From Rhizophagus irregularis (lineage: Eukaryota > Glomeromycota > Glomeromycetes > Glomerales > Glomeraceae): 64,000 nt of DNA. Made by a program: the position numbers and the translations under genes. Within the stretch, counting starts at the first letter, position 1. The number at the start of each line of letters is the position of its first letter. The stretch lies in assembly GCF_026210795.1 (NCBI RefSeq), contig NC_089442.1, forward strand, positions 3,562,501 to 3,626,500. The letters run 5' to 3'. Under the pieces are notes generated by a model. The model was not told where the DNA came from and did not search any database. It was given only the letters and a program-made list of their open reading frames with translations. Shown piece by piece: positions 1 through 64,000 of this stretch.

Positions 1-195
1 TTCCATTTTCCAAAGAAAGACCTATAAAAAAAAGATATAAAGGAAACGTTAGAAACATTTCCTTATAAAAAAAATAAAAATTTTTTTTTAAAGTTTCAAA
101 GAGAATGCTTCAAAACTTACCCTTTGCATTTTCCTGAAAAATCTATAAAAAAATATAAAGGAAACGTTAAAAATATTTTCTTATAAAAAAATGAA
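1..195. repeat. AT-rich tandem duplication (~119-bp period)
   Basis: Two similar blocks, about 1-73 and 120-193, share a core of the form CTATAAAAAAA..ATATAAAGGAAACGTTA followed by TTCCTTATAAAAAAA or TTTCTTATAAAAAAA. No reading frame is supported. The array may continue left of the window. Confidence 0.5.
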
Positions 196-262
196 AAAAA
201 TATTACAACTATAAATTACTCAGTTAGAATATTCTTTGCTTCCTAGTTTTAAGTGTATTTTT

Positions 263-903
263 ATAGCTTATAGCATAGCGGACATCTTTACTTTATCACA
301 ATTTTGTCGATCATTTATTGATCATTTATTCAATTTTATCACTTCATTATAATTACTTCAGTTGAAAATCCTACATAATAATAATTTTACAGACAAATTT
401 AACATTTATTTAAATTTTCTGCATACTAAATTTATCAAAAAAAAATTCTTTAAACAGTTAATAAATTTTTACAAATTTGTCTATATGTGTATTTTAATAA
501 TATTCATAAACATTTGCTCAATGATAACTTTTTGATTACCTAAAATTCTACATGATTATTTTGGCCATTGATTCTTGAATACCTAAATAATATATTTTGA
601 AAATTTCAAGTTTCGCCCATAAATCTATGGCTTTGCCCGAAGCTCTAAAGTCAAATTAGCAGATGATCGGCAAATATAGGCAAATATCAAATTATTGAAA
701 TTTCAGGTTAAGGTTAACTTTGACAATATAATTTTTTTTATTTTTCATAAATTATACTATTAAAAACTGAAGACATTAGTATAGTTTGGCTAAGCATTTT
801 ATGGCTTTAACCATAGCTTCAAAATTAATGTGACATGATATATTATATGATCGAAAAATAATCGGCAAAGTAATAAAAGCATGTCCGCTATGCTATAGCT
901 TAT
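263..903. mobile_element. Small terminal-inverted-repeat element (MITE-like)
   Basis: The ends are inverted copies of each other: positions 263-285 (core AGCATAGCGGACAT) and 881-903 (core ATGTCCGCTATGCT). The ~0.64 kb between them is AT-rich and non-coding. No target duplication could be fixed because the flanks are low-complexity, so the family is unknown. Confidence 0.55.
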
Positions 904-1191
904 GGTATTTTGAAAATTTGAATTTTTTATCATTTATTAAATCTGATTGTTTGAGATTTGATGGATATCCTATTTTCATTTATTAAAAAAAAAATTTTTC
1001 TTGCTCTGCCTTTTTATTTCTATAATGTTGAACATCTCTTATTAATATTTATTCTATAAAATACAAGTTTAATCTGAATGCTTCAAATGCTTAGGATGAG
1101 TGATTATCAAATAATCATCCTCAACAGAATTCTTTTAATTCTTTAGTTCTATCAAGATAAACGAATGCCCTTGAGTCCAATATATCAATGA
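904..1191. other. AT-rich sequence without a recognised feature
   Basis: Lies between the small TIR element and the decayed transposase-like gene. It probably holds the 3' flank of that minus-strand gene. I see no repeat ends or reading frame here. Confidence 0.4.
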
Positions 1192-3117
1192 TTATATTTT
1201 GAGCATGATCCATTCACAAATAATTTGATAAATTCTGCGATACAAGGTTATTAGTTTCGGAAATATGAGCCTTTTGCAGAAAAAAATAGAATATAAAAAA
1301 TGGAAAAATGAAAAGAGAAGTACAAATATGACAGCCATGGTTAGCATTATGATTCTTAATTTCAGCTTGTTCATTTCCTTTAGGTAAGTCTGATGTAATA
1401 TTTTCCAATCCACCAGTTATCCAAATACATTTATTATCTAAATCCATTTCAAATCCATTTTCAAGTTCTTTTATATCTTCAATTATAGGTTTCAAAACAT
1501 CATTACAATTTGCATCAAAAAGAATAAATTTTAAAAGAAAATGATTTTTAAGTTTCTGATGTATAACTTGCATCATATTTCCAATTTGTAAATAGATTCC
1601 TCCTATTGCATGATATGCATTATGAAATGGTTCAAATTTATCAATGTAAATATCAAGAAAAAATTTAAAAACAGGTAACTCATCTGAAATTTTTTGTATT
1701 AGAATTAGGGATAGTAAATTAACGGTTAATTATAATTTGGTTAATGAACTGTTATTTAACCATTGATTAACTTTATAATTCTGGTCAAATGTATTAATTT
1801 TGTTAGTTTAAGTCAAATTAACTATAATCATATGATTTAAATCTTTTTTTTGATTGGTTAATTTATAATTAACCAAATTAACCGTTAATTAACCAATTTT
1901 AATTAAACATAATTAACAAAATTAACCATTAATTAACCACAGTTAATTAATCATAGTTAATTAGTTAACTCCCATCCCTAATTGGAATATATTCAATTGG
2001 ATGTTTGTGACAAAGATCAACTAATTGTGTATTCCATTTATTATTACTCTTATAGACAATTTCATCAATACAATAATCATAATTGTCAGGTTTTTTCATA
2101 TCCATAAGCTATATATTGATTTTAGATTCAATCCAATTGAGTTCAATCATTTCATTTTCATCAGTCATCCAAAGTTTTTGTGTATTATTAATTTGATTTT
2201 TTCTTTGACGAGATTTCAAAAGATTTGGTAATAAATTAAAATCAAGTATTCTTTCTGCTTTTATTAAAAAACATTTAGTTTTGTCATAAATAATAAAACC
2301 AATAATTCGTCTATAGTTAATAGAAGTATTGACATTTCTATTATAATATGTAATAAAGTCTTCAAGGTTATACATAATTATAAATAGATAGGTTATAAAT
2401 AAAATAAGTTTTAGATAATTATAATGTTGTAATAATCAAATTATATTTACCATTATTTACATAGATATATGTAGTGCCAAATAATAGTGATTTATGCCAA
2501 ATATTACCATGCCATAGTTCTTGTCTAATTTTGTAATAAATACCTGAACCAAAATACATTTGATCACGTAATGATGGATTTAGCATTATATGTTGTAAAG
2601 TTCTTTTTAATTGAAATACAAATACTTGATGAGTTAGTTTTAATGTTGAAAAAATATTACGATCATTAAGTTCAATATCATAACCATTAAATGGAATTAA
2701 TGGTAAGCTATTCTGGTATTTTTTAATTGTGATAATAAAGTACAGAACATCACTGATATTAAAATCTGAATGTTTGATAATATTTGAAAAATCCTGATAT
2801 GCTTCGCAACCTAGTATTTATTAAAATAAATTTATATTATTTGTAAATTTTATCTAAATATACAAATATACTGTACCTATTTGGTGTTTTGTGATCCACA
2901 TAAATAATAAAAAATGTGTAAAATTAGAAAAATAAGGTCTTGACTTTTTGGAAAAATTGTGTATTTTATTACTATTGTCATATTGTTTAGTTTCACTATC
3001 TACTATTTGATTTTCATATTCATTTTTTTCATTTACAAAATTACTATCATTATATTCCATTTCATTGTTAAATAACAAATTTGAAATATCATTATCATTT
3101 GGTATCAAATTTTGCAT
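1192..3117 (-). pseudogene. Decayed multi-exon transposase-like gene of a Glomeromycotina-expanded family
   Basis: Reading frames on the minus strand can be followed in pieces. An acidic N-terminus (3117 to ~2876) ends at a GTACAG donor, with a TACTAG acceptor near 2812. A middle part (~2811-2455) is followed by 2375-2109 and then by ~2100-1984 plus 1700-1214. The last part contains a stretch of the form LKNHF..KF..FDAN, then W..GGLENITSDLPKGNEQA and a Cys/His motif NHNANHGCHIC. I recognise this arrangement (GLG..TADLPQGND..., HNA.KGCR.C) from very abundant Rhizophagus proteins that resemble Tnp2/KDZ-type transposases. The gene is interrupted by a MITE at 1703-1983 and has no complete ORF, so it is probably non-functional. 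The exact family and the 5' end are uncertain. Confidence 0.45.
1703..1983. mobile_element. TTAATTAACC-rich MITE inside the decayed gene
   Basis: The ends are inverted: AATTAGGGAT at the left and ATCCCTAATT at the right, followed inward on both sides by variants of GTTAATTAAC. The interior is built almost entirely of permuted TTAAC/GTTAA motifs. Removing it together with one AATT leaves an uninterrupted frame across the junction in the minus-strand gene, which supports an insertion. Confidence 0.6.
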
Positions 3118-3306
3118 TAAAGAATTTAAATTACTATTACTAAAACACTTTTTATATGAATTTAGAAATCAACATCACAATTAATTCTTGCATTAGCCTG
3201 AAATTGTGCCAATCATTTCAGTGTAACTTTGAATGCCTCAAATGCAAAAAGTAAAGGTCAAAGTTAGTTTGCGACTTGAAGAACATGTCTTTACGATGAT
3301 TGTTTA

Positions 3307-3783
3307 ATGATTGTATTTGATTTTATGGATCGTTATAAATATGTATTAGTTATATTACACATTATTGATTATTATTTAATTTTTATTTATCATGCATATT
3401 TTAGTTGCACTTTGGATAAACTACCTAGTGAAACACACATAAAAAACTTTATTTCAAGTGATGATGTAATTAATGTATTTCAATCTCAAAAAAAAAAGGT
3501 CAAAAAAGTTGAACTTGTAAATGATTATACATCATGGTCATTGCTTAAAAATTTCATTTTAAATGTTAATTTTATAATAGTTAAACACTATGTCAAACTT
3601 AATGTTAATTGTATAGAGTACTATAATAATGAAATTACTAGTGATAAACAAACTAATTGGTGATGTACTATTCTTGCAAATTTGCACAAATTGGATCAGC
3701 AAACAGTTGATGTAAATGTTACATGCAAGGGTGGAACAACATTTGCAAAAGAAATAGATATTAGAACCTTTATGAATTGGTAA
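3307..3783 (+). pseudogene. Hypothetical ORF with one in-frame TGA
   Basis: An ORF of 118 codons ends at TGA (3661-3663), but the same frame continues for another 39 codons to a TAA at 3781-3783. The product is AT-biased, Lys/Asn/Ile-rich, and has a hydrophobic N-terminus (about residues 10-35) that could be an artefact of AT-rich sequence. The second part contains Cys-rich VDVNVTCKGG. I do not recognise a family. It may belong to a transposon that ends in this region. Coding status is doubtful. Confidence 0.25.
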
Positions 3784-4129
3784 AAATAATAATATAATGA
3801 ATGTAATTTAATGTTGCTAGAGTACTAGTCATATGGGCTGATTTGTCTACTCTGCATTAAAAAGAGTTATTGATTGATTTTCACAATTTTTGTTACTCAA
3901 AATTGTTTTGTAATACCAAAAAATTATCTGATTGATGATCACTTGACTAAATAATAAGTTGAACAAAAATTTACATTTGCAAAACTTAAATTATTAAATG
4001 TAAAAAAACTGTGAAAAACCTCATTTCACTAATAAAAAACCCATTTCTCATATATATAGAATTTTTAACATATATTATTAAAAAGTAAGTATATTTTAAT
4101 AAAATATAAAGTAAAATAAAATTTATATA
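3784..4129. other. AT-rich spacer, no feature seen
   Basis: No supported ORF, repeat end or RNA gene. It abuts the TA dinucleotide (4128-4129) that flanks the Tc1-like element. Confidence 0.5.
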
Positions 4130-4448
4130 CAGTCAACTCTCTTTATAGTCACACATTTGGGACAGTCCATATTTGGTGATTATGAGCAAACAGTCTTATG
4201 ACTTTATCTTTTATTATTAAATTTAAACGAAAAGTACAATAAACAAATCGAACAATATTACAAATATCAAATATAAGAATTAAACATAAAAAATAAAAAG
4301 AACTAGCTTCACGATTCATACAAGTAAAGAAATCTAAACAAAATAAAATTAAGTAAAGAAAAACTAAACTATTACAGAAACGCATACCCCATCTTTACCC
4401 GAAGGCCAGTGTGAGTCAACTATCCAGCATGTCCTAAGATCCAATCCG

Positions 4449-7400
4449 TTACCAAAAAGAAATCCTAAGTAGAGGCTGAACTGTTAAGCGGCGCCAAAAA
4501 TTCAAATGCGAAATCCAAGATCCCCCACAGATTATAGAAGAGGAAACCCAAGAAACCCAGGAATCCAAGGAAGCTGTCGCCAAGGAAGGTGTCGAAGAGT
4601 CAAGAGGAATGTTAGAGGAAAGTCGAAGAATAGAAGAAGGCCCAAGAGCTGACGATTTCATTTTTTTTGTAATGCCTTGAGCTAATTCCCAATGATGAAA
4701 GAAAATGGATCGGCACAACCAGATTTGAACATAAAGGTCAAAATGAAAGTCGTGCATAAGGTTGCTTGCCGAAACCTAGAGGTTTAGGCAAGATGGCGTT
4801 TCGCCGAAAAGCGAAATTCTGCCAAAACTATATTAAAGTTATATTAAAAAACTGGCGAAACTTTGGAGAAAGGCGAAACTGCCAAAACTTATTATAAATG
4901 CCGAAACTGCCGAAACTCTGCCGAAACTATAATAAATCTATAGTAAAATTTTGACGAAACTAATCGTAGGATTTTGAAGAGGTTTAGACAAGCAACCTTA
5001 GTCGTGCAAAGGTGTATCTAAGATAGACCATATGGTAGGTGAAGAAAAATAAATCCCAAGAAATTCTGTCAAAGATATCGGTATAAGTCCTCTTGTGAGT
5101 CGCAGGCAGGAAATTGAAGGAGGGTCACAATCCCAACAATTAAGAGCCATAAATTCAGCAGCAAAAGAGTCCGGTAAAGGGATTAAAGATGACGCGGAAA
5201 GAAAATTATCAAGATAAGTAGTCCGAAGAGCCAATAGTAATGTTTTAAAAGTTTGTAAAGGGCTAAATTCCGGTAAAATATAAGGACAAGTCCACAAGTG
5301 GTCTAAAGTCTCAGGAAAGGAATTACATTGAGGACAAAGCCAACTTGGATTATAAAGATGAGGCTTTCGTCTCTGAAGAGTTGTAAGCGTTGGAAGCATG
5401 TCTAAAAGTAGCTTGATACAGAAACCACAAAACTCGGAACGGCCATTCCGATGAGAGACAAAATGCTTATTGTTATTGAGACAAAATTTGGTGCAAGCCC
5501 AATCAATATCAGAAGTTGAAGAATAGGAATTAAATCTTGGTAATGCAGCAAGAGTTAAAAGACTTTTGGCGTCAAAAATATTTCTAATAAATTTCCGGAT
5601 ATTCATATCCACAGGTAAGGAATTAAATTGTAAAATGCAAGGAGCCATCAAATCCAATGGTGGGCAAGAAGAAAGATGTGAGTCAGTATGAGCGGCTTTG
5701 GCTAATGCATCCACATGATTATTCAAGAGGTCGTCAGCATGAGTAGGAACCTTGATCAAGGTAACATCCAGATTCTTTTGCAACATAATAGTGCGTATGG
5801 AGGACCACAAAAGGTGGTTGGATTCTTTAAGCATTCTGGGAATAAAAGGAGCATCCACATATAAAGACCATAAAGAAAGTAATTGAGCACAATCAGTGGC
5901 AACAGTAATCTTTGAATTCCGAGGAAGGGAGTCCAATCCGTGCAATAAAGCAAAAACTTCTGAACGTAAAGCAGAAGGAAAAATGGAAAAGATGATATTA
6001 TAATGGGATTCCAAAATAAATCCATCAGGATCTATAGCAGTCCATGCATAAGCCATCGAGGATACCGGATAACTAGGAGGAGAAAGGAAGGAACCATCAA
6101 TATAAAGGGTAAACACCGAAGAAGGAAGTTGGATATCAGAAATCCTAAGCACTAGTTCATTCGTAGGAGGTAAGCGAACCGGAGCAAAAAGATGAAATAG
6201 TAAAAGAGATTTGGCATAGCCTAATGAGGCAGAAAGTGAAATCGAACGAGTATCCGCATGTATATAAGTACGAGGTTTCGTAGGATAACGGATCAAACTT
6301 GATAACGGAAAATAAGAGAAACATCCTTCAGAGGGACATTGTTTAATCAAAGTCTTAGAGGTAGAGGATCGCGGAATAGCAGAGGCACAACCTTGGCATG
6401 CAGTAAATTCAGAAAGTAAATCGTCAACCGATGACGCAATCCAATGTGAAATAAGAGCTTCATTACGTGGAGCAGGATAGGTAGTAATCACACGGCCAAC
6501 GAGGAAAGAGTTAGTATTGCGATTAAAAGAAATAGCCCATTGAGGGTTAAACCAATAATTTCGACTAATATCTATAAAAGAAATAGAAGCTACGGTATGA
6601 GAACTAGGAATTCTAAATTGTTGTAAAATAAAAAAGGAAGGTGAATTAGGAATAACAATAAGATTGAACAAATAATTAAACCAAGCAGGCACAGATCCTT
6701 TGTTCGATACTCGTTTAAGAAAGCGTAAATCTTTCTATGAGAGAAGTCGAGAGCCACACGGTGTAATCAATTGAGCAAGAAAATGGGTGCAGAAATTTTT
6801 CCGAACATTTTTCATGGAAGTAAATAAATCTTTTGGTAAAATAGACCGGAGTGGAATCGCCAGACGTAAATCTATCCTCGGAGGTCGGAACAGTAAAGAC
6901 CACATGATATTTAAACGAGAAGAGAACAATAAAGAATTAAATAAAAAATGTGTTCGCAAAGAAAGGGTGTGGGACCATGGTTCCAGGTCAATAGTAGAAG
7001 GGCAGACATCACAGTCCAAAAAACCTTGGAGATAAGTAATCATATAATTAGCAAAGAGCTTATATGAAGGGTGAGAGAAAATTTTCTGCCATGAAGCCAC
7101 ATGAGATGATAGAAATCGACCAAACGCTTGTTGAATAGAGAAAGGCAACAGTGTAAAGAGTGTGGAAAGAGGAGTGACTGAGGCCAAACCAGCCTTCTGA
7201 CGAATAAGAGAAAGCATTGGAGAAACCATGCGATTAATGGTGGATTCTGCAAATAATGTGGTTTGTAGGCGAAATTCTAGCCTTGGAAGTAGGACAACGT
7301 TATAAAGATAAGCTATATGTTGTGCTAAAAGTTTTTTAGGACTGAGTAGAGCGGCCATGTCTTTGACCATGGAAACAGTTTGGTTATGAACGAAACGAGA

Positions 7401-10070
7401 AGAAGCCGAAAGGTTAAACCAAACACCTAAAAACCGAAAAGATGTAGATAAGGCTAACGCCTTTAAAGTAAGGGTATGAATCGTATTTAAAGAGGATGGG
7501 AATAAATCAAAAACAATAGTTTGAGAAAATAGTTCAGAAGAAAGAAGGATATATTTTGCTGAATTTGCTTGAGTATTATTTAAAGTGTAAAATTCAGCAG
7601 TGATGGAAAGGCGATCTTCAATTCCTTGTTTAGATGAAGCAATCAAAGTAGAGTCATCCATAAATGTAATATGTGAAACAGGAAGATTATGTTGTTCATA
7701 TTCAATTGGAGAATAATCCAATAATGCAGAAGATTTCAAAATAAAGGGATCACAAGCTTCTCGATTAAGTGTGGTAAGTAATGGATCCAAGTATATAACC
7801 CATAATAGTGGAGAGATGATTTCACCTTGGTCAATGCCAATTCTAACTCTATATCCAGAAGTATCACCATGATGTGTAATAATTTTATTATTACGCCTTG
7901 TAAAAAAGGTTAATGATAAATTTGATCAATAAAGACGGAATATGCAGACGAATTAAAGCCAGTCTAAGCATGTTCAAATCAATTGAGTCAAAGGCCTTAG
8001 AAATGTCCACGAAACAACCCATAGTTCTTGGTCATCGCTTTTATCAAAGCGTCGTTGATGAATAATAGCATCAAGCATCTTAATAGGAATGTCGGTGGAG
8101 CCGCCAGGTAATCCGGCAAAATTACCACCTTGGAGCACTTGATTGTCGGCTAGGATTTTTGATAGTCGAGTTGTAACGACCTTAACCACACATTTTCGTA
8201 CTGTTTCCAATAGAGTGATAGGTCATGTATTCTTCAATTGGGCGTCAAATTCATGAGGCTTTGGAATGGGATAAACAAGCGCTTCACGCCAATCGGCAGG
8301 AATATCTCCATGAATAAGACAAGCATTGGCTAGTACAAGGGACAAATTGAAAGTTTCTCCAGTTAAATGTTTGAGCATTTCATAAGAGATCTTGAAAGGA
8401 CCAGAGGCTTTATTATTAGGCATAGAATTGAGAGTGTTTTTCCATTCATCGGCCAGAATAGGAGACATAACCGAGTTATATAAGGACGAATCAATATCTG
8501 GAAGAGGAGTATAAGCTCGTTGCCATCGTGGAGAAAATGAATCCGTAGAAGAATACTGGACCAAAGGAGGAGTGACAACCGATTGGAAGTGTTTAATAGC
8601 AGCTTGTTTGATATCTGAAGGATCAGTAAGTAATGTGGGTTTGGAGTCAATAACAACCAAAACTCTATCAAGGACGATAGAACGATGTTCCACTGATAGG
8701 GCTGAGGAAATAAAAGAGCCCGGGGATGTAGAGAAATGTTCATCTCTAAGAGCAGTATAATATTCAATGGAATCTACACGATGCTGATGAAATTGTGTGG
8801 AAAGATAAGCTGAGACCAAAGCTTTTTGTGAACGTAAAAATTTGACAAAAGTAGGAAGCGGTGTTGTACTATAAGAAGGTATAGTATAATCTGTTAAAAG
8901 AGACTTAAGGAGGATTAATTGGGTTGGTAAAGAATTAATCATTTGTAAAATTTGAGCAGGACGATCAGGCCTAGATGTGGTCAATTTAAACAATAATCTA
9001 TCCAAGAATTTGTTGACAGCAATAAGCATGGTAAGTTCAGGAGGATATTTATGGTGATGAGTATTGGATACATGTTGGAATGGTAGAGAATCAATGGCAC
9101 CACTAAGAATAGAACGTTTAAGAGCGTGCCAAAGTTTGTCCAATGAAAGAGCTGAAAGTGAAGATACTGAAGGGTGGTGTGTGGTCAAGTATAACTCAAG
9201 ACGTGAGTTTACTTCATTGGAAAATTTGTCCCAAGTGTCATCTTTCAAATTTTTGTAAAGAAAGATGGTGCGTTGTTCGCTTTTCTGCTTTAATCGAGCT
9301 TTGGATAAAATAGCGAAACATGAGCTAAAATCAAAAGCCGTTATAAGTACACAATGATCAGTAAATTGATTATCATTCAGCTTAGGACAAGTTGCAACTT
9401 AAGAGAAAAGACCGGGAGCAGGAAATCCAGAGGATGACCAGATATAATCAAGTCTTGAAGAACCATTTTGATGATAAAAGGTAGGACTAGGACCTGAAAT
9501 TGAGGAAATATGGGATTGGTGATCCGTAAAATATCGAGAAGAGAGTGATCGTAAAATTTTCAAATGATGTTGAGGAAGATGTGAATGTGAAATTTCATCT
9601 GCATTAAAATCACCAAGGATAACTACGTGATAGTTATTGGAACGGGCTTTATCAAGCCATAAATTAAGTTCGAACAAGAATAGCATCACGTTCTTTATAA
9701 TGAATAGAATGATAAGGAGGAATATAAACAGAAATAATAGAAATTTTTGTCTGATGAAAAAAAAGATCTAATTTTAAAAGACGACCTTTCAGGGATCAAT
9801 CTTCTGAACATGTTTGTGTAAAGGATGGCGAAGTAAAAGACCAACACCATCATGTGGTCGCGAATTAGAGGGGGAAGGAGCCCAATAAGATTTAAAATTA
9901 TATTGGGAATGTTCATTTTGATAAATAGATTTAGCACGGGAAGAAGTAAGACGAGTATCATTTAAAGATAAAACGCCAAAAGAAGAATGAAGGAAATAAT
10001 TTAACAAATGCAGTTGTCGTACAGGGGAACATAATCCATTAACATTGACTTGTCCAAAGTTAATAAGAGG
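4449..10070 (-). pseudogene. LINE ORF2 polyprotein: endonuclease, reverse transcriptase, RNase H (frameshifted)
   Basis: The polyprotein nicks target DNA and copies the element's RNA. The APE endonuclease begins near 10060 (FGQVNVNG, NDTRL), continues near 9640 (VILGDFNAD) and 9440 (SRLDYIW), and ends at TDHCVL near 9340. The RT occupies ~9250-7000 and carries the active-site box as HITFMDDSTL (~7670). RNase H is in the ORF at 6692-4998 with YIDGS (first Asp, ~6105), SEVFALLHGL (Glu), VATDCAQLL (Asp) and NNHVDALAKAA, then a CPQC...H..C zinc motif. Frames change near 9789, 9400-9250, 8220, 7970 and 6710. The last ~100 residues (4757-4449) are cut off by the MITE at 4756-5000 and resume in phase across it. 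The frameshifts make this copy inactive. Confidence 0.85.
4756..5000. mobile_element. hAT-like MITE in the LINE 3' region
   Basis: 245 bp, flanked by a perfect 8-bp direct repeat GTCGTGCA (4748-4755 and 5001-5008). The ends are inverted: TAAGGTTGCTTG...CAAGCAACCTTA. The interior repeats GCCGAAACT motifs. An 8-bp duplication is the hAT signature. Excision with one repeat restores an open frame in LINE ORF2 across the site. Confidence 0.85.
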
Positions 10071-12299
10071 GGAAGAAAAAGGAGGAGAAGGGGGATTATT
10101 AGGACTATTAAAATTAGGTATCGCACTATCAGGGGGGTGAAATCCCTGTGAAACACCCGATACAAGTTGGTGTTCAATCATTAGAAGGGTAGGGTTTTGA
10201 AGGAGAGAAGGAGTCCAATTTTTCCATAATCGAACCAAGTTGGGCAGAAAGATTCTTTTGTGTAGTAGTAACATTAAAAATTTCTGATTGCAAACGGGAA
10301 GTGTTAGCGTCGGGGGTGATATTAGTAGGTCGGGAAACAGGTAAGGGACATGTCGTTTTGATAGGATGGAGCTAGGATCCAAAGCTGAAAAGGAAGCATC
10401 AGGAGAAACGTCCATGAGAGAAGAAGAAGTATGGGGAGGAAGATTGAAACCAGAATTCGTGTCATGGGTTGGAGCATCATCCCATCCACCATTATCATAA
10501 GAATAATTTTGATTTTCATGATCATCACGAGGCGGATACAAATCAGAGTCACCAGGGTTATCATAATTCATCATTGATTCAAGCTCAGATAGCCTATATT
10601 CATGGGACGTGATAGTATCATTCATCCAAGAGACAGTTTCCTCGAGAGTATGGAGGGTGTTAGCGATCTCTTTAATCTGCGCCTTTAGTTCATCAATAAT
10701 ATGTTGAGGAAGCGTAGGGGCAGGATTGTCAGATGAAGAAGTAGGTGTTGTAGAAATAATAGGATGAGGTCTGTGCGGAGGTTGAGTAGGTCCGGAAGAA
10801 TTTCCATTGTTCCTGGAATTATTATTATTATTGTTAGTCCGGTTACTACTTCGAGGAGTATTGGGACGAGAAGTGTTAGACTTATTATTGCTGTCGTTAG
10901 AGCGGGATGAAGAGGAATTATTATTGCGAGATCGAGAATTGGAACGCGATCTTGAACGGGAATTAGAATTGTCACGTGATTGTCGTGAATCCTGACGAGC
11001 GCACGTCAGGGCCAGCATTGAAGCGAGAGTAAAGTTTGTTAAGGCGATCGTCCACTTTTCGTGTGGGACGAGGGCTACATACAGAAGGAGAGCAACCCGA
11101 ACGTCCACAGATATGACATAAAGTGTGAGCTTCATTAGGAGGGTGCCAAGTTAAACCTTTGCCGCGGAAAGCCACGGTCATTTCTTTGGCAGCTTCAAGA
11201 GATTCAAACGAGGATAAGTTCAAATATACATAGGGTTTAGGCTTGTAGGAGCTGATAGATAGAGGAACGTTAAGGGCTTTAGCGTTAACTTGAGTAGCAA
11301 TTTCCAACAGATCAGCTTCTTTAATATTCTTTGGGATGCCAGCAAGGATGGCGACATGTTCTCTACGGCTGTCGCGTTGGGTTTTCGAGAAAGATGCTGG
11401 GCAGACACGTAAAGAATTACCAAGGCAAATGATCGCCCAAATATCATTAAATTGGGTAACTGCATCCGCGGAGGAAAACTGGATATGTCCATTATAGTAA
11501 TGTTTCCTAGGAGTAAGTTTGCACTTGATTACAGTACCATAACGGGAAAATGCCTGACGGACTTGAGTCTCAGTTAGGAAAAGTGGGATATCAGTGACGA
11601 ATAAGGACTTCATCTCGTCACTGAGCTTGGCGTCTGCAGAGGAGTAATGACTGAAGGCTAAATCGAGGAGATCGGCACGTGGAGAGGTGATACAATCGGT
11701 ATAATCATCATGATTATTAAAGAAGACAAGGATTTTCTTGTTATCGCCTGATCCATCGCATCGTGCGCGAGCACCATAAGAGGAATAACGGGAGAGTGAA
11801 CAATCCACCTCGTCACACATAGAGCGATTGGTGGTGAATTTAGCTTTGAACGCGTTAGGCGTGTCGCGTAGATAGGCCGCAGCATGATAACGAGAGGGTG
11901 CAGATTTGATAGCAGCAGCATTACCATTGGGAGATGGCCGTCATTCTGGAACATCAAAGACGACAGCTTTGCCTTTACCACTGGTGTTAAAGGGAGCATG
12001 GATAGAAGCGTCAACAGTTTCAACAGGAGTGGTAATATTTTGAGGAGATGTAAGCACTTGGACTTTGTTGACAGGAAGACCTGAAGGAACAGTAGAAGTA
12101 AAGGTGGGAGCAGGAGCTGAATGCGGTTATATCAACATTCATCGCGTCATCGAGACAGTACGCGTACGTTTATTGCGAGCGCCAGCGGTACTAGTGGGAG
12201 ATAAAGGTCGGTCTCCAGAGGGAGTAGAAACAACAGGACGTGGTGGCGGCGGAATATCCGGGTTAATAACAGAAGGAGCTGGAGGTGTAGTCATAGTTT
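10000..12299 (-). pseudogene. LINE ORF1: RRM plus CCHC zinc knuckle, SR-rich tract and coiled coil
   Basis: The likely start is the ATG near 12295 (MTTPPAPSVINPDIPPPPRP), followed by stops or frameshifts near 12140 and 11940. The 282-residue ORF at 11820-10972 carries an RRM-like region (LFVTDIPLFLTETQVRQAF, then HIQFSSADAV), a second RRM-like half (VAILAGIPKNIKEADLLEIA) and a zinc knuckle CHICGRSGCSPSVC. A frameshift near 10990 leads into an Arg/Ser/Asn-rich tract and then a region with heptad-like leucines (LKAQIKEIANTLHTLEETV). RRM plus CCHC ORF1 proteins bind the LINE RNA. Another frameshift lies near 10330-10180, where a better coiled-coil frame exists, so the ORF1/ORF2 boundary cannot be set exactly. 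Confidence 0.75.
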
Positions 12300-12453
12300 A
12301 GAGCTCAGTAAAGAGGAAAGCAACTGGGAAAATATTAGTATTTAGAACGAGCACTTAGAAATTTTCAAACGAAAATTTCAAAAATAAATTTTTTATTAGT
12401 ATTTTCAAAAATTCAGGAAAGAGTTGTGATGATCCTCCATATTTGGTGATTAT

Positions 12454-13062
12454 AAAGAGATATGACTATATAAAAAATTTCTTATATTTGTATATCATAA
12501 TTCCGGCCAAAAATTAACATAATTTTAGCCAGAATTATACTTAAAACTTTATTGTATCGTAACTTCGCCAATATTAATCGTAGAGAGATGATCTTACCGC
12601 CATTCAATTCGTCTTGATGAGACGGTTCTAATGGTATAAAATACATCGAAATCCAATCACTAGATTAATTTCCGAAATTAAAAAAATATTAATAGTTTTT
12701 GTGTAATAACTCTGCTAATATTGATCCTAGAAAGACGATCTTACTACCATTCGATTCGTCTTGATGAGACGAATCTAATGGTATAAGATACATCGAAATC
12801 CAATAACTAGATCAATTTCCGAAATTAAAAAATATTAAATGGTTTTTAAGTAATAACTCCGTCAATATTGATCACAGAGAGATGAGCTTACCACCATTCG
12901 ATTCGTCTCGATGAGGCGATTCCAACGAGCTATAAATCGTCTTTTTATAATCACTAGGTACTGAGAAATCTAGCAAAATGTTAAATGGCGCAGTAAACGT
13001 AAATCAAAAAATATTATAATGCTGATGTTTAACATTTTGTTGAATAACTCGTCAGCCAGTGA
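12454..13062. repeat. Three ~150-bp hairpin modules
   Basis: Three diverged direct copies (about 12540-12690, 12700-12835 and 12840-12960). Each contains a palindrome of the form CCATTCGATTCGTCT-loop-AGACGAATCTAATGG, then TAATGGTATAA..TACATCGAAATCCAAT and a spacer with AATATTGATC and GAGTTATTAC. The same module recurs in other elements across the window. Confidence 0.7.
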
Positions 13063-15930
13063 TCGGAAAAGGATAAAACTATAAGGGTTGGTCACCCTAT
13101 CTCGGTGGTTAGTCACTGAGACCCTCATTAAGCCTGAGTATGGTGAGGTCGCAGGTTCGATTCCCATGACCACGGAAATAAAAAGAATTTTACTGCGGAC
13201 GCTACAACCAATAGCGTGAAGGTACAGGGATTAGTGTAGTTGGACTGCATCATGGTGAATTAGTGTGTACGGTTAGGCCGCACATTTCAACTAAGGGTCA
13301 TGGTGTCCTTCTAACGTTCCCTATGAGGCCATTGGCATGTGCGCAGTCCTGTCCTTGAGGTCACTACTATACCTTGGGGGGGACTTCCTGTCTGGGTGGT
13401 CACTCCACGATACCACTTGGGGTCAGTAATGGCTAGATGGTCGTCCTAGATGGTAAAGCTGAGGGTGCAATGTCTTAGTGGTAGTTAGACCTTCTGTTAG
13501 GTCTTAGGCCAACCAAGGTATTCGTGCACAGAACAGGTAGCATGGTTATGGGGTTCGATTCCCCACTTCTTGGGTCCCTGGTTGGTGATCCCCTGGTGGT
13601 TGATACCCACCATAAGTGGGGTGATCCTGGACAGAAGCCTGCTACTTCCTGTCCGAGTGGTCACTACATAAGTATACCACTTGGGGTAAACAACTGTACT
13701 ATCGGTGCTAGGTAATCGCAGGCTGTAGTGGCCTTTGAGTGAGACCTCGTACCTAAAATGGTGGTATGGAAGGGTACTAGATGGTTGATGTTACCTGTCG
13801 AAAGTCCTCCATGAAAGTAGGTGCTCTCTAAAGGTCGTAAAATAAATTGAGTACCAGTATCATGCAATGGATTAAGGATGAGTAGGCGGCGTGTCTAGCT
13901 TCAGATCGGCCTAAAATGGCTCGATGGGGGATGTTCTTACATGGTGCTGTTACGCAAGGAATTAAGTACTCGGTTTAATGGTTGCCTATTGAAGATGATA
14001 GGACACAGACCCGAGATTAGTCTCATAAGAGGCAATGGGTGGTCTGGCCGTAAACAATAGCAAAGGAAAAGGATAAAACTATGACCACGGAAATTAAAAG
14101 AATTTTACTGCGGACGCTACAACCAATAGCGTGAAGGTACAGGGATTAGTGTAGTTGGACTGCATCATGGTAAATTAGTGTGTACGGTTAGGCCACACAT
14201 TTCAACTAAGGGTCATGGTGTCCTTCTAACGTTCCTATGAGGCCATTGGCATGTGCGCAGTCCTGTCGCAGGGGTCGCTACTATGCTTGGGGGGACTTCC
14301 TGTCCGGGTGGTCAGCTCTACGATACCGCTTAGGGGTCAGTAATGGCTAGATGGTCGTCCTAGATGGTAAAGCTGAGGGTGCAATGTCTTAGTGGTAGTT
14401 AGACCTTCTGTTAGGTCTTAGACCAACCAAGGTGTTCGTGCAACAGAACAGGTAGCATGTGCAGGGTTGCAATACCCTCCTCGGCCCTGTAACATCCCTG
14501 GTGATACCCACTATAAGGGGTGATCCTGGGGACAAATGCCTGCCCTACTTCCTGGGTCCTGGTTTGATCCCTGGTGGTTGATACATATACGATCCCTACA
14601 AACGCCTCTACTTCTCCGAGTGGTCACTACAAAGTATACCACTTGGGGTAAACAACTGTACTATCGGTGCTAGGTAATCGCAGGTTGTAGTGGCCTTTGA
14701 GTGAGCTTAGTACCTAAAATGGTGGTATGGAAGGGTACTTAGATGGTTGATGTTACCTGTCGAAAGTCCTCCATGAAAGTAGATGCTCTCTAAAGGTCGT
14801 TAAATAAATTGAGTATCAGTATCATGCAATGGGTATAGGATGAGTAGGCGGCGTGTACCTAGCTTCAGATCAGCCTAAAATGGCCCGATGGGAGATGTCT
14901 TCTATAGTGGTGCTGTTACCTGAGGAATTAAGTACTCGGTATAATGGTTGCCCATTGAAGATGATAGGACGCAGACCTGAGATTAGTCTCGTAAGAGGCA
15001 ATGGGTGGTCTGGCCGTAAACACTTGCAAAAGAAAAGGATAAAACTAGGGTTGGTCACCCTATCTCGGTGGTTAGTCACTGAGACTCTCATTAAGCCTGA
15101 GTATGGTGAGGTCGCAGGTTCGATTCCCATGACCACGGAAATAAAAAGAATTTTACTGCGAACGCTACAACCAATAGCGTGAAGGTACAGGGATTAGTGT
15201 AGTTAGACTGCATCATGGTGAATTAGTGTGTACGGTTAGGCCGCACATTTCAACTAAGGGTCATGGTGTCCTTCTAACGTTCCCTATGGGGCCATTGGTA
15301 TGTGCGCAGTCCTGTCCTTGAGGTCACTACTATACCTTGGGGGGACTTCCTGTTCAGGTGGTCACTCCACGATACCACTTGGGGTCAGTAATGGCTAGAT
15401 GGTCGTCCTAGATGGTAAAGCTGAGGGTGCAATGTCTTAGTGGTAGTTTGACCTTCTGTTAGGTCTTAGATCAACCAAGGTGTTCATGCACGAACAGGTA
15501 GCACTTAAGGATGTAGTTCGATTCCCCACTTCTTGGGTCCTGGTTTGTGATCCCTGGTGGTTGATACTCACATAAGGGGTGATCCTGGACAGAAGCCTAA
15601 AATGGTGGTATGGAAGGGTACTAGATGGTTGATGTTACCTGTCGAAAGTCCTCCATGAAAGTAGATGCTCTCTAAAGGTCGTTAAATAAAATTGAGTATC
15701 AGTATCATGCAATGGGTATAGGATGAGTAGGCGGCGTGTACCTAGCTTCAGATCAACCTAAAATGGCTTGATGGGGGATGTCTTCTATAGTGGTGCTGTT
15801 ACCTGAGAAATTAAGTACTCGGTATAATGGTTGCCCGTTGAAGATGATAGGACACAGACCTGAGATTAGTCTCATAAGAGGCAATGGGTGGTCTGGCCGT
15901 AAACACTTGCAAAAGGAAAAGGATAAAACT
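13063..15930. repeat. Tandem array of three ~0.9-1.0 kb units with tRNA-like modules
   Basis: Three units (about 13080-14070, 14080-15040 and 15045-15930) are highly similar and separated by the junction GGATAAAACTA. Differences are small indels and substitutions, with the third unit internally deleted. Each unit contains GC-richer stretches with polymerase III box-B-like sequences: GGTTCGATTCC at 13154-13164 and 15117-15127, and GGGTTCGATTCCCC near 13551-13564. A related block occurs inverted at 43230-43960 inside the sister element. No ORF longer than chance is convincing. The units look like composite SINE-like material amplified within the TIR element. Confidence 0.75.
13088..13173 (+). 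other. tRNA-like module (SINE-head-like)
   Basis: A possible acceptor stem pairs TGGTCA (13089-13094) with TGACCA (13167-13172). A D-arm-like CTCGGTGGTTAGTCACTGAG and a perfect box B GGTTCGATTCC follow in the right order. Box A is imperfect and there is no convincing anticodon arm, so I do not call it a functional tRNA. A near-identical copy is at 15051-15136; the middle unit has lost most of it. Confidence 0.45.
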
Positions 15931-16293
15931 ACCACCATTCTATTCGTCTCAATGAGACGATTCTAACAAGCTATGATACATCTTTGTACGATTATTAGAT
16001 GCCAAGTTATTTAATATATTCTTTATATAACTGTGATTATAAACGATTCTTTTTTATATAAGATTTTTGAGGATAGGTGTGATAGTGACTATAGATAGAT
16101 TGTGACTATATAGGATAGATTTTAATAATAAAGTTTTTTGAACATTCAACTGGTATGACTATATAGTAGAATGTGACTATAACGGGAGTGACTATAGAGG
16201 GAGTTGACTGTAGTCTTAATAGCTATAAATGTTTATAAAAATATAATAAAAATATCATATAGAAAATGGTATTATAATAGATATTTTCAAACA

Positions 16294-17751
16294 CATATGG
16301 GCCGATTCTTGGAATCTAATTTTTTTACACAAAAATAATTTTATTAAAGCAAATATAAATTATCATTTATATAAGAATAATAAATTTATACTAGATAATG
16401 CAAAAAAAACTAATTAATTATATAATTTTTAATTTTTTTTTAATATAAGATATTATTAAAATTTAAAAGATCAAATATAACTCTCATGACAAAATCATTG
16501 ATAATTCTTCGTAGAAATAAGCTATACAAATAAATTTACATTCATTTGAAAGAGAAAACCGAGATCTATCTAATGAATCTAAAATCAAGTGAGTTGTTCA
16601 GTAATCACGTTCAGTATATTTATTGAATTTTATCTAAATTTGATCATTAATTACTTCACATGTAGTGATTCAATTTGAATGATCTTTGCTCCCTAAGGTG
16701 ATGCCAACTTTTATTTTTAAAATAAATTTAAAATAATATATGTAGATGTTTAGGAATCATCAATTATATTATTAATATAAAATTTTATAAGTTTGATAAA
16801 ATCTGATATAAAAAAATTTATTAAATACCTGTAGATGCAAGCTACACGAATGAAATTATATTCATTTGAAAGAGAAAATTGAGGTCTATCTAATAAGCCT
16901 AAAATCAAATGAATTGAATCACTGGATTGTGAATAATTACGTCTAATATATTTATTTTTAATTTTTAAATTTGATTTGACTTTGATCGTTAATTACGCCT
17001 CATCCAGTGATCCAAGTTTCCTGATCTTTGATTCTTACGATAGAGCAAATTCTCAGCTTTCAAATGAATGTAAAATGATGATGTTAGCATATCTCCAGGA
17101 ATAATAATGCACGATTTTGTCACCTGCATAAAGTCCGATCTGAAAATTTTATTTCTTACCAAAAAATGCTTTCATAAGAGAATCCCAAATTCTTTTACTT
17201 TATTTAAAAGATTTTATTTGCCATTTAAGGATTTTAGTAGAATAAATCTAATAAAATAATTTTAAAAGATAAAAAACAAATATATAATTAGTTATTTTGA
17301 AAAAAAAAGAATATCTTATTATTCATTTTACAACTATTTTACATCATAATTATTTTTTATTTGCATGTATTTTTTACAAAGAAAAAACAATAAATTAAAG
17401 CTAAAAATTATGAAAAAAAATGTCTTATTTATGTACATAAAATATTAAATTTTTTCTTTTACTTACCACTTAAAAATAACTGCTATATTTGCTTATAAAC
17501 TTTTTTGTCATATTTAATAAAAGTGAATAGAAAAATGATGGAAAAGTGATGGGCAGTGATGGGAAAAAGAAGTGGTTATTACCGTTATTTTTAAATATTG
17601 ATTAAAAAAATTTTTTTTATTTTTTATTAAATCTGAGTTACGTAAATATGTAACACATATTTAATTTAGATTTGTGTAATGTTAATCTTACTAAAATATT
17701 AAATTTTTATAAAATCTTAATTTAGACTAATTCCAAAAATCGGCACATATG
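16294..17751. mobile_element. TIR element, ~1.46 kb, non-coding
   Basis: The left end CATATGGGCCGATTCTTGG (from 16294) matches, inverted, the right end at 17729-17751 (CCAAAAATCGGCACATATG). The interior carries a diverged direct repeat (around 16540-16700 and 16850-17030, both starting TTCATTTGAAAGAGAAAA) plus an inverted copy of its start near 17060. No ORF is supported. Confidence 0.6.
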
Positions 17752-17822
17752 AATAAAAATAATTATTCTATGTCGGAATTTATGTTACCATGTTTAAACA
17801 CAAATATATCAAGATCCACTAA

Positions 17823-18090
17823 TCCGTTTTTTATAATTTTAGGCTTGTTGGAAAGCTCTTGTTCTGGACTTTATAGGCAAAAAAAGAGCTCGCAATTGAA
17901 TCATTAGATTCAGAGATATTTACGTTTAAAGTTGAGGTACGAACTTTTTAACATGCTTAAATATTCATTTTTTATAAATTTAGGCTCTTTGGAAAGCCCT
18001 TGATCTGGTCTATATGAGCGAAAAAAGAGCTTGCCGATTGGATTATTGAATCTGAAGATATTTATGTTTAAAGTTAAGATACAAATTTTT
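17823..18090. repeat. Two-copy tandem duplication (~130 bp)
   Basis: The copies (about 17823-17950 and 17963-18090) share TTTTTATAA.TTTAGGCT, GGAAAGC.CTTG.TCTGG, AAAAAGAGCT.GC and a tail TTTA.GTTTAAAGTT. They are non-coding, and the 61-codon minus-strand ORF over them is repeat-derived. Confidence 0.55.
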
Positions 18091-18739
18091 AACATATATA
18101 GTAAGTACTAAGAATTATATTAATTTAAAAGAAATATTTACCAAATTATAGTATAATAAAATTAAATAAAAATTTTTTAATACTCATCCCCAATTTACTG
18201 TATATTATATAGTATTTTGTATAATAAAAATGTAATAAAATCAATATTTTAATTAAAGGTAGACAAATCAGTCCATATATTTTTCCTTTTTAGTTAATTA
18301 ACCAATAGAATTTAAGAAAAAAGTAAAGTAAAAACTATTAGTAAAGGGCCAATTTTCTACGGTAAGGCTGCACCAAACCTAAACTTTGTTTAACATAACG
18401 GAACCATGATTTATCAGAGGGGGCGCATTTGAACAACAGTTAAACATATAATAAATCACGTGATACTCATTATTATTTACGTTATTTATTAATTAAATTA
18501 TTGAAATACTTACTTGAATGTCGCAATGAAAGAAAAAGCATACGCACAAAACCAAAAACGCACATTGAGTTTTCATGCATATAACTCATATACATACATG
18601 CAATTGAAACAATGTCCATTTCATCATGCCATAGATCACACGACAATAAGTTTAACTGCACATAATAATCAAGATACGCCATCATCTCATAGAAAATGAC
18701 GATACCATCACACAACTAATTACTATAGCAAGATCACAA

Positions 18740-18975
18740 ATTAACGAACAAGCGTTTGACCTTCTACACAGATGGAACTTTACGACCTGCTTCTAACCTG
18801 CCAGATTCACCCTCAAATACTACTAACATGGGGTTCAGATGGATCAAAATCGTTAGATTCTACGCCAATCACTTTTCACGGTAACACAATTCTCACGCCT
18901 TCATCTACAAAAGCAGAATGCTTTACAATACTAACAGCTTTACTTGTCTATCTAACAGTACAATCCATATCCACA
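18740..18975 (+). pseudogene. LINE RNase H domain, N-terminal part
   Basis: The frame around 18760 gives LTFYTDGTL (first catalytic Asp of a retroelement RNase H). A shifted frame then gives STKAECFTILTALLV, matching the helix with the catalytic Glu. The frames differ, so the copy is decayed. The domain is cut by the MITE starting at 18976 and resumes at 19513. Confidence 0.6.
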
Positions 18976-19512
18976 CACAGGTTGAAAAATGAAAAATCAG
19001 GCACCAATCGGTCACCAATCAGGTAGCTGATTGGTGACTGATTGGTGACTGATTAGTGCCTGATTGGCATTTTCGCCAAATACCGTCACCAATCAGGCAG
19101 TTTGCTAACTTTTGATCCAGTGATCAGAAAAGGATGAAATATAGCTCATTGGAATCGTCTCAATATGACGAATCTAATGGTAGTAAAATCGCATTTCTAG
19201 GATTAATACATGATGAGAAATTAAGTAAAATATAAAAATAAAAATGTATCATTTATATTTTATTTAATTTATTATTAACTATTAATTCTAGAGATGCGAT
19301 TTTACTACCATTAGATTCGTCTTGTTGAAACAATTCCAATGAGCTATATTTCATTCTTTTTTGATCACTGGATCAAAAGTTAGCAAACTGCCTGATTGGT
19401 GACGTATTTGGCGAAAATGTCCAATCAGTCACCAATCGGTCACCAATCAGGTACCTGATTGGTGACCGATTGGCGACTGATTGATGCCTGATTTTTCACT
19501 TTTAGACCTGTG
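18976..19512. mobile_element. Long-hairpin MITE with CACCAATCAG-type subterminal repeats
   Basis: Almost the whole element is an inverted repeat with ~250-bp arms and a centre near 19245. The ends are CACAGGTTGAAAAATGAAAA and, inverted, CACAGGTCTAAAAGTGAAAA. Next come clusters of ATTGGTGACTG / CACCAATC, then the hairpin module also found elsewhere in the window. The target duplication is ambiguous (ACA, or ACACAG overlapping the ends), so the superfamily is uncertain. It interrupts the LINE RNase H domain. Confidence 0.75.
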
Positions 19513-20194
19513 ACACAGATTCTCAAAATTGTATCAACACATTTCAACGAGTCAACAACGCTTTAACGTAAAACTGGAAAATTCTGAAACTTCCTAACCA
19601 TCTTGTGTGACGTTGTATTAAACAACTAATCAACAAAAACCATTTAGAAGTCCATTTCAACAAAGTAAAGCTCACTCCAATAATTTTTATAATGATCTAG
19701 CAGACGCCAAAGCAAAAAAAGGCCTCAACGTCCTACCATTACTCATCAACCCTAAATTTATTGAAAACGAGATTCTGTGGCCCTTATGGGATTCTATTGG
19801 CATCATTGATCGAGATACCCGAAAGTTCGCTAAATCGATCACGGAAGCAAGAACTTTCGACTCCTTTACACACAACTCACCATTACAAGATATGTTTGCT
19901 TATCATAACATCTCAGAAATTAATTGGCCACTCACTCAGTCCTGGATCAATTATAACGACGTTTGCAGCACTAATAAATCAAAAAAAGACGCTTTCAAAC
20001 TAAAATGCCTCAATCACATTTTGCCGTGTGGAGAAATACTTACTTCACACTATTCATCATTATATTCCAATATACAGACTTCCATCAAATGTCCGTTCTG
20101 TCAGAATGAAATGATACTAACTCTCACTTAGGTTTCTGTCAACCCATTTTACCATCCCTTAACAACATCGTGAAAGAATTCAAAGATACTTTAA
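19513..20194 (+). pseudogene. LINE RNase H C-terminus and zinc motif
   Basis: It continues the domain from 18740-18975. Near 19675 the frame reads HSNNFYNDLADAKAKKGL, equivalent to the HS.N..ND.AD..AK box of LINE RNase H. Downstream, CLNHILPCGEIL and CPFCQNE near 20020-20105 form the usual C-terminal zinc motif. Stops near 19590-19615 and frameshifts show decay. The frame is broken again by the Polinton-like insertion after 20194, and the last part reappears at 35209-35409. Confidence 0.65.
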
Positions 20195-20685
20195 GTCGTC
20201 GGGCTGGTAGTGTGCCTCGCTACGCTCATCCCACCTTGGCCTCAATGGCCTCGCAGTACCTACATCCCCTCCGTGGGGCAGGTTTACCTGCCACAGTACC
20301 ATGGTCTGCCACGGTATTTTTCCACTTATTTTTTTTTCTACATTTTTTCTTATATATAACTTACTACAACTAACATGGCAACTATGGCAGACTACTTAAA
20401 AATGGAATAAAAACGCGAATAAAGCCGAAATCAAACAGAATCTCCTGCCATAGTACCTGCCATAGTACGAAAAATCTTATAATAATACTATGGCAGCCTT
20501 AGTCAGCCCCTCAGACCCCAAAACCCGATTCACGCTATGATTACCCTTTATATACTCACCTAGACCCTCCAAGTATGATTCCCTATGTCCTGAACTATGG
20601 CACCCGAACTATGGCACCCGAACTACGACCACTTACCCCCGTCAGAAAAAATATATTCGGCAATTGAAGATTAGGTAACTATAAA
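20195..20685 (+). repeat. Left terminal inverted repeat of the Polinton-like element
   Basis: It matches 34719-35208 inverted over ~490 bp with few differences. It contains repeated ACTATGGCA / CCTGCCATAGTA motifs, a tandem TGGCACCCGAACTA, and at its inner end the sequence CGGCAATTGAAGATTAGGTA, which serves as upstream region for the helicase gene. Confidence 0.9.
20664..20673 (+). promoter_or_regulatory. TTGAAGAT motif upstream of the helicase gene
   Basis: TTGAAGATTA, 49 nt before the ATG at 20713 and preceded by AAAAAATATATTCGG. One of at least seven similarly placed motifs in the element. Confidence 0.45.
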
Positions 20686-20712
20686 TTAGTACTCGATTTG
20701 ATAGAACAAAAA

Positions 20713-23187
20713 ATGGCCGCTCAAGTTCCAGCAATCTTTAACCCCAACAACCGTTTCTTCTACGATGACCTTCTTAAAAAATGTGTAGGTACACACACAA
20801 AAGAAAGCGTCAATTCAGCAATCTTGGCTTCTGTGGCTTTCATCACCACAAAATCCGGCATGTGGATTAGAAAAAAGAAGGCTTACAATGGAAGCATATA
20901 CTTCAAGTTCGCCGCAGATCTTAAGGGGATTTCTACTAAGCACAAGGTAATTATTCGGTCAGATACCGGAGAAGACAGTGACGTGACCACATCCACCAAA
21001 TTAAAGGATCTTCTTCTCCAAGCATCAATCGCAAAGATCTGTTATACAGATGTAAACTTCATGCCTTATCCCCCAAATGCGCCAAAGTATAATCCTGAAT
21101 TCTTCAATCTCTTCCTAGATTTCAGGACCCAACCCGCTAAGCGCATCAAACCAAACCTAGTTAATCCAATCATCCGACACGTTCATGAGGTATGGTGTGC
21201 AGAGGACAAGCAATTAACTATATACATCCTCAACTGGCTCGCATTTCTAATTCAAAATCCAGACAAAAAACCCGGTACAGCAATTATCATGCGCAGTCCC
21301 CCCAGATGTGGTAAGAATATCTTAACCGATTTTATCGGAGAACGTATTCTCGGCCGTGAAAATTTCCTCTCCACTACTCGTCTTGAAGATGTAATGGGAA
21401 GGTTCAATGTGGCTGTTCGTGCCAAAAAACTTATCATCCTCAATGAATGCGATATGTCAGGCAAGGAATGGCACCGGCAAACAACCAACTCAAGAGTTTA
21501 ATCACCGAGCCTTACATCTCTATTGAGGAAAAGGGGATAGATGTGAAGGTTATTGATGACTTTGCTGGCTACATGATCCTCAGTAATCATGCTATGCCAA
21601 TCCGCATAGAAATGGGAGATGAAAGATTTGTAGCTCTCAACGTCTCAGCCAAATATAAGGGCAATAGAGAATACTTCGGTTCTCTCGTAAAAGTATTAGA
21701 AAATCCGGATACAGCCAGTTCCTTCATGTCCTATCTACTTAGCCGAGACTTAACTGGCTTCAATCCCCGATCTATTCCTGATACTCAAATGAAACGGGAG
21801 TTAATTGAAGCAAGTATCCCGAATCCCCAGCGTTTTATACAATATTACCTTGAAATGATGTGGCCCGACAATTGCGACACACTTGAAATCCCGTATACAA
21901 ATTTCTATAGCACTTACCAGAATTGGTGCAGTGAGAAGGGTGAAAACAAAACACTAAGTGACAATAAATTCGGTATGGAGATTAAACAATTCGCCCCTAA
22001 AATGCGTGTAAGCCGCTCAGGTACCCGAATAAACTATTACATACTAGATAAAGCAAAAATCGTGGAGAATTTTAGTAAAGTAATCCAAGATGTACAAGAC
22101 GTACAGGAAGCACCAGTAGAGGGAGTAGAGTTAGTTGCCGAGAAACCCGCTGAGGAAAAACCCGCTGAGAAAAAACCCGAACCTGCTGAGGAAAAACCCA
22201 CCGAGAAAAAACCCGAACCCGCTGAGGAAAAACCCGCTGAGAAAAACCCGAACCCGCTGAGGAAAAACCTGCACCTGTAATTCGCAAGACTCCTCCACCG
22301 CTTCCACCCAAGCCTGACCACTTAAAAGAACGTCCACAAGAGTTAAGAAAAGAACAACCAGATCCCGATGAAGATACTAATGAGTCAAACACCGATAAAT
22401 CTATAGATAACTTTTCAGATTGTTATCTATCTGACGAGAACCTGACCAAGAAGAACCTATCCCCGAGCCAGATAACTACGACGTTTTAGATGACTTGCTA
22501 TCTGACTCAGATTTTACAACTGTGAACCCAGCTCCTGAACAACAACCCGAGTATCCCGCAGAATCTTCTGCATCTGTCACTAAGCCTGACCCAGAACCGG
22601 CTTCTGAAGAGCAATTTATCCCAGAACCTGACACAGAACCAGAAGTTGACCGGGATCCTGAACCAAAGGAAGGCACTCGAGCGCACTGGGCTTGGCAAGA
22701 AAGACATTGATGGGATCGCAAACCATGGGTTAAAAATTTAAAGGACCAGGTCTTCAATGATCTCTACAATACAGGTAAGGAATTATGGGCCAAGTACCAA
22801 GATGCGTCAGACGAATATGACTGGGAAATACTCGCGTTTGAAATAGAGGAATGTCCCACAACGCGTATTGAGGACGAGTACCAGTACTACCTTATGGAGG
22901 TAGTAGACCGCTTCAAGGACTGGATTGAATATAATGGATACTTACCTAAAATACCTAGCCGTAAAGAACTCGCAGATTTAATAAGAATATACAAGGAGAA
23001 TCGTAATGCTGAGATTATTCCCACCCCCTCTGGTTATGAAACTATGAGGGCAGATAAGGGTAAAGTGCGAGAGATCCCCGAGGAACGTCCAAAAACTGAT
23101 ATGGAACGTGAATGGGAGGCCGCCAATGGAATCATCGATGACTGGGACGAAGAGGATACTGAGGGCGCTATCAACGACATATTGTAA
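20713..23187 (+). pseudogene. D5-like SF3 helicase with Pro/Glu-rich tail (frameshifted)
   Basis: Replicative helicase of the element. The start is the ATG at 20713 (MAAQVPAIFNPNNRFFYDD). The P-loop is SPPRCGKN (about residue 200, lacking the usual first Gly). The Walker B equivalent is LIILNECD (~240), then ITEPY..IEEKG and ILSNHAMPIRIE as in the DUF5906/D5 family, and a C-terminal winged-helix-like region (TNFYSTYQNW...). A one-base loss near 21480 moves the frame. The following Glu-Lys-Pro repeat (22135-22270) loses one A in an A-run near 22235 and shifts again, with a further shift near 22440. An in-frame TGA lies at 22708-22710. The tail's last part (22711-23187) is acidic and unrecognised, and it could be a separate gene. 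As it stands the protein cannot be made intact. Confidence 0.75.
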
Positions 23188-23245
23188 GCGCTATTTGAGA
23201 TTATTTCTTTTTTTTTCGTATATATATAGAAAGATATTATTTATA

Positions 23246-23255
23246 GTTGAAGACA
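23246..23255 (+). promoter_or_regulatory. TTGAAGA motif upstream of PolB
   Basis: GTTGAAGACA, 26 nt before the ATG at 23272. A T-tract (CTTTTTTTTTCG, ~23209) and TATATATA lie just upstream. Confidence 0.4.
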
Positions 23256-23271
23256 AATCATATACATAAAA

Positions 23272-25123
23272 ATGCAATACTCAAGAATTGCCCGCACTTT
23301 ACCAACACGATTTGACATCAAGGAACTTCAGTATTCCGGTGCTCGCTTTTCCAGAGGAGCTATCGCCAGACTCGGTCAGACTCTCCAGACGCGATTTCCA
23401 GATAGAAAGTTCCAGATCCTACTTCCCTATGAAAACTGGAAACCCGGTGGATGGACATCAGGAAACCAACCAGCCAGCCTCTTTTCACTATTACCATTAT
23501 GATGAAGCACAACTACCGGATGACGCAGACCCTGATTATTTTGAACGATTCATAATTTATGCAAGAGATAGTCCACCGGCCGCAGGAGGATGCAATAGGG
23601 AGCTAAATGATTGCCTGTATGAATGCCTAAAAAATATTTACGGCACATTCTCTAAAATGCCAAAGTCAATCGAAAAGCCCGAGTATATCAAAAAGGCATT
23701 AGGTCTCAATCGCGATGCTCCCATCCCAGTTTCATGCATGGACAAGGTTGAACAACTCGCAGGAAGTCTCGCAATTAATATTGTGGGGGACATTACCCGA
23801 ATCTCTAAGAGTAAGTCCGATAGACGTGCGACTCTCATCCTATCAGAAGGCCATTACTCCCTCACGTTAAATCCTGGAAGACTCCACCCCAGTAAAATAG
23901 ATAAAAAGCGTAATTTACCCATTGTATACCATGAAGATGGGACCAATAATGTAGTCACAATATACAACGGCAAAACAGTTAAGTCTTGCACAATTGCGCA
24001 GTTTCAAAAAACTAAGAATTCCAAAAGTTCTTTCATCCCCGTCGAGAAAAACCGTAAGACTGGAGTATATGAAACTCTTGAAGAAGCATATCAGAGAATC
24101 CACGAGGAGCGGAATTCCTTTCTACAGGAGACAAAGAAGTTCGGTTTAGGAATCGACTTATCATACCATAACTGGTCTTACAAAAGAACGGCTCTCTGGT
24201 TATTCGAACGATTAAGTGTAGGGATTCCAGCCAATGATCCTCTTGACCCGATAGAAGCGGAATGGTTAAGTGATGCAATGATGGGAGGATTAATCTGGGC
24301 AGATAACGAGTGGAAGGGCTATGGAAGACAGTATGACGCAACAAGTTTATACCCGAGTATCCAACAATCAAACGTGAACTTTCCAATCAGACGGAGTAAA
24401 TTTCAGACACTTAATGACTTTGTCGACCACAGGAGTTATGCCTTGTATGGATTATTCCGTGCCAAAATAAGTGGGAATAATATTCTCTTCCGACAGAATA
24501 AAAGGGAAATCTATACATTCATCGACTTACAACGAGCAAAAAAACTTGGTCTCAATATACAGTTAATACAGGATGGGAAGCCAAATGCATTGATATATGA
24601 TAGAGAAGCGAGAATCCCTGGGACCATAATATTCGGTGAGTATGTACACTTCCTCTTCAAAATTAAAAACCAGGGTGGCATAGCTGGCCGCGTGGCAAAG
24701 CGAGTCCTCAACACATTATGGGGAGCATTATGCCAGAGGAAGCGTAATTACAAGACACTCACCACAGATCAAACAGACCCATTTACATTTCCAGAGGGCC
24801 ATACACTCGACTCTATCATACCAGTAGGATCTGACCAGTGGCGATTCCAGTTTACAAACCCGGGTAATCCCTTCAAAGGTGAGTATCCCAGGATCGCCCC
24901 ATTCTTATTAGCACGTGGTCGCAAAATCACATCTGAGGCAATTCAACTATACAAGGATAAAGTACGACGTATCCATACAGACGGATTTATTTTAGAAGAA
25001 CAGCCAGATAGCCCCGCGCTTTTCACTTGTTCAGAGAATGCAGATACGACTCTAAAGACTTTCAAGTTTGAAACCGCGGGATACTGCCATGTGAAAAATG
25101 CGAACAAGGTTATCTGGACATGA
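23272..25123 (+). pseudogene. polB: Family-B DNA polymerase with OTU-like N-terminal region (one frameshift)
   Basis: Copies the element's DNA. The ATG at 23272 opens MQYSRIARTLPTRFDIKEL and runs to about 23475, where one extra T (in CTCTTTTCAC) moves the reading frame to the long frame ending at 25123. Together they make about 617 residues. Polymerase motif A is YDATSLYPSIQ (~residue 353), motif B KRVLNTLWGALC (~477) and motif C RIHTDGFIL (~568). There is no 3'-5' exonuclease domain, so it is shorter than typical Polinton polymerases. Between residues ~100 and 210, NDCLYECLKNIYG and EGHYSLTLNPGR resemble the catalytic Cys and His of OTU-type cysteine proteases; this assignment is inference. 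The upstream motif supports the 23272 start. Confidence 0.82.
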
Positions 25124-25186
25124 TTGCTAGGGACCGGTATGTATATTTTTTACTGACATATCGTGATGGCATAATTGAATAAACCT

Positions 25187-25390
25187 ATGGGATATGTAAT
25201 CTTACGAGATACCCAAATGCAAAACACCGACGGATTAGGTAGACAAGACGATGAAAGTTTCCACGCGTGGGCTAAGCGCATTCAGAATGCTGTGCAATAT
25301 TATGAGACTTGTAGTAGAATAGGTTTTCATAGGCGGCTACCTTATCCAAGGTCTCGTCAAGCTGTATATGCTTTATATTGTGCACATTAG
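25187..25390 (+). CDS. Small hypothetical protein downstream of PolB
   Basis: About 67 residues from the ATG at 25187 (MGYVILRDTQMQNTDGLGRQ). It lies in the same frame as PolB but after three stops. Its end overlaps the next ORF by 23 nt. The two may be one protein with a one-base shift near 25370, since the C-terminal SRQAVYALYC leads naturally into the zinc-finger-like start of the next ORF. Family not recognised. Confidence 0.4.
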   Translation: MGYVILRDTQMQNTDGLGRQDDESFHAWAKRIQNAVQYYETCSRIGFHRRLPYPRSRQAVYALYCAH

Positions 25391-25712
25391 GAGAATAGTA
25401 TCACGACTACCAAATAGGTGGTACTGTACCTACTGTAAATCTTTTATTGATCGCGGATGGGGAGCTGACGCTTTCATGGATCAAGCGGTGCGACTACATT
25501 TATATAGTTGCCCAAAGCATTTTAATTTCGACTATTATACTCATCATGCTGAAATGATCCAGAATGCCTTTAGGAGATATATAGAAAGAAGGAACAATAA
25601 AGCGGCTAGGATAATCCAGAAAGTCGCTATCCCCTGGTTATATAGACCAGACTCTCCATTGATGCAAAAGGCCGAGCGACGCTTCTACTGTCTTGCAGTA
25701 TCCCAAGTGTAA
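25368..25712 (+). CDS. Zinc-finger-like and IQ-like small protein
   Basis: 114 codons. WYCTYCKSFIDRG followed by LHLYSCPKH could form a C2-HC/CCCH zinc site (about residues 18-50). A basic helical part follows with IQNAFRRYIERRN and ARIIQKVAIPWLYRP, which resemble IQ-type helices found in many Rhizophagus and nucleocytoplasmic virus proteins. The likely true start is uncertain because the reading frame may join the preceding ORF. A TATTTATTTTTTCTC tract follows the stop. Function unknown. Confidence 0.45.
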   Translation: MLYIVHIRRIVSRLPNRWYCTYCKSFIDRGWGADAFMDQAVRLHLYSCPKHFNFDYYTHHAEMIQNAFRRYIERRNNKAARIIQKVAIPWLYRPDSPLMQKAERRFYCLAVSQV

Positions 25713-25759
25713 ACCCCGAGGTTCATATTTATTTTTTCTCATTCGAATGAACAGGTAAC

Positions 25760-25769
25760 TGAAGATTTA
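25760..25769 (+). promoter_or_regulatory. TGAAGATTTA motif
   Basis: TGAAGATTTA, about 36 nt before the ATG at 25795, with TATATTTTTTAC between. Confidence 0.4.
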
Positions 25770-25794
25770 TATTTTTTACAAAGTACAAAGAATC

Positions 25795-26264
25795 ATGTCA
25801 ACATATACCGAATTCGCAAGCATTGTTAACAGCACTGACAGCACTAGTGAGGAGGTTATTTACGAGGCATCGCGCATTCAGCCTAATGTTGTCTCGACGA
25901 AACTGTCCCCAAGATTATCCGCGCATTAAAAGATACTATAGTAATCGCATTAGTATCTGGGTTTAGCAAAACCAGTTACCTCGTCCAGGACCACGTGAAG
26001 TATATCAAGCGAATCCAAACGGCAAATTCTTCTGTATCATATGTGAAGTTCGTGGCCAGAAAACTCTTCCCAGATAATGCGGCATATACTGCTAAAATAG
26101 CAAAAATCTGCGAATCATACAAGAATAAACAAGCTCTCCTAGATAAGCTTGAGGCCCTCTTCGAATTGTATTATAATGCGACTAAGGACTCATCAACCGG
26201 TCCCCCAAAGCGAGCTATTACTAAAAACGAGGCTGAGAAAACCTTAACAGAACTTCTTGCATAA
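25795..26264 (+). pseudogene. Small lysine-rich hypothetical protein (frameshifted)
   Basis: The ATG at 25795 begins MSTYTEFASIVNSTDSTSEE. A one-base shift near 25905-25912 moves to the frame that continues through PKIIRALKDTIVIALVSGF to a stop at 26264. The C-terminal half is helical and basic with no recognised domain. Upstream motif and T-tract are as in its neighbours. The product might be a small DNA-binding or structural protein, but nothing in the sequence proves it. Confidence 0.4.
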
Positions 26265-26340
26265 GCGGCTCCCTGTGGTCCTACGATTCTGTACGAATTT
26301 AGTCTATATTTTTTATCCATGTGTAATAGGCATACAGTAA

Positions 26341-26350
26341 TTGAAGATAG
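26341..26350 (+). promoter_or_regulatory. TTGAAGATA motif upstream of F-box-like gene
   Basis: TTGAAGATAG, 34 nt before the ATG at 26375. A TATATTTTTTATCC tract lies ~35 nt further upstream, after the previous stop. Confidence 0.45.
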
Positions 26351-26374
26351 CTATAGTATAAGTAACATAACATC

Positions 26375-26719
26375 ATGTTGGACCGATTACCAGTAGAAAT
26401 AGTCGAACGCATTGTCGCAAAGATCCCGGATACTGACCTTATTGCAGCGAGTAAGGTAGATAGAATGTGGTGGCAGGAAGTTCGTCGAAAGGCATATAAG
26501 AGGTGGAAAAATTATGCCACTACGATCAGGGATGTGTACTGTGAAATCCGAGCTCTCGGAAAGCATTATGTAAAGAGGGAAATTGACTGGATAACGTTTG
26601 AAGATGTAAACGACCTCTATAAAAGATGGATAAACCGCCTCACCGAGGATCAGCTTTATATTATGGAGAAAATGCTTAGGAATGGGATGGTCGTGACCCC
26701 CAAGAGAGGGAAACCATAG
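26375..26719 (+). CDS. F-box-like protein 1
   Basis: 114 residues. The N-terminus MLDRLPVEIVERIVAKIPD, then DLIAASKVDRMWWQEVRRKA, follows the F-box consensus (LP.E....I......DL...S.V...W......), about residues 2-45. F-box proteins join substrates to SCF ubiquitin ligases. The C-terminal part is a short basic helical region without leucine-rich or WD repeats, so the substrate partner is not apparent. A frame just beyond the stop (TIEHALSEQRWGGDPWRLG, ~26720-26775) may be a lost C-terminus after a frameshift. A second F-box-like gene lies at the other end of the element. Confidence 0.6.
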   Translation: MLDRLPVEIVERIVAKIPDTDLIAASKVDRMWWQEVRRKAYKRWKNYATTIRDVYCEIRALGKHYVKREIDWITFEDVNDLYKRWINRLTEDQLYIMEKMLRNGMVVTPKRGKP

Positions 26720-26775
26720 AGCATGCATTAAGTGAACAAAGATGGGGAGGCGATCCTTGGAGACTGGGAGTGGTA

Positions 26776-27230
26776 TGAATGGACTCAACAGGAGTAAGCA
26801 TTTTGTACTTGACTTTCGTAGGAATTACCCTGCAGAGTCATATTTTTTAGATCCGGCCGGCATTACCGCGTAATCCCGAATTACCGAAAAAGGAAATTTA
26901 TGTTACACAAGATTCCAAACGCATTTTTACCAAAATCGATTTTTTGTGGAACGGGTATCGCCCAAAAAGGAAATGATCTACGTACCACATGAAGTCACGT
27001 GACACTCTACACATTTGTTCAGGGTATCACGTGACATGAACTCCGTTCACATTTTCTGTAATATAATCCATAATTTTTCCATGAATGCTTTTTAGGCCAA
27101 TAATCCAATAACTTATTCATCAGGTATCCTCGTGTTTTGCGACAAGGACTGATGATCATGTAACCTCATCATCAGGCATCCTCGCATTTTTTGACAAGGA
27201 CTGATGACGATGTCACTTGGTTATTGTAAA
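26776..27230. other. Intergenic region with a 44-bp direct repeat
   Basis: Contains a T-tract after the F-box gene (CATATTTTTTAG, ~26840) and two 44-bp direct copies at 27117-27160 and 27169-27212 (core CTCG, TTTT, GACAAGGACTGATGA). TCACGTGA palindromes occur at ~26996 and ~27028. No ORF is seen. It could be a control or replication region of the element, but that is speculation. Confidence 0.4.
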
Positions 27231-27240
27231 TTGAAGATAA
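27231..27240 (+). promoter_or_regulatory. TTGAAGATA motif
   Basis: TTGAAGATAA, 44 nt before the ATG at 27275, in AAATTGAAGATAACAATTAG. Confidence 0.45.
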
Positions 27241-27274
27241 CAATTAGGTATGTAGACACATACAGAAAAAAGAC

Positions 27275-27856
27275 ATGTCATACCCTTATATAACTAATCC
27301 TATAACCGGACGTCCAATCCGTGTTGGTGGAGATACCTTTAATCGAATAGTTATGGAATCCCATGATTATATCGATGGAAGGCTTGTCCGTAGACAAACC
27401 GTACCGCCTCCACCCCAGGAACAACCTGTATATTTAAATACAGATACAGGACGCTATATTCAACACGGTACTAGAACGTATCATAGACTGGTTGAGAGTG
27501 ACTACGAGGTAGTTGAGGACTACTACCTTGTTCATTCTGAAGAGGAGGAGCTTATAGAGGAAATCATCAATGAAACACGCTATAATGAGGAAAATCTTGA
27601 TGGCCAGCGGTTAACTTTCAATAATATACAACAAATCAGAGCCGCTATTCAAGCTGACCAAGATGAATATGATGATTTTATCTTACAGCAGAATACGACT
27701 AACGGGACACCTTCCTCCGGTCCTTCCGGTCATCCACGAACTTTGGAGGACTATGCCCCGAGACTTGCAGAGCTTAATATTGAGTTGTGTAGGGAATGTC
27801 TCATGCTCAGCCCAAGTGACTTAACGGACAAGTTGTGCAAGGACTGCGCTTCCTAA
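27275..27856 (+). CDS. Protein with duplicated NP-x-TGR motif and C-terminal CxxC pair
   Basis: 193 residues. The start TNPITGRPIRVGGDTFNRIV is repeated in a diverged form as LNTDTGRYIQHGTRTYHRLV (~residues 52-72). NPxTGRxIxxGG motifs are known from proteins of nucleocytoplasmic large DNA viruses, where they form small repeated adaptor-like units. The middle is strongly acidic (Glu/Asp-rich, residues 80-135). The end has CRECLML...DKLCKDC, a likely zinc site. The intact ORF and upstream TTGAAGATA motif argue for a real gene. Role unknown; a virion or assembly adaptor is possible but unproven. Confidence 0.55.
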   Translation: MSYPYITNPITGRPIRVGGDTFNRIVMESHDYIDGRLVRRQTVPPPPQEQPVYLNTDTGRYIQHGTRTYHRLVESDYEVVEDYYLVHSEEEELIEEIINETRYNEENLDGQRLTFNNIQQIRAAIQADQDEYDDFILQQNTTNGTPSSGPSGHPRTLEDYAPRLAELNIELCRECLMLSPSDLTDKLCKDCAS

Positions 27857-27947
27857 TGGTCAGTCCTCCGGTCCTCTGGTCTTCCGGTCTTTCCAACGGT
27901 TGATCCCTTAATGCCAGTTATTTTTTTTTTATACAAATGACAGGTAT

Positions 27948-27957
27948 TTAAAGATAA
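27948..27957 (+). promoter_or_regulatory. Weak TTAAAGATA motif
   Basis: TTAAAGATAA followed by CAATATATAAAAAAG, about 70 nt before the ATG at 28018. Diverged from the other copies. Confidence 0.25.
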
Positions 27958-28017
27958 CAATATATAAAAAAGATTGTGAAGGATACTAAGTGAGCGAATA
28001 ATCAAAGAAAGATAGCC

Positions 28018-28233
28018 ATGTCAACATCAATCGTAATAAACCAGTGTCAGAACTGTGGAGTATTCTCTGCAAAAGCGGCATATAGAGGATTATCCAGCGT
28101 GTTGTATAGACAGATTATAAAGAAAATTGGTGACGAGAGTGAACCTTTACAAGCCTTGGGACTTGCCAGGGATAAGTTGGTCCAGATTATCCGTCGGGCA
28201 AATAATGCGGATTTTACGCAATTATTCACATAA
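28018..28233 (+). CDS. Small CxxCG protein, possibly RPB10-like
   Basis: 71 residues. N-terminal INQCQNCGVFS and later EPLQALGLARDKLVQIIRRA with a following Asp are arranged as in RNA polymerase subunit RPB10 (…CFTCG… E.LD.LGL.RYCCRRM…HVD), a family also carried by large DNA viruses. The second Cys pair of RPB10 is absent (DK instead of CC), so zinc binding would be incomplete. This similarity is my own reading of a very short protein and could be chance. The stop is followed after 9 nt by the next start, suggesting co-transcription. Confidence 0.4.
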   Translation: MSTSIVINQCQNCGVFSAKAAYRGLSSVLYRQIIKKIGDESEPLQALGLARDKLVQIIRRANNADFTQLFT

Positions 28234-28242
28234 AGACTAGAT

Positions 28243-28524
28243 ATGAAAATTATAGACAGAGATTCATACGAGGATACTAGGAAGTGGCTTCTTGAACAGC
28301 TTATAGCCATTGGATGTGACAGTGGGGAAATTGCCTTATATCAGTTCTTACGGAATATATACCCGGATGGTATTGACGAACCCTTTACTACATTCTATGA
28401 GAACTATGTAAATCATGTAAGAAATCCGATGACTAAGAACTTTGCTTCTCGAGCCTTAGGAGCTATTGGATTAAAAGCTAGGATGCTACGGATTGACTTC
28501 GAAGGACGTAAAAAAGCGCCATGA
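28243..28524 (+). CDS. Stand-alone winged-helix-like protein (D5 C-terminal type)
   Basis: 93 residues, starting 9 nt after the preceding stop. The C-terminal half, EPFTTFYENYVNHVRNPMTK through ALGAIGLKARMLRIDFEGRK, resembles the winged helix that follows many D5/SF3 helicases, and parallels the region TNFYSTYQNWCSEKGENK in this element's own helicase. It may bind DNA. No catalytic motif is seen. Confidence 0.45.
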   Translation: MKIIDRDSYEDTRKWLLEQLIAIGCDSGEIALYQFLRNIYPDGIDEPFTTFYENYVNHVRNPMTKNFASRALGAIGLKARMLRIDFEGRKKAP

Positions 28525-28581
28525 TTCTTAGGGGGCTTCTGCGAAGAACTCGCGAGATGGGTTGCTAAAGCAACCAGATTC

Positions 28582-29703
28582 TTACAAAATACTATTGATC
28601 CCTACTCGTAATGCTCGACGGTCCATATGACCCTTAGAAAAGATCTGTAAAAGGACCCCGATGCCTTCTATTATTTTTTTATTATCCAAAGGGTGACTAG
28701 ACTTCAGGACTTCATATCGGAAGAATAACTCCTTTACGGTCTCAGATTTTGGAATTTCAGTCTTCGCGGTCCTATCCCGTACTTTTGCTAAGAATTTTTG
28801 GAAGTCTGATCCCAGGGTTTTACCAGATAGTCCGTAGGCTTCCCGAAAGACGTACTTAATCCAGGTATCTGCGTTCTTAGCTATAATACCAGATACGAGG
28901 AGGTGTTTTCTCTCTTTAGGCGATGGATATTCCCGAGCAAACTCAATTAGCTGGGAGGACTTTTTTGCTTCAGCTACAGCTTTCTGGCCATAAGGACTAA
29001 ACTTTGATCGAACTGGGTTCAAACTCGGATCGAACGGAGATTGAACTGAGTTCGAACTAGGATCGAACTGAGATTGATCAGTGATCGAACTGAGACTAGT
29101 ATCCCATCTAACCCGAATGGATAACGGATCGCTCTTGGATCTTCTAAGATCAAACACTACAAATTCACGTTGCAGAGTAAGATCATCAATTACTGGTGCT
29201 AATGACTCTGATTCTTCTGTATATAGGCGGATGATTCTCTTAGTATCGGTCAAACTTCCGTGATCTCCATGTAGGGAAATATAATTCACATTTTCACGAA
29301 TAGCCTTGGGAATGGTAAAGAATCTTAGGGCCACATAAATACATGAAATATTTTTGTGTCGTCCGTGTGTAAAAAATCCAGTGATGAGATCCTGGGTTTT
29401 TTTAGGCACATCCATCAAATCCTCGAAGATTACCACAGTAGCCTGGGTGGAGTTGAAGTCCTTAACATTTGGAATCTCACTATGGGATACTGCGGTAAAC
29501 GGAATTTCTTCTTCTTTGAAAAAATCACGTACGACTGCCCACTTCGGTTCATCGAGGTATCTGCCAACTAGAATTACCGCATCACATAATATGTACCTTT
29601 CGCCATCCTCCTTTGCCTTCTTGTCTCCCATTAACAAATTAATAATCATAGTTGTCTTACCCGAGTCAGAACTTCCTGCTACGGCAAGACGGGGAAAGGC
29701 CAT
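28582..29703 (-). CDS. A32-like packaging ATPase
   Basis: 373 residues. Walker A is GSSDSGKT (residues 10-17), Walker B TVVIFED (~89-95), and downstream the segment LRFFTIPKAIRENVNYISLH matches the conserved arm of FtsK/HerA-type A32 ATPases (…P..iR.N.n…). These enzymes pump the genome into a virus capsid and are a hallmark gene of Polintons and related viruses. Residues ~210-245 hold three imperfect copies of a FDPSxNxVxS-like repeat. The C-terminal ~120 residues are helical and specific to this family. The gene runs opposite to its neighbours and is intact, in contrast to the helicase and polymerase. No TTGAAGAT motif is obvious upstream. Confidence 0.75.
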   Translation of the reverse strand: MAFPRLAVAGSSDSGKTTMIINLLMGDKKAKEDGERYILCDAVILVGRYLDEPKWAVVRDFFKEEEIPFTAVSHSEIPNVKDFNSTQATVVIFEDLMDVPKKTQDLITGFFTHGRHKNISCIYVALRFFTIPKAIRENVNYISLHGDHGSLTDTKRIIRLYTEESESLAPVIDDLTLQREFVVFDLRRSKSDPLSIRVRWDTSLSSITDQSQFDPSSNSVQSPFDPSLNPVRSKFSPYGQKAVAEAKKSSQLIEFAREYPSPKERKHLLVSGIIAKNADTWIKYVFREAYGLSGKTLGSDFQKFLAKVRDRTAKTEIPKSETVKELFFRYEVLKSSHPLDNKKIIEGIGVLLQIFSKGHMDRRALRVGINSIL

Positions 29704-29805
29704 GATGGGGCAAACTCATTACCCTGTCTCGAGTCGGTCGTGTACTCGTCCAAATTGTATACATAAAGATCCATTTGAATTTTATTCTATCTTAGTTTAA
29801 ATACG

Positions 29806-30422
29806 ATGTCGACACCAATTGCAATTTATACTCCTTCAGAGCCTACTGGACCGCCTCCTAGGGATTTGCGTGATATGAATAATATACCATTAGTTGCGGT
29901 AATTAAGGATCTAACAGATTTTTTAACTGTCAGTGATCGCATGGTTGTTAATCGAGATGTACAAAATGCAAACCATCGTCTTAAACATGCTCTTAATTTA
30001 TTAATTCATCGCTGTAGAGAAACATACGAAGAACGCGATATATTAAAAGCGGAACGTGATCGATGCCGAAAAGAACGTGATGAATTACAAGATGAACTCG
30101 AGTTCAAACGGGTTTGTTAGGTCTTACACAAGATGAGCTAAATAACGTACAAGATACTATTACTAGTTTAAAAGCTAATTTGGCTGAATTGGAACGTGAG
30201 TTTGGTGGTATGCGGACGACTAATCGTCGTCTTCAGCAGCAATATAATCTTATGAGAGGAGAACGTAATAGAGCTATAGGTGAACGTAATAGAGCTATAG
30301 GCGAGCGTGATGCAGCACGAAATCGGCTTGTATATGCCAATAATCGGGTTCTTTTTGGAATTCGGACATTGGGACGTCTTAGGAATCGACTTTTCCAACA
30401 AATAGCCGCTCTGCGTATCTAA
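29806..30422 (+). pseudogene. Coiled-coil protein with GERNRAI repeat (one frameshift)
   Basis: The ATG at 29806 opens MSTPIAIYTPSEPTGPPPRD, then a long helical region rich in Arg/Glu (ERDILKAERDRCRKERDELQ) to a stop at 30120. A one-base shift near 30108 leads into the frame ending at 30422, with RLQQQYNLMRGERNRAIGER and a duplicated GERNRAI heptad. The two halves look like one coiled-coil protein of about 205 residues. It ends 5 nt before the Gag-like ORF, so it may be the upstream part of the same transcription unit. Function unknown; a scaffold or N-terminal Gag-like assembly domain is conceivable. Confidence 0.5.
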
Positions 30423-30427
30423 GTACA

Positions 30428-31995
30428 ATGGTTTCGGATCAGACAATTGAACCTTCCTCCACCTCCTCTCAACCATCCACAAAATACGATATGGCTGCCG
30501 TTGGTATAGCTGCCCCTATATTTCATGGTCGGGAAGATGAAGATCTTAATCTTTTTATTGATAACTTTTTAGGGTATATTAATACCGTTGGTATTGATCC
30601 ATTGGACGATGCCGGTACACCTCCGGGTCGGGTGCGAGCGATGGGGATTCTTCGTAGCTGTATGAGAGATGAAGCGGCGAGGTGGTTTGATGCAGAACTT
30701 ACTGGAAAAAATTGGGAACTCTCGAATATTCGGTTAGTGGCTACTGCAAATGGTAGAGCCGGTGCTACTCGCCGAGCGTTCAGAGCTTTAGCTGTTCCCT
30801 GAGGTTGCTAACGAATTACATGTTGGTACTTACTTACCCGGGTCTGATGTTGATGCATATTCAAGGATTTTAGCTAATGCGGCGAGAACCGTTGGAGAAA
30901 CATTTTTCCCATCACGCGCTGATATCGTTAGAACGAATTTTAAAGTTGAAGAGCAGTGGAGGCGTGCGGGCGGACGTCCTACTCATCAACCCGTTAATGG
31001 GTTGGGAAATCATGGAGGTCCATTTAATGCTGCTGTCCAGAATCAACCAATAGTCTTACAGGGGATTCTCCTGGATCAAGCATTTATGCATATGCGTACA
31101 AATTTTCCAACCGTCTGTGGAAGAAAGACTTCAAATACGATTTAGTAACCTTTACCAGGAACAAGGTGAACCTGTTCGATCTTACTATAAGCGAGTTGAG
31201 AGGGCTGGGGATATTGTAGGATATAATCGAATTATGGTTACTGACCAGTTCTATAGAGGACTTTTGCCGGAAAACGTTATTGAAGCTTCCAGAATCGGGG
31301 CGGCACCTCTTAATATATTAATCGATAGATTGAGTGATCTTGAGCGACGAAAGGGCGAAATGTTCTATGGATTACAAAGGCGTCAGGGTATTGAAAAGGC
31401 TAAAAAAGAGGAATTGGCTGGCTATACTCATCCCGTGACTCCACACGAAGGTGCTGTAATACAAAGGTCGACAGACGTTATTACTCAAGAACGATTACAA
31501 GAATTGCTCAAGCGGCACAAGCCGAGAAACTTACCAAGAATTTCCAGGCACAATTTAAACAATTACAAGCATCTAAGCCAGTTCGTAAACCACCGGTCTA
31601 TAGACAACAGATTAAACCTGTTCGGCCAAAGCCACGGCCACGCGTTGTTCAGGATCATCAGGGATCCGCATTGGAATGATGGTTATGTAGATCATGATTT
31701 TGGTGATGACCCTGCTGACCCTGATGTCCCCTGAGTGGACTAGTGAGGATGATCAACATGTTATTGATCTTATTATGGGATATGAGACGTCTAAAAGATT
31801 TCCAAAGAGACTTCAGAAGGCTAAAGATAGACGCGATGATCTGGAATTAGCCCGAGCAATGAGAAACCTCGATCTTAATGATGATGCTATGGATATTGAT
31901 ACTAATACCGCGAGTTTTGATGACTTGAAAATTGTTCCCGATGAGGAAGGTGGTTTTCGGATTTGTGCGGTTCGAAGTACAAAAAAAAAGTAAAC
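30428..31995 (+). pseudogene. Retrotransposon-type Gag protein (frameshifted)
   Basis: The ORF starts MVSDQTIEPSSTSSQPSTKY. IFHGREDEDLNLFIDNFLGY and MRDEAARWFDAELTGK are the typical F.G..ED...F...F / L...A..WF signature of Ty3/gypsy-type Gag capsid domains. Frames shift near 30795 (continuing PEVANELHVGTYLPGSDVDA), near 31110 (continuing to RFSNLYQEQGEPVRSYYKRV, the second Gag helix block), near 31510 and near 31730. A basic Pro/Arg/Lys-rich stretch (~31580-31650) may bind nucleic acid; there is no CCHC knuckle. No reverse transcriptase follows, and the integrase is on the other strand, so this is not a simple LTR retrotransposon. Confidence 0.65.
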
Positions 31996-32713
31996 TCGGA
32001 TAAGGGTGTAAGTATCTCGAAACTTCTTAAATCTGTTCCAAAAAAATCAGTTAAAATGACTCTTATTAAGATTCCTGTGAAGGTTACTAGTAGTAAGCCC
32101 ACACTTATAAAAGCCATCACCAAAAATGATTCATTAAGTTTATTAAGGTCTGCAGATTTTAGAAAATTACTCCGCGAGATTCTTCGGGAAGAATTAAAAT
32201 CTGCTCGTAAAAGTACGGAGATTCCAGAAGACCTAGTTGAGGAAAAACAAGAAGAGGATATCGGGGAAGATGACCCGATGGATATTGACATAGCTCGTTT
32301 GGAGAATACTAAAGATCTTTTAGCGCTGGATGGGGAGGTCAATGGGATAGCAATTCAGTGTTTAGTAGACACTTGTGCTAACGCGTCTTTTATTCAGAGG
32401 GAAGCCGCTGAAGAATTAGGGTTGGATATCGACAAGAGTATTACACATAACATATCCGGCGCTCCGGGTTCTGGTAGGACATTCGGCATGGTAAAAGGTG
32501 TGTCAATCAAACTAACCCCCTGATTGCGTAATCACCGAGAATCTCGCGGTTTTAAGCGATTACAAGCATAGGGAGATTGGATTGAGCCGGACGTGTCTGA
32601 AACGTTACAATTATGATGTCCATGAATCGCGTGAACATATCGCCCTTACTTGTAATGAGAAGAATGTTTTTATCCCGATAGTTTCTGACGTGAATCGAGG
32701 AGACAAAAAATAG
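31963..32713 (+). pseudogene. Retropepsin-like aspartic protease domain with DTC in place of DTG
   Basis: It follows the Gag-like region with overlapping frames. After a basic linker and acidic stretch, IAIQCLVDTCANASFIQREA (~32350-32405) matches the flap-proximal active site of retropepsins, normally (L/V)DTGA. The Gly is Cys here. A downstream stretch ITHNISGAPGSGRTFGMVKG fits the second half of the fold. A one-base loss near 32520 interrupts the frame; the continuing frame ends at a TAG at 32711-32713, 14 nt from the end of the opposing integrase gene. It is either a degraded protease or a non-catalytic domain. Confidence 0.55.
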
Positions 32714-32727
32714 GGAATATTTATTTT

Positions 32728-33747
32728 TTATTCCCAAAACTTGCGGATTAAGGCAGGGACATCTTCCTCCAACCGGTCAGCGGGTTCCCAAGTGGCTTCG
32801 GTATCTGGGTATCATTCCCACTTGACTAGATACTGGTCTTGACCCTTCCCGATGCGATGCCGGAATATCCGCTCAGGTACAAATCTTTCGGGTTGCCCTC
32901 TTATCACGGAGTCAGGTGGGGGATGTTCATTTTCTGGAACAATCTGCAACTCTTTTCGGGTGTACGCACATCTGGATACACCTAGACGCCCGTGTGGTCC
33001 ATCAAGAAGATACGTAGGAGGCTGTTCGGGTGAGAGGATCATTTTTTTGATGACACGGATATTGGGATTCCATCTTATGTCACCTGTACGAAATTTTCCA
33101 TGGAGTTTATTCCCGAGTACTGAAATAGGTTCGTCTAACTTGACTTGGACATGTGTTCCTTCAGAGAGAAGTTCCGTCTTTTTTGACACTTTGGGTGACC
33201 CTGTCGGAATGTCTGGGGGATTTCTCTGCCAGATTTCATCTATTTTATTAACTACATCACGGAAATCTTCTGACCATTTCACGGATGTCACCCCGGTCTT
33301 CAACTCCTGTGCCACCATTCGTTTTAGGAGAGGCTCCTGGATCGCTTGGATAGCTCGTTCAGCGTATGATTGCTGTTTGTGTCTTCCCGGCTCTCCAAAC
33401 CTCATCATCACCCCTAGGCTGTTCAGGAAAAAATCACGTACCTGATCATTGGTGAATTCTGATCCGGAGTCTGTCTCCATTCGATGTATTGGTGGCTTAA
33501 TGCGATTTCTTCTGTAGATTTTAACAAATCCATTGAGAACCCTATTTGCAGTCTTATCCTTTAGGGGTTCTGCGTCGACTCGTTTACCTGCGACTTCCAC
33601 CACTATGAGGAAATAGTGGAATCCTTTGGGGTCGACTGGCATTTCTGCGAGATCTGCCTGATGCGTCGCATTTGGTTTCCATACAACTACTCGTGGACGC
33701 TCTGATGACTTTCCTTTAGGGGCTTTTTGTATAGGTTGTAGTGCTCC
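32728..33747 (-). pseudogene. DDE (rve) integrase with C-terminal chromodomain
   Basis: Inserts the element into chromosomal DNA. The intact stretch 33642-32812 holds the core: QADLAEM (first Asp, just upstream of the first ATG near 33660), HRMETDSGSEFTND (second Asp) and KQQSYAERAIQ (Glu, 36 residues after the second Asp). The C-terminus begins a chromodomain (RHRIGKGQDQYLVKWE), cut by a TGA after KWE. The same frame continues YPDTEATWEPADRLEED to a TAA at 32728-32730, completing the chromodomain. The open frame extends upstream to 33747 without an ATG, so the N-terminal zinc-binding region is missing or shifted. Chromodomain integrases are usual in Polintons. The gene converges on the retropepsin-like gene. 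Confidence 0.8.
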
Positions 33748-33861
33748 TCACCTTTAGAATTCGTGCTGGTACTCTGGAGAGATTGTAGTATTTGTAGTAA
33801 TTCTCTAATTGTGACATATTACGACAAATTAAAGGAAAGATTTCGGACTTCAAATTTTAAA

Positions 33862-34182
33862 ATGACACGATTTTACTGCCTAAAGTGTAAGAAGGAAACC
33901 GAGACTGCTAGTGAAATACAAGATATGACCACAAATGGGCGTTACCGGCTGCATGGTGATTGTACAGTTTGTGGTATGCATAAGAATACTTTTACTGGGA
34001 TAGACTGGGTTATCAAAAAGAAAACCAAGGAGAAGAAAAAAGAAACTGCGGCTAAAAGACATCAGACGGCGTACAATCGGCAATGCAAAAAACTCGGGCA
34101 GAAAATCTTAGATTCTGATGACACGTGTAAGCAGTGTATTGATAAATGCCTTAAGGAGGCAAAAAAGAGGAAGACGGATTAG
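33862..34182 (+). CDS. DUF5679-like zinc-ribbon protein
   Basis: The ATG at 33862 (MTRFYCLKCKKETE) is preferred over the upstream 33763 start because the domain begins there. YCLKCKKETE, TTNGRYRLHGDCTVCG and a following Phe form the two CxxC halves of the DUF5679 zinc ribbon known from phages, viruses and Polinton-type elements. The C-terminus is Lys/Arg-rich with a further CKQC..KC group. Probably a small nucleic-acid-binding protein. The ORF is intact. Confidence 0.65.
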   Translation: MTRFYCLKCKKETETASEIQDMTTNGRYRLHGDCTVCGMHKNTFTGIDWVIKKKTKEKKKETAAKRHQTAYNRQCKKLGQKILDSDDTCKQCIDKCLKEAKKRKTD

Positions 34183-34191
34183 TACCGCCTT

Positions 34192-34707
34192 TTAAAAGTA
34201 TTCCTCATCATCTGAGTCATCGAGAGATACCTTTCCATCATCTGATTCATCATCCGAGTCGTCAGGAGTGCGACCTTCCTTAAGCAATTGGATGTTGTAC
34301 GTTATTTGAGTCCATTTCTCCCAGTCGGACTCTTGCATTATAAAGCCGCATCTGAGGAGTGCTCTTTCTATTACTACCATCCCTGCAAACCTGGTGTATT
34401 TTTTCTGATCGGCTTCATTGAAATTGTCAATGGCTTCCTTGTAGTAGTCTACTGCCTGTTTGTATACCTCCTCGGCTTCTTTATGCCGCTTCCACAACTC
34501 GGCTTTACAACAGTTATACCAGAGTCTGTTAATCTTGAGATGTTTTCCGAATTCTTTAACCGGAAGGTTTCTGACCATCTCTGCTACTATGTCCGGGTCA
34601 TTGAGGGGTGATGCCCGAATTTGGATCCATTTACGGATTCCATAGATGTCTACAAGATCAAGCCCGAGGTCTTCGGCAAGAGAAGTGGTGGCGTGTAAGT
34701 TTATCAT
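34192..34707 (-). CDS. F-box-like protein 2
   Basis: 171 residues. The segment DPDIVAEMVRNLPVKEFGKH, then LKINRLWYNCCKAELWKR, resembles the second half of an F-box and parallels residues 15-50 of the F-box-like protein at 26375-26719. The C-terminus is highly acidic (DDSDDESDDGKVSLDDSDDE). It starts inside the edge of the right TIR, with a TTGAAGAT motif 31 nt upstream, and converges on the zinc-ribbon gene with a 9-nt gap. The F-box assignment is inference from helix spacing and Trp/Leu positions. Confidence 0.5.
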   Translation of the reverse strand: MINLHATTSLAEDLGLDLVDIYGIRKWIQIRASPLNDPDIVAEMVRNLPVKEFGKHLKINRLWYNCCKAELWKRHKEAEEVYKQAVDYYKEAIDNFNEADQKKYTRFAGMVVIERALLRCGFIMQESDWEKWTQITYNIQLLKEGRTPDDSDDESDDGKVSLDDSDDEEYF

Positions 34708-34718
34708 TGTATGTTACT

Positions 34719-35208
34719 TATAGTTACCTAATCTTCAATTGCCGAATATATTTTTTCTGACGGGGGTAAGTGGTCATAGTTCGGGTGCCATAGTTCGGGT
34801 GCCATAGTTCAGGACATAGGGAATCATACTTGGAGGATCTAGGTGAGTATATAAAGGGTAATCATAGCGTGAATCGGGTTTTGGGGTCTGAGGGGCTGAC
34901 TAAGGCTGCCATAGTATTATTATAAGATTTTTCGTACTATGGCAGGTACTATGGCAGGAGATTCTGTTTGATTTCGGCTTTATTCGCGTTTTTATTCCAT
35001 TTTTAAGTAGTCTGCCATAGTTGCCATAGTTGTCATAGTAAGTTATATATAAGAAAAAATGTAGAAAAAAAAATAAGTGGAAAAATACCGTGGCAGACCA
35101 TGGTACTGTGGCAGGTAAACCTGCCCCACGGAGGGGAATGTAGGTACTGCGAGGCCATTGAGGCCGAGGTGGGATGAGCGTAGCGAGGCACACTACCAGC
35201 CCGACAAC
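34719..35208 (-). repeat. Right terminal inverted repeat of the Polinton-like element
   Basis: Inverted copy of 20195-20685. Its inner end supplies the same TTGAAGAT-containing upstream region to the minus-strand F-box-like gene that starts at 34707, so each TIR drives one gene inward. Confidence 0.9.
34729..34738 (-). promoter_or_regulatory. TTGAAGAT motif in the right TIR
   Basis: Inverted copy of the motif at 20664. On the minus strand it reads TTGAAGATTA, 31 nt before the ATG at 34707. Confidence 0.45.
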
Positions 35209-35409
35209 TTTAAACGTCAGATTACTTTACACGCCGACTTGAGGAGGATGACATATTTTGTATCCCAAGACCTCAACGCGTCATGTCTTTTCACGCTAAT
35301 TACGAACGACAAACACCCGATTTACTTACTCATACACAATTTCGTTCCCCAAGAATTAGTAGATCTGATACAGAAATACACGAATAGTTACAAGATCACA
35401 CGCAATTAG
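35209..35409 (+). pseudogene. LINE ORF2 extreme C-terminus, beyond the Polinton-like insertion
   Basis: Right of the element the frame reads FKRQITLHADLRRMTYFVSQ and on to a stop at 35409. It continues the LINE broken at 20194, with the repeated ACTTTAA at the junction and a one-base phase difference consistent with decay. Confidence 0.55.
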
Positions 35410-36058
35410 TGATGGAGACGATGCTAAAATTTCAATCAACATTATACACCATGATATGGCTCAAACATACGGAAGCTATGAAACAGTGGGAACTAGCAAA
35501 GTATCACTACTGCTAAAAAAAATTCGCTTCGGAAAAAGCACCTAAGAAAAAAGAAAAAATCACGCACAAGGATACCTAAAAATGCCACTCCAAGTAGTGC
35601 GACCAACATACCCGTAAACCCTATAAAGATTTACAATAATTCACACAAATATGACGATAGACTCTGCATCAAACTGTACAATTATATACCACGATGGATC
35701 ATCTTAATCACATCAAATTATCTCCAATGCAGGTGGTTGGAACATTATGAATAGTTTAGATAGACAAACTTTTTATAGAGTTATATTTTTCTTTATTTTC
35801 TCATTTATATTATCGTATAGATTTTTTACAACTTCTTTTAATCCTATTTTCTATCATATTAGTGGATAGCTCAGTTACGCCAAGGGTTCAAGGGTGAATA
35901 ATAGGCGGAACGATTCCTCTTTGGTGGGGTTGGACTAACTCGCAACGCTTAGTTTAGTTTCATTTTTGTAATTCATTCTTCTAACATTTGCTTGTAATCC
36001 CGGTTTCCGTCTTCATGATAAAAATAGAAATAAAAATTAAAATATCTTACTTGTATAA
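35410..36058 (+). other. LINE 3' UTR and A-rich tail
   Basis: No ORF. It has a GC-richer stretch (GGTGGGGTTGGACTAACTCG, ~35922-35941) and ends in GATAAAAATAGAAATAAAAA near 36020-36037, just before the right target duplication at 36059. Confidence 0.45.
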
Positions 36059-36162
36059 AATTAAATTATTGAAATAATTAATAAAATCTTATCTTTACTT
36101 AGTTATTACCTCTAAAATAAACCTTATATTGAACAATTCAACAATTATTACCAAAATTTTAT

Positions 36163-39043
36163 TCAGTTACCAATTTTACGTTTCTTTGCAGCTCTTGTAT
36201 GAGTTTTAATTTCACCACGTGCAAAAATATCCTTCCCTGCACTTCGGCACAATGTACAGCATGGAAACAAGGATTTGTATTTCAACTTAAGGCTTTCTGG
36301 AGGTTCTACCAATTCATTATCATGTCCACACCAATAGCAAGTATCGCCATTATTAGTACTTTTTCGGCATGAATAATATGCCAATTCCATTGGCATTTCA
36401 CAACTAATTTTTTCTCGTACAAAAATTTTGTTGTATAGAATATTATTCTTTGGTACAAATGGTGATCCACAACTGTAATCCCAATCATCTATGGAAATTT
36501 GGCATGCTATCTTATCTTCTGCTGATAATGCACACTCACTGTAAAGACATCGTATCTTTCCATATTGAAAACATTGAATAAACTCATGAACTCGTGTATT
36601 TGTAAAAATGGATGATGGTACACGTTCACTATTTGCCATTGTTGTCATAAGTGTTGGACGATATTGTTCTGTTGTTCCTGACCGATATGCTGTTTGAAAA
36701 TTAGCATAATGATCTTTATCCACTACAATTAATGAAATTTTGTTCGTCAAAGATTCTATATATAATAAAATAAAAAAAATCTTATGACGCACTTGTAGAA
36801 GGAATAGGATCTGGAAGCCAATCAAGTGAGTCAAAAATGTCATCTGGAAGCCGAACAGATTGACAAATAGTACATGACAATTGACCACATTTTTTTATCT
36901 GTTTATAAAATAATGAGAATTTATTCTATTATAAATGTATTAAATTGATGCTTAAAAAATGAAACTAACTCGCCTGAAAAACATATTGACGCTGCCTGCA
37001 ATGTGTTTTCATGAATTGTTGTAATTGTGTTTTTTTTGATAAAATATCACTTGTTGTTTCTGAAATCTTTAAGGTTCGATCAATCAATAAAATTATCTAA
37101 AAACATTGTGTTATATTAGAATAAATATTAATGAATTTTCAGTATTAACGTTAAGATATGTAATTTTCTAAAATTACTTTACTTACATTAAAAAATTCAT
37201 CAATCATAGTTTTATCTGCTGGATCATAGTACTGAAATGATTCATCATGTAAAACTAATCTTTCTGTACGACCTTCCAATATCTGTTGTACACGTGTTAT
37301 ACATTTACATAAATCACTCTGCAAAGTTTCATTTGTTTTAGCAGCAGCACGAATTTCATCTAATGTATCCAATTTAGCAAATGCAGTTTCTGATTCTGGT
37401 CTCATAGTATCTCTAACTAACGCCACACCCTGTAATCCTAAATTCAATATAGACATGATCCTTTCTGCGGGATTGGTCCAGCTATGATGTGGCGCTGTAC
37501 GCATAGCAATAAGCATATCAAAATTTCCATGTAAAAAAAGACAAATAAGAGAAATTTGAACTGAACCAAATATTGTTCGATGGTCTGGACCACCATCAGT
37601 GTAAAGGCATAGAATAGGAGGAATATTGTTAAGGTGATGAGTAAAAATTGCGTTATAAAACTCAGTAGTATGCCTGATAGCACTACTAGGTTGGAATACT
37701 GTATCTTTAAATGAAACAAATACTTTTCCACTATAAAATGAATCTTCAATAGATTGGGGAATATTGCAAAAGAATATTACAGAAGGGGTAAGTGATAACT
37801 TTGTGAAATCATGATTACATGCAACTAAAGGAGTTTCTTGAAAAACTATAGTTTTTCTATTGCGAACACCAGTAGAAGTATTGATACCTTCTCCAATAGA
37901 AACTTTATGTTTATCATCTGCACATATAAATGAGACATACTGTTGATACAAAATTGCAAATTCTCGTAAATATCGAAAAAGAGCTGCACAGTAATGTGTA
38001 TCTGGATGGTCTTTACGAAGCTGTCTTACTTGAACCATAAATTTGATATTAAAACGTCCAGTATATTGTTTGGCACTTTCTGTTATTGGATTTGTTAGTT
38101 GAAACTGCAAACGTATCCATTCTTCACTTGGAATTAAAACAGTTTCAGGTATAAGTTTTTCATTTAACCGTTTAGTGATTATTTCACGAAGATCACGTAT
38201 TGAAATAGCAAGTGGCATATATAAAACATTTCCATGTCACCGATCATTAACTGCTGGTGAATTCTTAAAACATGAAAATTAATTAATTAAATATCAATAC
38301 TTTACACATAAAATAAAGTAATTAAGAAAATAATTTACTTCATTAAAATAAGCTCCCATCACATCCCAGAAAGTATCAAATTTTGTTCCTTTAAATCCAT
38401 TATTTTGACGTAAATCACATATAATTGATAGATCTTCCATTGTTAATATGAGTTGAAGCCGTTCTTCCAGCTCTTTACAAATATCATTTGATGTTACAGC
38501 AGCATTGCCACTTAAATCATAATATAAAGTGCGTAAAATAGCAGGTGTAATATTCTTAACTAATGAATACTATTAGAATTATATATGACTATTAGTACAT
38601 TTAATTCAAAATATTTTTTCAAGTAAAATACAAATAAAATTAACCTTTCCTAACGCATTTTTTCGCATTTGTCGAGTGAAATATTGTGGCAATTTTTCTT
38701 GAATAATTGCTAGCACACGTGCTTGTGCAGTTTCTGATCGGTTTTCAGGATTAATTGGAACTTTCCAAATATAATTAAGGGTACCAAGATAACTGTCATG
38801 ATAATACCGATATAAAGTAACAGGAAACTGTATCTGAAGATCTTTAATATAGCGGTACCGTTGCATTGCATCTTCAGGTAAAAAACTATCCAAATTAATT
38901 TCGGTATAATTAGCCATATTGGATAGGTGATCTTGAAGTTGTTGGTATTGTACATAAATTTTTTGACAGGAATCTACTGTGTATACCTTTAGATCATTAG
39001 CTGGCTGACGTGCTGGTATATCACTCAAGTGTATTTGTTTCAT
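36163..39043 (-). pseudogene. Uncharacterised DDE-type transposase, multi-exon, with an in-frame TGA
   Basis: Likely exons: 39043 to ~38645 (donor after NALGK), ~38565-38340, ~38265-37170, ~37105-36975 and ~36900-36163. The core exon has FICADDKHK, LCLYTDGGPDHRT and SWTNPAERIMSILNLGLQGV, a plausible D-D-E arrangement. The last exon has Cys/His clusters (CGQLSCTICQS, CYWCGHDNE, CCTLCRSAGK) and a basic tail AAKKRKIGN. A TGA at 38237-38239 interrupts the frame near the start of the core exon, where an Arg codon CGA would fit. Related proteins with TDGGPDH and NPAER motifs are abundant in Rhizophagus and I recall similar ones in sponges and cnidarians; I cannot name the superfamily. The gene fills the native DDE element. 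Confidence 0.6.
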
Positions 39044-39055
39044 AGATTTGTTAAT

Positions 39056-39823
39056 TTATTCTAAGTTGTTTGCATATTTTCGCATTGAAGATGTAAAAAT
39101 AAAGACTTCTTCAATAATATTCTCCCAACTTTCGTTAGCTGCCCATGGTTGTGCTACCGATAATTCTAATGAAGAAGCTAATTTTTCAAGCTTGTCATGC
39201 TCAAGATTATATTTAGCATGCTTTCCAGTAAAATAATAAAGATTATAATTTTGTTCTTTTTGATATTGATCTAATTCATTAAATAATTCTCCAAGTAAAA
39301 GTGATCGTTCTGTAAATTTTGTACGATGTGGATCTATGTACCACAATGCTGCTGTTAGACATTCAACGAAACTCTTTCCAAAAGTATTTTGTATTCCATT
39401 TCTCCATCCAACCATTTTACTTCGAAATAATTTAATGATGTTATTATAAAGTAAATCCTTGCGAGTATCTTCTTTTTTCTGTTCTGGAAGACAAATACGT
39501 TGTGAAATATTCATAATTAAATCAATTGCATTTGGTCTTTCTTGAACTGTAGTTTTAGTTGCTTCCAAAATGAACTTAATATGTGTAAAATTAAGTTCAA
39601 ATAACATAGATACATCACCCTGCAGTCCTTCTTCTACATAAACCCACTTTTCTGGAGGCTTTTTTAAAAATACTTGAATACCTCCTAAATTTTCAAACTG
39701 GTTATTTGTTGCTATGTTAAATACGTTGTGAAACTGGTAACAGTCTGTAAGCAACACCTTTACAATCTTATCTGAAACGATTGTTTTTGCTTCTTTAAGT
39801 ACACACACAACAAAGAAACCCAT
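39056..39823 (-). CDS. Companion ORF of the DDE element, function unknown
   Basis: A single-exon ORF of 255 codons immediately upstream of the transposase gene, with only 12 nt between its stop and the next ATG. It contains FFVVCVLKEAKTIVSDKIVK, HIKFILEATKTTVQERPNAI and a predicted mostly helical C-terminus. No catalytic motif is recognised. It could be the N-terminal part of the same transposase (separated by the stop at 39056-39058) or an accessory protein translated from the same transcript. Confidence 0.5.
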   Translation of the reverse strand: MGFFVVCVLKEAKTIVSDKIVKVLLTDCYQFHNVFNIATNNQFENLGGIQVFLKKPPEKWVYVEEGLQGDVSMLFELNFTHIKFILEATKTTVQERPNAIDLIMNISQRICLPEQKKEDTRKDLLYNNIIKLFRSKMVGWRNGIQNTFGKSFVECLTAALWYIDPHRTKFTERSLLLGELFNELDQYQKEQNYNLYYFTGKHAKYNLEHDKLEKLASSLELSVAQPWAANESWENIIEEVFIFTSSMRKYANNLE

Positions 39824-40064
39824 TGTGCAACAAAGATATTGGGTACAAAATTGAAAAAGTATATTTATATGTTAATAAAAAGTCACGGCCGATCTATTGG
39901 TAAAATACGGCTGATCTAATGGTCAATTTTAATGATCTGATTGTAAATCACGTGATTAATTTTAACCAATCAAATTGATAAAATATGTGTTGTTCAACTG
40001 TCCTTTATTTGTCCAATGGGAGGGGGGGTTATGTTAAACAAAGGTTTGGATTTGAGCGGCCTAA

Positions 40065-41708
40065 TCTTTATTATAAGTAAGCGGGATTCTGACTAGATCT
40101 CAACTTCGCTATAAGACTATAGTGAAGATTTTAAAAGATTTGATTAGTTAATTCATTATAGTAAGGGAAATTTATTATAATTGTCTGAAAAATTCACTAT
40201 ATCAAGGGTTTACTATATCAAAGTTTGACTGTATTTACGTATTTTCAAAAAATCTGGTAATTAATTACCAGAATTATGAATTATGTATTTATACAAAAAT
40301 AGGGAATTACCAGGCTATGTATATTTGGAGGTGACCTATCTTATAAGTAAGTGAGGTCCTGCTACAGCTCAGACAATTAGAACTTATTATTTTTGAGTAC
40401 AAAGATAACATTTTCACTTCTTAAAGAATGTAACCATCTAGAACTTATCAAAGGTCTCATATTGGATATGATTATAACAAAACTTCAATGATATACATCC
40501 AGAAAAATCTCTAATGATATTACAGTTAGAACCACAATTATACTTTCAGAAAATATATATAAAACTCATGATGCTTAGAATTGAACCATTGTGAAATTAA
40601 AATAAATATTATTAAAAAGATAAGATGAATACCATTAAATGTCACCTGATTCCTGTATCTTAACAACAAATTCCGTATCTCTCACAAGGATCTTTTGATA
40701 AAAATGAATTGTTATGCAAATTGATGATACATTTCAGAGATAATATCTTTTCACATATATCAGGCGGTTCTTTATAGTTATGGAAAGCAAAGAAAATTAG
40801 ATACATCATAAAAAAAAGGATCCAGTAACAAAGATGAAAATATAGTCACAGTATAGTAGGTCCCATGATTATCTTTGCAAAGACAATAGGGCCTTTAGCT
40901 AAGAAAACATATTACACATATATTTACCTATTTAGCATAATAGATCATTTGACAGTGCACACATAAGGTATTTTATAATATGATGAGTGGTTTATAAATT
41001 AATAATGTTAGCTAGTTTAATTAAGTAGTTTAATAATTTTATTATGTATTACTTTTTAAAAAAAATATAGTAATTATTAAATATATTACCTAAATAAAAT
41101 TAATTATAAACTATTAAAATAATTTATTTTTTTTAATAATTTAGATCATTTAATATTTATTTATTATTTAATTTATAATAAAACATATTACTAATTTTTA
41201 TAAAATATTTAATTTATTAAAAAATATAAAAACCATAAAAGTAATGCATCATTTTTTTTGATAAATTATGTTGTACTTGAAAAATTAACACATTAAATTT
41301 AGTACATTTTGTAGTTTACATGATAAATAATTTATATTTAAATTTTCATTTTGATTGGCTTTAATTTGATGTCAATACATGTGATTAAAATTAGTATTCA
41401 AAGTGATGCATAATATATATGAGCTACTGTATATTATACTTAAATTTTAATTTAAGCATATTTTAAGAATATTTTAAAAGAGATTTGTATTTTACGCATC
41501 ATGTATATTACGCATCCCATGCATATTAATTTTAGTGTGCACAGGGTCAATCTAAATTTTTATATTTTTATTTCTCATATACACATGATCAAATTATTAT
41601 TAAGCTTATTATGGCTTCGCTAATTATTTTTCTTATCACTTCTCCTCTTCTCCTTTATTTCATAATTAATATTTTAATTTTTCCTTTATTTTTACCTTCC
41701 TCAAACCA
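40065..41708. other. AT-rich region without a supported gene
   Basis: A diverged direct repeat (TTATAAGTAAG..., ~40070 and ~40333) is the only structure noted, apart from a short block near 40955-41000 (AGTGCACA...GATGAGTGGTTTAT) that recurs near 52869-52910. The latter may be a solo transposon end. No ORF or RNA gene is seen. Confidence 0.45.
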
Positions 41709-42968
41709 ATATGGATGACTTGACTTCATTTTCAGTGATAATTCTGATGCAGAAACCTTTACCGACAAGTTTTTTAATAATATTTTGGAGGATAGTGATG
41801 AAGAGGAATGTTCTATCAAAACTATTGATAATTCTAGTGATGATTTAACATTAGAAGTTGGTATGACATTTTTTACTTGGAAATCTGCATATAACTATAT
41901 TAAAAGATGGTCACTCCAACAAGGCTTTTTTATTTGACAAGGAAGATGTATAAAAGTGGAAAATGAACGTAGGAAACAAACAATAGTATGTAATTGTAAG
42001 AGTATATATAACAATGAAGCAAAAAAGAATAAAAACAAACCTTCAAAAACTCATCGAACCAATTGTAACTGGTACATTAATCTTTTCTGACCTATTAAAA
42101 ATAATCCAAATAAAACTATTTACGTTACTACACTACTCAATGAGCATTTTGGACACAATTTGGATCCTTTTTTAACTTGTTTTGAAATGAATAAGGCTTT
42201 TATAAAGCCTATGTTAGATGATATAGAGTGGATGTGTATTCATGGTCATTTGAAGCTATTATCTATCAAGCGTATGTTAAAAGCTAAATACAATAGGAAG
42301 ATTTACAATTAAGATCTCTATAAAGTCATCTATAAACATCAGAAAAATAATTCTTAATTAAGTAATAATGATGTTTCCCAGCTCTTTGTGTATCTTGAAA
42401 CACTTAAAGAAAAAGACCCTTGTTGAATAATTTATAAAGACTGGGATCATGAAACAAACACATTAACTAGGATCTTTTGGATGAGTTCAGAACAATTGGA
42501 AACTTAGCATCACTATAGTGATGTAATCCTTAATGATAATACTGCGAAAACAAATTGGTATGAAATGGCTCTTTCCTTTTTTATTGCAATTGATAACAAC
42601 ATGAAATCTCAGATTGTAGCACAAGTATTAATGGATAGAGAAACAAAAGATGCGTATGCTTGGGTATTTCAATGTACATTAGATGCTACAGGAATTACTC
42701 CAAAAGTTTTTATAATAGATGCTGACCCTAGAATGGATGCTGCTATTCTGCTAAAATATCCTTCAACTTTTCCAATACATTGCATTTGGCACATCAGCCA
42801 AAATTTACCATTACAGCTTAAATCTAAACTTGGTGAATTATTTGATCAGTTTAAAAAAGATTTTTATGAATGCCAAAATAGTTTAGTTGAAGAAATATTT
42901 GAACAAAAATGGTCAGATTTACTTGTCAAATATCCAAATACAGCTAGTTACCTTAAAAAAAGTCTTTA

Positions 42969-44620
42969 CAGTCAACTCCCTCTATAGTCACTCTCGTTAT
43001 AGTCACATTCTACTATATAGTCACACCAGTTGAATGTTCAAAACACTTTATTATTAAAATCTATCCTATATAGTCACAATCTATCTATAGTCACTATCAC
43101 ACCTATCCTCAAAAATCTTATATTAAAAAGAATCATTTATAATCACAGTTATATAAAGAATATATTAAATAACTTGGCATCTAATAATCGTACAAAGATG
43201 TATCATAGCTTGTTAGAATCGTCTTATTGAGATGAATAGAATGGTGGTAGTTTTATCCTTTTCCTTTGCAAGTGTTTACGGCCAGACCACCCATTGCCTC
43301 TTATGAGACTAATCTCAGGTCTGTGTCCTATCATCTTCAATGGGCAACCATTATACCGAGTACTTAATTTCTCAGGTAACAGCACCACTATAGAAGACAT
43401 CCCCCATCGGGCCATTTTAGGCTGATCTGAAGCTAGGTACACGCCGCCTACTCATCCTATACCCATTGCATGATACTGATACTCAATTTATTTAACGACT
43501 TTTAGAGAGCATCTACTTTCATGAAGGACTTTCGACAGGTAACATCAACCATCTAGTACCCTTCCATACCACCATTTTAGGTACTAAGTTTTATCCTTTT
43601 CCTTTGCTAGTGTTTACGGCCAGACCACCCATTGAGTTTTATCCTTTTCCTTTGCTATTGTTTACGGCCAGACCACCCATTGCCTCTTATGAGACTAATC
43701 TCGGGTCTGTGTCCTATCATCTTCAATAAGCAACCATTAAACCGAGTACTTAATTTCTCAGGTAACAGCACCATGTAGAAGACATCCCCCATCGAGCCAT
43801 TTTAGGCTGATCTGAAGCTAGGTACACGCCGCCTACTCATCCTTAATCCATTGCATAATACTGGTACTCAATTTATTTTACGACCTTTAGAGAGCACCTA
43901 CTTTCATGGAGGACTTTCGACAGGTAACATCAACCATGTTTTATCCTTTTCCGATCACTGGCTGACGAGTTATTCAACAAAATGTTAAACATCAGCATTA
44001 TAATATTTCTTGATTTATGTTTACTGCGCCATTTAACATTTTGCTAGATTTCTCAGTACCTAGTGATTGTAAAAAAGACAATTTATAGCTTGTTGGAATC
44101 GCCTCATCGAGACGAATTGAATGGTGGTAAGCTCATCTCTCTGTGATCAATATTGACGGAGTTATTACTTAAAAACTATTTAATATTTTTTAATTTCAGA
44201 AATTGATCTAGTGATTGGATTTCGATGTATCTTATACCATTAGATTCGTCTCATCAAGACGAATTGAATGGTAGTAAGATCGTCTTTTTAGGATCAATAT
44301 TGGCAGAGTTATTACACAAAAACCATTAATATTTTTTTAATTTTGAAAATTAATCTAGTGATTGGATTTTGATGTATTTTATACCATTAGAACTGTCTCA
44401 TCAAGACGAATCGAATGGTGGTAAGATCATCTCTCTCTACAATTAATATTGGCAAAGTTACGATACAATAAAGTTTTAAGTATAATTCTGGCTAAAATTA
44501 TGTTAATTTTTGGCCAGAATTATGATATACAAATATAAGAAATTTTTTATATAGTCACATCTCTTTATAATCACCAAATATGGACTGTCCCAAATGTGTG
44601 ACTATAAAGAGAGTTGACTG
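42969..44620. mobile_element. Tc1/mariner-like TIR element, second copy
   Basis: The ends are CAGTCAACTCCCTCTATAGT and ...GAGAGTTGACTG, with TA on both sides (42967-42968 and 44621-44622). It is the inverted relative of 4130-16210 without the LINE. It holds part of the tRNA-like array (43230-43960) and the three hairpin modules (44090-44430) in reverse orientation. No transposase ORF is found. It interrupts the MULE gene between the second Asp and the Glu. Confidence 0.85.
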
Positions 44621-44972
44621 TATCTATCAAAGAAATCTTGGGCTTGTGCATTTAACAATAATATTTTTACAATCGATATACAAACAACATCACGCTGTGA
44701 ATCAGTTAATGCTACTTTTAAAAGATTATTATTTAATTCAAATAGCACACTTATTGATATATTTCATGCAGTTCAAGAACGATTAGAAGAGGAAGAAGAT
44801 AATAATGACTATATTAATTGGAAAAGTTCTCTTCCATGTAATCAGTCCTCTACTATTGCTTCAAATGCTTTTACTAATATAATTGATGAACTTAAGTTGT
44901 TTGTTACTCCACAAATTCAAAAAGTACATTACAGTGAAATGGAAATGGCATTTAATTATGATGCAAGTATAG

Positions 44973-45952
44973 TTGTTTCCAAAATTCAAATCTGAAATCC
45001 GAAATTACAAAATTGTAATTAATTACGTAATTACGTAATTAATTACGTGCTACGAAATTAATTACGTATTCCGAAATTCCGAAATTTGCATAATAGTGCA
45101 AAATTGTGAATATCTCGGGATCTAATGATCAGATTTCGATGATCTTACTACCATTCGATTTGTCTCATCGAGGCGAATCTAATGATATGTGTTTCATTTC
45201 TATAGCACCGATATTAATGGAGTAAAATAGGACCCAGAAATATATATATAGGGGTCAGGTGATGAAAAAATTTTTTTACTATGAGCTGTACGCATTTTTT
45301 CAGGGCCGGAATTATGATAATGCCAGTCGGTTACTATAATAGGAAATAAAATTCTGACTGGCATTATCAAAAATTATCTAAAAAAGGAAAGATTTTCATG
45401 ATTTTTTTAGTTCAAAATACGCAAACTCAAACCTGACCCTTATATATATATTTCTGGGTCCTAGTAAAATTACTATAAACATTTAATGAATTTTGGTGTC
45501 GGAGTACGATCTAGTGATTAGATTTGAATGAATTTACCACCATTCGATTCGTCATGATGAGACGATTCTAATGGCGGTAAGATCATCTTTCTAGCATTGA
45601 AATTGGCGGAGCTATTACGCTATAAATATTTAAAAGTTATTGGTATCGGATCGTGATCTAGTGATTGGATTTAAATGATCTTACTACCATTAGAATTGTC
45701 TTATCAAGACGAATCAAATGGTAGTAAGATCATCCAAAACGGATCACTGGGTGCCGAGTTATTATTTGTTAAAGTTTTTATATATAAATCGGCCAAAATT
45801 AAGGCTAATTCTGGCCAAATATTTTCGTAATACGAAATTAATTACGGAGTCCAAAATCAATTACGGAATACGGAGTTTTTTTAATGAATTACTTAATAAT
45901 TACAGAATTACAGAATTACATATTTCCGTAATACTAAAATAATTTTGGACAC
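44973..45952. mobile_element. hAT-like non-autonomous element in the MULE gene
   Basis: 980 bp with an 8-bp direct repeat AAGTATAG (44965-44972 and 45953-45960). The ends are TTGTTTCCAAAATT and, inverted, GTGTCCAAAATT. Inside are ACGTAATTAATTACG runs at both ends, two hairpin modules (45140-45180 and 45535-45730), and a smaller hAT-like MITE at 45229-45462. No ORF. Confidence 0.75.
45229..45462. mobile_element. hAT-like MITE nested inside another hAT-like element
   Basis: 234 bp. A perfect 8-bp repeat AGTAAAAT (45221-45228 and 45463-45470) flanks AGGACCCAGAAATATATATA and its inverse. GATAATGCCAG / CTGGCATTATC form a second inner hairpin. Confidence 0.85.
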
Positions 45953-46923
45953 AAGTATAGATGCAAGGGTATTAGATCAATTTTATATAAAAAATGAAAC
46001 ATCACAGGTCAGTATTATCAAATATATCTGATTAACAAAAATGCCTGAATCTTTAATTTAACATTGATTTTTAGGATTGGTCATTTGCTGATGGCTTTAT
46101 TGAAAATCAGGAAATTCGACAAATTACTTTTTATCAGCTTTTATCAATGTGTAACCAATTCTCTATTAATTATTTAACATCATCTGGAATACACCATCTT
46201 GTTATTTTATTAAAAAATGGAATATATAAATGTTCCTGTATGTCTTTGGTAACTCGTGGGATTATTTGTAGACATTATTTTAGTATAATGCTACGAACTT
46301 CACAGGCTCAGTTTTATATAGGATTTATCAATTCACGTTGGTTTATTACTACATATTTGAATGATATCAAAAATCGGCCACTTTATTTTGCTTCAAAATT
46401 TAATACTAATTTAAAAACTTCATTGTTAGAATCTAATAATTTTCTTGAATTCCTTGATGTAATAGATGATGTTTCAAGTATTTCAATTAGTATCCCATAT
46501 GTTTTTTTCAATAAACAACGCCTATATGCTAATGTACATAGATTAGTTAAACAAGTTAATCAGATTTCTTGCAAGACTTGTGATGAATCATTCATTGATT
46601 TACTTAAAGAATATATTAATAAAAAGAATAGTGAAGCTTTAACACTAGAACAATCCGATAATATGGAAAATCAAGATGAATTAGAAGTTGATCAAGAAAA
46701 TACGCATCAAAATCAAATTGGAAATCCAATAATTAGGCATCCTAAAAGAAGACTACCAGGAACTGCAAGATTCAAAGGACCTCTAGAAAATTCGTCTCAT
46801 TCTAATGAAATTATTGGTGGACGAACTCAGAATAAATGTGGATTATACTATAATGTAAGATATAATCGTGCAACTTATCCATCAAATCCTAATAAAAAGA
46901 AAAGAAGACAAAATTAAGAGCCA

Positions 46924-46981
46924 AAATTACTACTGTAATTCAAGCTGGCTTGTAAGCCAGCTTGAATTATAGTAGTAATTT
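46924..46981. repeat. Near-perfect 58-bp palindrome just after the MULE stop codon
   Basis: Two ~28-bp arms (AATTACTACTGTAATTCAAG then CTGGCTT) meet at a 2-nt centre; the right arm differs by one or two bases. It begins ~7 nt after the MULE TAA. It could act as an RNA hairpin at the 3' end or be a tiny foldback element. Confidence 0.6.
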
Positions 46982-47433
46982 CAGCCTGGCTCCCTTCGGT
47001 CGTCAGAATGTATTACAATATTACAATAAATAATCTAAATATCTAATGTTATTAATGTTATTATTAATGTTATGTAATTCAAATATATATAGCAATAATA
47101 TTATTATAGGGGCATGTATAAAAAAATATGTGCATTGCAAAGATTTTTTAATTTTTTATATTATTTTTATATATGCATAAAATTTTAAGTTTAATTAATA
47201 TTAATAAATTTTTGTGCACCCTGAAATTTTACGCAGATGTGCAAAAAATAAAAACCGTATTTTAAATATGTAAAAAATACACTTATATTGTATTTAAATT
47301 CTAGTTTGAGTATATTTTAAATATAATTTAAGTACTCAGACAAATACAGTACATTAAAAGTATGTTTTAAGAATATTTTAGGTATATTATAGGTATATTA
47401 TAAGTATATCATAAATTAAATTTTATTTTAATT

Positions 47434-49170
47434 GCAGATCTGCCTAAAATCGGCACTGCATTACTAATATAAAATTTGGGGTTAAATTTGCCAATTTTGT
47501 GCTAGAACACAAACTTCAAAAAAGGATATCTCATAGATGACATATTGACTATAAAAAAAAATCATATGATATATTGAAAAAATATTTGAAAAAAATGAAT
47601 TTGCAAAAAAAAGTTATACATTTGTATGCAAAATAATGAGTTTACTATGTGCACACGTCAGATTTACACCTTAAAATATACGAAATTTCAATATTTCATT
47701 TTACTATATTGTATTATTTACATTAAAAACCTATAATTTTTAGCTTCTAAAGAAGCTTTTTTGAAATATTTTTATTATTAAAAACAAGTGAAAGTTGAAG
47801 AAAACCAGTTACAGAAATATAATTATAAAATTTTTTGGCAAATATGACTTGTCATAAAATGAAAGAAAATATTGTATTTATGATATTTTTGTTTGTAAAA
47901 TGGTTGAAACTTATTTTACGTGTGAGATGCAAAAATGCTTTTTTTTATTATCGCTGAGATCCCCCAATTCCCTCTGTCATCAATTTACAGAGTTGCCACA
48001 TCGAACGGGCATTCTCATGGTCGAACGAACGAATAATCGAACGAACGAACAATTAAACGAACAAGCAAATAATCAACAGCATAATTAACGAACAACATAC
48101 AACAACAATATACAACAACATTCTTGGTTCACGACATAAATAGCGTTAGTAATATAAAACATCAAACGGTATAAAATAAATTTAACTTCTCTAAATTTTC
48201 CCCAAATTATATCCACTTTTACCTTTAATTTCAAACTTCGATAGCTCTCGCTACGAATTATTACTTTTCAAAAACATATATTTAATTCATCTTTAATTAA
48301 TATTGAACTTTACTAACAAATAATTAAATGAAACTTATATTTTTATTGAGTTCTGCGGATGAGAACTGTGGAATTACTTTGAATTCCGCTCTCTATTTAT
48401 ACAAATCTTATGCTACTTTCTATTCTATCTATATACTATCTTTTATGTTCTTTTTACATATTATCTTTGAACTATCTTTCTAATATGCTATCTATATTTT
48501 AAATACGCTATCTTTCAATATGCTATCTTTTTATATATGTTCTTTTTAATATGTTATCTTTTATGTTCCATCTTTATGCTATCTTTTTATATTATTATTT
48601 ATGGAAGTAAAATTTAAGATATATTGTAAATTTTGTGATGCATTTTGTGTAAATCATAAATATAAGAATAAAAATGAATCTTTAGAAATTAGTGAAATTA
48701 AAGAAATATTAAATTTGAGTTTTTCAAGAAAGAAAGATAAATGTCCGCAAGAAATAATAAAACATGAGAATGAATGTATGTACTTTCGTTATGCGTGTTC
48801 CTTTAGTCCGCTATCCCTCCATTTTATATGATCTACCTTTTGTGGCTTATAATTATTCTTTCTAATTGTTCTTATTGCTAAAGATTGCTAAGCCGCAATT
48901 GATCGACTCTAATTATTCTATGTTAATCATCCGATAAATATTACATCATGTAGATCATTGCTCTTCTTAAATATTTATCCTTTTCGGCTAATTATTTATC
49001 CATCTACGCCAATTCATAATTAATTTGTTCGTTCTTAATATTTGGCAATTACATTTGGTGATTGAATTTTATCATCTTCTCGTGCTTGATATTTGACTGT
49101 TTACATCGCTATTATCCCTGAATTTTATTAGTAATGCAATGCCGATTTTAGGCAGATTGGCAATTAAGTA
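47434..49170. mobile_element. Inverted-repeat element, ~1.7 kb, ends uncertain
   Basis: TCTGCCTAAAATCGGCA (47440-47456) and its inverse TGCCGATTTTAGGCAGA (49140-49156) flank the interval, and weaker similarity (TATATTTTAAGTAT-type) continues outward on both sides. The interior has CGAACGAA-type simple repeats (48010-48060) and pyrimidine-rich TGCTATCTTT runs (48400-48590). No recognisable transposase. Confidence 0.5.
48601..48831 (+). CDS. Small hypothetical ORF
   Basis: 76 codons beginning MEVKFKIYCKFCDAFCVNHK. Cys/His spacing (CKFC..FC..H, later C..E..KHENEC) hints at a zinc-binding fold, but the ORF is short and lies in AT-rich repeat sequence. Coding status is doubtful. Confidence 0.2.
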   Translation: MEVKFKIYCKFCDAFCVNHKYKNKNESLEISEIKEILNLSFSRKKDKCPQEIIKHENECMYFRYACSFSPLSLHFI

Positions 49171-50457
49171 TATTTTAATAAAATTTTAAGTATATTTTAA
49201 GTATAAAAACTTTTTATAGGGTTAATAAAATAAGATTTAACTTTATACCTACTTTCTATACTTTTTTTATTATCATAATCTAATTTGCATAATAAATATG
49301 ATATTTTATCAGTAATACTATAATAATCAAAATTTTCACTATTAAATTCTCTCTATATATTAGAATATTGATTCAATATTTTGTTGTGAAAATAGAAGTA
49401 ATTATAAGTTGGATTAGTTTTACTTACTTAAGGTATGACTAATGAAATTATTTTTACCAAATCATATAATTCTAATTGTTACCATTAGTATAAATGATTT
49501 GGTAATTATATGATTCTAATTGTTATTATTAGTATAAATTTTTCCACCAATTACATAGACCATTTTTTAACGAAATTTCAGCAATAATATTTTTTGAAAA
49601 CTTATTATAAAAAATGGCTTCTACTGTTAACAACTTTAATTTACAAGAACTTGGAAACTTCCTCAAGCTACTTGACGAAGAGATGTTCACTTCCTTACTA
49701 GAACAAACATTGCAAGTTTTTAGGATGACTAGTACAACTGGCATTTATCAAACTGCTACAGATTTCGAACCTGCTATATACAAACATTTGGAAGGACTAC
49801 AAACTACATATTCTGACGAGTTCTATGAACTAAATATACCCAAAGACAGCTTTAACGCTTTTCTTTTTTTTGCTATTAACTTCAAAGACACGTATACATG
49901 CCTTCTCTATGAGATGGTAAAGGATTACATGAGAAAAAAAGAAAAGGCATCACGTGAGATGCAAATAATAATAAATAAACCCAATAGAGTTCTAGGAATA
50001 CCGGATTTCACTCTGATGGAAATGGAAATTATTGAAGAGCCTAAACACCAATCACCGGTTATATTTTCTGTGATACAAACAAAACTTAATGTACAAGCTC
50101 AGCCGTATACCCAAGAGGAAAGAAGCACATGACATATGCCGATATCGCAAAAGATTCTGGTTCTGACGATTTCCGGCCTACGTCACCTTCTCCTGAGGAT
50201 AAACAGATCACCCAATTTACTTCTAAGAAGGGTAGTACTAACATTAAATCATAGCAGCAGAAGACTAAGAAGTCTAAGCTTACACTGGAGAAAACAATTT
50301 CAACTGTTATAACCGGATATATGCCAGAAGATAAGGCTAACGTTCATGAGATAGTTATTTATAATATTTCCTCCACCATGCCGCAACTTGATATCCTTAC
50401 GAACCTAGGAAAATGGAATTAGGTAATTGCGTTCAAAGTAAAGACGCAAAAGAAGTA

Positions 50458-51392
50458 AGGATGGTCATCGGTCCTACCGGTCCTACTCGGTCCTGGACCG
50501 GTCGGTCCCAGGACTTGTAGGACCGGACCGCGGTCTTGCATTTTTTTGTGGCGCAGTAGGACCGGTCCTGAGGACCGACCAGTCCTCATACCGGTCTTCA
50601 TATAATAAATGATTTTTATATTGAATAAACCTATTAATCTGACAAATATCTTCATAAAATAATATAAAGACCGGCCATTTCCAAACCAATAAATAATAAC
50701 AATCACTCTTCCCACTTGTAGAGTTGCATGTCAAAACGCTGATACTCTGAAACTCCAAAAAAAGCGTTTAAGCGGAATATCTCATCATCCAGTGATCATA
50801 AAAGGATGAAACCACCACCATTCGAATCGTCTCAGCGAGACGCGTCGAATGGTGACTAAATCATGTTTCTAGGATCGATAGATAGTCAGTAATTATTGAA
50901 TTTATTATCAAATAGTTTTGCTGACGTAATTTTTTTTTTATCGATTCTAAAATCATGATTTTGATACCATTCGACGCGCCGCAGCGAGACGATTCGAATG
51001 GTGGTAAAATTATCCTTTTATAATCACTGGATAGCGAGATATTGCGTTTTGAAGTATTTTTTCTCAAAGCTTTAAATTTTGCATGACGTTGTGATGATAT
51101 CCAGGTGATTTGTAAAAAAAAAATTTATATTAAAAATCATCCCAATTAGTGTTCATTTATAAAACAAGGCTATTCCTAATAAAGTTAGGGAAGAAAATCT
51201 TTTTTTATTTGCAAAAAAAAGAAAAAAGACCGATCGGTCTTAAAAAGACTGCGGTCCTTAAAAAGACCGACGGTCTTACTATATGTGATACAGGACCGAA
51301 AGACCGCGGTCCTACACTAAGACGGACCAGTCCGTCTTTTTATGGTGTAGGACCGTAGGACCGCGGTCTTCTAGGACTGATGACCATCTTTA
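50458..51392. mobile_element. GGTCC-rich TIR element with internal long hairpin
   Basis: AAAAGAAGTA occurs on both sides (50448-50457 and 51393-51402). The ends are AGGATGGTCATCGGTCCTAC and, inverted, AAAGATGGTCATCAGTCCTA. Both subterminal regions are packed with GGTCC/GGACC and CGGTCTT motifs in both orientations. The middle (50760-51060) is an inverted repeat of two hairpin modules. A duplication of 8 (hAT) to 10 bp (MULE) is possible because the flank is A-rich. Confidence 0.7.
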
Positions 51393-51471
51393 AAAAGAAG
51401 TATTCGACTGTGACTGTGTCTATTGACTTCAACAAGTGGGCTTTGACAAATTGGAATAATGGAGTTTGGAC

Positions 51472-52071
51472 TATACATGAAACCGAAATTGGTTAATTTT
51501 GACCTCCAAAATGGTTAAAATGGTCGAAATGATTTCAACTTGAGCCCCTCCAAAAGTTGAAATGGTCGAAATTACGTCATAGTCATATGATTTTATAGTA
51601 AACAATAATATTAAAATTCAAAGTTAACGAACTCCGCATCCAGTGATTCGATTTTTATGATCTTTACGCGGTTGGATTCAGCTCATCGAGAGGATTCCAA
51701 TGATATGTATTTCATATTTGTAGCATTAATATTGACGGAGTTATTCATGTTTAAAATTTGGTATTAAATAGTCTTATAATTTTTATAGTAAACAATAATT
51801 TTAAAATTCATCTCCGCATCCAGTGATTCAATTTTTATGATCTTTACGCGGTTGGATTCAGCTCATCGAGAGGATTCTAATGATATGTATTTCATATCTG
51901 TAGCATCAATATTGACGGAGTTATTCACGTTTAAAATTTTATATTAAATTATAATTATAAAAAATACATGACTATGATGTAATTTCGACCATTTCAACTT
52001 TAATTTCAACTTTTGACCTTCTCAAGTCGAAATATTTCTACTTTTGGGCTTTAATTTCAACTTCATGTATA
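51472..52071. mobile_element. hAT-like MITE, 600 bp
   Basis: A perfect 8-bp duplication GTTTGGAC (51464-51471 and 52072-52079) flanks ends TATACATGAA and TTCATGTATA. Subterminal parts repeat AATTTCGACC / GGTCGAAAT in inverse orientation. The interior has two direct ~170-bp copies (51620-51740 and 51810-51920), each with a diverged hairpin module (GATTCAGCTCATCGAGAGG). Confidence 0.85.
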
Positions 52072-52330
52072 GTTTGGACAGCTCCGCTTGGAGGAATGCC
52101 TGTATAATAGTTCTCTGCGTCCTGAACTCTGAAGTAGCGTAAAGAATGTAAGAGATTCTAGACTGTAGTTATGGATATTTTCAAATCCATTACTAATAAT
52201 GTAGTTTACAATGCGGAGAATCCAACCCAATCGATGCTATCGCAACTAGATGGTGCTTTAGCTTTTAAGATTATTCAAGACCGTGAGCATAGGAAGTTTA
52301 TTGCGTATTTTGACACTTTAATAGGCTAGC

Positions 52331-54942
52331 TTGGATAAAGCACTTAATACGGATTTTAACTTTGAAGAATTTAAAGGTGTTTGGACTTGATATTTTTCGC
52401 CCACCTTGAATTGGCCTAGAAATAAGCCACCAAAAAAGACAGATTCTAGTCAGAAGCAGAACTAAAACAAGATTCTGAATGTTTTGCAGAAAGATATAAA
52501 TGAACAGAAACAGAAGGGGAAGTCTTTGGGGAAAAAAAAAGCAATCTACTTCGAATAATAAAGGCTTTGACGGCAATAACAAGTTATTAATTTTAGCTGA
52601 AATTAGGGTGTTGCTAAGATCACTAGTCAACTGATGGGAGGACTAGGTCAAATAGGAGTTTTGGGATGTTGGTGTACTTACCATCTAGTCTATATAATAT
52701 TAACCCTTTTTTTTTACCCTGAATTTTTTATTTTAAAATCCTTTTTTTTTTGTTTATATCATAGTAGGTTTTGCTGAATTTTCCTAGAGCTGAGACTGAG
52801 AGGAGGGGCGTATTCTTTAAGAAAGGACAATTTTACATTGGACTTACTCTCATAGTCCTAAATTCACCTGATAGTGCACATGTGGGGTCCTCTTGTAAGA
52901 TGACGAGTGGTTTATTAATTACTAAATTAGTTTAAATTTATATTGTATTACTCATATATGTATTGACATGAATTTTATTTTAATAAACTAATAAATGTGC
53001 AGCAGCAACAAAAAAAAAATTATTAGTATAAATGGTTTTTGAAATTACATAAATCTAATTATTTATATAATCTATAATAACATTTTGAATTTGAGTTTTG
53101 TTTAATTTAGAAATATTATTTGCTACTATAAGTAATTAACTTAATTTGAAGTTACAAATTGCTTTAAATGATATTAGGCAGATACTGCAACATTTTTTTG
53201 TATATTATTATTCTTACAGCTTTATTTTTAATCTTGTCATCAGTTGTAATAATTTTAACTTTTTTTTCAAACCTAAAGAAATTATAATATCAGCATAAGA
53301 TTTCTTTTAGACTCATCTTTAGAGTTTCTTAAAATTGAATTAAATTGAATATAAAACTAATTTGAATTTGTTAAATTAAATTAAATTCAAATTAAATTCA
53401 AATCAAATTCAAATTAATTGTCAAATATCAAATTAAATTGCAGAACTTTAAATTTATTTTTAAAGCTAATATAATACTTTGTACTTTTGTTTTTAATATT
53501 AATATTAAGAAAATTTCAAAGTTTACACAGGGTATTTGAATATGGGTTATATAAAATATAATAACACCAATGTCACACCTTTTTACTTTTTCTATATAAT
53601 ATATGTATTTTTGACTACTCTGCAAGTTTACTTAAGGCATTAAAAGGGGTTTTGAATGCTGTTTTTGACTTATATATGAAAAACTGTTTTTACCAGTTAT
53701 TTTCTAAATTTTTTTTAAGAATAATCAGCAAAATCAATTATTCATAGGTAAAGTCAAAACTGGCATTCAAAAGCACCTTTGATGCCTTAGGTAAACTTGT
53801 ATAGCAGGCAAAAATCCATTTATCTACTAATTTTGAAGTTTATACTATTAGTTAAAATGGCAATAATCACATAATTCAGGTTCAAACATTTCATGTACAA
53901 ATAGAAATTGCCTAATATTAAATAATTTTTAATAATAAAAGTGCAAAATCTTAATACTTTAAAAATAATGTAAAAACTTTTTTTAAATATAAATAATATA
54001 TTACTTTAAAATAATAGTATTAAATGCTTCTAACAATTTTATTCAATTAAATTGCTAATCAGAATAAGTATCTGCTAGAATATGCTTATTTTATATAATA
54101 AAAGATTATATAAAATCATATAGCTTAAGCTGTATAAACCAGCTATTTTATAGATTATAAATTAAAGATTATTTTTTTTTTAGAAAATTTTAAGTTTATA
54201 TAATAGAGTAAAGTAGCTGATGAGTTATAAAGCTAAAAGGCATTAGAACATAAACCACATTCAAAGAGAGAAGAAAGTAGGCTGATCCTCCAGGATTGAT
54301 ATTTGAATTTTCTTTTTAGTACCAAAAAAGTTGCTGGAAGCTATAGTAAAGAGGATTAGCATGAAGTACTTGATCTAACTGCACCATTTTTTACTATATA
54401 AGTAATGTAATTTGTTAGCAAATTATAATGTGGGCCAAAATCTAGTTCTTGCCAATTGCCATCCTTATGGTTAACTTTTTAATTGACCAAAAATATTTGT
54501 ATATGTTCTTATATATTACCAATTATCAGTATATAAACTATTGGTATATTGAGGTTAACTGTAGTCCCAAGACTTTGAGGAATGTTACGAATGTTACCAG
54601 CCACTGTCGCAAGAAAGTGCGTAATATCCCCTGCTTTAGAAGGGCCCCTATTTAAGTAATTTCAGGGATACTATAACAGGATATAATTATATCGTAATAA
54701 AGTGGGTACTATACAAGGTATATAATACGAAGGGGTCATGAGAACAGTCAGAAAATCTTACATCTGTTAAAGTTTTATCATCTGCATAATGTACCAAAGT
54801 TTCACTTTTCCGTGATATTTTATTATAATTACAACAGCAACTTACAATGAATTTAGTAGCGACCATGATTTTATGTTTCTGAATTAAAATAATTTATTAC
54901 AATGTTCCTTTTTTATTAACTAAGTGATAAGCTACGGTATAT
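52331..54942. other. AT-rich region, no gene recognised
   Basis: It holds LINE- or transposon-derived fragments near 52380-52640 (unassigned), a block near 52865-52910 shared with 40955-41000, and AAATTAAATTCAAATT-type simple repeats at 53330-53450. ORFs here are short and AT-driven. The last ~60 nt are the Hsp70 3' UTR. Confidence 0.5.
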
Positions 54943-57947
<3,005 letters not shown>

Positions 57948-58460
57948 GATACAAAAATACTAAGAAAACTAAGAAACCGAAATTTTTTTTTTTTTCGTGT
58001 CCTTAAAGATGCTGGACGATCAATCAAAATCTATGACAGCAAATAAAAATTCGCCACGTTAACACCGAAAAAAATTTCGCAATGACAGCTCATGCAACGC
58101 CGATCATTGAATTTTTGAGTGTTACGGAACAATTGACAGATGATGTAATGCTAAATTTAACATTTACATTTTTAATTTTAACAGTTGCATACTTTATAGT
58201 TATCAAAGAATGTAATAATGTAAAAAATAATTTCGTCACATGCAATTTTTAATTCTGTTACTCTTTCCCCAATAAAAAAAAAATCTTGACTTATTGCGAA
58301 TTAATAAGATAAAAGCGTTGAAAAGTTATATACATTACTTGATTAGATTTCGAAGGGGAAAAGGAACGATTAAAAGACAATAGGTTGATTGAAATGGATG
58401 ATATTTGGTCAAAACAATTACTTTTGATATTACAATTCACGATAGGAAATGTCAAATTGT
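57948..58460. other. Upstream region of Hsp70 and 3' flank of the Set3-like gene
   Basis: No ORF is supported. It should hold the Hsp70 promoter. I see no clear array of heat-shock elements (alternating GAA/TTC 5-mers) and no obvious TATA box at a fixed distance. Confidence 0.4.
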
Positions 58461-61400
58461 TTATCGTCGATTTCTGCGATGATCCTGTTGGAACAAACAA
58501 ATTATTTAGAAAAATAAAAATACTATCGAACATCAATAAAATTTAACTTACATCAACGCCAAATCTTTGAGAGGGATTATTCGATGAGGAAGGCTGCTCA
58601 CTATTTTTAGAAATACCTGATGGACTAGGATTCATACCAGCGGCTGGACCGGTAGGTACTGTAAATAACAAGTGATAATAAACGATAAATAAACGATAAA
58701 TAGGATTGCTTTAAAAGTTATATGTGTAATTACATACCTGATCCTCCTATCATGTATCTATCTTGATTCGAATGTCTTCTCGTAACCATCATAGGATAAC
58801 GTGGTAACTCTGATGTACCAGTGTATTCCCTCTCTCTATAATGGTCCAGCCTTTTGTTATTCCAATCCTTCCTACCATCATCTCTTTCTCGTTCTCGCCA
58901 CTCTCTTTCTCGCGATCGATCCATACTAGCATAATTATTATAGCTCCATCTGTCACGTAAATCAGACCTATCTCCACCCGATCTCGCAAAATCTCGTGCT
59001 TTTGATTCCATTGCTATTCCACTTCCAGAATTGTTTCCCATAATACTATTATTATCTAAAATCGGATCACGTTCATTAGATGTGTTTGCACTTTGTCCGT
59101 CTGGGTTTGCCGGATCATAAGGAGAAGAAGCAGATGATGTCATAATTGAAGACTGTGCGCCTTGTCTCGGTGTAGCTGGCAAAGATCCAGCAGAGTTAAA
59201 ATATCCAGATCCGCTGTGATAACGACCGCGATCTCCTGGTGACATAGACATACCCCGGTATGATCCTCCCATGCGATTCCCTCTAAAATGACCACCACCA
59301 TAATAACGAGGTCCTCGTGGTGGAGACGTGTGCTCAGGACGAGGACTTGTTTGCATAGAAGTATCACCCAAAGGTATATTATAAGAAGAATTATAATTGC
59401 CAGAAGATTTCATAGACGAATAATCTTTATATGGTGAATGCCTTCCTCTTGTTTCTTCATATGAACCGTCAGAATGGCTTGAATTAGCGTGACGCCCAAA
59501 TTCATTAGTAGTGAAGGCATTAATATCCTTTGAAGTATCTAAAGGCGTAATAGGGAAATCAAATCGAAAGTCAACGTCGGGGAAATATCCATCATTTATC
59601 AAAGATGATTTATTATCCTCGGTTTTAGGTAGCTTTGGTGATTTCGGTGATGTACTAATAACGGTTAAATCCACAACTTCCTCAGATTTTGTTTGCTCAT
59701 TTATCTGTTTGTTTTCAATTACGTCTGACTTTTGTTTAAGTTCTTCAGTATTTGTAGGTACTAGATCTATGGATTTTTTCGTAACATCTACACTGCTATT
59801 GTTAGAAGATTCCGCTAATCTTATCTTATCTTGGTATTCTTTCAATGAAAGTTTTGTTTTAATTGAAGCGTTCACAGGCAATGAGGACGATGTGTCATTA
59901 TTATCAATAGTTTTATTATCTTTCTTGTCAATCTCTGTTGCGGATGATATTGGTGACTTAGAATCTTCTGAAGTAGACTTTTTCTCTAACGTCTCTTTAT
60001 TTAATGCCGTAATGGCTAATTGACTTCGATATTCATTAAGAGACAACTTCCTAGGCTTTGAGGTCATCGTTTTAGAAGTTTCGTTTGTTGAACTATGAGT
60101 GATTGAAGAATCCATTACTTGTTTTTTCAAATCTCCAGAAGTCTTTATCAAAATTGTACTTTCAACACTATCGCGATTATCTGGAGTTGAAGATTGCACC
60201 TCTTCTTTTTCAATTTCAGTCTCTTTGCCTTTTCCCTTGGACAAACCTTGTAATTCTTCAGTCTTTTGGCGTTTACCCTTTATATCTGACCCATTCTCAT
60301 TATATAAATATTTTCCATTCTGATTGTTCAATGTGGGGCCGGGACTAGATGCTACTCGTTTTGCCGGTATAATAGGTGTCGGTAATGGTACTAATCTTTG
60401 ATCATGATCGATCTCCTCGTCTTTATCTGTAATTAAATCCTCGTCATGACTTTTTAGTCCTTTAGATTTCCCTATATTCTCCGGCTCTACATTTTCAGAA
60501 GTCGTTTCCATATTAGATTCATGAAGGATAGGCGAAGATGGTCTATCACTTTCCGTTGATGCCGAGTTAGATATTGCTTCGATAGCCTTTTTCCATTCAT
60601 GCATTTGAATAAGATAATCCTTAAAAGGTATCTGGCTTATTGCAGGCGGAAGTGGACGCGGAGGAGTGGCTGATGACTGTAACAATATGTCATTGACCTC
60701 TGTTTCTATGGAATGTTCTATTTTGTTGGAAGGATCGTATAAAACTTTCATGAGATTAATAAGCCATCAAGAGTTTAAAATACGTTAAATATTAATGAAC
60801 AAAGAGAATATATAAATAAACCAAGTCCGATTAATTCTTGTATGAAAATGTTGTGTGACTCGAACCTGATAATTGATCCTCATTATTTTCCTTGTTGATG
60901 TGTTCATTAGGGATGTTTTTATCAGCAGGAGGAGATACTTCTACAATCGACGTGTCATCATCAAGAGACATTTCAGAATTTACTGACGATAAAGATGAAT
61001 CTGAAAGTTGTTCCTCATCATCTTCATGTTGCTGCCTCCGCTTTGAACTAGATAATGAACGTGCATGCCTACTACTCGTTGATTTTCGAGAGCTCAGTGA
61101 TTTTCTTTTAATATTTCCAGATGTCTCTTCCCGAACTCGATTAGCAGATTCTTTTCCTTTATTTTTTTGACTATATGGTGCAATGTTGTCAGATTTTGCA
61201 TCTGATTCTTTCACCCTTTTTTTATCTTTACGTCCTATTTGATTGGACACTTCATTATCTTCTGAGAAATTTTTATTATTTCCATTGAGGGATGATTCAA
61301 CATTTTGTTTGCCTTTGCGATTAATTTTACGTGTTAAACTAACATTATCACGCTTTTTTTGTGAACTATCCATATCATCTTCGTAGTCTTCATCGTTTAT

Positions 61401-62714
61401 TCCCGGAGAAGTTTCTTTTTCTCCTTCAATTAACATTTCCTCAACATCCATTACTAACTTTTTATTTTTTCTAGATTTACTTAATGTTTTCCCTTCATTT
61501 TGCATTTTATAAATAATGCAATCGTCCTTATTTTCACATGCACACTCTGTTAATCGTAAAATCGCTGCTGTTGTCTTCCCAATTTCGTCTCTCTTTTTTG
61601 CGAGAGTATTCTCGTCATCATCGTTTTCAGAAACTGAATCTTGCAATTGTATTAGGCTATTAGCAATGTGATTAGATTCCCAATCCCAGCCAATTGTTAT
61701 CTCTTTTCCCTTCAAAATTTCAAATTTGGAAAAAATTCCTAAATGTACTTCATCACCACCTGGCACTACTATAGTTCGAGTTTCGGCATTAGGATGACAT
61801 GACCGACGAATAAACCTTGCCTCAGTACCGACTCGACGAGCATCAACACAAAGATTCAATACAGGATAAAAGAGAACAAACGGTTGAGTAACGCCCAATA
61901 AGGAATATTGATTGCTCTCGTTAGCTTTATAATCTGATTTTAGGCAAACTTCACCTTTAAACTCGACAATGAAGAGCCCGGGAGAAATATTGGTCTCGGC
62001 AAATAGTCCGTAACAATTAGAATTCTTCTTTAGCATTTTAGATCTAACTTGTTTAACAATCGTTTTCATGAACGGGCGAGCCAAAGATTCTTTTTCCATA
62101 TTAAATGGATTGCCGATTTCTAAAGAAGGTGATGTTGATCGTATAGATAACGTTTCTTGATTATCATCACGATTATGTTCATTGTCTGTTTTAGATGTTG
62201 ATGAAAGTGACATGGACCTTTTTCTATGTTGATACTGTGAATAAATTTTAGGGAAAAGTTCTTCTACTGCCTTTGATGCAATAATATTTTTTTCTATGGG
62301 TTCATACTCCTTAGAATGACTTGATTGACGCTCTTTTATAACGAACGATAAATCAGAAGACCTATTACGTGATTTATTAGATGTGCCTATGATACTTGAC
62401 TCACTCATTTGGGGAGCGGGAGAAGAATACACTCCTGAGTCAGTTTCACGACGAATTTTCTGATACTTTTTTGATTTTTTACCGTCTCTTAACGATTTTT
62501 CTACCTTTATATCAGAACAATTATGGCACTTATATTCTTTAACATTAGGATCAACTTTCATACACTTAATATGTTGCCAAGTAAAACAATTATCGCATTG
62601 AATGGTATATCCATCATCATCAGAATCGCCACAAATACATCTAATTTCATCAGTGTCCTCCAGGTTATCAGGCGTTGTTTGATCCTCGCTATCAATTCCT
62701 TTTTCACTAGTCAT
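58461..62714 (-). CDS. SET3: Set3/MLL5-type PHD-finger and SET-domain protein (probably one gene of 3-4 coding exons)
   Basis: Chromatin regulator; in yeasts Set3 is the scaffold of a histone deacetylase complex. Exon 1 (62714-60866): PHD finger CICGDSDDDGYTIQCDNC..WQH..C....YKCHNC (residues 26-67), then a SET domain (~200-370) with NCYGLFAETNISPGLFIVEF, FIRRSCHPNAETR and GKEITIGWDWE. The SET signature Tyr is replaced (GWDWE), as in catalytically weak Set3 homologues. A 121-nt intron (60865-60745, GT-AG) would join it in phase to the long ORF 60744-58738. That ORF has two LSLxEY motifs (KLSLNEYRSQ, KLSLKEYQDK) like the SLLEYR motif of MLL5/SETD5. Exon 3 starts at 58658. It either ends at a TAA at 58543 or is spliced again to 58484-58461. 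A 5'-UTR intron (GTAAGT near 62778) is likely. If the first intron is not used, these are two genes (60831-62714 and 58543-60751). Confidence 0.75.
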
Positions 62715-62778
62715 CTATGAAGGTATGAATCATGTATTAACTTAGATTCGGTTGAAGTCTATGTTAATTCACTAACTT

Positions 62779-63360
62779 ACCTTATGTATGTTTTACCGGG
62801 TTTCGAGTTAAAGGAAGTCGGTAAATAATAAAAAATATATTTAAAATCGATCTTTTTTTGCAATATTAATAAACTATTAATTAAAAATCTAAAACCTGCA
62901 ATCAAAGAAAAAATTTATAGGAATACAAGAAATTGGTTAGTATTATTCCAATTCTTCAAAATTAGAGGAGTATATATAGGTTGGTAAATTAAGTAAATAA
63001 AAAAAAGTTCAACAGTATTGTGCTTCACAGGTCCCTAAATACACTTTATTCTTACGATTATGTTGTTATAACGGAACTAATATAAAAATACTAATACAAA
63101 AACAACTATAGACATCTTGCTAAGTAATCGGTCACATATTTCGCCAATAAACAGATCTAATAAGTTATGAATTACCTATTGGTAGTAAATGACTGTCAAA
63201 ATAAAGTTCAAGTATATAGATCTAAATGCGAAAGTTAAATAATCATTATTTTTGTATTCAAACGTTTATGTGACATCGATACCAGTGTGATAACTATGTC
63301 GGATTATAAGTACTGCGCTTTATTTGTGATCGTGGAAATTAAGTTTTCATATTAAATATG
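62779..63360. other. Intergenic region between the Set3-like and acyl-CoA synthetase genes
   Basis: AT-rich. It contains the likely 5' UTR and promoter of the Set3-like gene on the right side of 62780. No ORF, repeat end or RNA gene is recognised. Confidence 0.4.
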
Positions 63361-63396
63361 CAGAGTAAATCTTTGTACAAAAAAAATAAAATTAAA

Positions 63397-63427
<31 letters not shown>

Positions 63428-63500
63428 TAAAAATAAAAATAAAAATAAAAATAAAAATAAAAATAAAAATAAAAATAAAAATATAAATAATAAAAATAAA
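63361..63500. repeat. (AAAAT)n microsatellite
   Basis: Roughly 20 consecutive AAAAT units at about 63386-63483, degenerating at both ends. Likely to vary in length between strains. Confidence 0.9.
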
Positions 63501-63633
63501 AAAAATAACCAAGACGTTAAATTACTAAAATTTATTTATTTTTAATAAAAATGAGAAAATATTTTTTTTATAATTAAGTTGGCTGAAGTTATTACTAATT
63601 ATTCCATGGTTATAGAAAAATCCATTATCTAAA

Positions 63634-64000
63634 TTATGATTTTCCATACATATGATCTATTTCTTTCTGATATTTTTGTTGGATATCTTTGCGTTTAATT
63701 TTCTGAGCGGCGGTTAAAAGACCCTATAGAAATATACATTAGAAAAAAATATATTTTATAACAAAACAAACTAGAAAAAAATATATTTTATAACAAAAGA
63801 AACAAACTAAATAAAACTTACATTTTGAGCAGTCCATTCATCAGGTACTAATGCGATATCAGTAAGTATTTCTGCAGGTTTTAAGTCTGCTTTTTTGGCT
63901 TGTCCGATACAAGCTTGAAGAACAGCAGATTTTATCTCTTTATTTGTACACAATTCCTCAAAATTCAAGTTTTCTAAATTCTTTTCCTTTGCAAGTTCCT
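63634..64000 (-). CDS. Long-chain acyl-CoA synthetase, C-terminal exons (partial)
   Basis: Activates fatty acids with CoA and ATP at ER, peroxisome or lipid-droplet membranes. The gene enters from the right edge. The exon 64000-63832 reads ELAKEKNLENLNFEELCTNK and IKSAVLQACIGQAKKADLKP, ending EWTAQN at a GTAAGT donor. The last exon 63723-63634 reads GLLTAAQKIKRKDIQQKYQK then EIDHMYGKS and a TAA. The GL(L/V)TAA..K.KR..I...Y...I..MY ending is the standard C-terminus of eukaryotic FAA1/ACSL enzymes. The intron (63831-63724) is GT-AG. The AMP-binding core lies outside the window, so the paralogue cannot be named. Confidence 0.75.

Follow-up and report, generated by a model that had tools for sequence, protein, structure and literature searches.

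A decayed copy of a self-synthesising DNA transposon of the Polinton/Maverick type was located in a 64,000-nucleotide stretch of Rhizophagus irregularis DNA (the window); it probably represents a family in which a Ty3/gypsy-related Gag (a coiled coil plus a capsid domain) and a retropepsin replace the jelly-roll capsids and cysteine protease, with Gag packaging the element's DNA. As anatomy, this predicted swap of the capsid-protease module is well supported by the comparisons below; that Gag packages DNA is what we infer. No Gag-bearing Polinton was described in the open-access literature searched, a body of work that leaves subscription papers and most preprints outside.

Boundaries and gene content of the window copy

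Alignment with 10 other TIR-paired copies placed the exact extent of the transposon at 20195-35208, the boundaries given in the original prediction. TIRs of about 490 bp had been proposed there, in agreement with the arms at 20190-20684 and 34718-35213, which were 95-98% complementary in two blocks. Perfect 5-bp TSDs were observed for 11/11 TIR-paired window-family copies in the R. irregularis genome. The features of the window copy are as follows.

20190-20194, unstranded: left TSD TTTAA, 5 bp (comparison of paired copies)
20195-20684, unstranded: left TIR, starts GTCGTCGGGC
20713-23184, plus: SF3 (D5-like) helicase with disordered tail, frame changes (Pfam)
23272-25120, plus: family-B DNA polymerase, short type, OTU-like motif (by pattern), one frame change
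25187-25709, plus: 174-aa ORF next after the polymerase, one frame change
25795-26261, plus: 156-aa ORF, no family assignment, one frame change
26375-26775, plus: 134-aa ORF with one frame change and a weak F-box match that stays below cut-off
27275-27853, plus: 194-aa ORF, weak 2C_adapt motif below cut-off
28018-28551, plus: 183-aa ORF, no family assignment, two stops in the window copy
28585-29774, minus: A32/terminase-like packaging ATPase, one frame change close to the start
29806-30506, plus: coiled-coil ORF
30428-31990, plus: Gag with capsid-like domain, three frame changes in the window copy
31981-31993, plus: nine consecutive A, followed by G and the Gag stop
32056-32710, plus: retropepsin-like protease, DTC replacing DTG, one frame change
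32731-33817, minus: rve integrase with C-terminal chromodomain, frame changes and one stop
33862-34179, plus: DUF5679 protein
34195-34707, minus: 171-aa ORF, no family assignment
34718-35208, unstranded: right TIR
35209-35213, unstranded: right TSD TTTAA, 5 bp (comparison of paired copies)

Genes with frame changes in this copy include those for the helicase, polymerase, ATPase, protease and integrase as well as the coiled-coil ORF, and Gag has three; this broken state had been missed in the original prediction.

Replication, packaging and integration genes

The SF3 helicase, family-B polymerase, A32-like ATPase and chromodomain integrase that had been read from the sequence were each recovered as Pfam matches. 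The helicase halves of the window copy matched DUF5906 (1.1e-5, just under the cut-off, and 1.2e-7) and Pox_D5 (9e-6), and an open copy matched DUF5906 at 3.8e-19. The polymerase matched DNA_pol_B_2 at 5.9e-6 and 25.9 bits in the window copy and at 31.0 bits in copy C24 (cut-off 25.8), and is predicted at the family level to be a family-B (protein-primed type) DNA polymerase such as Polintons/Mavericks carry. The window family has a packaging ATPase by its Pox_A32 and terminase matches (7.6e-8 for A32 in the window copy; Pox_A32 1.2e-10 and PHROG terminase 3.1e-8 for an open copy). The integrase, predicted to be of the retroviral type, matched rve at 1.8e-8 with its chromodomain cut in the window copy, while the chromodomain of an open copy was complete (8.8e-18); rve matches over the cut-off were also obtained for copy C15, L013 and L014, and one just under it for L016. 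A search of the L017 PolB against the PDB gave no match, and scans of viral contigs with the L014 Gag, L017 PolB and L011 ATPase detected no relatives.

Identity of Gag and the protease

No dedicated Pfam family covers the Gag stretch of the window copy, and an open copy gave no informative match either; its identity as Gag derives from its relatives. In other copies Gag is open over 519-537 aa, and P0048 (510 aa) is another open example. The Gag motifs and the LVDTCANASFI motif quoted in the original prediction are all present in the window, and its assignment of Gag to the Ty3/gypsy type was upheld by hhalign: for a single profile pair, Ty3 Gag against transposon Gag scored 97.4% (E 1.4e-11) and 97.0% in the reverse direction, compared with 0.3% for reversed rows and at most 0.2% for unrelated ATPase and integrase alignments, indicating a homologous capsid domain. 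At E<=1, Retrotrans_gag was matched by 18/39 Gag members (best 1.5e-5) and zf-CCHC by 19/39, while no CCHC motif was found in window-family Gags. The transposon Gags have in common an insertion of ~100 residues, which occurs in several Glomeromycotina genera, and a protein search found Gag-type proteins in other Glomeromycotina species. Searched by sequence against the PDB, the capsid part gave nothing significant (PEG10, E 0.28).

In other lineages the N terminus of Gag is fused to a region resembling the coiled-coil ORF of the window, and in L014 the coiled coil is joined to Gag, a knuckle motif and the protease within a single ORF (Pfam matches there below cut-off). The protease lies in the -1 frame relative to Gag, at the A-run and Gag stop; no canonical slippery site was seen at the coiled-coil/Gag overlap. 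It matched aspartyl protease PF13650 at 6.8e-9 in the window copy, and the protease part of the profile matched a Ty3 Gag-Pol chain (5.8e-4), with DDI1 proteases matched more strongly. The active site of retropepsins is DTG or DSG; DTC is found in the window-family protease and DTG/DSG motifs in other lineages. In a single comparison of two subfamilies, dN/dS pointed to purifying selection on Gag and the protease; the values were 0.40 for Gag and 0.57 for the coiled coil, a weaker constraint than for the enzymes (PR 0.10, ATPase 0.10, INT 0.07).

Linkage across the genome and in distant lineages

Gag and the protease belong to the unit between TIRs and TSDs in many copies. Divergent ATPase upstream together with convergent integrase downstream was found at 96/136 Gag places, compared with 26/20000 random positions. 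Copies without the 29.8-32.7 kb block had been named beforehand as a sign against the swap, and linkage of Gag and protease to the element was observed in many copies and several lineages: among scored A32-type ATPase places there were none, Gag lying within 8 kb at 107/107, while 12/116 window-type integrase places had no Gag match within 8 kb, so that truncated or Gag-less copies may exist.

The presence of Gag in other copies rules it out as a single-copy feature. A Gag-protease block that landed in one copy as a retrotransposon fragment would fit the abundance of Retrotrans_gag in the genome (150/150 scored, out of 306 candidates, matched), but is hardly credible given the identical placement of the block in dozens of copies and next to related integrases of other lineages, the purifying selection, and the lack of LTR-like repeats: no flanking direct repeat of at least 40 nt was detected around the block in the window by ungapped search, another sign that had been specified in advance. 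A nested retrotransposon was ruled out by this result and the genome-wide linkage counts.

Several diverged lineages retain Gag next to a related integrase, three of them distant and including a 12.1-kb element, which sits within a Ty3 gag gene and has the TSD CAATA and identical 438-bp TIRs. Its lineage shares long TIRs with the window family and with Polintons/Mavericks; its termini are (AGT)2...(ACT)2, and its family has TSDs of 5 bp in 2/3 cases and 7 bp in the third. No ATPase was found in the 12.1-kb lineage, so packaging there cannot depend on one. Its PolB is a putative assignment from motifs, the C-terminal part giving no Pfam or PDB match. Two ORFs of L016 (305 and 295 aa) have no family assignment. 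A search for TIRs between the outer flanks of six distant loci found none at C3, C8, C30 and C10 and a 70% match only at C5; TIRs of C8 and C10 were later located using that of C9.

Capsid, cysteine protease and reverse transcriptase searches

Among scanned ORFs of the window family and its relatives, no jelly-roll major or minor capsid was matched by Pfam at the sequence level, and no adenovirus/Ulp1-type cysteine protease was matched either, an aspartyl protease standing instead; the original prediction of both absences is thus consistent with the Pfam scan. No unassigned ORF above 270 aa occurred in the window-family copies read, leaving none of sufficient size for a double-jelly-roll capsid; the 134-194-aa ORFs were tested for a jelly roll by sequence only. 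No reverse transcriptase was found in scanned window ORFs, or in the distant elements by tblastn with one Ty3 RT. The PF00078 label was carried by 0/37 relatives and by none among the best 120 of 194 candidates (up to ~940 aa), compared with 17/48 Ty3 Gags.

Comparison with known systems

TIRs, TSDs, PolB, rve integrase and a packaging-type ATPase are shared with Polintons/Mavericks (Polintoviricetes), whereas jelly-roll capsids and a Ulp1-type protease give way here to Gag and a retropepsin-like protease, TSDs are mostly 5 bp (11/11 in the window family) rather than 6, and window-family ends are (GTC)2//(GAC)2. Ty3/gypsy LTR retrotransposons share Gag capsid homology, a retropepsin-like protease, rve integrase and a Gag/PR overlap at an A-run, but here there are TIRs and not LTRs, no RT was found, the integrase is on the opposite strand and Gag has the ~100-aa insertion. 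The capsid of bidnaviruses originates from parvoviruses, in contrast to the Gag type here. These viruses are a precedent for a protein-primed PolB combined with a foreign capsid (PMC4061559). Vertebrate Mavericks are reported to have (AGT)2//(ACT)2 ends (PMC8097293), as does the 12.1-kb lineage, and TSDs of 5-6 bp are reported for Polinton-like viruses (PMC12220804). The short PolB and separate SF3 helicase described for mavirus (PMC11071308) are shared here, exonuclease absence being judged from motifs only, whereas no jelly-roll capsid or vUlp1 was matched. Ginger DNA transposons likewise have a Gypsy-like integrase between TIRs, but Ginger1 is 2.6-7 kb with 4-bp TSDs, and the PolB/ATPase/Gag set goes without mention in the part of that source consulted (PMC2836005).

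Alternative explanations

The element may be a capsid-less DNA transposon that forms no virion and keeps Gag and protease for DNA binding, nuclear import, silencing evasion or inter-nuclear RNA transport. Some known Polintons do not encode a capsid, and nine without capsid genes, in which protease and ATPase are also missing (PMC4028283), indicate that capsid-less forms exist; retention of Gag-PR in the ATPase-free 12.1-kb lineage and the CCHC-free window-family Gags point the same way. We nevertheless consider this unlikely, as a packaging-type ATPase adjoins Gag at 105/136 places (96 with integrase, 9 without) and the protease dN/dS suggests a working enzyme.

Gag-derived proteins such as Arc form particles carrying RNA, and the Gag homology and zf-CCHC matches would suit particles that carry element RNA, not DNA; as the unit yielded no reverse transcriptase and DNA is the substrate of both integrase and polymerase, this appears improbable. 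It is very improbable that another element or virus supplies a jelly-roll capsid and that Gag is an extra gene: 46/113 other related integrase places had no Gag match within 12 kb, yet no such capsid was matched among Pfam-scanned ORFs.

Proposed mechanism and significance

In the favoured reading, a Gag-packaged Polinton, linear element DNA would be copied by PolB, and Gag would assemble into a shell enclosing nucleic acid of the element. The protease would cleave the precursor, DNA would be loaded by the A32-type ATPase in lineages that have one, and the integrase would insert it. Counting against this reading are the ATPase-free 12.1-kb lineage, the DTC of the window-family protease, the weaker constraint on Gag and the coiled coil, the CCHC-free window-family Gags, the lack of a significant PDB match for the capsid part, and the 12/116 and 46/113 integrase places with no nearby Gag match. 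More tentatively, Glomeromycotina may harbour DNA viruses or virus-like transposons that form one lineage with a retroviral-type Gag particle, retropepsin maturation, and dsDNA copying and integration by Polinton machinery, a two-realm chimera that persisted and diversified in these fungi.

Virus realms are defined by capsid genes. If Polinton replication genes are indeed joined to an Ortervirales-type Gag, a dsDNA lineage would be able to replace its module for shell and maturation by one of retroviral type, and the element would bear on whether dsDNA fits inside retroviral-type shells. Direct testing would be possible, since the element is present in many copies, with open reading frames, in a symbiotic fungus that can be cultured. 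The results suggest that this family may have traded one virus architecture for another.

Element boundaries and gene content

The boundaries of the window element given in the original prediction (20195-35208) proved exact when its ends were fixed by comparison with ten other TIR pairs from the genome (146.7 Mb, 32 contigs), in which the window spans C14:3562501-3626500. The host is probably Rhizophagus irregularis, since the Gag of another copy is up to 99% identical to entries from that fungus. The TIR arms lie at 20190-20684 and 34718-35213, and TTTAA flanks the element on both sides. A perfect 5-bp TSD was found in 11/11 TIR pairs examined (by eye TTTAA, GCTAA, TCTGA, ACAGA, TTACC, ATATC, ACTTT, TCCAT, TCAAC, ACTAC and CCTCT). 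The TIR search gave at least 61 matches (40 of 268 candidates scored), so that all counts of copies are minima. Gag and protease travel within the unit, which moves as DNA. The TIR ends of the family are mostly a doubled trinucleotide, (GTC)2//(GAC)2 (window 20195 and 35208), a pattern parallel to the (AGT)2//(ACT)2 ends of Mavericks. An inverted repeat pair (18976-19512; 261-nt arms, 83% complementary, 15 nt apart) was also observed just upstream of the element.

Most genes of the window copy carry frame changes, several being open elsewhere, and the gene plan was taken from three better copies, on contigs C15 (L043, L011), C24 (L045, L046) and C3 (left part, L044).

Gene plan of the window family
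SF3 helicase, 825-887 aa (three better copies)
PolB, 626 aa (open in the C24 copy, broken in the C15 and C3 copies)
Small ORFs, 134-194 aa (three better copies)
ATPase, 396-407 aa, opposite strand
Coiled-coil protein, 235-265 aa (better copies)
Gag, 476-519 aa (better copies)
Protease, after Gag (better copies)
Integrase, 363 aa, opposite strand
DUF5679 protein, after the integrase (better copies)
Final ORF, 145-171 aa, after DUF5679

The PolB of the window lineage is of the short type; its exonuclease-like pattern matches all lie behind motif A and hence are not an exonuclease domain. Synonymous divergence between L011/L043 and L045/L046 was uneven, at 0.10-0.15 in the helicase and a 156-aa ORF and 0.44-0.96 from the 183-aa ORF to DUF5679, and the two halves of the element look as if they had been exchanged between subfamilies.

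As originally noted, the usual capsid and cysteine protease are not seen: no match to either kind of family was obtained among the window-family ORFs scanned, in which Gag is the only ORF above about 270 aa without an assigned family. A small single-jelly-roll protein may be present among the 134-194-aa ORFs. In the distant lineage L016, two ORFs (305 and 295 aa) were without family assignment.

Identity of Gag and protease

The window-family Gag alone gave no informative Pfam match. Among 39 related proteins at E<=1, Retrotrans_gag was matched by 18 (best 1.5e-5) and zf-CCHC by 19 (best 0.0031). The predicted Ty3/gypsy-type Gag was borne out as homology by profile comparison, in which 28 Ty3 Gag blocks matched 42 transposon Gag blocks at 97.4% (E 1.4e-11; single profile pair), against 0.3% for reversed alignments and 0.2% or less for unrelated alignments. 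By sequence, nothing significant was found in the PDB for the capsid part (PEG10 0.28), nor for the knuckle region against retroviral NC (above 1).

The protease matches aspartyl protease families, and its profile matched DDI1-type proteases and a Ty3 Gag-Pol chain in the PDB. The active site is DTC in the window family and DTG or DSG in other lineages. Protease dN/dS was 0.10 over 144 codons (L011 vs L045, one copy per subfamily); both Gag and protease show purifying selection in this pair.

The two genes share a single open frame of 737 aa in copy L010. In L011 the two frames share 46 nt, which close with A AAA AAG in phase, and the protease is read in frame -1 relative to Gag; the junction resembles retroviral -1 frameshifting. 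Among seven copies compared (window, L009, L010, L011, L012, L018 and L045), the junction A-run (window 31981-31993) has nine A in five, including the window; L009 has eight and L010 only seven. These length differences put the protease in different frames, and homopolymer sequencing errors could mimic them.

Linkage of Gag, ATPase and integrase

Search matches for the three genes were merged into places, and the counts refer to the matches listed, being lower bounds (best 150 of 299 Gag and best 109 of 371 ATPase candidates scored). An ATPase upstream and an integrase downstream, both opposite to Gag, were found at 96 of 136 Gag places; nine had the ATPase alone, six the integrase alone and 25 neither, these last mostly distant Gags from other lineages. 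Conversely, Gag lay within 8 kb of 107/107 ATPase places and 104/116 integrase places, the other 12 having no Gag match. The same arrangement occurred at 26 of 20000 random positions (some contig sizes approximate).

Nine distant Gag loci were fetched, and the integrase of these elements adjoins Gag in all nine; eight add a polymerase, protease or ATPase match, the exception being L021. Some queries were derived from these same loci, and the integrase calls therefore depend on Pfam rve matches, which exceed the cut-off in L013 and L014 and fall just under it in L016. One Ty3 reverse transcriptase, used as query at the distant loci, matched only the Ty3 element to which it belongs, and this lies beyond the TIRs. 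Outside the window family, a related integrase was found within 12 kb of 67/89 Gag places in wider searches (64/76 in a narrower set). Against this linkage, 46/113 integrase places had no Gag match within 12 kb (50/113 in the narrower set), among them 13/13 copies of one related integrase group (ORFs about 340-400 aa, mostly 400). The places of this group are C21:3126505, C8:5074408, C16:59689 and ten similar.

A second Gag-bearing lineage

A 12.1-kb Polinton-type element (L056/L057) at C9:1631362-1643453, with 438-bp TIRs that are 100% identical, interrupts a Ty3 gag gene, the halves of which lie on either side (TSD CAATA). Three copies of its family have TSDs of 5 bp (two) or 7 bp (one). The genes of this lineage include an integrase, a coiled coil-Gag-zinc-knuckle, a protease and a putative PolB, the second and third forming a single 1075-aa frame in copy L014. 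Assignment of the polymerase to PolB is from motifs, found by pattern, which we take to be exonuclease-like and YTDTDS-type; its C-terminal part gave no Pfam match and the polymerase no PDB match. Neither a tblastn search nor inspection of its ORFs revealed an ATPase or helicase. A 267-aa ORF with two similar halves (L015:6247-7047) is TBP-like by eye, with no Pfam support. The element ends, AGTAGT...ACTACT, are the same as those reported for vertebrate Mavericks (PMC8097293).

Gag-protease thus seems to occur in elements of two replication set-ups, one with a putative PolB with exonuclease-like motifs and the other, in the window lineage, with a short PolB and SF3 helicase, a combination also described for mavirus (PMC11071308).

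Proposed role and distribution of Gag

Gag would form a shell around the element's nucleic acid, the protease would mature it and the ATPase, where present, would load DNA. Confidence in this mechanism, proposed from sequence, is moderate, one reason being the lineage in which no ATPase was found. Retention of the ATPase without a jelly-roll capsid is notable because nine capsid-less Polintons are reported to be also without protease and ATPase (PMC4028283). No description of a Gag-bearing Polinton was found in searches of the openly accessible PMC literature, where the text consulted of two R. irregularis transposon papers names Maverick only as a class (PMC8647823, PMC11075540).

The Gag family was found, from protein sequences, in Rhizophagus, Entrophospora, Paraglomus, Gigaspora and Diversispora (37 proteins), and a protease motif was seen by pattern in several Entrophospora, Paraglomus and Gigaspora proteins. 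The transposon Gags carry 78-131 extra residues between the two capsid-domain halves in 38/39 rows, P0104 being the row with most of the insertion lost, with W and G-x-P positions conserved in at least 90% of rows. This insertion, common to the Gags of these fungi, suggests a single Gag capture in their ancestor, or later spread.
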